Assembly: GCA_943354555.1 (NCBI GenBank) | Contig: CALRCM010000006.1 | Coordinates: forward strand, 1-37,610 | DNA from: Candidatus Peribacteria bacterium | GTDB lineage: Bacteria; Patescibacteriota; Gracilibacteria; Peribacterales; Peribacteraceae | DNA: 37,610 nucleotides | Reading direction: 5' to 3' | Shown here: positions 1 to 37,610 of the stretch, one piece after another | How positions within the stretch are numbered: position 1 is the first letter of the stretch | Layout: each line of letters opens with the position of its first letter | The notes under the pieces: model-generated | Database searches by the model: none | What the model saw: only the letters and a program-made list of their open reading frames with translations | Told to the model about the DNA's origin: nothing | Translations under genes and position numbers: made by a program

Positions 1-926
1 GCATCCTGTCCGGCGCGGTCAGCGTCCAGACACAGTACAACGGAGTCCGCACTACGTTTGAGAATGCGTGCGTGCTCCTCGGTAAGTGCAGTACCACTCA
101 CGGCTACAACGTTGCATACGCCTGCCTTGTGACACGCAACCACATCGAAGTACCCCTCGACCATAACAATGCGACGCTCGGCACGAATTGCTTCTTTGGC
201 CAGATGCAAACCGAAGAGCACGGCAGACTTACGATAGAGCGGGCCTTCGGAAGAATTGATGTACTTGGCATCATCGTCGCCGATGGTACGGCCTCCGAAG
301 GCAATGATGCGGCCTTGGGCATCACTAATGGGAAAGATGATGCGATTACGAAACCGATCGTAGATTTTTTCCTCCGCAAGATCTTTTTGTATGCCGAGGC
401 CCGCAGCAACTATCTCACGGCGGCTGAATCCCTCTTTAAGCAAGTGCTGGTAAAGCGCACTGAAGGAATCCGGTGCGTAACCGATGCCGAACTTCTCCAT
501 AAGCTCCTGCGGGACACCTCGCTTTGCGATGTAATCCTTTGCTGGAGCGGAAGCCTGGAATGACGCGAGGAAAAACGCCTGCGCAGATTCTGTGCAACTT
601 CGTAGTCGCTCCTTCTCATCTTTTTCGATCACGGGAGCTTTGCCCCTGTCCGGAAGTGTGACGCCGGTCTTTTCCGCAAGATCACGGATGGCCTGTGGGA
701 AATCCACATTTTCAATTTTCTGGTAAAAAGAGAAGATGTCACCGCCGGAACTGCAGGCGAAGCAGTACGCGATGCCTTTGTCGGGCGAGACAAGAAAGCT
801 TGGGTGTTTGTCATTATGAAACGGACAGAGCGAAATAAAGCTGCGGCCCTTAGGCTTGAGCTGGACATACTGCGAGACCAATTGCTCGATGGGGAGCCGC
901 GCTTTGATTTCGGTAACGGGGTCCAT
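1..926 (-). CDS. dnaG: DNA primase DnaG, N-terminal part (cut by window edge)
   Basis: DNA primase makes the RNA primers that start Okazaki fragments at the replication fork, in contact with the DnaB helicase. I translated the minus strand from the ATG at 926 and got about 308 residues without a stop before the window ends. The N-terminal CHC2 zinc finger is complete: Cys34 and His37 (CPFH) and Cys55 and Cys58 (YCFAC). The catalytic core follows, with the TOPRIM glutamate in MVEGYFDVV and the DxD motif in CLDADRAG at the very edge. The C-terminal helicase-binding domain lies outside. The start is firm, because an in-frame TAA lies four codons upstream. There is no Shine-Dalgarno sequence; TATAAT ends 8 nt before the ATG, so the message is probably leaderless. 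Confidence 0.96.
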   Translation of the reverse strand, partial: MDPVTEIKARLPIEQLVSQYVQLKPKGRSFISLCPFHNDKHPSFLVSPDKGIAYCFACSSGGDIFSFYQKIENVDFPQAIRDLAEKTGVTLPDRGKAPVIEKDEKERLRSCTESAQAFFLASFQASAPAKDYIAKRGVPQELMEKFGIGYAPDSFSALYQHLLKEGFSRREIVAAGLGIQKDLAEEKIYDRFRNRIIFPISDAQGRIIAFGGRTIGDDDAKYINSSEGPLYRKSAVLFGLHLAKEAIRAERRIVMVEGYFDVVACHKAGVCNVVAVSGTALTEEHARILKRSADSVVLCLDADRAGQD

Positions 927-934
927 GGAGGATG

Positions 935-940
935 ATTATA
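935..940 (-). promoter_or_regulatory. -10 box of dnaG
   Basis: A perfect TATAAT on the minus strand, 8 nt before the dnaG ATG. Transcription would begin at or next to the start codon. I see no convincing -35 box. The in-frame TAA that fixes the dnaG start overlaps this box. Confidence 0.6.
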
Positions 941-970
941 GAGGCATATAGGTTTGATGGTAGGAAAAGA

Positions 971-1002
971 TCCACCGTAGAGACGTACTGTCAGTACGTC
1001 TC
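971..1002. repeat. GTAGAGACG-type palindrome, copy A
   Basis: CACCGTAGAGACG leads into an 11-bp perfect inverted repeat (980-990 with 992-1002) centred on position 991. The TGA stop of the transposase lies inside it. A second copy with the same outer bases but a different, compensating inner stem is at 4609-4640. The outer GTAGAGACG/CGTCTC is the kind of REP-like palindrome dispersed in many bacterial genomes; here it may also be the right-end hairpin of the IS200-type element. Confidence 0.75.
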
Positions 1003-1479
1003 ACAAATAAAAGAAGATTCGAGCGCACCATCCTTGGTGCGCTTCGACGCGCACTGCTGCCGATGAATCTGCTTGTAGATCATGCCTTGGTTCTGGACGT
1101 AGCGCCTGATCACCTCTTCGTTCGCATACTGTCCAACCGTGTTCATGTAGTAGCCGCTCGTCCAGAAATTGCCACCCCAGAGCATCTTTTTGACCTCCGG
1201 GTGGGTCTCAAAGATATGTTTGGATGTGAGGCTTTTCGTGATTTGTGCAATCTTTGTTGGGGAGAGAACCGGAGCGCTCTGGATGAGGAAATGGACGTGA
1301 TCAAGATCCGCCCCAATCTCTATGAACCGAAGTTCGTAGCGCTCTTGAATTTCCAGACAGACCTGTTTCAGTGCCTGTTCCACTGGTTCTGTCAGAGCTT
1401 TTTTCCTGTACTTCACAGGACACACCAAGTGGTAGAGCAGAAGCGTCCTGTTGTGGCGTTTGGTGATGTGCTCACTCAC
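991..1479 (-). CDS. tnpA: IS200-type transposase TnpA (Y1 HUH family)
   Basis: A Y1 HUH single-strand transposase of 162 residues from the GTG at 1479, the usual size for IS200 TnpA. The family start pattern (SEHITKRHN then LLYHLVCPVKYR) decides the start; an upstream in-frame ATG at 1518 would add 13 residues and begin inside the left hairpin. The HUH motif is DHVHFLI with His61 and His63. The nucleophilic Tyr127 and Gln131 lie in RRYVQNQ, the same positions as in the well-studied IS608 enzyme. All catalytic residues are present, so it may be active. The stop codon lies within palindrome copy A. It could equally be called REP-associated (RAYT-like), but the length and motifs fit IS200 better. 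Confidence 0.93.
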   Translation of the reverse strand: MSEHITKRHNRTLLLYHLVCPVKYRKKALTEPVEQALKQVCLEIQERYELRFIEIGADLDHVHFLIQSAPVLSPTKIAQITKSLTSKHIFETHPEVKKMLWGGNFWTSGYYMNTVGQYANEEVIRRYVQNQGMIYKQIHRQQCASKRTKDGALESSFICETY

Positions 1480-1512
1480 CCGATGATGGTACACCTCAAG
1501 GAACCCTGACCC

Positions 1513-1529
1513 CCGCACTCTGAGTGCGG
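1513..1529. repeat. Left-end hairpin of the IS200-type element
   Basis: A 7-bp perfect stem (CCGCACT with AGTGCGG) and a 3-nt loop, 34 nt upstream of the tnpA start. Position and size suit the subterminal hairpin that IS200-family transposases recognise. Confidence 0.55.
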
Positions 1530-1801
1530 AGTATTACGGAATCAAAGCATCCTTCGAATCTGAATGTGCCCGCTACAACAGACTTATCGGACAGCAGCTG
1601 CTCTTTCCTGATGAGCCTCTCAGCATTAATGAAATACCTGAAAGCCCATCTGAAACTGGACCAGAACCTGAAGCATCTCCTCACATAATACTACGAGTAC
1701 CAAGCACGAGAGTATCTGTAGATCTTCCTGCTCCCGAACCTCTCACACCTCTCAAACCGGAAGAAGTTCTTATAGCATCTCCAGCGCTGATCATCCGCTA
1801 C

Positions 1802-2404
1802 ATGGACGGCATCAACGAGCAGTCCAACGGCGGACTGGAAGATGACGTACACCCCATAATCGCAAGACTAGGGATTCCTTGGGCAAATTTCCGCCTCTGG
1901 CGCGACGAATACGAGGTGATTGCGATTGCAGCAAAGATCCTTGAAGCAAGTCATCATGATGGAAAGGTAGGACGGCTGAAGCAGGGAGTGGTGAAATGGG
2001 TCATGCGATCCGTCAGGATGGAATGCGACGGCGATGATCAAAAAATTGCGCAGCGCATGGAGGAACTCGGTCTCGCCGCCCACTACGCCTACAGAAGCAG
2101 AGGGGGCGAGACGGATTCTGGTGAGCCGAAAGTGAGAGCTCCACGCAAAGTGGACCCTGTTGTTGATCCACGTTGGAAGTTTTTGCAGGATGCACCTCGA
2201 AGGCCATTGCCTGCAAAGATGGTAAAAGTGAAGAAGACCAAAAAAGAACGAGACCCAAGGCTTGAGGATGCGGACTACCAGCTTCTCCTCCTCGCCAGAC
2301 GCCTACTGAAAGCAGTGGAAACAGATAAACCGGATCCATGGGTATACGCCATCGGAAAGCTCGAAGCATCCCTCGAAGAAAAGACTGAAACAAAGCTTGC
2401 ATGA
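1802..2404 (+). CDS. Hypothetical protein, probably 5'-truncated by the IS
   Basis: I do not recognise this 200-residue protein. From the ATG at 1802 it has a mixed helical N-terminal half (GIPWANFRLWRDEYEVI and a basic helix around residues 55-70), then a linker rich in Pro, Arg and Lys, then a helical C-terminus. The frame stays open upstream to a TGA at 1508-1510, adding about 97 codons that read like real protein (Pro/Glu-rich, no stops). The natural start was therefore probably further left and was removed or separated by the IS200-type element. A weak GATCAT box 7 nt before 1802 could allow leaderless expression of the shorter form. It is followed by two more unknown genes on the same strand within the island. 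Confidence 0.6.
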   Translation: MDGINEQSNGGLEDDVHPIIARLGIPWANFRLWRDEYEVIAIAAKILEASHHDGKVGRLKQGVVKWVMRSVRMECDGDDQKIAQRMEELGLAAHYAYRSRGGETDSGEPKVRAPRKVDPVVDPRWKFLQDAPRRPLPAKMVKVKKTKKERDPRLEDADYQLLLLARRLLKAVETDKPDPWVYAIGKLEASLEEKTETKLA

Positions 2405-2462
2405 GAAGCCAGAGCTCCTAATATACCCCCCTTCTTTCCATACTATGCTAACCGAATCTTAA

Positions 2463-3719
2463 TTGGATACACCGGTAACAGAACTCCCCGAAGGAGTGAA
2501 CCGTGAGGTCTTCGAAAATTTGGAAACCGCATTTGGAGATGATTGGAAGCATTTTCCACCTGAGGAACAAAAGCGTATTTGTGAAGTGGTTGAAAGCATC
2601 CCGCCAGTCGTCAAAAGTCAAAGACGCGCCTTTACACAGGAAATGCTTCAAAACCTCGTTCAGGTGCATGGTCTCATTGTTATGCGAGGTATCAACACGG
2701 AGCCGCTTGCTATGCTTACGAACTTTGCGGGTATTGCTGCTATCAGAGGATCCATTGAAAAGTTCAATGCAAATGAGGCAAATGTAAAGAAGGTACGTCT
2801 GCTGACGAAAAGAGAGGCTTCACTGCTTGCGGAAGTAGAACGCAGACTACCGGATCACACCAAAATTACAGGAAAAAGGACCAACGATGAACTACGGCAA
2901 TTCACGCCACTTGCTGTCGCGTGGATACGACTAAAAAAGAAAGAAGGGTTCGCGAATATAGTAGGGAAAGATAAACGTGATACTGTAAACATGCCAAACC
3001 ACAGAACAACCAAGCCAGATGAAGACAACCGTGGCACTGCAGTTTTTGATCTTCTCCCAGACGATCTCAAGGCAATCCTCATCCCGCCCCCAAAAGCGGA
3101 TGCAAAGGTCGATGCAGAAGTACGAGATGTACAAACCGAACTTCGCGATACTCTTGAAGGAGGTACTGGCAATGATGCAGGCCCGGATAAGACCGGCGTT
3201 GTATTCAGACATCGGGGAGAGCAATTGGGAGATGAACCAAATACTGACGCTGAACCAGATGCAGAATACAGGCCGGAGACGCTTGTGGAGAGAAGGGACA
3301 GAAATGCCGCCGCCAAACCTCAAGCTAAACAATCTCAGGAAGTCGATCAGAGCGATGCAAGCAATGAAAAAGCAGTACAGTCGATCAGTGACGCAGACAG
3401 AGCGTTGATGGAAGCATCGGTCCCTATGCTTAAGCGGGTTCTGGACCAGACAGCTCTCATTCCTGTAGGGCAGGAGGATAGTCCAAAGGCAAGAACTTTG
3501 GAGAGGGCTGCACAAGCGCTAGATGCAATTACAGCTCGCATCGCCGGTAATAGCGCTCCGAGAGCACAACTCACTATTGGCACAAAAGAAATGCTGGTAA
3601 GTGATGCAACCCTCAGAAGAATTGAGTCTGGATCAGTTGAGGTTGTTGTTACCATTCGCGAGGTCATCATTCGAAAAGGCACTGGAAAAGGAGCTGCTGC
3701 AGAGACGGAAAGTGCGTAA
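2463..3719 (+). CDS. Hypothetical protein, 418 aa, helical ends with disordered middle
   Basis: Unrecognised. The N-terminal 150 residues look folded and helical (for example AFGDDWKHFPPEEQKRI and a hydrophobic stretch LIVMRGINTEPLAML). Residues about 200-310 are charged and low in hydrophobics (Asp, Glu, Arg, Gln rich) and probably disordered. The last 100 residues look folded again, ending in a beta-like stretch (SVEVVVTIREVIIR). The reading frame begins at a TTG at 2463, with an in-frame GTG alternative at 2496. Neither has a clear Shine-Dalgarno; a TATGCT box lies at 2444-2449. There is no signal peptide or membrane segment. The next gene starts 16 nt after its stop. Purine-rich codon use resembles the other island genes more than the core genes. 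Confidence 0.65.
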   Translation: MDTPVTELPEGVNREVFENLETAFGDDWKHFPPEEQKRICEVVESIPPVVKSQRRAFTQEMLQNLVQVHGLIVMRGINTEPLAMLTNFAGIAAIRGSIEKFNANEANVKKVRLLTKREASLLAEVERRLPDHTKITGKRTNDELRQFTPLAVAWIRLKKKEGFANIVGKDKRDTVNMPNHRTTKPDEDNRGTAVFDLLPDDLKAILIPPPKADAKVDAEVRDVQTELRDTLEGGTGNDAGPDKTGVVFRHRGEQLGDEPNTDAEPDAEYRPETLVERRDRNAAAKPQAKQSQEVDQSDASNEKAVQSISDADRALMEASVPMLKRVLDQTALIPVGQEDSPKARTLERAAQALDAITARIAGNSAPRAQLTIGTKEMLVSDATLRRIESGSVEVVVTIREVIIRKGTGKGAAAETESA

Positions 3720-3722
3720 TGG

Positions 3723-3728
3723 TATACT
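3723..3728 (+). promoter_or_regulatory. -10 box before the 3736 ORF
   Basis: TATACT ends 7 nt before the ATG at 3736, with no recognisable -35. It supports choosing 3736 over the in-frame ATG at 3601, which would overlap the previous gene by 119 nt. Confidence 0.5.
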
Positions 3729-3735
3729 GATCTCA

Positions 3736-4431
3736 ATGCTCCTCCTGCGACTCGATGAGAGACATGAAGGTACTCCAGCTGCTCTGCTACAAAGAGGAAT
3801 CTCTCTGCAGGAAACGACGACCCGCTTCTCTCTTCGGGATGTTTTAGAGCACGGACAAACAAGAGTGAATCTCCGGACAGTGAATAGTCCTGCAAAACCA
3901 CAACCTGCATTACCGGCCTTTGAAGAGCCAAAGCCGATAGAGCTTATTGAGAGTATTGCTGATGCCATAAAGCAGGAACTGGAGATTGTGGATCCGGAAA
4001 TCCAAGCGAAAGCCAAAAACAGCCAATCGGAGAGCGTCCAAGGTACTGCAGAGAGCGATGAAGAGGAGACGAAGGCACTCAAGTTTCACAGAAAAGCAAA
4101 ACCCCTGAATGTTGAAAAAGTCCTGAAAAGAAGAGGTGACCCGGATCCTGAAATAGATGGAGTCTCACTCTGGGAAACAGAAGAAGAGCGGCGAGAGAGA
4201 TCGAAAGCAAAGCGAGAAAGAGCAGGAAAAGAACCTGATGATCTGGTCTTTTGGTCACCCACTCCAGCAAAGAGAATCGTACGACCCCAGTCACCTGCAG
4301 AGCCGGCTGCCGATACGATTGACGCACAGCAGTACCCGTTTCTGGCCGCTATGGAGCGGGAGCAGGCACGTAAGCCCCAAGCACACGATGACGGGGAAAT
4401 AGAAAAACTCCTTCCTGAGCCCAAAAATTAG
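3736..4431 (+). CDS. Hypothetical charged protein, 231 aa
   Basis: Unrecognised. It is very hydrophilic: an N-terminal helical part with LLLRLDERHEG, a central acidic stretch around residues 75-115 (SESVQGTAESDEEET), then a long Arg/Glu/Lys-rich helix (ETEEERRERSKAKRERAG) and a Pro-rich tail. No membrane segment or signal peptide. The start at 3736 is chosen because TATACT sits 7 nt upstream and the previous gene ends at 3719. The frame stays open for 57 further codons after its TAG, ending at 4605 (see the entry at 4447). Together with its neighbours it forms the unknown core of the island; composition suggests a scaffold or nucleic-acid-binding role, but that is speculation. Confidence 0.6.
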   Translation: MLLLRLDERHEGTPAALLQRGISLQETTTRFSLRDVLEHGQTRVNLRTVNSPAKPQPALPAFEEPKPIELIESIADAIKQELEIVDPEIQAKAKNSQSESVQGTAESDEEETKALKFHRKAKPLNVEKVLKRRGDPDPEIDGVSLWETEEERRERSKAKRERAGKEPDDLVFWSPTPAKRIVRPQSPAEPAADTIDAQQYPFLAAMEREQARKPQAHDDGEIEKLLPEPKN

Positions 4432-4446
4432 GTTACCGAATACACC

Positions 4447-4605
4447 GTGGTAGAACCTGGTCCGGATAAAGTTGATATTCTCGCTGCGCGGTATGCTGCA
4501 GGTCTGCCCCTGCACCATGACGGTGACCGGCAGGATCATGCACCTCGTAAAGGAAAAGGAGTCGGTGCCAAATTTGGCGGTTACCATCATAACGATGGTG
4601 AATAA
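4447..4605 (+). CDS. Small ORF or read-through tail of the preceding ORF
   Basis: After the TAG at 4429-4431 the same frame continues open to a TAA at 4603-4605. The tail contains VVEPGPDKVDILAARYAAG and ends KGVGAKFGGYHHNDGE, rich in Gly and His. It could be a separate 52-residue product from the GTG at 4447, the lost C-terminus of the previous protein after a nonsense mutation, or a read-through extension. No ribosome binding site is visible. Palindrome copy B begins 3 nt after the stop. Confidence 0.3.
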   Translation: MVEPGPDKVDILAARYAAGLPLHHDGDRQDHAPRKGKGVGAKFGGYHHNDGE

Positions 4606-4608
4606 TTC

Positions 4609-4641
4609 ACCGTAAAGACGCAACGCCGTTGCGTCTCTACC
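4609..4641. repeat. GTAGAGACG-type palindrome, copy B (possible bidirectional terminator)
   Basis: CACCGTAAAGACG leads a 10-bp perfect inverted repeat (4616-4625 with 4627-4636), and the outer GTA (4612-4614) pairs with TAC (4638-4640). It shares the outer bases of copy A at 971-1002 but has different, self-complementary inner bases. It lies between convergent genes and could stop transcription from both sides, though no T-tract follows. Confidence 0.7.
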
Positions 4642-4676
4642 GCAAGCGATAAACGACAATTTCCATCTTTATCCTT

Positions 4677-6206
4677 CTACGATCCCTTCAGCTGCACAAT
4701 CCACCGCGACAGACGATTTTTGAGGTACCCCTCTTTTGCAAGCCCTCTCCCTATAGCAAGTCCGTTCCAGTGCAGCATCATATCGCCATGCGCATCGTCC
4801 CTGCATTCGATGTTCTGCCCTTCGAGAAGTTCCTGAAGATCACTTTCGCTGATAGTCAGCACACTCTTCGTCGCCTCTATGCCGCGAGCCGTAGCTAGTT
4901 CATCGGTAATGCGAAAGCGACCGTCCTTAAGGCCCTTCGCATACGGAATTCCCATACCGTAATCCACAATGGGAAAGTGCAGTGATGCCGCAAGTTCCGT
5001 AGTCAGCAATACCAGATCACCGCGGTGCACAAGCATCTCCCCTTCGTGCACAAAATCCGTGCCGTAGATGTCCGAAATGCGCTTTCGGATTTCCATCTCC
5101 ATATTTTTGGCAAACCGCTCCTCTCGGCGCGGCACAGATGGAACGTGCTCGCGTGGTCTCGTCGGTGCCTTTTTTAGAAGAACAGCACAGAAGAAGCCTT
5201 CGCTATCATAGGTCTGCGGCCAAATGCGGAGAAGTGGGGAAGGAGAATTGAGCAAAGAGAAATACCCTGTGCTTTTCAGATACTCCTGTACTTTTTGCGA
5301 ATCCCCGATCGCAGTTCTCATTACTAATTTCTCATTACGTATTTGAGGTTCAACGATCTCGAGTTGATCACAAAATTTGTTCAACATATTCAGCACCACA
5401 CCTTCGTTTTCCTCGGGTGTGAGCGTGCAGGTGGAGTACACGATCGTACCGCCGACTTTCGCAGCATGAATCGCAGCTTCAAGAACTTCCGTCTGGAGCC
5501 GTGCCATCTTGGCAATATTTTCTGGACCGCAAAAATTCAGTGCATCGCTGTCTTTGCGTACCGTCCCTTGCGCAGTGCAAGGCGCATCACAGAGCACGCG
5601 ATCGAACTGCTCGGTCATCTGCTTTCCAAACCACTGACCGACTTTTTTCGTGAGAATAACATTGGTCACTCCCGAGCGCTGACATGCAGTATTGAGGGTC
5701 CACATGCGTTTCTCCTGCACTTCATTGGCAATAATGACTCCCCTGCCCTGCATCATCGCCGCGATCTGTGTGGTCTTACTTCCCGGTGCGGCGCACATGT
5801 CGAGCACGGTTTCACCCGGCTGAGGATCCAGCAATACCGGAGGGAGCATCGACGAAGCCTCCTGAAGGTACACATGACCGAGAAGATGCAGGAGATCTTT
5901 GCCGAGAGCTTCGGAGCGGTCCTCGCGGTCTATAAAGAATCCTTCAGTGCACCACGGTACGGGATCGAGTTTCCAGCCGTGATCCACCGCCCACTGCTTT
6001 ACTGTTTCCACACTCGTCTTCAGCGTATTCACGCGGATACATTTACGTAGCGGCTTTGCACTTGCGGCCTTGAGAGCAGCAAGATCGGTAAAGGGGGCAT
6101 AGCGGTCGAGGGCGGTGAAAAGGTCTTTGGGAGTCACGGTAGAAGCAGCTTGAAGGAGGAAGGGAAGAAGATCCAGAACATACAGCATTTGGCTTGCTGA
6201 AGTCAT
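4677..6206 (-). CDS. RsmF/NSUN-type rRNA (cytosine-C5) methyltransferase
   Basis: A SAM-dependent RNA m5C methyltransferase of the RsmB/RsmF/NSUN family, 509 residues. The N-terminal RNA-binding part carries the family signature RKCIRVNTLK (54-63). The SAM loop is DMCAAPGSKT (137-145), motif IV is DAPC with Cys210, and motif VI is STC with Cys260; the two cysteines are those that release and attack the cytosine. Residues about 375-509 match the C-terminal RsmF-type domain with a PUA-like end (MLHWNGLAIGRGL, then LKNRLSRWIVQ). That length and tail favour RsmF (16S C1407) over RsmB, but the exact target base cannot be read from sequence. The start may be 6206 or the in-frame ATG at 6188. It is divergent from the gene at 6229, with 22 nt between them. 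Confidence 0.9.
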   Translation of the reverse strand: MTSASQMLYVLDLLPFLLQAASTVTPKDLFTALDRYAPFTDLAALKAASAKPLRKCIRVNTLKTSVETVKQWAVDHGWKLDPVPWCTEGFFIDREDRSEALGKDLLHLLGHVYLQEASSMLPPVLLDPQPGETVLDMCAAPGSKTTQIAAMMQGRGVIIANEVQEKRMWTLNTACQRSGVTNVILTKKVGQWFGKQMTEQFDRVLCDAPCTAQGTVRKDSDALNFCGPENIAKMARLQTEVLEAAIHAAKVGGTIVYSTCTLTPEENEGVVLNMLNKFCDQLEIVEPQIRNEKLVMRTAIGDSQKVQEYLKSTGYFSLLNSPSPLLRIWPQTYDSEGFFCAVLLKKAPTRPREHVPSVPRREERFAKNMEMEIRKRISDIYGTDFVHEGEMLVHRGDLVLLTTELAASLHFPIVDYGMGIPYAKGLKDGRFRITDELATARGIEATKSVLTISESDLQELLEGQNIECRDDAHGDMMLHWNGLAIGRGLAKEGYLKNRLSRWIVQLKGS

Positions 6207-6221
6207 AAAATCTCATACGAT
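6194..6221 (+). promoter_or_regulatory. Promoter of the NAT-like gene at 6229
   Basis: TTGCTG, 16 nt, TACGAT, then 7 nt to the ATG. The promoter lies inside the first codons of the divergent rRNA methyltransferase gene. No Shine-Dalgarno, so probably leaderless. Confidence 0.6.
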
Positions 6222-6228
6222 AAGCCGG

Positions 6229-6981
6229 ATGTCCAAAGCGCAAAATATCCTCGAGGAAGTGATTCTAAAGACGCCCTACAACAATGCAGAGGTTCTTTTT
6301 GAGAAAGTGGAGGGTCGCCGCATACGCACGTTTGGCGGCAGCTGCCGCCACCAGTTACAGGAAATAGCTGATCAGTCTAACGCGAAGGGAATTCCTATGG
6401 ATTTTTTAGGAGCGAGCAATTCAACACACTGGATTGGCCTCGCATTGGAAAATGATGAACTTCTTGTTATGGACCCCGCAATGCGCCAGCGCGGCGCTCT
6501 TTCTCTCACGAACATGCTTGCTGATTTCAGTACGCAAGAAAGCTGTGCATATCCACAGCATGAAAATATCGAGGGTAGTATCGAGATTTCCCCCGCAGGA
6601 AATCAGTCATTTAGCGAGTGGGTTCAGGTGAAAAATAGCGGAGTACCCATCTCCCACGGTCGCATCAGCGGATTCAATCTTTGTGACAGAAAAGACTCAC
6701 TTCCCGATGTTGATTTCGATTTGCGGACAACAATGGAACAGGCGAGACATAAATTATCGTTGTTTGGTGTGTGCACAGATGGACAGGTGGTGAATGTGCA
6801 GATGAATCTGCGCGGGGAAATATCCGCTCGACTGCATGGAAATCTTCCAAGTGATGAAACCCCATCATTAGATCATCTTCTGCGAAAAGTAGTTGAACCC
6901 CTTGGTCAAAAAATTACCCCAGCGGATCTCACGGACTACTTCAGTGATGCCCGAGCAATTCTTCTAAGACTATTGAAATAA
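6229..6981 (+). CDS. Putative NAT/transglutaminase-like protein with Cys-His-Asp triad
   Basis: Unassigned protein of 250 residues. Its first third shows the pattern of the cysteine-acyltransferase/transglutaminase fold: a Cys at the start of a helix in FGGSCRHQL (Cys39), a His opening a strand in STHWIGLAL (His67), and an Asp after the next strand in LLVMDPAM (Asp82). The His-Asp spacing of 15 equals that of arylamine N-acetyltransferases (His107-Asp122). The rest has no clear domain. No signal peptide or membrane segment, so it is cytoplasmic. It ends 2 nt before the convergent ketosynthase-like gene, and a methyltransferase-like gene follows that; the three may share a small acyl-transfer pathway, but this is inference. 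The start is set by a -10 box 7 nt upstream. It could instead be a cysteine protease. Confidence 0.5.
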   Translation: MSKAQNILEEVILKTPYNNAEVLFEKVEGRRIRTFGGSCRHQLQEIADQSNAKGIPMDFLGASNSTHWIGLALENDELLVMDPAMRQRGALSLTNMLADFSTQESCAYPQHENIEGSIEISPAGNQSFSEWVQVKNSGVPISHGRISGFNLCDRKDSLPDVDFDLRTTMEQARHKLSLFGVCTDGQVVNVQMNLRGEISARLHGNLPSDETPSLDHLLRKVVEPLGQKITPADLTDYFSDARAILLRLLK

Positions 6982-6983
6982 CA

Positions 6984-8066
6984 CTACCTCTGATTCCAAA
7001 CCATCGCCCCGATGCCCTGCGACATTTTGTCTCCCGGGTGTGCCAGGCAAATACCTGCAGCCGGAAACAGCACGACATCACCGGTTTTTGGATCGATGCC
7101 TTGTAACTGCGAAAGACGGGCAAGAGTAGAAGGGATGGTTGCGGAAATGGTATTGCCCATTCCCTCCATACCATTGACGAATCGTACTTCGGAAATGCCA
7201 TAACCGGCAAACTCCCCTTCCGTCATCTCCGGTCCAACCATGTCATCGAATGCTTTGATCATCTTTGCATTTTCCTGATGAGGCACCACGAGAACACGGC
7301 GTCCGTGCATCACCGGATCCTGCATAACACGGTGCAGGGATGTTCGCGTTGCTTCTTCAATAAGCGCTCCACCGTTCCTGTATGCAAGGTCACCATCCAT
7401 ACGGAAAATAGTCCGTAGTGTCCGCTCTCCGCTGAAGTTTTCCGCCTCCTCGGGCTGAATACGGAAGATCTCAACATTTTGCGGATTCTCGGGCGGAACA
7501 ACTTCCTGCGTCTCTGCAAAAAATAAACGATGCCCTTCGCCCTTTGAAAGGCTTGTCGCTGTTGCTGCCGCAGCGAATATGGGCGTTGCACGCGAATCGC
7601 GCGCATCCATCATGCGGTCGGGAGTTTCCACATTGAGAATTAGCACATGCGCATCGGAAGAGAGTTGCTGCGCCATAGCCTCTGCCTGATGCACAATTTC
7701 CGGAAAACCCGTACACCCAAAAGCGATTGCATTGATACGGCTGCGATGAATGCCGATGAGATCGGCAACCGCTTCCGCCATCTCCTGTCTGGCATTACCC
7801 TCGTAATGGGTATGGACAAGTGCAAGAGCGGCAATAGCATTACGATGAATATGAGACTCACGCAAAAACTTCTCAGTAATTTCAAGAGCCAAGTCCACCG
7901 GCTTTGATTGCGGCTTCAGAATATAGCGAGACCTCGTTTTTGTTGATTTCCAGATACGGTCTTCATCCAAGCCCGTAAGATCGGAGATTCTCTTGTTATC
8001 GAGAAGCTCGAGGTGCTTGCTGCCTGTTGATTCGACGAAGGTGGAAAAGGAAAGAGGTGTGACCAT
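6984..8066 (-). CDS. 3-oxoacyl-ACP synthase III-like (thiolase fold) enzyme
   Basis: Thiolase-fold condensing enzyme resembling FabH/KAS III, 360 residues (family usually about 320-340). The catalytic triad is visible: Cys118 in AFGCTGFPE, His263 in VVPHQENAKMI (the FabH-type HQ.N..I motif) and Asn305 in GMGNTISATIPSTLA. All three are intact, so Claisen condensation or acyl transfer from a thioester is plausible. The substrate is unknown: FabH starts fatty-acid synthesis, but the family also makes quinolones, HMG-CoA and other products, and most CPR bacteria lack a complete fatty-acid pathway. It is convergent with the NAT-like gene and divergent from the methyltransferase-like gene at 8165. 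The ATG at 8066 has TAGATT 9 nt upstream. Confidence 0.85.
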   Translation of the reverse strand: MVTPLSFSTFVESTGSKHLELLDNKRISDLTGLDEDRIWKSTKTRSRYILKPQSKPVDLALEITEKFLRESHIHRNAIAALALVHTHYEGNARQEMAEAVADLIGIHRSRINAIAFGCTGFPEIVHQAEAMAQQLSSDAHVLILNVETPDRMMDARDSRATPIFAAAATATSLSKGEGHRLFFAETQEVVPPENPQNVEIFRIQPEEAENFSGERTLRTIFRMDGDLAYRNGGALIEEATRTSLHRVMQDPVMHGRRVLVVPHQENAKMIKAFDDMVGPEMTEGEFAGYGISEVRFVNGMEGMGNTISATIPSTLARLSQLQGIDPKTGDVVLFPAAGICLAHPGDKMSQGIGAMVWNQR

Positions 8067-8075
8067 AAGGAAATG

Positions 8076-8103
8076 AATCTACACACATACAGGGAAAATC
8101 CAA
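8076..8103 (-). promoter_or_regulatory. Promoter of the ketosynthase-like gene
   Basis: TTGGAT, 16 nt, TAGATT, then 9 nt to the ATG at 8066. Divergent from the promoter at 8151. Confidence 0.5.
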
Positions 8104-8150
8104 CAAAAATCTGACGAAGCTACGCTTGCAACAAAGTCCGTATTTTGCTC

Positions 8151-8156
8151 TATAAT
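8151..8156 (+). promoter_or_regulatory. -10 box of the 8165 gene
   Basis: Perfect TATAAT, 8 nt before the ATG at 8165. The -35 region (around TTGCAACA) is poorly defined. Confidence 0.6.
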
Positions 8157-8164
8157 GCAAGGGA

Positions 8165-8854
8165 ATGCAGCATCCTTCCGAAAATGCGCGCTCAGCCGCG
8201 TTTCAGTACTGGAGACTCTCACATATCGTTGAAAAAAGTGCAGAGCGCTCCACCCTTGGTATGCGCACGTTGCATGTGGGAGCCAGTCATACCGGAAACA
8301 ATCCGAACAAACGAACGCTCGGCTATAGAGTCAGCCACTATGCCGCCATTGGAGAGGTGTTGGATGTCGTGGGAAGTACCCACGAAGTTGAAGCAAGAAT
8401 CCATAACTTGCGCGAAAAATCAGCAAACGGTATCGATGATATCGGCGTTGTGAACTTTGCTTTTTTTCTGCACAATCTGGAAACGGATGATCGCATAAAG
8501 AATTTTCTTGATGACCTCCGCGTGATCGCACCAAACGCCGTTCACCTTATGATGGATTATACACTCGGAGATGTAGATGAAAGTCATGCCCACGAACACC
8601 TCAAAGCCGACTCCGAATACGATCAAATCACAAAAAAAACGCTTCCCGAGTTCCTCCGACAACATCGGGTCTTCACCAGACAGAAGCTGCAACAATTATT
8701 TTATGCTGTTGGTTGGAATAATGTCTCCTTAGCACCCCTAGGTGCTGCACGTGCTGTCATCGTTGCATCTGAAAATAATCCATTAGCGATGCAAGATAAT
8801 TTTGCCCCGCTTGTTGAGCAAGCGAGAGAATCTATAAGGCCTGTCGCTGCATAG
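8165..8854 (+). CDS. Possible class I SAM-dependent methyltransferase-like protein
   Basis: 229 residues, weakly methyltransferase-like. A glycine-containing strand-loop (MRTLHVGASHTGNN, about 33-46) could be a degenerate motif I. VNFAFFLHNLETDD (96-109) resembles the motif IV to post-IV strand and helix of class I enzymes, and VHLMMDYTLGD (about 125-135) the following strand. The classic GxGxG is not intact, so SAM binding is uncertain. No signal or membrane segment. It is transcribed away from the ketosynthase-like gene from a shared 98-bp region, which hints at a common pathway. An unknown Rossmann-like protein is the alternative. Confidence 0.45.
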   Translation: MQHPSENARSAAFQYWRLSHIVEKSAERSTLGMRTLHVGASHTGNNPNKRTLGYRVSHYAAIGEVLDVVGSTHEVEARIHNLREKSANGIDDIGVVNFAFFLHNLETDDRIKNFLDDLRVIAPNAVHLMMDYTLGDVDESHAHEHLKADSEYDQITKKTLPEFLRQHRVFTRQKLQQLFYAVGWNNVSLAPLGAARAVIVASENNPLAMQDNFAPLVEQARESIRPVAA

Positions 8855-8891
8855 TCTTTACTAGAGCAATACAGTGTTTTTTACCCATCAC

Positions 8892-9536
8892 CTACGCCAC
8901 ACACCTACTCAGCACCATCGCACGGTGCAGAATCTCCTCTTTGGCATGATCCGGCAAAAACTGAATAGACGCCTGCGACTTGAGCCAGTTACCGATCAAC
9001 ATGCGCTGCGCGACGAGGCTGACGAGAAGCACCCTTTCACTACGCGGTGCAAATTCAAGTATTTGGCCTGTAACTGGATTCGGCATGCAAACGGGCTTTT
9101 TCTCGGGACTCAGCTCTCCAAACGAAAACGACCGCCCGACAGTCGGATGCTTGATTTCCAGTTCGTAATAAAGCCTGCCTTCCAGCGCTGCGGTAATACT
9201 TTGTCTTTTAACAGGCACCGATCTGGAATCACTTTTGATCGTTGGCATGCGAATAGACTCGAGACAGACATCGAATTGATTGTCGTATTTTCTCGACACA
9301 ATATCGTGCTTTGGAGAACCGCTGAGGGAAAATCCATTCCATGGATACAGAGCAATCAGCTGTGACAACTCTCCGGAGAGGAGGCAATCCATACGATCCT
9401 GCATGTGATCTCGGACAGCTTGCACAGCCTCAGGGGCCATCGGGCCATCTGTAAGCCGGTCAAGGGTATGCCCAAGGATAAGCCTCGGTGGAGGATGGAA
9501 GTCATCATCCGATAAGCGATTCGTATGCTTTGCCAT
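8892..9536 (-). CDS. Hypothetical protein, 214 aa
   Basis: Unrecognised. The ATG at 9536 is chosen because an extended -10 (TGCTAGGAT) lies 8 nt upstream; an in-frame start at 9566 would overlap that promoter. The protein is soluble with no signal peptide. It begins with a hydrophilic, Pro-containing stretch (DDFHPPPRLILG), has a His/Tyr-containing middle (GRLYYELEIKHPTVGR) and a helical C-terminus (ERVLLVSLVAQRMLIGNW). Convergent with the methyltransferase-like gene (37-nt gap) and just upstream of leuS on the same strand order. Confidence 0.65.
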   Translation of the reverse strand: MAKHTNRLSDDDFHPPPRLILGHTLDRLTDGPMAPEAVQAVRDHMQDRMDCLLSGELSQLIALYPWNGFSLSGSPKHDIVSRKYDNQFDVCLESIRMPTIKSDSRSVPVKRQSITAALEGRLYYELEIKHPTVGRSFSFGELSPEKKPVCMPNPVTGQILEFAPRSERVLLVSLVAQRMLIGNWLKSQASIQFLPDHAKEEILHRAMVLSRCVA

Positions 9537-9544
9537 GGCTCGGA

Positions 9545-9553
9545 ATCCTAGCA
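9545..9553 (-). promoter_or_regulatory. Extended -10 promoter of the 9536 gene
   Basis: TGC followed by TAGGAT, 8 nt before the ATG at 9536. Confidence 0.55.
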
Positions 9554-9583
9554 CTCTGTGAGACAAAAATAGATGCTATTGAT

Positions 9584-12082
9584 CTACTTTTGCGCAATCA
9601 CAATACTAACCAGCTTCTTCGGAACATAGATCTCCTTAAGGATGGGAGTATCAGTAAGAAACTTCGCAACATTCTCCTGCTTCTTGGAAGCCTCAATGAT
9701 CTCTACTTTGGTTGCACTCGCGTCAACTTCAATACTCCCACGAAGTTTGCCATTCACCTGTATGGCGATCGTCATTGTAGAACTTTCAAGCATCTTCGGA
9801 TCGAACTGCGGCCAACGCTCACTTATCATCATCCCACTGCCACCAATCATCTCCCAAAGTTCTTCAGAAAGATGTGGCGCAAGAGGTGCGAGAAGTTTTG
9901 TAAGTGTCTGCAGAGTCTCCATACTCACGCATTCCTGTTGCTCAAGAAGATTCAGTAGCTCCATGAGCGCACTGATAGCGGTATTGAATCGGAAACCAGC
10001 GATATCCTCGCCAACTTTCTTGATACTCTTATGAAGCAGAGACAATACTTCCTGTGAATCTTGAATAACTTTTTTGTTCAATTCTTTCTTCTCTGCATAG
10101 GGCTCTACCGTATTTTTCTCGATTAACTTATAAAGCCGCAATGCGAACCGATCAATGCCCTTGATACCGGTATCGCTCCAATCACCGCCATCGGTAAAGG
10201 GACCCATGAACATGAGGTACATCCGAAAGACATCGCTGCCATGCTTATCTACAAACGCATCCGGCGAAACGACATTGCCCTTGCTCTTGCTCATTTTTGC
10301 GCCCTTGTTGGTGATCACCCCCTGATGAACAAGACGCGCAAATGGCTCGTCATGCGAAACGTGTCCCCAATCTTTGAGAGCCATCATGACGAAGCGCGCG
10401 TAGATAAGATGCATGCAGGCGTGCTCGGCTCCACCGATGTACATGTCCACAGGTAACCAGGATGCTTCAATTTTGGGATCAATAAAGCTTTCGGCTTTCA
10501 GCTTTCGGCTTTCAGCTTTCGGACCGAATCCTTCCGTTTGCAAATACATCAAGTAATAAAAGCTGCTGCAAACGAATGTGTCCATCGTGTCACATTCCGG
10601 TGTCCACCCTTTGCCAAAAATCTTTTCCGTTCGCTCTTTGAACTCATGGGAATTTCGTAACGGCGACTCCCCTGTCGGCTTGAATTCAACATCTGTAGGA
10701 AGAACCCAAGGTAAATGCTCTTCGGGAACCGGATGCGGATTTCCTTCCAGATCGTAGACAATGGGAATGGGCGCTCCCCAGTAACGCTGGCGAGAGACAA
10801 GCCAGTCACGAAGACGATATTGCGTTATAGGCTTTCCAAGACCGGTCTTGGTCATATGACTGATGATGTCCTCGCGGACTTCTCCCCATTTCCTTCCTGC
10901 GAATGCATCGGGCTTGGATAATATTCCATCAGGATCCTTCGCGTAGCAATACTCCAGATTTTTCACTTTTTCGGCTTCATTCGGATCCGCCGGAAACATG
11001 ACCGGACGAAGCGGAATACCGTATTTTTTTGCAAATGCAAAGTCACGCTCATCATGGGCACTGCAATGCACGATGCCTGTGCCGTAATCCATTACCACAA
11101 ATGAGGCGACCCAAATCGGAAGATCTCCCGTGCCGAAGGGATTCTCTACATAACGACCTGTGAAGATGCCTTCAACGTGTTCTTCAAAGTTATATTTCTC
11201 CGTGGCTTTCAGCTTCTTCATGCGTTCAACAAACGCAAGCACCTCTTTTTCCTGCGGAGTGCCTTTCACCATTTTTTCGACCAAAGGGTGCTCGGGTGCG
11301 ATGACTGTAAATGTCTGCGCCATGAAGGTCTGCGGCACCGAGTCAAAGACTTCAAATACATCTCCGAGATCCTTGATCTTCGAAGGAATCTGAACGCCCT
11401 TATTGCGCCCGATCCAGTTCCTCTGCATGAGCTTGGTCTTTTCCGGCCAATCAAGCGCATCAAGACCGTCGAGAAGTCTCTGAGAATATTTCTTGATGTT
11501 CCAAAACCATTGCTCGAGAGATTTTTGAATAATGTCTGTGCCACACCGCTCGCACTTGCCTTCCTGCGCCTGCTCATTTGCCAGAACCGTCTGACAGCTC
11601 GGACAAAAGTTCACATTCCCTTTTTTCTTATACGCAAGTTTGTTCTTGAACATTTGAAGAAAAAGCCACTGCGTCCAGCGGTAGTACTCGGGAGTACTGG
11701 TATTCACCATTTTGCTCCAGTCGTACATGCAACCGATGCGCTTGAGCTGGGTGATCATCGTCTCTACATTCTTCCGGGTGGAAATATCCGGATGTACGCC
11801 TGTTTTAATGGCATAGTTTTCTGCAGGAAGACCAAAGGCATCAAACCCCATGGGCGAAAATACGCTTTTCCCTTGCATGCGCATGAAGCGGGCAAAAGTA
11901 TCACTCGGGCCGTAGTTATACCAGTGACCCACATGGAGCTTGTCACCACTGGGATAGGGAAACATCACATGCGTGTAATACTTTTCTTTGGCATCGCTGA
12001 GATCCGCCTCGAAGGCCTTCGCGTCCTCCCAACGCTTCTGCCATTTCGCTTCTATTGCCAGTGGATCGTAGGTGCGGGACAT
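9584..12082 (-). CDS. leuS: Leucyl-tRNA synthetase
   Basis: Class Ia synthetase that charges tRNA-Leu, 832 residues from the ATG at 12082. The family start pattern TYDPLAIEAKWQKRW decides this start over the far longer open frame. The HIGH motif appears as HVGHW in PSGDKLHVGHWYNYG, and KMSKS is intact in GAKMSKSKGNVVSP. A CxxC..CxxC zinc ribbon (CPSC and CERC) and the CP1 editing domain with GTGIVHCSAHDERDF lie between them. The C-terminal anticodon domain ends with a tail rich in Lys and Ile. Oddity: a run PKAESRKLKAES, encoded by a 14-nt DNA repeat (10486-10522), is inserted just before WLPVDMYIGG near the second half of the active-site domain. TACTCT lies 7 nt before the start. Confidence 0.97.
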   Translation of the reverse strand: MSRTYDPLAIEAKWQKRWEDAKAFEADLSDAKEKYYTHVMFPYPSGDKLHVGHWYNYGPSDTFARFMRMQGKSVFSPMGFDAFGLPAENYAIKTGVHPDISTRKNVETMITQLKRIGCMYDWSKMVNTSTPEYYRWTQWLFLQMFKNKLAYKKKGNVNFCPSCQTVLANEQAQEGKCERCGTDIIQKSLEQWFWNIKKYSQRLLDGLDALDWPEKTKLMQRNWIGRNKGVQIPSKIKDLGDVFEVFDSVPQTFMAQTFTVIAPEHPLVEKMVKGTPQEKEVLAFVERMKKLKATEKYNFEEHVEGIFTGRYVENPFGTGDLPIWVASFVVMDYGTGIVHCSAHDERDFAFAKKYGIPLRPVMFPADPNEAEKVKNLEYCYAKDPDGILSKPDAFAGRKWGEVREDIISHMTKTGLGKPITQYRLRDWLVSRQRYWGAPIPIVYDLEGNPHPVPEEHLPWVLPTDVEFKPTGESPLRNSHEFKERTEKIFGKGWTPECDTMDTFVCSSFYYLMYLQTEGFGPKAESRKLKAESFIDPKIEASWLPVDMYIGGAEHACMHLIYARFVMMALKDWGHVSHDEPFARLVHQGVITNKGAKMSKSKGNVVSPDAFVDKHGSDVFRMYLMFMGPFTDGGDWSDTGIKGIDRFALRLYKLIEKNTVEPYAEKKELNKKVIQDSQEVLSLLHKSIKKVGEDIAGFRFNTAISALMELLNLLEQQECVSMETLQTLTKLLAPLAPHLSEELWEMIGGSGMMISERWPQFDPKMLESSTMTIAIQVNGKLRGSIEVDASATKVEIIEASKKQENVAKFLTDTPILKEIYVPKKLVSIVIAQK
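10486..10522. repeat. 14-nt tandem repeat inside leuS
   Basis: AGCTTTCGGCTTTC occurs twice, followed by a 9-nt partial copy; each unit is itself two near-identical 7-mers. On the coding strand it reads as CCGAAAGCTGAAAG units and encodes PKAESRKLKAES. The same AGCTGAAAGC core recurs in the intergenic spacer at 34363-34375. Confidence 0.85.
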
Positions 12083-12089
12083 CAGAACC

Positions 12090-12095
12090 AGAGTA
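12090..12095 (-). promoter_or_regulatory. -10 box of leuS
   Basis: CGC-TACTCT-G, 7 nt before the leuS ATG. The ybaB promoter has the same CGCTACTCTG core 6 nt before its ATG. Confidence 0.5.
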
Positions 12096-12132
12096 GCGGA
12101 ATATGCGAATACGGGAATACGCGAATGTGTGA
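12096..12132. repeat. Octamer-period array between leuS and the sigma-like gene
   Basis: Degenerate 8-nt units (GGAATATG, CGAATACG, GGAATACG, CGAATGTG) in a row. The same unit builds the larger array at 23541-23616. It lies upstream of the -35 box of the divergent gene at 12178. Confidence 0.65.
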
Positions 12133-12143
12133 AACATAGATTC

Positions 12144-12171
12144 TTGACAACACCCCATAATTTTCTAGGAT
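12144..12171 (+). promoter_or_regulatory. Promoter of the sigma-like gene
   Basis: Perfect TTGACA, 16 nt, TAGGAT, then only 6 nt to the ATG at 12178. The predicted start point coincides with the A of the ATG. Confidence 0.7.
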
Positions 12172-12177
12172 AATCCC

Positions 12178-13104
12178 ATGCTGGAAACATTGGTTGCGGA
12201 CGAAGAAGTCGAGGCCAATCCTCGTGGAGTGTGGTACGTCGACAGTCCGGAATTCCATGAGCCCGGGGCGAAGATGAAGATCCGAAGACCGGTGCATGAT
12301 CTCTATAAAAATGAACCGGATCCTGATTACTTTGCTGAGGGAGGCGAACTGAGAGAGTATGCGCATACACTGCATCATCCGATTTTAACGCCTGCAGCAG
12401 AGCGTCATTTCTTTCGCTTGATGAATTTCACAAGATTCGAAATGAATGGGATTATTCTCGCTGCAGATGGTAATCGGAATGCGTTGAAGCCCCGGGAGCA
12501 GCGATGGCTCAAAAAAGCCGAAGAGAAATCTCTGGCTATCAATAATAGTATTGCAGATCTCAACATTCGGCTCTGCGCACACTGGGCAAGAAAATTGCGT
12601 AGGGATGGAGAAGATGTACGGGATCTTTTTGAGGAACTTCACGTTCCACTGGAATCAAGCATTCGGCGATTCGACTATACGCGCGATACAAAATTTTCGA
12701 CGTTTGCTTCAAATGCCATGATGCATCACATGCAGCGTTTGCGGTCATATGCACACAGAGACGCAACCCAGTTCCCGACGGGTCATGACCTTGTGCAATG
12801 CGAAGATACATCGTTCAATCCTGATGGAATATGTGTTCCTATACGATCAAAGCTTCTTGCGCTGGTTGAGCAAATACCGAATGACCAAGCTCGAGATATA
12901 GTGAAAGATTACTATGGTTTGAATGGCTCAACCGAGTCTATGAACTTTCCGGAGATTGCAGCCAAACATGGTTTTACAAAACAGAATGCAAGAGACGTCG
13001 TCAATAGAGCCGTGCAATCGATTAAAGCGATGGTGAGGAAGCAAGGTGTCAGCGAGGAACAATGTACCGAGCGGTTATCCTGGAACGAACTGGGGAATGG
13101 ATAA
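12178..13104 (+). CDS. Divergent sigma-70-family protein
   Basis: A sigma-70-like protein of 308 residues, unusually degenerate. Region 1.2-like sequence is at about 68-90 (LTPAAERHFFRLMNFTRFE). Region 2 is at 126-187 and includes RRFDYTRDTKFSTFAS, clearly matching the core-binding and -10 region of primary sigmas (EKFDYRRGYKFSTYAT). Region 4 is at 226-287, with PEIAAKHGFTKQNARDVVNRAV as the -35 helix-turn-helix. Region 3 is shortened. The tryptophan pair after the conserved ST[YF]A[TS], needed to open the promoter, is replaced by Asn-Ala, and the position of Gln437 (which reads the -12 base) is His. It may be an alternative sigma, or a protein binding RNA polymerase without melting DNA. Leaderless promoter; gene of the GTPase Der follows after an octamer array. 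Confidence 0.75.
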   Translation: MLETLVADEEVEANPRGVWYVDSPEFHEPGAKMKIRRPVHDLYKNEPDPDYFAEGGELREYAHTLHHPILTPAAERHFFRLMNFTRFEMNGIILAADGNRNALKPREQRWLKKAEEKSLAINNSIADLNIRLCAHWARKLRRDGEDVRDLFEELHVPLESSIRRFDYTRDTKFSTFASNAMMHHMQRLRSYAHRDATQFPTGHDLVQCEDTSFNPDGICVPIRSKLLALVEQIPNDQARDIVKDYYGLNGSTESMNFPEIAAKHGFTKQNARDVVNRAVQSIKAMVRKQGVSEEQCTERLSWNELGNG

Positions 13105-13128
13105 TTTTCTCCTATAGCCTGCGTGGAT

Positions 13129-13157
13129 ATGCCGATACCCCGATATTCCGATAACGG
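13129..13157. repeat. Octamer-period array upstream of der
   Basis: Three 8-nt units GCCGATAC, CCCGATAT, TCCGATAA in a row, directly before the der -35 box. Related in period and core (CGATAY) to the other intergenic arrays. Confidence 0.5.
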
Positions 13158-13161
13158 GTTA

Positions 13162-13190
13162 TTGTGCAGCCCTTCAGCCTATGCTACGAT
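13162..13190 (+). promoter_or_regulatory. Promoter of der
   Basis: TTGTGC, 17 nt, TACGAT with TGC directly before it (extended -10), then 12 nt to the ATG. The leader would be about 5 nt. Confidence 0.55.
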
Positions 13191-13202
13191 TCCCGTTCAC
13201 AC

Positions 13203-14564
13203 ATGCCACTTCCTCTCGTCGCTATCGTCGGCCGTCCAAATACGGGAAAATCCACGCTTTTTAACCGGATCGTAGGTAGCCGCATAGCTATCGTCAGCGA
13301 TGTGCCTGGGACGACCAGAGATCACATCGCCAGCAGGATCAGTAACGAACGTATGGATTATCTTCTCATTGATACGGGAGGCATGGGCGGTGGTACAGAA
13401 GATCTCGATTTTGAAAGTGACGTTGAAGCGCAGTCGGAGCTTGCCGTAGAACATGCAGACGTCATTGTCGTTGTTCTTTCGGGAAAAGAAGACCTCACAA
13501 GCGCAGACCATGCGGTAGCGGAAGTCCTGCGTAAGCGAAAACGGAAACATGTTCCGGTCATCGTTGTCGTCAACAAAATCGATAATGCCGCAAAGATCGA
13601 TGAGATCCTGCCACAGTACTACGAGCTCGGAATCGGTGAAAAATTTCTTCCTATCAGCGCCGCTCACGGCTCGGGATTTAGCGCACTCGAAGATGGGATT
13701 ATTGAAGAACTGAAGAAGTTGCATTTTACAAAAGTAGCAACTACGAACCCGGAAGTAGGAACCCAATCCCCTCGTATCGCTGTCGTCGGAAAACCGAACG
13801 TCGGCAAGAGCTCCATCATCAATGCACTGATGTCTGATCCTCAACGAGCCGTTTCTCCTCGTATCGTCTCGGATATTCCCGGCACAACCCGCGATGCCGT
13901 AGACACCATTATTCGTTTCAACGAAAAGGAATATATCTTCGTCGATACCGCCGGCATTCGTCGCAAGAAAGAGGCTGAACCCGGTATAGAAACGCTCTCC
14001 TACTTCCGTTCAGTACGGGCAATAGCCGAGTGTGATATTGCTGTCCTTGTGCTCGACGGCACAGGACCGATTACACGCCAAGACAAGCGCATTGCTCAAC
14101 TCGCACTAGAGGAAGGCAAGGGACTTATTATCGCGGTGAATAAAAGCGACGGCATGGAGCTCGAGCAGAAGAAAAACACGATCAATGATGTGCATCTCAC
14201 GCTCCCCTTCTGCAAGTTTGCACCGGTGATCCTCTGCTCGGGAAAAACCCGTGATGGACTTCTCAAGCTCTTCGATCTCATCGAGACAGTACAAAGAAAC
14301 CGCACACGCCGCATCTCCACGAAGGATCTTCATGATTGGTACGCCACAGCGATGCGCAGTCAGCCGATGGCTCAGCTCGCGGGGAGCAAGCACATCACGC
14401 AGGCAGACGAGCTGCCACCGACCTTTGTGGTCTTTGTGAAAGACCCAAAGAGCGTGAAAGCGAGTGAGCTGCGGTTTCTGGAAAACAGAATGCGCACAGT
14501 CTTTGCATTTGAAGGAAGCCCCATTCGATGGATCACCAAAGGGCCGAAGCTCGTCAATGAGTAG
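13203..14564 (+). CDS. der: GTPase Der (EngA), ribosome assembly
   Basis: Der is a tandem-GTPase that helps mature the 50S subunit. From the ATG at 13203 (453 residues) the first G domain has GRPNTGKST (10-18), DTGG and NKID; the second has GKPNVGKSS, DTAGIRRK and NKSD. The C-terminal KH-like domain follows (FVVFVKDPKSV and RWITKGPK). All nucleotide-binding motifs are intact. An in-frame ATG at 13164 would include the promoter, so 13203 is preferred. It stands alone, and ends 4 nt before the convergent LOG-family gene. Confidence 0.97.
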   Translation: MPLPLVAIVGRPNTGKSTLFNRIVGSRIAIVSDVPGTTRDHIASRISNERMDYLLIDTGGMGGGTEDLDFESDVEAQSELAVEHADVIVVVLSGKEDLTSADHAVAEVLRKRKRKHVPVIVVVNKIDNAAKIDEILPQYYELGIGEKFLPISAAHGSGFSALEDGIIEELKKLHFTKVATTNPEVGTQSPRIAVVGKPNVGKSSIINALMSDPQRAVSPRIVSDIPGTTRDAVDTIIRFNEKEYIFVDTAGIRRKKEAEPGIETLSYFRSVRAIAECDIAVLVLDGTGPITRQDKRIAQLALEEGKGLIIAVNKSDGMELEQKKNTINDVHLTLPFCKFAPVILCSGKTRDGLLKLFDLIETVQRNRTRRISTKDLHDWYATAMRSQPMAQLAGSKHITQADELPPTFVVFVKDPKSVKASELRFLENRMRTVFAFEGSPIRWITKGPKLVNE

Positions 14565-14568
14565 GAAA

Positions 14569-15177
14569 TTACCCGCGTCCCTGCCGCATCTCTTTCACCC
14601 TTCCATCTTCATGGATGGGAAGCGGGAAAGCTTTAATAACTATTTCCAGCTTATCGAGAAGCTTAGCTGGATCATCATCGAAGACCATATTCGGAGGAAT
14701 CGCGCGTTTGCAGAGTTCCTCAACGACATGCGGGATGGCATTGCTGATACCACCGGTATTCGTAAGCACGGCGATAGGTCGTCCCTCGTCATAGGCAATC
14801 GTAAATTCATTCAGCGTTCCGATGCCTCCGCCGACAATAACGATGCCATCGGAGCTGCGGATATTGATGATGTCACGTTCCATGAACCCCTGTCCCGTAT
14901 AGAGGATGATGTCGTTATCGTGCGGTGAGAGATACTCATTGACATGCTCATACTCGGAAAATGCAGGCGATACACCAAGGGTGAGTCCCCCTGCCTCCTG
15001 GGCTCCCAGAAGAGCATCATGGGGAAGACCTGGGCAAGCACCATTGATAAACACATGCCCTCTGCGACCAATCTCCTGACCAAGTTTTCGCGCTGCCGAT
15101 CGCGCATGCTGATCCTCAGTCTGCGGACCGGAGGCTGATCCCATAACGCCGATTTTGAGTTTGTGATGGTAGGCCAC
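14569..15177 (-). CDS. LOG-family (SLOG/TIGR00725-like) nucleotide-binding protein
   Basis: Rossmann-like LOG family protein, 202 residues. The N-terminal strand IGVMGSASGP, a helix, GHVFINGACPGLPHDAL, and the signature GGGIGTLNEF (usual form GGxGTxxE, which binds nucleotide monophosphate) are all present. Members include cytokinin-activating phosphoribohydrolases and SLOG nucleotide sensors; plain bacterial housekeeping members are often called lysine decarboxylase-like in error. The exact substrate is unknown. The start is the GTG at 15177, since the frame is closed upstream by a TGA, and an extended -10 TATAAT lies 9 nt before it. No membrane segment. Confidence 0.85.
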   Translation of the reverse strand: MAYHHKLKIGVMGSASGPQTEDQHARSAARKLGQEIGRRGHVFINGACPGLPHDALLGAQEAGGLTLGVSPAFSEYEHVNEYLSPHDNDIILYTGQGFMERDIINIRSSDGIVIVGGGIGTLNEFTIAYDEGRPIAVLTNTGGISNAIPHVVEELCKRAIPPNMVFDDDPAKLLDKLEIVIKAFPLPIHEDGRVKEMRQGRG

Positions 15178-15186
15178 GTTTCATCT

Positions 15187-15195
15187 ATTATAGCA
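15187..15195 (-). promoter_or_regulatory. Extended -10 promoter of the LOG-family gene
   Basis: TGC-TATAAT, 9 nt before the GTG start, a strong leaderless candidate with a GTG codon. Confidence 0.65.
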
Positions 15196-15234
15196 CAAAT
15201 GCGATGAATGAACTACTTTCAAATCGGAGCAAGA

Positions 15235-16257
15235 TTATGACGCCGGAAGACCTTTCCCCAGATACTGAATCCTATTGAGATTGTGCTGCTCATTCGTCTC
15301 TGCGTAGTGAATCTTTCCTTCACGATCGTGCAGATAATACCAGTACTTACTCTCAGCAGGCTTGAGTGATGCGGAGATGCTTGCCAAGCCGGGGCTCGCG
15401 ATTGGGGCAGGAGGAAGTCCACGGAATTTTCTCGTGTTGTAGGGTGAATCCACATTGAGATCACCTGCCGTAATAGTGCCCGTGGGCTTATGGAGAATAT
15501 ACCGAACAGTGGCATCGACCCCGAGCCCCATCTTCTGGTCGAAGCGCTTCCAGAGAATGCCGGCGATTATTGGTCGTTCAGCATCGTTGATAGCCTCTTC
15601 TTCGATGAGCGATGCCATGGTAATGATCTGATGCAAGCTTCTTCCCGATGCTGCAACCTTGTCGCCGGATACATCGATAATCCGTTCGCGGAATGTATGA
15701 AGGAGCCTATACAGGAATTTCTCTACTGAGAATTGGTCTACATTCACAAAGTACGTATCCGGAAAAAGATATCCCTCGGTGCGACCACCGCGGTCCGCCA
15801 GGCCTTCTTTTGTTGGGAGAAAACCGAATTCCTGAAGATCGCATGATTGTACACACTCGAGAAATGATCCGGTTCCGGACAATCCTTTATTCATCAACAA
15901 ACGGTCAATATCACTCACCGTGAATCCTTCGGGAATCGTCACGGCGATTTCCTGTGCCTTTCCATGGAGAAGTGCTTCGATGATGTCTGCTGCACTCATG
16001 GATGGAATGAGAATAAACGTACCGGCCTGCAGTTTTCCGTCGCTACCCATGCGCCGCGCAAGGATGCGAAACGCCAGAGGGGAACGAATCAACCGCTCAC
16101 TATGAAGCACGCGGGCAATCTGTTGTGTGGAACTTCCTGCCTCAATGCGTACAGTGGTGCGACCTTCATCGCCGGAATCCAAAGGAGCTATGGACCAGCG
16201 ATACCAGCCGAAGGAGGCAATGATTACCAGTCCTATGATGATGAGAAATCTGCGCAT
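15235..16257 (-). CDS. mltG: Endolytic murein transglycosylase MltG
   Basis: MltG (YceG-like) cleaves nascent glycan strands in the membrane and sets their length. The protein has 340 residues: one N-terminal membrane anchor (4-17, IIIGLVIIASFGW), a LysM-like part (VRIEAGSSTQQIARVL), then the catalytic domain with EGYLFPDTYF, the active-site glutamate in ASLIEEEA (Glu219) and RGLPPAPIASPG. Everything needed for activity is present. ybaB lies 39 nt upstream on the same strand, but mltG has its own -35/-10 in that gap. The product sits in the cytoplasmic membrane facing outward. Confidence 0.95.
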   Translation of the reverse strand: MRRFLIIIGLVIIASFGWYRWSIAPLDSGDEGRTTVRIEAGSSTQQIARVLHSERLIRSPLAFRILARRMGSDGKLQAGTFILIPSMSAADIIEALLHGKAQEIAVTIPEGFTVSDIDRLLMNKGLSGTGSFLECVQSCDLQEFGFLPTKEGLADRGGRTEGYLFPDTYFVNVDQFSVEKFLYRLLHTFRERIIDVSGDKVAASGRSLHQIITMASLIEEEAINDAERPIIAGILWKRFDQKMGLGVDATVRYILHKPTGTITAGDLNVDSPYNTRKFRGLPPAPIASPGLASISASLKPAESKYWYYLHDREGKIHYAETNEQHNLNRIQYLGKGLPAS

Positions 16258-16267
16258 GTGGAAATGA

Positions 16268-16296
16268 AGACTAAACGAAAATCGGGAAATTGGAAA
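16268..16296 (-). promoter_or_regulatory. Promoter of mltG
   Basis: TTTCCA, 17 nt, TAGTCT, then 10 nt to the ATG. The -35 abuts the ybaB stop codon. Confidence 0.5.
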
Positions 16297-16611
16297 TTAT
16301 GACTGACCCATCCCACGCATTCCCTGCTCTGTGGGCAAACCCATTTCCTTATATACGCCCTGCATTTTCTCTGCAGAGACCACCTGTGCCTTCTTCATGG
16401 CTCTGTTCAAGGCATCCTTGAGAAGAGCAGGGATGCGATCACGTGAAACTTCAGGAGTGATGGTGATGTGAAGAATCTCTTGCTCTCCGGAAACAATGAC
16501 ACTCACGCCGCCAGCTTCGGCTTCCACCTGAATCTTCTGCAAATCCTTCTTCACGCGCTTGGCTTCGCGCTGAAGACGGAACATGTCACGGGCTTGGGAG
16601 AAGGAGACCAT
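16297..16611 (-). CDS. ybaB: YbaB/EbfC nucleoid-associated protein
   Basis: A small DNA-binding protein of the YbaB/EbfC family, 104 residues, the normal size. It shows the family pattern: a basic N-terminal helix (LQREAKRVKKDLQKIQ), a central beta sheet (VSVIVSGEQEILHITI) and a C-terminal helix with LNRAMKKAQVVSAEKM ahead of a Gly/Met-rich tail. Such proteins form tweezer-like dimers that coat DNA and often sit next to dnaX/recR, but here the neighbour is mltG. The ATG at 16611 has TACTCT 6 nt upstream and no Shine-Dalgarno. Confidence 0.9.
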   Translation of the reverse strand: MVSFSQARDMFRLQREAKRVKKDLQKIQVEAEAGGVSVIVSGEQEILHITITPEVSRDRIPALLKDALNRAMKKAQVVSAEKMQGVYKEMGLPTEQGMRGMGQS

Positions 16612-16617
16612 GGCAAC

Positions 16618-16623
16618 AGAGTA
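16618..16623 (-). promoter_or_regulatory. -10 box of ybaB
   Basis: TACTCT in the context CGCTACTCTG, 6 nt before the ATG; the same core occurs before leuS. Confidence 0.5.
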
Positions 16624-16655
16624 GCGACCGGAATGCAGAGAATCTACTGGAATAG

Positions 16656-16731
16656 TGAGGGTTTGCTGGGGTTGCTAAGTTTGCTCGGAACCCAGCAAAC
16701 CTAGCAAACTGAGCTAACCTAGCAAACCTCA
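16656..16731. repeat. GGTTTGCTA-unit inverted repeat (long imperfect hairpin)
   Basis: The left arm (16656-16685) and right arm (16703-16731) are near-perfect reverse complements. Each is built from degenerate 9-nt units such as GGTTTGCTA and AGTTTGCT. It fills the spacer between two divergent genes and would form a stem of nearly 30 bp. Confidence 0.8.
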
Positions 16732-16741
16732 TTGCAGTAAT

Positions 16742-16747
16742 TATTAT
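16742..16747 (+). promoter_or_regulatory. -10 box of the DUF1622 gene
   Basis: TATTAT, 6 nt before the ATG at 16754. The -35 would fall inside the hairpin repeat, so the hairpin may affect this promoter. Confidence 0.45.
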
Positions 16748-16753
16748 GTACAA

Positions 16754-17290
16754 ATGGACATCCTTGTTGTACCCTTCCCCTCCGAGATGACCTTCTCGGA
16801 AATCACATCATCTGCGTCCCCTCTCTCAGGTCTTCTGCATCTACCGCAGGAGTCTTCTCTGCGTGCAGTTTCTCCTATGGTGGAGGCCATCGAATCCAGC
16901 GGACTCATCATGGGACTCGATGCCGTGAGCATCATTATCTCAACGATGATCGGATACGTCGGTGTCCTGATCATGGCCTATGGGTGTGTCCGTGCACTCT
17001 ATGAGTTTCTGATGAGCGGCAAAAACCACGATCATAAGCTCCCCATGATCCGTGTGCACTTAGGTAAGCACCTCGCACTGGGCTTGGAGTTTCTCGTAGG
17101 TAAAGACATCGTCGAGAGCATTGTGCACCCAACATGGGACGATCTCGGCAAACTCGGCGCTATCATCATTCTGCGCACAGTAGTCACGATCTTCCTCAGT
17201 AGAGAACTTAAGGAAGTCGAAGAGGAGCTTAATATCGAGAATAAAGAACTCGCTCTCGAGAAAAAGCGCTTGGGAATGGGAAGGCGGTAA
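16754..17290 (+). CDS. DUF1622-family membrane protein
   Basis: Integral membrane protein of 178 residues, with the DUF1622 pattern: a first membrane helix (about 57-78, VSIIISTMIGYVGVLIMAYG), then VRALYEF, the short motif HLGKHLALGLEFLVGKDIVES, PTWDDLGKLGAIIILRTVVTIFL as the last helix, and a charged coiled-coil C-terminus (KEVEEELNIENKEL). The function of DUF1622 proteins is not known. The first 45 residues are polar and longer than usual for the family. Convergent with the T4SS-type ATPase gene, 3 nt apart. Confidence 0.85.
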   Translation: MDILVVPFPSEMTFSEITSSASPLSGLLHLPQESSLRAVSPMVEAIESSGLIMGLDAVSIIISTMIGYVGVLIMAYGCVRALYEFLMSGKNHDHKLPMIRVHLGKHLALGLEFLVGKDIVESIVHPTWDDLGKLGAIIILRTVVTIFLSRELKEVEEELNIENKELALEKKRLGMGRR

Positions 17291-17293
17291 GTT

Positions 17294-19897
17294 CTAGCGC
17301 ACAATACCAATTCTGTCTTCTATTTCTTGATTGACAAACACCTTTTTACGTCCATATTTCATGCGGCTGTACTCCTTGATGAGTGCGGCAAGCTTTTCGT
17401 TGCGTTCGCTCTCGTCGTAGATCGTCTGCATGGAGAAAGGACGTGAAGTGATGTTATTGATGTTCAATTTGCAATAGCAACTGAAGTTCGGGATGCCGAT
17501 GACATCCTGATCCGAGATAACAGGTGCCATTTCTTTCGCCATATACTCTGCATCATCCGCACCGATCTTGAAACTCATGATCGACCCAACGTTACCGAAG
17601 ACAGCATCGCGCATCTTAGAGCTGGCCTGACCATAGGCTTCTGTCTTTCCCGTAAGCTGACTGATGTACTGATGCGCCATGATGAGGCCAAGCTCATACT
17701 TGCGGGCCTCGGAAAGAATCGTCGCAAACGCATCGGTGACGAAGTTCTGGAACTCGTCGACGTAGAGGTAGAAGCGGCGGCGCTGCGCACGGGGCATATC
17801 TGCTCTACTCATGGCGGCCATATTCACCTTATTCACGAAAATCAGTCCAAGGAGCTGCGCATTCATATCACCGATCTTTCCCTTGCTGAGGTTCACGAGG
17901 AGCACTTTCCCCGTATCCATAACCTCCCGGATGTTGAAAGCTGATTTCGGCTGTCCGATGATATTACGCATCGTAGTATTGGTGATGAACGGTCCGAACT
18001 TCGAGCTGAAGTACGGAATCATTTCCTCTTTTTCTCTGGCACCAGTCTTTGCGATTTCATGCTCCCAGAAACTGCGGACAACAACGTTTTTACATTTTGC
18101 GACTTTGTACTTCTGAAATTCCTCGTCGACGAACATTCTCGGCACATCAATGAGCGTCGCCCCTTCCTCCTCATCATCCATGAGTGTGAGACAGCCATTG
18201 CGGAAGTAATGCTGGATGCGCGGACCGAAGATCTCGTTACCGAAGAGCTTGATGAAGATCTCCATCGCATCGAGCGATGCGCGGTCTTTCTCCTCTGGAG
18301 TCTTGGCCTCAAGAAGATTCAATCCCATCGGTCGGTCATTATCAGAAGGGTCGAAGAGAATGATATCTTTTGCACGCTCCTTCGGTGTGTGTGCGAGAGC
18401 ATCTTCGATAAGGTCTCCGTGCGGATCGACGATGCAGAGACCATCGCCGTTTTTTATGTCCTGCCGACTCATCCAGCTTACGAGTGATGACTTTCCACAA
18501 CCGGATTTTCCGATGATGTACTGATGACGCGTACGATCCGATCCCTTGAAGTAAATGGGTGTTTCAACAGCACGATAGCGGTTGTAGCCAAGGAGAACGC
18601 CTTCAGTGGTAATATCCGGAGGTGGGGGCAATACGCGGTAGCCGATCCACTGGATGATGGGGATCTTGTTGTAGCGGCTGTCGGGGAAGTGAAAGAGTCC
18701 GGCGAGCTCTTTCTCCACGAGCATACAGTCCGAATGCACATAACAATTCGTCCGATTCTTCCAGAGCCACCGGATGATCGGACCATTAAGTATGTGCGGA
18801 AGAAAGGGGAGGATCATGCGTTTGTTCACAAGAACGTTGCCGTACAAATCCTTGAATGCGTTGAAGGCAACCTGGATGTTGTTGGTAAGCTCAAGTGCTC
18901 TCTGCGGTACTTTGGAAGAAGCCATAATACGGATCGAAGCATGATAGAAACTCATGCCGGCTTTTTCAGCCATGCGCTTGTAGAGGTCTTCCTCAGGCTG
19001 CACCATACGGACGAAAGAATCTCCGCCACTCGCACCTGGGGCGTTGGTCTTTTTACCCGTAGCAAACTCCGAAAATCCGGAGAGAAGAAAGCCGAGGATC
19101 GGAATGCTCGCAAACGTGCTATGCTTTCTTCCTTTGAAACCCGAAGAGGCAGCTAGCTTTGCCTTGGTGTTCCACCTCTTGCGGATTGCCGGTGTCAGGA
19201 CAATTTGAATGGCAGCTACTTCATCGCGTTCCATTTTTGAAAGAACGTTTGCGAGACCATTCAGCGGATCGTCCTGCATAAGATCATACGTACGCAGCGG
19301 ATACATGAATCCTCGCTGAAACTTCAGATAGTAACCGACGAGGCGATATCCCTTGGGTTGCACTTCAGGAGTCTTCTCGAGAGAAACCTCGGCATCCGGG
19401 TAAAATGCGGTGATCTGCTTCTCGACGATGGATACGAGCTTGGGATGCGTGACAACAAAGAATGTAAGTTGCCCCTTATCCACATACATCTCAAAACTCA
19501 CGCGAATGTCACGAGTGATCCAGAAGTGAAGCGTCTGCCAGAAGTCGAGATTACGCACTTCCCACAGAGCACGGTAGAGCTGCTCCATCGAAGCGATCTT
19601 TTCCTTGAAATCTTTTTCTGTTCTCTTCTCCTGATCGAGCTTCGTATCGGAACGCGGGAGGATAACCTTCATGGAAACAAGTTTTCTGCTCCTCAACTGC
19701 GCATAGGAAAATCTACAAAGACGTTTGAAAATAGAAAGAACAAGAAGTGCTGATGTACCAAAAATCAAACGGTCAACCGGATCAACCATAAACCACTCCC
19801 ATACATCTACCCAGATGCTGGCATTGACCACGGTTGTTCCCGCAGCGACGGCGAGCAGGAGAATCGGCCAGAAGAGGACACGGAGGAATACGAGCAC
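17294..19897 (-). CDS. VirB4/TraG-type T4SS-like ATPase with N-terminal membrane anchor
   Basis: A large AAA+ protein of the VirD4/TraG/VirB4 group, 867 residues. Two membrane helices open it (about 2-25 and 43-57). Residues 75-430 are a poorly conserved N-terminal domain. The motor domain has Walker A GKSGCGKSS (463-471), VDPHGDLIE (490-498) and Walker B FYLYVDEFQNF (Asp714-Glu715), followed by AHQYISQL. All catalytic motifs are present. Such proteins pump DNA or protein through conjugation-like machines or drive type IV pilus-like assembly; in CPR they often accompany VirB2-like pilins and PKD proteins, as found at 23657-26473 here. The start is GTG at 19897 with an extended -10 TATAAT upstream. 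Confidence 0.88.
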   Translation of the reverse strand: MLVFLRVLFWPILLLAVAAGTTVVNASIWVDVWEWFMVDPVDRLIFGTSALLVLSIFKRLCRFSYAQLRSRKLVSMKVILPRSDTKLDQEKRTEKDFKEKIASMEQLYRALWEVRNLDFWQTLHFWITRDIRVSFEMYVDKGQLTFFVVTHPKLVSIVEKQITAFYPDAEVSLEKTPEVQPKGYRLVGYYLKFQRGFMYPLRTYDLMQDDPLNGLANVLSKMERDEVAAIQIVLTPAIRKRWNTKAKLAASSGFKGRKHSTFASIPILGFLLSGFSEFATGKKTNAPGASGGDSFVRMVQPEEDLYKRMAEKAGMSFYHASIRIMASSKVPQRALELTNNIQVAFNAFKDLYGNVLVNKRMILPFLPHILNGPIIRWLWKNRTNCYVHSDCMLVEKELAGLFHFPDSRYNKIPIIQWIGYRVLPPPPDITTEGVLLGYNRYRAVETPIYFKGSDRTRHQYIIGKSGCGKSSLVSWMSRQDIKNGDGLCIVDPHGDLIEDALAHTPKERAKDIILFDPSDNDRPMGLNLLEAKTPEEKDRASLDAMEIFIKLFGNEIFGPRIQHYFRNGCLTLMDDEEEGATLIDVPRMFVDEEFQKYKVAKCKNVVVRSFWEHEIAKTGAREKEEMIPYFSSKFGPFITNTTMRNIIGQPKSAFNIREVMDTGKVLLVNLSKGKIGDMNAQLLGLIFVNKVNMAAMSRADMPRAQRRRFYLYVDEFQNFVTDAFATILSEARKYELGLIMAHQYISQLTGKTEAYGQASSKMRDAVFGNVGSIMSFKIGADDAEYMAKEMAPVISDQDVIGIPNFSCYCKLNINNITSRPFSMQTIYDESERNEKLAALIKEYSRMKYGRKKVFVNQEIEDRIGIVR

Positions 19898-19908
19898 GGT
19901 ATCTCATG

Positions 19909-19917
19909 ATTATACCA
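19909..19917 (-). promoter_or_regulatory. Extended -10 promoter of the T4SS-type ATPase gene
   Basis: TGG-TATAAT, 11 nt before the GTG start. Confidence 0.55.
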
Positions 19918-19926
19918 AAGAAACGC

Positions 19927-20982
19927 CTATTGCTCCAGAGCATCGGAAGCACAATCCACAGCGTTCATCCGCATTTCACGTCTGCGACCTTCGGTGGAAG
20001 CAAATTGGAAGACATATCTACCCGGAGTGGATGGCGTGAAGCCAAAAAACTCATCGGGATGCACCCAATCTTGGACCCGGACGACCGTTCCATCCGGATA
20101 CGTAATACCTCGAACGACAAACCATCGGTTGGCCTTCAGAGTGAGTGATTTACCCGTTTGCCACTGATGTGGTACTCCTCGCTGGAAACGAACATCTTTC
20201 GTAATACGCTGCTGAAAGCGTAATCGCTCACCACACCCCTCAACGAGAGCAATGTCGCCAAGGCGTTCGAAGCGGGCTCGCAGTAGGCCTTGCGACCGCG
20301 GAGCGATCATCGTAAATGCAGCGACGCTGAGATCCATATCACGACCGTCAATGTACGGCCCACGATCGTTGATGCGCACGGTCACGCTTTTGTCATTGTC
20401 GATATTCGTAACCTTCACAAGAGTGTTATGAGGAAAGCTCCTGTGGGCAGCCGTAATCGCATGCATATCAAATGTCTCTCCAAACGCCGTACCGTCGCCA
20501 TGAAATTCCTCACCGTACATGCTCACTTCATGCACCTCATCGCGCAGCAGGGAATCGAGTTTGCTCATGAGGAAGAGTAGTTCTTCCTGAGAGGCTACAA
20601 TAGCCGAGATATCGCTTCCTGAAGCAACAATCGGATACCTGACCATCAGAGCAGACACATGTTCCTTCTGCATATCCGGAAGCTCAGCAACATTACGGGT
20701 ACGGTAGAGCCAGAGCAATGCATCGCCGAGTACCAGTGTGTCCTCAGGGCGAAATGCATCTTCGTCATCAAGTACACCACGGTTCTTTGCATAGGTAATT
20801 TCCTGAAATCCTCTCTCTCCATCAATGACATCTGTGAATGGTACCTCCCGCATAGCAAATGCAGGCCGTTGAATACTCTGCCAGAGCAGCAAAAAACCTT
20901 CGCGGCGCGAGATGCCGTCTGCAGCATACGCAGAGGGAATGCTGACAATTAGAATGAAAAGCGCGGCTACAATATTTCTCAC
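19927..20982 (-). CDS. Secreted SLH-like / RlpA-like double-psi beta-barrel protein
   Basis: Secreted wall protein, 351 residues. A signal peptide ends near Ala-Tyr-Ala-Ala (about 20). Residues about 25-95 look like an S-layer-homology repeat (PFTDVIDGERGFQEITYA, GVLDDEDAFRPEDTL). A helical linker leads to an RlpA-like double-psi barrel at about 155-235 (SMYGEEFHGDGTAFGETF and VRINDRGPYIDGRDMDLS). The C-terminal 100 residues are beta-rich and unassigned. RlpA proteins cleave or bind denuded glycan strands at the septum. The start is the GTG at 20982; GAGGAT upstream looks like a Shine-Dalgarno but fits better as a -10 box with TTGAGA 17 bp before it. It follows the 3D-domain protein gene in the same direction. 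Confidence 0.85.
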   Translation of the reverse strand: MRNIVAALFILIVSIPSAYAADGISRREGFLLLWQSIQRPAFAMREVPFTDVIDGERGFQEITYAKNRGVLDDEDAFRPEDTLVLGDALLWLYRTRNVAELPDMQKEHVSALMVRYPIVASGSDISAIVASQEELLFLMSKLDSLLRDEVHEVSMYGEEFHGDGTAFGETFDMHAITAAHRSFPHNTLVKVTNIDNDKSVTVRINDRGPYIDGRDMDLSVAAFTMIAPRSQGLLRARFERLGDIALVEGCGERLRFQQRITKDVRFQRGVPHQWQTGKSLTLKANRWFVVRGITYPDGTVVRVQDWVHPDEFFGFTPSTPGRYVFQFASTEGRRREMRMNAVDCASDALEQ

Positions 20983-20988
20983 GAAAGC

Positions 20989-21017
20989 ATCCTCTCATCC
21001 AGTGGAAAAATTCTCAA
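20989..21017 (-). promoter_or_regulatory. Promoter of the RlpA-like gene
   Basis: TTGAGA (5 of 6 to consensus), 17 nt, GAGGAT, then 6 nt to the GTG. Confidence 0.45.
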
Positions 21018-21058
21018 TTGCATGTTCTGAGTAGAGCCTGTCTTGAACGCTGTTGAAG

Positions 21059-21096
21059 GATGCGAAGCCCTACGAAGCTCCTTAGAGCGAAGGGGG
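21059..21096. repeat. GCGAAG/TACGAAG-type degenerate repeat in spacer
   Basis: GCGAAGCCC, ACGAAGCTC and GCGAAGGGG follow one another with spacing of about 11-17 nt, in the 129-nt spacer between two wall-protein genes. It looks like a dispersed intergenic element rather than a promoter. Confidence 0.4.
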
Positions 21097-21111
21097 GTCA
21101 ATTTTCTATTT

Positions 21112-22482
21112 CTACAGTGTTTTCCATCCTTCCGCACGCACCAATCGATAGGCTTCCAGGCGCTCTTCTTTTCGAAGGGACTGCAGCGTCTCTGGTCCCA
21201 CTGATCCAGCTCCATCACTTGTGGAATCTGTAACAATGCCTTTCTCAATCTGATAGCTCAGAACCGCATCCCTTGTAAGAGCTCCGAAGTTCGCATTGAT
21301 CTTTTCCGATGGAAAATACCCACGATCGGAAAGCAAATGCTGCAAAAGCTTTACGCGAGGGCCCGTATGCCCGATGGCGAGAAATGCATCGATATTCGTT
21401 CCGCGTTCGTCCATAAGCTTTTCTACAGCACGCATGGCGAGATATTTGTCTGCACGGCGCATGACCAGTGCGTGATTCCACGCATGACTCAGTGCACGCC
21501 GCGTTACTGGCCCGATGCGTCCTGCACCCGGATCAATAGCGGTTCCGACAAGGCCTTTGTCCTGCTGAAAATGCAGGATGGCATTGAGCAACGTCAGAGA
21601 GTACGCACCATCCGTCCGGCCCTCGTAGTACCCAAGAAAACGAAGAATGCGCTGCGCATGAGCGGTACTACTCCCCGATGCCCCCTGTTCAATGGTGCCA
21701 TCAATGGAGAGATCCGACCCAAGGCGTTTTTCTGCTGCGAGCAAATACGCAGCCGTTTTCTCCGTGAGAAGATCTGACGGTTCATCGATAGCATAATCTG
21801 TAATGAATGCCGCAAGCGCGTCTTGCGTTTCAGATCCAAAGTACCCGCTGGTCTTCTGGGAAAAGTACCCAGCGCTGCGAAGATGATCCTGCAGGATTGC
21901 TGCAGAGAGATTACGGTCACCGAGTGCAGGAGCAAGCGCGAGAAGATTTTCGGTCTCTACACCAAAAGGGACGAGGCGTTCCATGGGAGAAGGAAGGCGT
22001 GCAAGATTGAAATCATTTGCCGGTTGACGTGAACCAAGTGGATACACCCTACCCGAGATCTTCTGGACGCCGAATGCAAGTGCGCGTGCGAGCCCTTCCT
22101 CCCCTTCTCCCACCCAGATATCGAGACGATGTGCTCCGGAGTCCAGTACCTGAATAGCACCGCCGCGATCGTGCACGGTGAGCGTACCAAGTCCGGGAAG
22201 CTCCACGCGTGTCCCGAATGTGTATGCAGAAGGTGCTGCAAGCATGCCGGGGTAGACCTTCGTTCCATCGGCTGCGGTATGACCTTCGCCATTGAGAATA
22301 CGATCTGCCAGTAATCCACCACGCACGTAGCAACACTGACCGGGAACCGGCGAGTAGTAGGCAGTGATGATGAACTCCTGCATGTAGGGTGCCGTCGGAT
22401 CCGAACCAACGACATTGTACGGCGCAATGAGCGCTATGAGCGCAACGACGATACGAATGCGAAGAGGGGTTTTTGTGTGCAT
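21112..22482 (-). CDS. Secreted 3D-domain protein with three peptidoglycan-binding domains
   Basis: Secreted wall enzyme of 456 residues. Signal peptide 1-27 (RIVVALIALIAPYNVVGS). A 3D (double-psi barrel) domain at about 30-145 carries the family core VHDRGGAI and RLDIWVGEGEEG. Three PG_binding_1-type repeats follow: about 190-240 (LQDHLRSAGYF, DALAAF), 275-340 (AQRILRFLGYYEG, GPVTRRAL) and 370-440 (LQHLLSDRGYFPS, VGPETLQSL). 3D proteins of this kind (Rpf/MltA-like fold) act on peptidoglycan, probably as lytic transglycosylases. Start: the ATG at 22482, because TAGTAT lies 8 nt upstream with a -35 at 17 bp; an in-frame TTG at 22500 would include that box. Confidence 0.88.
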   Translation of the reverse strand: MHTKTPLRIRIVVALIALIAPYNVVGSDPTAPYMQEFIITAYYSPVPGQCCYVRGGLLADRILNGEGHTAADGTKVYPGMLAAPSAYTFGTRVELPGLGTLTVHDRGGAIQVLDSGAHRLDIWVGEGEEGLARALAFGVQKISGRVYPLGSRQPANDFNLARLPSPMERLVPFGVETENLLALAPALGDRNLSAAILQDHLRSAGYFSQKTSGYFGSETQDALAAFITDYAIDEPSDLLTEKTAAYLLAAEKRLGSDLSIDGTIEQGASGSSTAHAQRILRFLGYYEGRTDGAYSLTLLNAILHFQQDKGLVGTAIDPGAGRIGPVTRRALSHAWNHALVMRRADKYLAMRAVEKLMDERGTNIDAFLAIGHTGPRVKLLQHLLSDRGYFPSEKINANFGALTRDAVLSYQIEKGIVTDSTSDGAGSVGPETLQSLRKEERLEAYRLVRAEGWKTL

Positions 22483-22490
22483 TTCCTTTA

Positions 22491-22519
22491 ATACTATCAA
22501 ATTTTCAGTGGATTGTCTG
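22491..22519 (-). promoter_or_regulatory. Promoter of the 3D-domain gene
   Basis: CAGACA, 17 nt, TAGTAT, then 8 nt to the ATG at 22482. Confidence 0.55.
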
Positions 22520-22525
22520 TGTACT

Positions 22526-23521
22526 TTACTTCACAACAATCTCCTCTTCCACCCGCATACCGAAGCGCCCCGGAAAGTACACACCAGGCTCAATCGTGAT
22601 GATTTCTCCTTTGAGGAGTTTTTGATCAGGCGCTTTCTGCGAAAGCGTCACCCCCTCATGAATATCGAGTCCTACTCCATGACCGAGTGCATGACAGAAG
22701 AATTTCTCGTAACCGTATTTCCCGAGAACTTCACGCGCGATGGTATCAAGAGAGCGAACAGACACGCCAGGTTTGATCGCTGCAATGGCCGCATCCTTCG
22801 CTTCGCAAACGGCTTGAAATACTCTTTTCTGCAAAGGAGTCGGTTTGCCCGTAAAAAAGACCGCGCTTTGGTCCGCACAGTATCCGCGAACCTTTGCGCC
22901 GCAATCGATCTGCACGATATGCCCCTTTTTAAGGAGCCGGCTTCCGGGCTTATGGTGTGGAGAGCTTGTGTTTGTACCAAAGGCAACGATGGGATCGAAG
23001 GCCATACCATCAGCCCCAAGTTCTCTCGCCCAGACCTGCAGCTGCCAAGCGAGATCAATCTCGCGTATGGGTCGCTTCAGAAGTGATGGAACCCGCCGGA
23101 TCATTTCACGGGTGATGCGCTGGGCTTTTTGAAAGCGTGCAATCTCCTCGCTGTCTTTGCTACGGCGAAACTGCGCGACAATCCCGGATGTATGAACAAA
23201 TTTTGTATTCTTAAATTTTCTCTTCCATTTGCGGAACCTCTCAATGCTCAATCCCTCCTCTTCAATGGCACATATGCGGATACGCTTCATCATGGATTCG
23301 ATGGCAGCACTATCTGAAACGACGATACCCGAGTACACATTCCTCTCCGCAACTTCCCTGTAACGACTGTCGGTAAAGAGCGTCATGCGCTTGGGTTCTA
23401 CCAAGAGTAGTGCAGAGCTCATCTGGAGCCCTGTGAGAAAGCGAATGTTTGTGAGGTCACTTACGAGGAATGCTGGGGCGCAAGCAGCATCGAGAAGTGT
23501 GGAAGGACGCTTGGGACGCAT
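22526..23521 (-). CDS. M24 aminopeptidase (Xaa-Pro dipeptidase/aminopeptidase type)
   Basis: Cytoplasmic metallopeptidase of the M24 pita-bread fold, 331 residues from the ATG at 23521. The N-terminal creatinase-like domain (1-120) is followed by the catalytic domain with all five metal ligands: Asp206 (IDCGAK), Asp217 (CADQS), His281 (LGHGVGLDIHE), Glu311 (TIEPGVY) and Glu325 (RVEEEIVV). This makes it an Xaa-Pro aminopeptidase or dipeptidase, probably used to finish peptide degradation. The open frame extends upstream to 23704 through the octamer array, but that stretch is repeat DNA and the family start is at MRPKRPSTLLD. TATCCT lies 6 nt before the ATG. Confidence 0.92.
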   Translation of the reverse strand: MRPKRPSTLLDAACAPAFLVSDLTNIRFLTGLQMSSALLLVEPKRMTLFTDSRYREVAERNVYSGIVVSDSAAIESMMKRIRICAIEEEGLSIERFRKWKRKFKNTKFVHTSGIVAQFRRSKDSEEIARFQKAQRITREMIRRVPSLLKRPIREIDLAWQLQVWARELGADGMAFDPIVAFGTNTSSPHHKPGSRLLKKGHIVQIDCGAKVRGYCADQSAVFFTGKPTPLQKRVFQAVCEAKDAAIAAIKPGVSVRSLDTIAREVLGKYGYEKFFCHALGHGVGLDIHEGVTLSQKAPDQKLLKGEIITIEPGVYFPGRFGMRVEEEIVVK

Positions 23522-23527
23522 GGACAG

Positions 23528-23533
23528 AGGATA
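23528..23533 (-). promoter_or_regulatory. -10 box of the M24 peptidase gene
   Basis: TATCCT, 6 nt before the ATG at 23521; no clear -35. Confidence 0.4.
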
Positions 23534-23540
23534 ATGGATT

Positions 23541-23616
23541 GACCGAATAAGGGAATACGGGAGTACGGGAGTAAGCGAATACGCGAATACGCGTACTCCC
23601 GTATTCCCGTACTCGT
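23541..23616. repeat. Octamer array with 17-bp inverted repeat
   Basis: Six forward 8-nt units (like GGAATACG, GGAGTACG, CGAATACG) are followed by three inverted ones. GGGAATACGGGAGTACG at 23551-23567 pairs perfectly with 23592-23608. The array lies between divergent genes, just upstream of the pilin promoter. Confidence 0.85.
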
Positions 23617-23620
23617 GATA

Positions 23621-23649
23621 TTGCCTCAAATCCTGAAATCTGCTATCAT
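23621..23649 (+). promoter_or_regulatory. Promoter of the pilin-PKD operon
   Basis: TTGCCT, 17 nt, TATCAT with TGC before it, then 7 nt to the ATG at 23657. An ATG at 23651 is only 1 nt from the box, so 23657 is preferred. Confidence 0.65.
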
Positions 23650-23656
23650 TATGGGA

Positions 23657-24325
23657 ATGCTCCACCCCCTTCCAATGACACACCGCGTACGCCGGAAAAG
23701 CCATTTGATTACGGCCTTCGCCTCCTCAGCAATCTTCATTACCCTGTGTACCCTGACCTCAGCGCATGCTGCATCATTTTACTCAGGTGGAGGTATAAAT
23801 ACGGGAGTGACAGCAGCAGGAACTATTTCAGGCGTGGGCCCAACCACAACCTCCCCTCAAACCACGATCAATAACGTCATCAATGTATTCACAAGATACA
23901 CCGGAACATTTGCACTAGCAGCGATCGTCATTGCTGGTATGTATCTCATTCTTGGATTTGGCAATGAAACCTCCAAGGAAACTGCAAAGAAAATCATCCT
24001 CTACGCGGCTATCGGCCTTGCAGTTGTGTCACTTGCCAATACAATCGTCGATCTATTCGTGGCTTTGCCAACAGGAACTGATGTAGTAGCAAGTCCTTCC
24101 GACCTGCGAACGAGAATTTTGAACATCATCAACCTCTCCTTCAAGTATGTTGGAACAATCCTGCTGGTAGTGATCTTCCTTGCAGGCGCCATCATGCTCA
24201 CGAGCGGCGGAGACGAAGCACGCAGGGATACTGCCCGTAAAATGGTCATTTATGCACTTATCGGAACAACCATCATCGCGCTCTCCAAAGCACTGGCGAT
24301 CGCCGCCGTCACTATCTTCTCATAG
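23657..24325 (+). CDS. Tandem VirB2/TrbC-like pilin
   Basis: Membrane pilin-type protein of 222 residues. A signal peptide ends near residue 39 (SAHAAS), followed by a Gly/Thr-rich linker. Two similar modules follow, about 71-135 and 150-216. Each begins NNVINVFTRYTGT or LNIINLSFKYVGT, then has a hydrophobic helix, a short polar hairpin with a Glu or Asp-rich Lys/Arg turn (GNETSKETAKK; GGDEARRDTARK) and a second hydrophobic helix. This is the VirB2/TrbC pilin pattern, duplicated. VirB2 pilins build the outer tube of type IV secretion pili. The PKD-domain gene starts 9 nt after its stop in one operon, and the ATPase at 17294 is a plausible partner. Confidence 0.85.
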   Translation: MLHPLPMTHRVRRKSHLITAFASSAIFITLCTLTSAHAASFYSGGGINTGVTAAGTISGVGPTTTSPQTTINNVINVFTRYTGTFALAAIVIAGMYLILGFGNETSKETAKKIILYAAIGLAVVSLANTIVDLFVALPTGTDVVASPSDLRTRILNIINLSFKYVGTILLVVIFLAGAIMLTSGGDEARRDTARKMVIYALIGTTIIALSKALAIAAVTIFS

Positions 24326-24334
24326 CTTATACAC

Positions 24335-26473
24335 ATGCGCCGTCAGCGCTCCGCCATCCTTCGGCTTAGCGCACTAACGATCATCCTCGGATGCATTGGA
24401 GGAAACTGGCTGATTGCTGTAGCCGAAAAACCCCCTCCTCCCGAAGAGATCATACTACCACTGGGAGCAGTCTTTGAGATTCTTGCGCAAAGTGCAGAGC
24501 CGGGAACGCAGTACGCATGGACACTTTCTCTCGAACGCACATTTCTCCAAGCAGAACGCGGGCGGTCCTTTCGCACGCGCTTTTCGCAACCAGGACGGTA
24601 TCTCCTTAGTACAGAAGTAGTGCGACCGGGGAGTGTCGGAATCCGTAAGGGTTTTTTGATCAATGTTCGCACGGATGCACCGTCCATCCCTGTACCGGAA
24701 ATATCGATCGAGAGCGATCCAGCGCCATCCTCCGATGGGGTCATTATTCTTCCTGAAGGAAGGAGCGTTGTACGTCTCTCTGCATCTACAAAGAACACCA
24801 ACGCTATAGCACTCGACGCCAATACCGCTACGGATGAAGACGGTGATGGAGACGCCAGCAATGACCCAAGCGCTTCAGGAACATTTTTTGCGACAGAGAG
24901 AGTTCCCCTCTGGATCTGGTGTACCGATACCCTGCCTAGTAGCATCGCCATCACCACCTCTGGAAGTGAAGGTGCTTCGAAGCAACAGTTCCTGATCACG
25001 CGAGAAGGGCTGGGAACGGAAGTACAAAAAGAAGAAGTGGAACAAGGAGATATCTTCGTTGAGGATCGCGGGAATGGTGTCGTACGTCTGGGATTCGATA
25101 CTGCGGGCATCGGCGTTGGAGTCGTTCCACTCGCACTCTGGGATTTCGGCGACGGAGAGCAAAGCATGATCAGCAATCCCGTACATCGCTACAGCGCATC
25201 GGGGAGTTATACTGTGCGACTACAGATCACAGATCTCCGCAATGGCACAGTGACAAAAGAAATCACACAGCCTATTTCGATTGTCATCGAACGAACAGAG
25301 AATGTGCCGGTCGTGGAAACCGTTCCAGAGAAGAAACCTACTCCAAAAAAGAACGAGGGAATATTTGCAGGACCCATGCTGCCACTTATCATGCGCATGG
25401 GCGGCGTGCTCGTCAGTGCAGTAGCTCTAGGCGCAATCATCATGGCTCTCGTTACCTTGCTCCGAAAGAAGCGAAAGAGTCTGCAGCAACATCTTGAAGA
25501 CGCGGACAAAAGAATGGCTATCGGCAAGGAAGGTGCGAAGGCAAGCATCGTCGAAGGAACTGTCGCACCTTTGGTACTAGAAGAAGCTGTAGATATGGCG
25601 CCGGAAAGTCTCTCCACTCCAGAGTCTCCACCGGAGGAAATCCTCGGGCCTGCTCCCTCGTGGTTAAACCCCATGCCATCCCCCGTAGTGCAATCTCCTT
25701 TGGATCAAGGTACACCTGTGAATCCAATTCTTTCAATTCCTGTAAAGGAAAACCTCACACCGATACCATCGCCAACAATCATACCTGAGCCACAGACACA
25801 GAAGCAGGTGGCAACGACAGACGTATCCACACCAACGACATTGCCATCACCTGCTAGTGTCATGGTCCCCGCACCGACCGCACCACCACAGGCACCAAGC
25901 GAATCGGCTCCTGCAGCACCGTCACCAGCACCCGTGAATGTTTCAGCCCAAAGTACTGTCACTCCTTCTCCTGTAACAGCAAGTGCGATGAGCTCTGCTG
26001 ATGGAGTGGCAAAGTCAAAGTCTACCGCTGAGACAGATACAGCAAACAATGACAACGGAGATCTCCCCGCATGGCTCCAGCCAGAGAAAGTCGCTGCTCC
26101 TCAGCCTGCACCCCCACCTACTCCAACTCTGGTGGAACCTGAAAATAATCCACCTATCCGAACACAGGCAACGCAAATTCCACAACCTGCAACAATGCAG
26201 ACTGAGAAACCGGCAACGAGTACCCAAACCCAAATCAGTGACAAGGAACGTGAGCGACGCAGGCTGAAGCGACAGCGCTACCGTGCGAATCTACGGCGAC
26301 GTGAAGAAGAGAAGAGTGCTCCGGTATCGTCTCCTCAAGCTCCTGCAGATCCTGCAATGAACAATGATGCACCAATCGCCATCGTTAGAGCAGAGAGCAT
26401 TACCCAAAAAGAGGAAGTGTCTCCTCCTGATCCTGCATCCCAAACTTTACCAAGCGCGGGAGCGAGTGCATAA
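24335..26473 (+). CDS. PKD-domain membrane protein with proline-rich cytoplasmic tail
   Basis: Surface-to-cytoplasm protein, 712 residues. A signal-anchor (about 10-29) precedes a PKD-like beta domain (45-112). An Asp/Asn-rich calcium-type loop is at 161-177 (ATDEDGDGDASND). A typical PKD domain is at 264-320 (LWDFGDGEQ and HRYSASGSYTVRL). One membrane helix (350-376) ends in RKKRK, so the rest is inside. The tail of about 330 residues is Pro/Ala/Ser-rich and disordered; PSWLNP (441-446) and PAWLQP (578-583) recur in it, and a basic helix lies near 637-660 (KERERRRLKRQRYRANLRRR). It starts 9 nt after the pilin stop with no promoter or Shine-Dalgarno of its own, so it is probably coupled to the pilin. 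Likely a structural or adhesion part of the same apparatus. Confidence 0.82.
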   Translation: MRRQRSAILRLSALTIILGCIGGNWLIAVAEKPPPPEEIILPLGAVFEILAQSAEPGTQYAWTLSLERTFLQAERGRSFRTRFSQPGRYLLSTEVVRPGSVGIRKGFLINVRTDAPSIPVPEISIESDPAPSSDGVIILPEGRSVVRLSASTKNTNAIALDANTATDEDGDGDASNDPSASGTFFATERVPLWIWCTDTLPSSIAITTSGSEGASKQQFLITREGLGTEVQKEEVEQGDIFVEDRGNGVVRLGFDTAGIGVGVVPLALWDFGDGEQSMISNPVHRYSASGSYTVRLQITDLRNGTVTKEITQPISIVIERTENVPVVETVPEKKPTPKKNEGIFAGPMLPLIMRMGGVLVSAVALGAIIMALVTLLRKKRKSLQQHLEDADKRMAIGKEGAKASIVEGTVAPLVLEEAVDMAPESLSTPESPPEEILGPAPSWLNPMPSPVVQSPLDQGTPVNPILSIPVKENLTPIPSPTIIPEPQTQKQVATTDVSTPTTLPSPASVMVPAPTAPPQAPSESAPAAPSPAPVNVSAQSTVTPSPVTASAMSSADGVAKSKSTAETDTANNDNGDLPAWLQPEKVAAPQPAPPPTPTLVEPENNPPIRTQATQIPQPATMQTEKPATSTQTQISDKERERRRLKRQRYRANLRRREEEKSAPVSSPQAPADPAMNNDAPIAIVRAESITQKEEVSPPDPASQTLPSAGASA

Positions 26474-26491
26474 GAAGTACATGCAGTTCGC

Positions 26492-26520
26492 TTGGGAATA
26501 TTGCCTAGATGCGGTATACA
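26492..26520 (+). promoter_or_regulatory. Promoter of the spermidine-synthase-like gene
   Basis: TTGGGA, 17 nt, TATACA, then 6 nt to the ATG at 26527. Confidence 0.6.
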
Positions 26521-26526
26521 TGCTGC

Positions 26527-28032
26527 ATGCTTACTTCACATATATCGCGATGGTCTCTGCGAGCACTTGTTGTCTATACCGGAGCATGCGTTCTCGTTGT
26601 CGAAATTCTCGCAACGCGCATCCTCGCACCACATTTTGGTAGTTCTCTTACTACATTAAGCAGCGTCCTCGGTATAACCCTCGGGGCGCTCAGCATCGGC
26701 TACTATGCAGGAGGACTCCTCGGGGAAAAGCATGCTTCCTGGAGTAGGCTTGGCATGATTCTCCTCGCAAGTGGATTCACCACCATCTGGATATGGCCTC
26801 TTTCCGTAATCGCTCTACCGCTTCTCGAAGGGCAACTATCGGTCGGCATTGGAGCTATCATCGCGTCACTCCTTCTCTTTCTCATCCCCTGTGGAATTCT
26901 TGGGACACTCTCGCCGTACGTCATCGCCATCGAGGAGTCCCTCGCTCCGGGCATCAGCGCCGGACGGGCTGCGGGCAATATCTACTTCTGGTCAACGCTT
27001 GGAAGCATCGCCGGCAGCATTGCAGCAGGATTTCTGCTTATTCCCCTTCTCGGCGTACGTATGCTTATCGGCGGGATCGGAGGATCTCTCCTTATACTTG
27101 GATGTGCAGTGATTCTTATCAGTGCACGATCACGGAAAGGAATATGGATCGCTCTGCCCATCGCACTTCTAGCCGGAGCTGCTATCTCTATCCCTGAACG
27201 CTCGCTGGCGATTTTTACAACGGAAGGCGTCTACCAGCGCATCGGCGTGCATGACATGGAGATCGGAGGAAGAAAGATCCGCGTCCTCTGGCAGGATCGC
27301 AACGCATCGTCAGGCATTGACCTCAATAGTGAAGATTATGCTTTCGACTACACTCGCGCTCCCCAAGTCGCATGGACCGGACGGGAGCCCCCGCAGACAT
27401 CGCTTGTCATCGGCGCCGGAGCGTTTGTTATTCCCGATGCTATCGCTCGCTCATCGCCGGAGGCAGTCGTCGACGTCGTCGATATCGAGCCGGATCTTGA
27501 GGAGATCGCGACGAAGTTCTTCGGACATGTGCCAAGTGAGCGAGTGCGCTCTGTTGTTGCAGATGGCCGGGTATTTCTTCGTACCGCAGGAACCTATGAT
27601 CTGATCGTCGCCGATGCGTACCAGGCTACCTACGCAATCCCCGTACATCTCACCACGAAAGAATTTTTTACACTCGCTAAAGAGCACCTCACCGAGAGTG
27701 GCCTCTTCATCGGTAACTTCATCGGCTCTGCGGACACCGCAAGGAAAGCGTATCTCCCCTCCGCCATGCGAACTTTCCTCGATGTTTTCCCTGAAGGGCA
27801 ATTCTTTGCAATGAATGACCCTAAGAGCAAGGAACTCCAGAATGTCATGTTTATCGCTTGCAAGGAATCCGGCAGATGCATCGACCCATGTTCAATAGCA
27901 CTACAAAAAAGCTTAGATCCTATCCTTTCCACACTCTGCGATCGGCCCATCGATGTCTCCGCATCTGACCTCAGCAACCACACCCTGCTCACAGATGACT
28001 ACGCGCCGGTGGAGTGGCTGAACTCAATGTGA
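26527..28032 (+). CDS. Membrane-fused spermidine-synthase-like protein
   Basis: 501 residues from the ATG at 26527. The N-terminal half has about seven membrane helices (VVYTGACVLVVEILATRIL onward, to about residue 225). The C-terminal half is a class I SAM-type domain with the spermidine-synthase pattern: TSLVIGAGAFVIPDAI, VDVVDIEPDLEEIA, VVADGRVFL, and DLIVADAYQ with PVHLTTKEFF. Such fusions are common in bacteria; many do not make spermidine, and the polyamine-binding acidic residues are only partly kept here, so the substrate is unknown. An in-frame ATG at 26509 would precede the promoter's -10 box. tRNA-His lies just downstream on the other strand. Confidence 0.85.
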   Translation: MLTSHISRWSLRALVVYTGACVLVVEILATRILAPHFGSSLTTLSSVLGITLGALSIGYYAGGLLGEKHASWSRLGMILLASGFTTIWIWPLSVIALPLLEGQLSVGIGAIIASLLLFLIPCGILGTLSPYVIAIEESLAPGISAGRAAGNIYFWSTLGSIAGSIAAGFLLIPLLGVRMLIGGIGGSLLILGCAVILISARSRKGIWIALPIALLAGAAISIPERSLAIFTTEGVYQRIGVHDMEIGGRKIRVLWQDRNASSGIDLNSEDYAFDYTRAPQVAWTGREPPQTSLVIGAGAFVIPDAIARSSPEAVVDVVDIEPDLEEIATKFFGHVPSERVRSVVADGRVFLRTAGTYDLIVADAYQATYAIPVHLTTKEFFTLAKEHLTESGLFIGNFIGSADTARKAYLPSAMRTFLDVFPEGQFFAMNDPKSKELQNVMFIACKESGRCIDPCSIALQKSLDPILSTLCDRPIDVSASDLSNHTLLTDDYAPVEWLNSM

Positions 28033-28052
28033 TGGAATGTGTGAATATATTC

Positions 28053-28130
28053 TGGGGCGATCGACGGGATTCGAACCCGCGACCCTCTGGACCACAACCA
28101 GATGCTCTAACCAACTGAGCTACGATCGCC
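28053..28130 (-). tRNA. tRNA-His (anticodon GTG)
   Basis: The full cloverleaf is visible. The acceptor stem has 8 pairs (GGCGATCG with CGATCGCC), counting the extra G at -1 opposite C73, which is specific to tRNA-His. The anticodon stem TCTGG/CCAGA holds the loop TTGTGGT, with GTG as anticodon. The T arm is GCGGG-TTCGAAT-CCCGT. CCA is encoded at the 3' end (28053-28055). A partial copy of its 5' end lies 75 nt upstream. Confidence 0.95.
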
Positions 28131-28185
28131 ATACGGGAAGACGCTAATGAAAGAACGAAGAGCGAGCATAATGTTGTTAGATTAC

Positions 28186-28202
28186 GCCTCGCAAAGCGAG
28201 GC
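28186..28202 (-). repeat. Short perfect hairpin between tRNA-His and its 5' copy
   Basis: GCCTCGC and GCGAGGC form a 7-bp stem around a TTT loop (minus strand). It follows the tRNA 5' copy within about 5 nt and could cap a short transcript or be a processing site. Confidence 0.5.
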
Positions 28203-28206
28203 TAGG

Positions 28207-28228
28207 CCAACTGAGCTACGATCGCCAT
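28207..28228 (-). repeat. Partial copy of the tRNA-His 5' end (22 nt)
   Basis: The 22 bases at 28207-28228 are identical to 28111-28132: the acceptor 5' strand, the D-arm start and 2 nt of leader of tRNA-His. The copy breaks off inside the D arm, so it is not a second tRNA. Confidence 0.85.
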
Positions 28229-28245
28229 GTAACGATTCTTTGTAA

Positions 28246-28251
28246 ATTATA
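28246..28251 (-). promoter_or_regulatory. -10 box upstream of the tRNA-His 5' copy
   Basis: Perfect TATAAT on the minus strand, 17 nt before the copied tRNA segment. It is the only strong promoter-like box upstream of tRNA-His, so the tRNA precursor may begin with the copied segment. Confidence 0.45.
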
Positions 28252-28296
28252 TCGTATCTCCTAGGAGAGAGAAGCCATTTCGCTGCATTCCCATAC

Positions 28297-30363
28297 TTAT
28301 TCTTTTTCCCTGCGGTACGTCTCGTCCATCTTCCTGCGTGTTTTCCAACCAATCGGCCGCATGTTTCTCAGATATTCTTCGGAAAACAAATCCATATTTG
28401 TATCTGTAAAACGCCGCAATCCCCTAATGCCGTGTGTAGGATTCGCTTTCGAGCGCGCAGTATCGTTTTTTGCCTTTCTCCCATCGAGTTTGTAAACAAT
28501 ATTTCTGGTCCAAGCCATGAATCGCTTACGCAGAGACGTCCCGTCTGCAGTCCTGCTTGATGCCTTCAGTTTCGGATCAGATAGCAGATGTATGTGTACA
28601 TCATCATTTCGGATTCGTTTCCTGAGGACATTGTAGCGATCGCGCAGCGACAGAGATCCTTTTCTATTTCTATGATTCGCACTGTTCTTTTCAGACTGTC
28701 CATTTCTCCCGCGCACATTCTCGTCTTGCTGCAAAGACTGTAAACGATTGTCGGAATCTTCATCGGATACACCGTTCACCAGGGCACTCGACTTCGTTTG
28801 CAAGTCGTCGGAGAATTTCTTTTTTCCTGAAGAGTGATTTTCAGATTCCCTTCGATCTCCGGAATCGGAATCTTTCTTCTCCTTTAGAGTTTGATCACCA
28901 TTTTCTGTGTGTGCATTGTCCAGCTTCTTTTGAGACAAATCACTTTTCAGAGCATGATGATGCTGCAATGAGTTCCCTTGCGCTGTTATATCGTGTTCGG
29001 AGGTCATTTCTGTAGACCGATCGTGTGGAGCGGTACCAGAGGATGCTGAACGTACTGCGCTATCAGTGTTACCCGTAGACTGCTGACGTATCAAGGCATC
29101 CTTCTTCTGCGCAATGTGCTGTCGTGAATTTTTGTGATCGGTAGAAGACAATGGATTATGGGCATCACTGGAGTGTTGTGAATCCTTTGACGAAGAAGAT
29201 TGCTCGTCCGTCGAATACTGTTTATGGCCAGGGGAACGACTATCTCTCGTATGAGTCTGATGTAGGGATGTAGAATGAGATTGATCTTGTGCCTTTGTAT
29301 GAAAAACATCTTCTCGGGTTGAAGAGTCTTTTGCATGAGAAGCATTATCGGAGGTGTTTGTATTCTGAGAACTCTTCGCTCTTACACCACTATTGCCCTC
29401 CTGAGAAAGCCTACCCCGCAAAAAGGAATGATGATCAACTGTCTTGAAATTATCTGATTCCTTTGAGTCTTTGTAATCACGAGATCGGGATTTTGAGAAA
29501 TGGGAATGTGCATCACTAGTTTTTGCGTGGTCTGCATCCTGATATGAAGAGTTATTGCGATCAGATACCTTGCTGGCTGAGGATCGCTCACGGCTTTCAT
29601 CAGATGAATTCTCTCTCCTCTCCTGAGTTACAGCACCTCGGTTTTGTACAAGAGATTGATGTTGTGAATCTTTCGCTCGCGAAACAGAGTCTTGTGTGGT
29701 TTCTGCTTTACGTTGGCTCGATGACGATTGCATGGCATCAGCAGTGTTCTTAGCCCCTCGCTCACGAAATGTATGAGAGCGCTCCTTTCCTGCAGCAATC
29801 GTGCGATCCATTTTTTCACGTATCGCATGCGCCTTCTTCACTGTACCTTCGCGTACGCGGGCAATACTCTCCTTAAAATTCTTCGGTGACTCCCGAACTT
29901 TCTGTCTACGATCTTGGTAGGCATTACGTACTTTTTCTGAATTCCTTGCAAATGATGCACGCACTCTGGTTCCTGACTCCTTCACGCGCTCCTGTGCGGC
30001 ACGAACAGGGCGCGATGTGCCAAGGGCCTTCACACCCTTCTCAATCCGACGAAGGGAGCCAAGAATTCGACTATCCTTTGGAGGTTCACTGGATGTCTCA
30101 GTTTTTTCACGAGTAACAAACCAACGCAGAAGCATGAAAAGTCCGTAGAGCAATAGTCCGATAAGCGCGATTGCGACAATGACAGGAAAGAGAAGCGCGA
30201 TGCCAATCAGAACTGCGATGATAACAGGCACCATAAGGAGCGCACCGAGAAATGTCATATCCAAACCTGCATGGACATCTTCCGCAGCAGGATCCACAAG
30301 AAGGATCCACACAATAAACAATGCTGCAGAGATAAAGGCGATGGTTGTGAGGGTTTGTTCCAC
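28297..30363 (-). CDS. Membrane protein with very long Ser/His/Asp/Lys-rich tail
   Basis: Unrecognised protein of 688 residues. The N-terminus has two or three membrane helices (about 4-23, 35-58 and 61-82). A basic helical part follows (85-200, rich in Arg, Lys, Glu). Residues about 200-600 are low-complexity: mostly Ser, Asp, His, Lys, Gln, Asn and Thr, with almost no hydrophobics. The last 85 residues (from SLRDRYNVLRKRI to RNMRPIGWKTRRKM) look folded, basic and possibly conserved. The start is GTG at 30363, fixed by a textbook promoter 8 nt upstream. The composition could suit metal or polyphosphate binding, or a surface brush; this is speculation. It is the odd gene out here in amino-acid use. 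Confidence 0.7.
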   Translation of the reverse strand: MEQTLTTIAFISAALFIVWILLVDPAAEDVHAGLDMTFLGALLMVPVIIAVLIGIALLFPVIVAIALIGLLLYGLFMLLRWFVTREKTETSSEPPKDSRILGSLRRIEKGVKALGTSRPVRAAQERVKESGTRVRASFARNSEKVRNAYQDRRQKVRESPKNFKESIARVREGTVKKAHAIREKMDRTIAAGKERSHTFRERGAKNTADAMQSSSSQRKAETTQDSVSRAKDSQHQSLVQNRGAVTQERRENSSDESRERSSASKVSDRNNSSYQDADHAKTSDAHSHFSKSRSRDYKDSKESDNFKTVDHHSFLRGRLSQEGNSGVRAKSSQNTNTSDNASHAKDSSTREDVFHTKAQDQSHSTSLHQTHTRDSRSPGHKQYSTDEQSSSSKDSQHSSDAHNPLSSTDHKNSRQHIAQKKDALIRQQSTGNTDSAVRSASSGTAPHDRSTEMTSEHDITAQGNSLQHHHALKSDLSQKKLDNAHTENGDQTLKEKKDSDSGDRRESENHSSGKKKFSDDLQTKSSALVNGVSDEDSDNRLQSLQQDENVRGRNGQSEKNSANHRNRKGSLSLRDRYNVLRKRIRNDDVHIHLLSDPKLKASSRTADGTSLRKRFMAWTRNIVYKLDGRKAKNDTARSKANPTHGIRGLRRFTDTNMDLFSEEYLRNMRPIGWKTRRKMDETYRREKE

Positions 30364-30371
30364 TGTATATA

Positions 30372-30400
30372 ATTATATAATATATTGTAAAATCAGTCAA
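30372..30400 (-). promoter_or_regulatory. Promoter of the Ser/His-rich protein gene
   Basis: TTGACT, 17 nt, TATAAT, then 8 nt to the GTG start. The best promoter match in the window and a clear leaderless GTG case. Confidence 0.75.
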
Positions 30401-30456
30401 ATTCAGGATCCTGGTTCATTTTGCCATAAGGACTTCCATAGAATGGCGAAATCCGA

Positions 30457-30462
30457 TAGGAT
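30457..30462 (+). promoter_or_regulatory. -10 box of hisS
   Basis: TAGGAT, 7 nt before the ATG at 30470; no good -35. It supports 30470 over the in-frame ATG at 30443. Confidence 0.4.
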
Positions 30463-30469
30463 CTCTGAC

Positions 30470-31831
30470 ATGGCCGAGCCGATGTTCCGTACTCCGAAAG
30501 GTACCCACGATGTTCTCCCTGAGGACCATCAGTATATGACGTACATCAAAAAGGCTGTACGTCATCGCTGTCGTCAAGCCGGTTATCGGCGCATCGATCC
30601 ACCGATATTTGAAAACCGCGCAATTTTCGAGCGTGGAATCGGCCAGCACACGGACATCGTCTCAAAGGAACTCTTCCTTGTATCGGGTAAACACACTGAG
30701 GGAGAAGATCAGGAGAAATCCATGCAGCTTGCGCTACGGCCGGAGTTCACTGCAGGTATATGCCGCAGTTATGTCGAGCACGGCATGCAGCAGCTCCCAC
30801 AGCCCGTTGAGCTGTATGCCATCGGTCAGTGCTTTCGTTATGACCGTCCTCAGAAGGGTCGCTACCGCCAGTTTCATCAGGTAGATCTCGAAGTCATCGG
30901 CCTCAAGGATCCCAGCCTCGACGCGCAGCTCATTCACGTCTGCATGAATATTTTCAAGGACCTCCAGATAGCAGATCGTCTGACACTGCAACTCAACAAC
31001 ATCGGATCAAGTGACAACCGCAAAGCATTCGTTGTCGCTCTCAAGGATTTTTTCATCGGTAAGGAGCGGCACCTTCCGGAGATCGACCTCAGGCGTCTTG
31101 AGGGAAATCCTCTACGACTCCTCGATAGTAAGGAAGCCGACACGCAGATTCTTCTGAAAAGCGCACCAACGTTGGATCAGTTTATTGACGAGGAATCCAA
31201 AGTTTACCACGCTACACTCATCGAATACCTTCAGGAACTGGAGATTCCGTTTACGTCCAATGTAGGACTTGTGCGTGGACTCGATTACTACGGCCAAACA
31301 GTCTTTGAATTCTGGGATGGTTCATCCGGAGCTCAGAATGCCGTGGGAGGAGGCGGACGCTATGATGGACTCATTGAGCTCTTTGGCGGCGCACCGACTC
31401 CCGGTGTCGGCGCAGCCTTCGGCATCGAGCGCATGATCTGGCATATGAAGCAGGCAGGTGTGAAGGCGCCTAACAAGGACCAGGTGGATGTCTTCGTTGC
31501 GCAGCTTGGGCCGGATGCGAAAAAAATGTGTCTGAGACTGATATCGGCGCTTCGCGAGAGCGGTGTACACACCATCGGAGCCCTTGGCGAAGCCAGCCTG
31601 AAGAGCCAAATGCGCCTCGCCGACAAATTTGGCGCTCGATTCACCCTACTTCTTGGACAGATGGAAGTGAAGGAAGGAAAAATCATTCTCCGTGATATGG
31701 CTGCGGGCAAGCAGAAAACTGTCGCCTTCGATAAAGCAGTACCCGAAGTCTTAGAGCTTCTTGGTGCAAAAGATCTCGATACGTACTCACTGACGGATCA
31801 GCTGGGAAATGTTGTGGATAGTGGGGAGTAG
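30470..31831 (+). CDS. hisS: Histidyl-tRNA synthetase
   Basis: Class II synthetase for tRNA-His, 453 residues. The start MAEPMFRTPKGTHDVLPED matches the family, so 30470 is chosen although the frame is open from 30179. Motif 2 is YAIGQCFRYDRPQKGR, the histidine-A loop is LVRGLDYYGQTVFEFW, and motif 3 ends with AAFGIERMIW. The C-terminal anticodon-binding domain begins near VDVFVAQLG. It is not in an operon. The gene for its own tRNA lies about 2.3 kb upstream, separated by the Ser/His-rich protein gene. Convergent with gyrB. Confidence 0.97.
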   Translation: MAEPMFRTPKGTHDVLPEDHQYMTYIKKAVRHRCRQAGYRRIDPPIFENRAIFERGIGQHTDIVSKELFLVSGKHTEGEDQEKSMQLALRPEFTAGICRSYVEHGMQQLPQPVELYAIGQCFRYDRPQKGRYRQFHQVDLEVIGLKDPSLDAQLIHVCMNIFKDLQIADRLTLQLNNIGSSDNRKAFVVALKDFFIGKERHLPEIDLRRLEGNPLRLLDSKEADTQILLKSAPTLDQFIDEESKVYHATLIEYLQELEIPFTSNVGLVRGLDYYGQTVFEFWDGSSGAQNAVGGGGRYDGLIELFGGAPTPGVGAAFGIERMIWHMKQAGVKAPNKDQVDVFVAQLGPDAKKMCLRLISALRESGVHTIGALGEASLKSQMRLADKFGARFTLLLGQMEVKEGKIILRDMAAGKQKTVAFDKAVPEVLELLGAKDLDTYSLTDQLGNVVDSGE

Positions 31832-31843
31832 AGGGAGCGTGCG

Positions 31844-31865
31844 CCCTTCGTCAAGCTCAGGACGC
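31844..31865. repeat. CCCTTCGTCAAGCTCAGG-type dispersed repeat
   Basis: CCCTTCGTCAAGCTCAGG in the 56-nt spacer between convergent hisS and gyrB. It resembles the CCTTCGACAAGCTCAGG element scattered in many bacterial genomes. A weak hairpin (ACGTAT/ATACGT) follows near 31878. No classical terminator is visible. Confidence 0.55.
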
Positions 31866-31887
31866 ATCGTAGATGTCACGTATTGTG

Positions 31888-33978
<2,091 letters not shown>

Positions 33979-34000
33979 TCACAGAGAAAGGAGAAAAGAC

Positions 34001-34029
34001 TTTACAGCAAGATGCTGTTTCCGTAGGCT
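34001..34029 (+). promoter_or_regulatory. Promoter of rpsU
   Basis: TTTACA, 17 nt, TAGGCT, then 9 nt to the ATG at 34039. No Shine-Dalgarno. Confidence 0.6.
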
Positions 34030-34038
34030 ACCGCAGCA

Positions 34039-34254
34039 ATGGCAATCCACGCACACAAGCACGGCGACGAATCCAACGATTCCCTCATGCAACGCTTCAA
34101 GAAGCAGGTGCAGAAGAGTGGGATAATAAAAGTCCTTCGGGAGCGATCCGTTCGCCGTAAGAAGCCGACCAGACGCCTTATGCGTATGCGGGCTTTAAAA
34201 CGCGAGGAATACCGTGTGGAAAAGAAGAAGACGCAGTTTTATAGCAATATGTAA
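34039..34254 (+). CDS. rpsU: Small-subunit ribosomal protein bS21
   Basis: bS21, 71 residues, a normal size. The family pattern is clear: a short N-terminal strand, then DSLMQRFKKQVQKSGII, and a long basic helix with RRKKPTRRLMRMRALKREE. bS21 sits near the anti-Shine-Dalgarno end of 16S rRNA and helps mRNA start-site binding, which is of interest because the genes here lack Shine-Dalgarno sequences. The gene is single, divergent from gyrB. Confidence 0.95.
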   Translation: MAIHAHKHGDESNDSLMQRFKKQVQKSGIIKVLRERSVRRKKPTRRLMRMRALKREEYRVEKKKTQFYSNM

Positions 34255-34258
34255 TTGA

Positions 34259-34375
34259 AGCTATCAGCTTTGAGCTGTAAGAAAACGTATAGCGCACGAT
34301 TTGAAGCTCATAGCTCAAGACTCCCGCCTTCGTCCGCCTAGGCGAACTACGAACGGGCATCTAAAGCTGAAAGCT
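34259..34375. repeat. AGCT-unit inverted repeat filling the rpsU/protease spacer
   Basis: AGCTATCAGCTTT (34259-34271) is the reverse complement of AAAGCTGAAAGCT (34363-34375) with one mismatch. More AGCT units lie between (34275, 34304, 34312). The right arm runs into the protease gene's last codon and stop. Probably acts as a spacer hairpin or terminator for the two convergent genes. Confidence 0.7.
34323..34357. repeat. Nested hairpin around CGCCTAGGCG
   Basis: CCCG (34323-34326) pairs with CGGG (34354-34357), TTCGT (34329-34333) with ACGAA (34349-34353), around the palindrome CGCCTAGGCG (34335-34344). It sits inside the AGCT repeat as a second element. Confidence 0.6.
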
Positions 34376-36008
34376 ATCTCCTGAGAAGTTCCATTGCCTT
34401 GAGCAACTGTTCATCGCGCTCGGTGGAGTACTGCACTGTAACATCAGGTACGATACCGACTTTATCGATTGCGCGGCCTTTAGGAGTGAGCCACTGGGCA
34501 ATGGTGATCTTGAGACTGCTTAAATCACTGAACTGCAAAACGGCCTGTACAGTCCCCTTGCCAAACGTCTTTTCTCCAACGATGGTTGCTCGCCCCAGAT
34601 CCTGCAGAGCACCGGCTACGATTTCCGAAGCGGAAGCTGAGCCGCCGTTCACAAGAACGACCATAGGTATATTGGCATCGATTATCTGATCCTCTTCCGT
34701 CCGATGTTCCTCGTTGCGATCCTTGCTCTTGATCATCGTCACAACGGTACCCTTTGGCACAAAATTGCTGACGACTACACCCGCCGCATGCTCCAGTCCA
34801 CCGGGATTGTTGCGGAGATCCAAAATGATACCTCTGGGCTTCTTTTCCTGAAGCTTTTCCATTTCCCCACGGAGCTTCGTATCCGTCGCCTGACCAAACT
34901 GCATGAGCTTCACAATTCCGACGCCATCCATCAACTTCACTTCAACCTCGGGAACAGTCACAATGTCGCGCTGCACAGAAACATCGAACTCACTTCCTCC
35001 TCTGCGAATGCGTAGCCTGACACTCGTGCCCTTCGGGCCGCGCACACGATCCACTGCCTCAAGGAAGCCGATGCCAGTCAGACTTGTGCCATCAGCGGCA
35101 AGAATTTCATCACCAGGAAGAAGACCTGCACGCTCCGCAGGAGATCCTGTGAGCGGTGTGACAATAGTAAGAACACCCGACTTATCCTCCACCTGTGCAC
35201 CGATGCCCGTTACTTCGCCCTTGATCTGGCTCCGGAAATTCTGCGCCTTAGCCGGCCTAAGGAAGGTAGTGTAGGGATCGTCAAGACTCTGGACCATTCC
35301 TTCGATAGCGGAGTATGCGGCTTCATCGGCCTTTACCTTTTCCTGATAGAGGTACTCATCGTTAATGAGCTGCCAAACAGCCTGTAAGATATCGCTTTTG
35401 GGTACAACCGCAGTCCCCTGCTTCTTCGGCATTTTGATCCGGATGACCTGAACGCCGGTATCTTTGGAGGAATCATCCTTGCGCACCTGACCCGCACGAC
35501 CACTCGCCTTCTTCAGCATTTTCTCCGCTTCGGAGGCCGTAACTGGACGATCGACCCCAAACTGTGATGGACGCAGCGGAACGATCCACTCCTGTTCAAT
35601 GGCGACGCGTACAGCGCGAGCTAGAGGGGTCCCGGGACGAATGTCGCGGAAATCTGTCTTACCATCCCCTGCCTGCATGAGATCAGAAAGCACAACAAGA
35701 ATCTGCACTGCCTGTCCACGCAAGATGGGAGATGCTGGAAGAAGCTCCTTTCCAAAAATGTCGAGCGCACCGCGCTCATGTGCTGCCATGATGAACTCCA
35801 TCAGATCTTTTGGAATCCTCGAATACGGTAGAGCATCCCCTTTCTTGGAAGTGCTGATTTCAAATGCTTGGACCGCTGCACGGATAAAAGCCCCCCTACT
35901 CACCTCACCGGCATCGGGCAGTCCCCACTGACGACCGAGAGCAGATGTAGGCTGGAGCAGAAACGTCAAAACACAGAGTCCAGCAGAGATGCGTTGTATT
36001 ATGGGCAT
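34374..36008 (-). CDS. Secreted S41 (CtpA-type) protease with SLH-like domains and PDZ
   Basis: C-terminal processing protease, 544 residues from the ATG at 36008. Signal peptide 1-24 (LCVLTFLLQPTSALG). Residues about 35-165 hold two SLH-like repeats (GAFIRAAVQAFEI; TDFRDIRPGTPLARAV; GVDRPVTASEAEKML). A helical part with SLDDPYTTFL precedes a PDZ domain (about 262-345) and the S41 core. The Ser-Lys dyad is in GGSASASE (Ser459) and FGKG (Lys484), with the 25-residue spacing of Tsp. Such proteases trim secreted or membrane proteins outside the cell. The open frame runs upstream to 36137 but the signal peptide fixes 36008. TACAAT is 21 nt upstream, so this gene has a leader of about 14 nt, still without Shine-Dalgarno. 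Confidence 0.93.
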   Translation of the reverse strand: MPIIQRISAGLCVLTFLLQPTSALGRQWGLPDAGEVSRGAFIRAAVQAFEISTSKKGDALPYSRIPKDLMEFIMAAHERGALDIFGKELLPASPILRGQAVQILVVLSDLMQAGDGKTDFRDIRPGTPLARAVRVAIEQEWIVPLRPSQFGVDRPVTASEAEKMLKKASGRAGQVRKDDSSKDTGVQVIRIKMPKKQGTAVVPKSDILQAVWQLINDEYLYQEKVKADEAAYSAIEGMVQSLDDPYTTFLRPAKAQNFRSQIKGEVTGIGAQVEDKSGVLTIVTPLTGSPAERAGLLPGDEILAADGTSLTGIGFLEAVDRVRGPKGTSVRLRIRRGGSEFDVSVQRDIVTVPEVEVKLMDGVGIVKLMQFGQATDTKLRGEMEKLQEKKPRGIILDLRNNPGGLEHAAGVVVSNFVPKGTVVTMIKSKDRNEEHRTEEDQIIDANIPMVVLVNGGSASASEIVAGALQDLGRATIVGEKTFGKGTVQAVLQFSDLSSLKITIAQWLTPKGRAIDKVGIVPDVTVQYSTERDEQLLKAMELLRR

Positions 36009-36078
36009 AGAAAATTGGGTTCGATGATGATTGTAGCGCAGGCAAATACTGTTGAACAGTGCACATGCTATCGGGTAA

Positions 36079-36110
36079 CGGATCTCGGATATTCGGATAT
36101 CCGATTTATG
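36079..36110. repeat. Octamer-like array CGGATATT
   Basis: Units CGGATCT, CGGATATT, CGGATATC in a row, partly overlapping the last codon and stop of the PrsW-type gene, with the palindrome TCGGATATCCGA at its end. Similar in period to the arrays at 12096, 13129 and 23541. Confidence 0.5.
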
Positions 36111-37610
36111 CCATCGCCCCCTCATGCACAAATGCATCCGTCACCACGGGAAGTCCACGCTCCTTGGCACTCTCTCGGCGTGCAAAGAGAGTTGTGAGTA
36201 CCCAGAAGCCTCCTACAACATAAAAGAGGGACGGGATAAGCAGGAACGCAATTGAGTGGAAGAATGATCCCTCGGGAGACCCTAGGAGATCTCCAATGGT
36301 ACGCGGATGACTCGGAAGGAGATCCGGAAGCGTGACGATAAAGTTGAAGAGTCCGTGAAGCACTGTTGCAAGTGCAAGACCAGTCACGAGCATCTGCACA
36401 CGGAAAATCGCCTTCTCCGGAATACGAAGGATCTTCGAAAGCGCATAAGCGACGATATACTCGCCACCCTCACGCTCGACGTCGCTGACAACGGGACCTG
36501 CGAAAATCGCAAGACCGAGGAAGTACCCCATCACACCCGTAGAGAGAATATGCACCATGCTCGTGAGAATGGATCTCCCGACGACGTTACCCAGAAACTC
36601 ACCCCACTGCGGAGACTCGGGTGTCAGAAGATACTGCTGTACAAAGCCCACAAAGTAGGTGGGATTGAGAATATTTTCTGCAAACGCAAAGCCGATCGCA
36701 ACGATCACCGAAAGTTGAAGAACATCATCGATGCTGCTCACCACCACTTTTGCACTGCGACTCACCACCCACATCTTGCTCGATTCCTCAATGAGTCCGA
36801 CGATCATGAAGGTGATGAAGGTTGTGACGAGTGTGGACTTGATATCCGGCATTGCTGCGAGACTGCCGCTTACGAATGCCGAACTGCTTCTGGAAAAACT
36901 CTCCGGCGTAATGCGGAAGAGAAAGAACTGAAGCTCCGCGCCACTGCGCACCAGAGCATCGTAAAAGAGGATCGGGACCGTTGAGAGCATGCCTGCGAAG
37001 AACATCAGGAGAACCGTGCTCTTCTTCTGCTTGTGCTCCTGCAAGAAAAGAGCGCACCAGATGCCTGCAGGAATGAGTGCGATGAAGATCGCAATGATAT
37101 GCGCCTTGAGCTGCTCGGGGCTCTCGGGCCAGAGCATGTGGAGAGTCATAAGACCAACAAAAGTTCCAAGGACAGTTACTTTGATGTGTGCCGTCCACGG
37201 CCCGAAAAGCATCCGCCACATGGCAGCTGTGCAGACGATCCCAAGCGCGACAGCGAAAGGGTCATTCACCGCCTGACCTGCAAAAACCGACCGCGCAAAT
37301 CCAAGGATGGCAAACGTAAGAAGCGTGCCCAGTCCGAAGGCAAACGCGTACTCCCGAACAGACCGGTAGCGCCATTCGGTAATGCCAAAGATGATTCCGG
37401 CAATTCCAAAGAAGATCAATGCTCTCTGCATGCCACCCTCTCCACTAAACGGCGCTATGGCTCCTCCGGCATGGGCGACGAGCGCGATAATCGCAATAGT
37501 CGAAGCAACCGTGAAGGCAACTGCGGAGAGTGGCGCATCACCGGTATTCTTTTTTTCATGACTATGGAATGTAAGCCAGTGCGTGGAAATGACGCCAAGC
37601 CATACTTTTG
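36106..37610 (-). CDS. PrsW-family intramembrane metalloprotease-like protein (N-terminus outside window)
   Basis: Polytopic membrane protein, at least 501 residues. The frame runs open to the right edge; the ATG at 37431 is internal, because the bases beyond it encode a further membrane helix (VASTIAIIALVAHAGGAIAP) in the same frame. About ten membrane helices. The PrsW signatures are present: EESSKMW (EExxK), FAFAENI (FxxxE) and LHGLFNF with the third metal-ligand histidine, plus MVHILSTG. PrsW proteases cut membrane-bound anti-sigma factors; whether this copy serves the unusual sigma at 12178 cannot be told. The N-terminal half is longer than typical PrsW. Confidence 0.88.
   Translation of the reverse strand, partial: KVWLGVISTHWLTFHSHEKKNTGDAPLSAVAFTVASTIAIIALVAHAGGAIAPFSGEGGMQRALIFFGIAGIIFGITEWRYRSVREYAFAFGLGTLLTFAILGFARSVFAGQAVNDPFAVALGIVCTAAMWRMLFGPWTAHIKVTVLGTFVGLMTLHMLWPESPEQLKAHIIAIFIALIPAGIWCALFLQEHKQKKSTVLLMFFAGMLSTVPILFYDALVRSGAELQFFLFRITPESFSRSSSAFVSGSLAAMPDIKSTLVTTFITFMIVGLIEESSKMWVVSRSAKVVVSSIDDVLQLSVIVAIGFAFAENILNPTYFVGFVQQYLLTPESPQWGEFLGNVVGRSILTSMVHILSTGVMGYFLGLAIFAGPVVSDVEREGGEYIVAYALSKILRIPEKAIFRVQMLVTGLALATVLHGLFNFIVTLPDLLPSHPRTIGDLLGSPEGSFFHSIAFLLIPSLFYVVGGFWVLTTLFARRESAKERGLPVVTDAFVHEGAMA

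Follow-up and report, generated by a model that had tools for sequence, protein, structure and literature searches.

The region between dnaG and the rRNA methyltransferase gene rsmF in the window (the whole analyzed stretch of 37,610 nucleotides of Candidatus Peribacteria DNA) is best read as a scar of nested insertions rather than a new cargo-carrying transposon. We consider it probable (about 0.8) that the spacer of a REP pair at a variable locus was opened by an IS and a block of orphan genes. According to this model, an ancestral compact REPIN, made of two inverted GTAG-tagged hairpins with a spacer of a few bases, would have been located between dnaG and the methyltransferase gene in the genus. 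In the lineage of the window, an IS of the IS200/IS605 type would have entered the spacer beside the left REP, and a segment holding three or four orphan ORFs would have come to lie between this IS and the right REP. For its single-strand peel-and-paste reaction, the IS would use its own end hairpins and not the REPs, which would belong to a separate RAYT of the same genome. Insertion into the spacer is the simplest history; the order of the insertions and the arrival of the orphan block are what we infer. The features of the region are the following:

927 to 976, no strand: left flank, from the dnaG start to the REP pair, alignable with G003 and G001
977 to 1004, plus strand: left REP, GTAG foot and hairpin, half of the ancestral inverted REP pair
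991 to 1518, minus strand: tnpA of the IS200/IS605 type (PF01797, E = 1.9e-34; NF033573)
1022 to 1043, no strand: hairpin AGCGCACCA/TGGTGCGCT, tentatively taken as the right end of the IS
1511 to 1531, no strand: hairpin CCGCACTC/GAGTGCGG on the 5' side of tnpA, probable left end of the IS
1511 to 2404, plus strand: ORF1, orphan, open frame with the first start codon at 1802, probably 5'-truncated beside the IS
2463 to 3719, plus strand: ORF2, orphan, with a distant relative within a 714-aa frame of G077
3736 to 4431, plus strand: ORF3, orphan, relative not found
4447 to 4605, plus strand: ORF4, short (52 aa), no family
4612 to 4640, minus strand: right REP, other half of the ancestral pair, its GTAG foot facing outward
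4641 to 4676, no strand: right flank CGCAAGCGAT..., common to the congeners

The left palindrome has its GTAG foot at 977 and arms of 11 bp (980-990/992-1002), and the right one has arms of 14 nt each (4612-4625/4627-4640) with a complementarity of 93%. Two AGACG-type palindromes with 9-nt arms are present in the window, compared to a mean of 0.005 and a maximum of 1 in 200 dinucleotide shuffles; by itself, the looser pattern AGACGN{4,22}CGTCT does not reach significance, with at least 2 occurrences in 18 of 100 shuffles. The description, made from the sequence alone, of two palindromes with common outer bases and different inner stems in which pairing is kept is borne out. Elsewhere in the window, the palindrome GTCCGCCTAGGCGAAC (34332-34347) looks like the inner part of long REP variants (G000 C18 and C22), and an inverted repeat of 31 + 31 bases without a loop, 84% complementary, lies at 23553-23614.

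The two palindromes are members of a dispersed family of GTAG-tagged REPs. In the window's genome (G000), the pattern AGACG..CGTCTC is matched 42 times forward and 39 times in reverse, some of the matches not being palindromic, versus 17 and 19 times for the reversed control, and a tighter GTAG-footed pattern has 14 and 20 matches versus 0 and 0. The reversed-pattern control for the GTAG-footed palindrome gave 0 matches in 15 genomes, and the palindrome itself was matched 36/36 times in the congener G001, 26/25 times in G002, 26/20 times in G003, and 8/5 times in G004. In 17 re-read stretches, a script located 28 palindromic sites and five pairs with outward GTAG, with a start-to-start spacing of 33 to 94. 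GTAG-tagged REPs, REP dimers, and REPINs are treated in the parts consulted of Bertels and Rainey 2011 (PMC3116915) and Di Nocera 2013 (PMC3733652). The family resembles them in the GTAG foot, the short hairpin, the dispersal, the inverted pairs with outward feet (HH dimers), and the subfamilies with compensating stem changes; it differs in that an IS and ORFs have expanded the spacer in the window to about 3.6 kb. The inner stem of the orthologous REP pair is different in all four species (window, L066, L067, and L068), and several of these stems are present in many copies within the respective genome, as GGACCTGTGGTCC is in G003; this looks like within-species homogenization. In G003, REPs are also found within long open frames of other genes, of 466 and 530 aa (L175 2197; L176 7528).

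For the comparison of the junction, 18 stretches were fetched from relatives, with one genome per species. In G003 and G002, a compact REP pair separates the neighboring dnaG and methyltransferase genes; in G001, the pair is located in front of dnaG, and the contig ends before rsmF, so that this genome informs on the dnaG side only. These compact inverted pairs (REPINs) measure 61 bp (G003), 62 bp (G002), and 62 bp (G001), have no genes within, and have the outer orientation of the pair in the window. In left-flank alignments with the window, none of 500 shuffles reached the score for G003 or for G001; for G002, 165 of 500 did, which is not significant. The right flank (80 bases, extending into the 3' end of rsmF) was reached by 0 of 500 shuffles for each of G002, G003, and G004 and by 27 of 500 for G001, where the first ten bases are identical, with little similarity beyond. 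CGCAAG, which follows the right REP, was found after another REP too (G000 C3:21757), and therefore, those bases may be part of the element. The flank alignments identify the compact pair as orthologous to the pair in the window on both sides in G003 and on one side each in G002 and G001. From 977 to 4640 in the window, the pair takes up 3,664 bp, and it is compact in these three congeners; hence, about 3.6 kb entered the spacer. Because of a spacer of this size, the copy in the window is counted as disrupted, and on sequence grounds, it is a disrupted REPIN whose compact form, two inverted REPs with a short spacer, is found in G001, G002, and G003. In G004, the closest congener by DnaG (85%), the gap comprises 37 bases with neither REP pair nor island, and therefore, the history of the pair requires a loss.

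The locus is variable in the family. Both genes could be seen at 14 other loci of the family, and at seven of these the dnaG-rsmF gap exceeds 800 bases, an approximate size since gaps were taken between the edges of tblastn matches. The large gaps contain a sodium/hydrogen exchanger (twice), a DUF7067 protein (twice), a MazE-type antitoxin, and a CAAX-type protease, and one of them holds a frame without a Pfam match. The sequence-only reading had offered a hotspot built by repeated insertion as one interpretation, and this is supported by the compact pair in three of four congeners, its absence in the fourth, and the differing extra DNA or genes at 7 of 14 loci. No case was seen in which the ORFs are kept at this locus and the palindromes are missing; the converse did occur, with the palindromes kept at the locus and the ORFs absent.

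The island had been described as carrying three or four ORFs of no known family, and this held up: ORF1, ORF2, and ORF3 are uninterrupted frames whose coding scores point to the correct frame, and no family was found for them in Pfam, PHROGs, PADLOC, or NCBIfam at E ≤ 0.001. The codon usage is unlike that of the flanking genes, as had been noted, with A-ending codons making up 0.31 to 0.35 in the island ORFs versus 0.19 in 20 other ORFs of the window. The extent given for ORF1 (1511-2404) was right for an open and coding plus-strand frame, but the part from 1511 to 1801 is without a conventional start and has a coding score of 0.007.

The island ORFs are rare and fast diverging. tnpA, ORF1, ORF2, and ORF3 each have a single match in their own genome. 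Besides its own genome, ORF1 has one distant match among 74 family genomes; its central part has four matches at E ≤ 0.01 among 353 class genomes, and a three-row profile of the domain, built with G015 and G016, detected it in G015, G016, G034, and, as a marginal match, G287, so that, the window's own genome aside, 4 of 269 class genomes have it. The partial fragment of G034 was included in alignment A1 and the script profile and left out of A2; a match in G239, where the frames resembled a different protein, was not used for the domain alignments. The domain mostly lies within larger hydrophilic proteins, with frames of 663 and 684 aa in G015 and G016 whose N-terminal parts are different, and the relatives are found in other genera at other loci. 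The similarity to G034 starts upstream of the first start codon of ORF1, which suggests that ORF1 lost its 5' end, possibly when the IS or a deletion struck it. A search of the PDB with the domain profile returned only E values of 0.66 and 0.83, and a search of Pfam returned none.

A search of 59 relatives with the whole ORF2 protein matched its own genome only; its first 179 residues had one match among 353 class genomes, in G077 (E = 9.6e-5; pairwise E = 4e-10), and a search of 72,556 plasmid records with ORF2 was negative. The ORF1 domain scores 5.8 bits against the 714-aa frame with the ORF2 relative, a weak link that was reached by 3 of 500 shuffles. For ORF3, no match besides its own genome was found in 74 family genomes. 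Back-translated patterns of ORF1, ORF2, and ORF3 revealed no relatives in viral contigs, and that of ORF1 none in genome contigs. Single-sequence structure predictions covering portions of ORF1 and ORF2 were of low quality (mean pLDDT of 48.6 and 48.8), and Rfam gave one subthreshold match on 900-4750, which was taken as chance.

It is improbable that the locus originally contained the ORFs and that the congeners lost them, with the REP pair left behind. The comparison covers one genome per species, which leaves room for such a history, but all three congener pairs have the canonical compact size, and independent deletions would hardly have produced pairs of a uniform 61 to 62 bp. Furthermore, the relatives of ORF1 are at other loci of other genera.

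A second type of Y1 gene, besides the tnpA of the island, with a GTAGAGACG REP inside the reading frame, is present in G000 C2, G001 C20, and G002 C76. In the window's genome, this RAYT is located at L112 1321-1998 on the plus strand (G000 C2, about 52486-53163). The best match of the RAYTs of G000 and G001 (L112 and L113) is REP_Tyr_transpos NF047646, with 58.6 and 69.5 bits, both under the cut-off of 80, and both genes have an inverted REP at, or just past, the gene end. The RAYT is the likely partner of these palindromes. The in-frame GTAGAGACG palindrome is seen in L112, L113, and L109 and is translated as VETxxxxVS in L112 and L113. In-frame REPs and double-footed REPs are described for TnpA-REP subclass 2.4 in the consulted portion of Quentin 2018 (PMC6006769); the RAYT of the window's genome has the former, and some REPs are double-footed, two features by which it may be assigned to this subclass.

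A RAYT with the same REPs in the same genome, and an orientation that agrees with that of compact REPINs, would also fit a giant REPIN, in which the RAYT acts in trans on the outward GTAG feet and carries everything in between. We consider this very unlikely. A second copy is lacking, with one genomic match each for tnpA, ORF1, ORF2, and ORF3, and the flanks indicate insertion into a preexisting pair rather than a new pair. Moreover, widely spaced REPs that face each other are found kilobases apart in G003 C5 and G000 C2, where they enclose ordinary genes, including those for a YchF GTPase, a sortase, and an amidotransferase; wide bracketing by itself therefore means little. The general form of the idea, that the RAYT mobilizes long DNA between outward GTAG REPs in trans, with REPINs as acceptors and carriers of cassettes and the island as one such cassette, is hardly credible.

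The transposase of the island belongs to another group than the RAYT. An IS200-type transposase had been recognized between the palindromes, and PF01797 (E = 1.9e-34) and NCBIfam NF033573 (IS200/IS605; 129.1 bits, cut-off of 55) agree with this; among the NCBIfam profiles, NF047646 (REP_Tyr_transpos) was not matched. By profile assignment, the enzyme is of the IS200/IS605 type and not a REP-associated transposase. Its stop codon lies within the left REP, and its C terminus diverges from the homologues after about IHRQQ. Of 288 class genomes, 13, the window's own among them, have homologues (E ≤ 1e-20); the congeners G001 to G004, the REP-rich ones included, have none. The tnpA carriers G084, G121, and G174 have no GTAG-footed palindromes; G169 has five, which counts against our model. 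Five homologous tnpA loci, two from one genome, were compared: hairpins of the CCCCG type or similar lie beside the genes, GTAGAGACG was found within 250 bp at none of the five, and L084 has one half site of the GTAGAGACG type about 1 kb from its tnpA. The 1511-1531 hairpin resembles the ends of the homologues L084 and L085 in position and in its CCG..CGG form and is probably the left end; that at 1022-1043, without a match to the right ends of homologues, would be the right end only tentatively. In size and family of its Y1 transposase and in the hairpin on the 5' side, the island IS is like IS200/IS605 elements; it differs in that its right end is not recognized and no TnpB-type partner was found among the island ORFs. 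It also abuts a REP, as do the IS elements using REPs as targets in the part consulted of Tobes and Pareja 2006 (PMC1525189), but is present in one copy only. The tnpA match at L092 (G185) contains TGA in frame 16 times, which recoding of TGA in this class member would explain.

We give almost no credence to a cargo transposon in which the two GTAGAGACG palindromes serve as the ends recognized by TnpA and all 3.6 kb move together: the palindromes do bracket tnpA and the ORFs with their feet outward, and the left one contains the tnpA stop codon, but the transposase type, the ends of the homologues, and the separate distribution of tnpA and palindromes speak against it, the RAYT is the gene that carries and is flanked by these palindromes, each palindrome is one among dozens in the genome, the unit is single copy, and the pair persists at the same site without tnpA or cargo in three of four congeners, with G004 lacking both. 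Of the two interpretations in the sequence-only reading, the hotspot is supported, and the cargo moved by the transposase acting on palindromes is not.

Already in print, in the parts of the literature consulted, are GTAG REPs, HH dimers with inserted DNA, REPINs, REPs in RAYT genes, and IS insertion at REPs. Literature searches on REPINs with RAYT or cargo genes and on Peribacteria, transposase, and REP returned no title pointing to the island, and the titles for the string GTAGAGACG looked unrelated, among the matches listed.

In sum, the window is an example of how later insertions can open a REP pair whose intact counterpart is still present in sister species. For general biology, the finding is ordinary. 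It illustrates that palindromes around a transposase need not be its ends, and for work on lineage-specific proteins of the group, the rare ORF1 domain, which is shared with proteins of other genera that have different N-terminal parts, offers a starting point.
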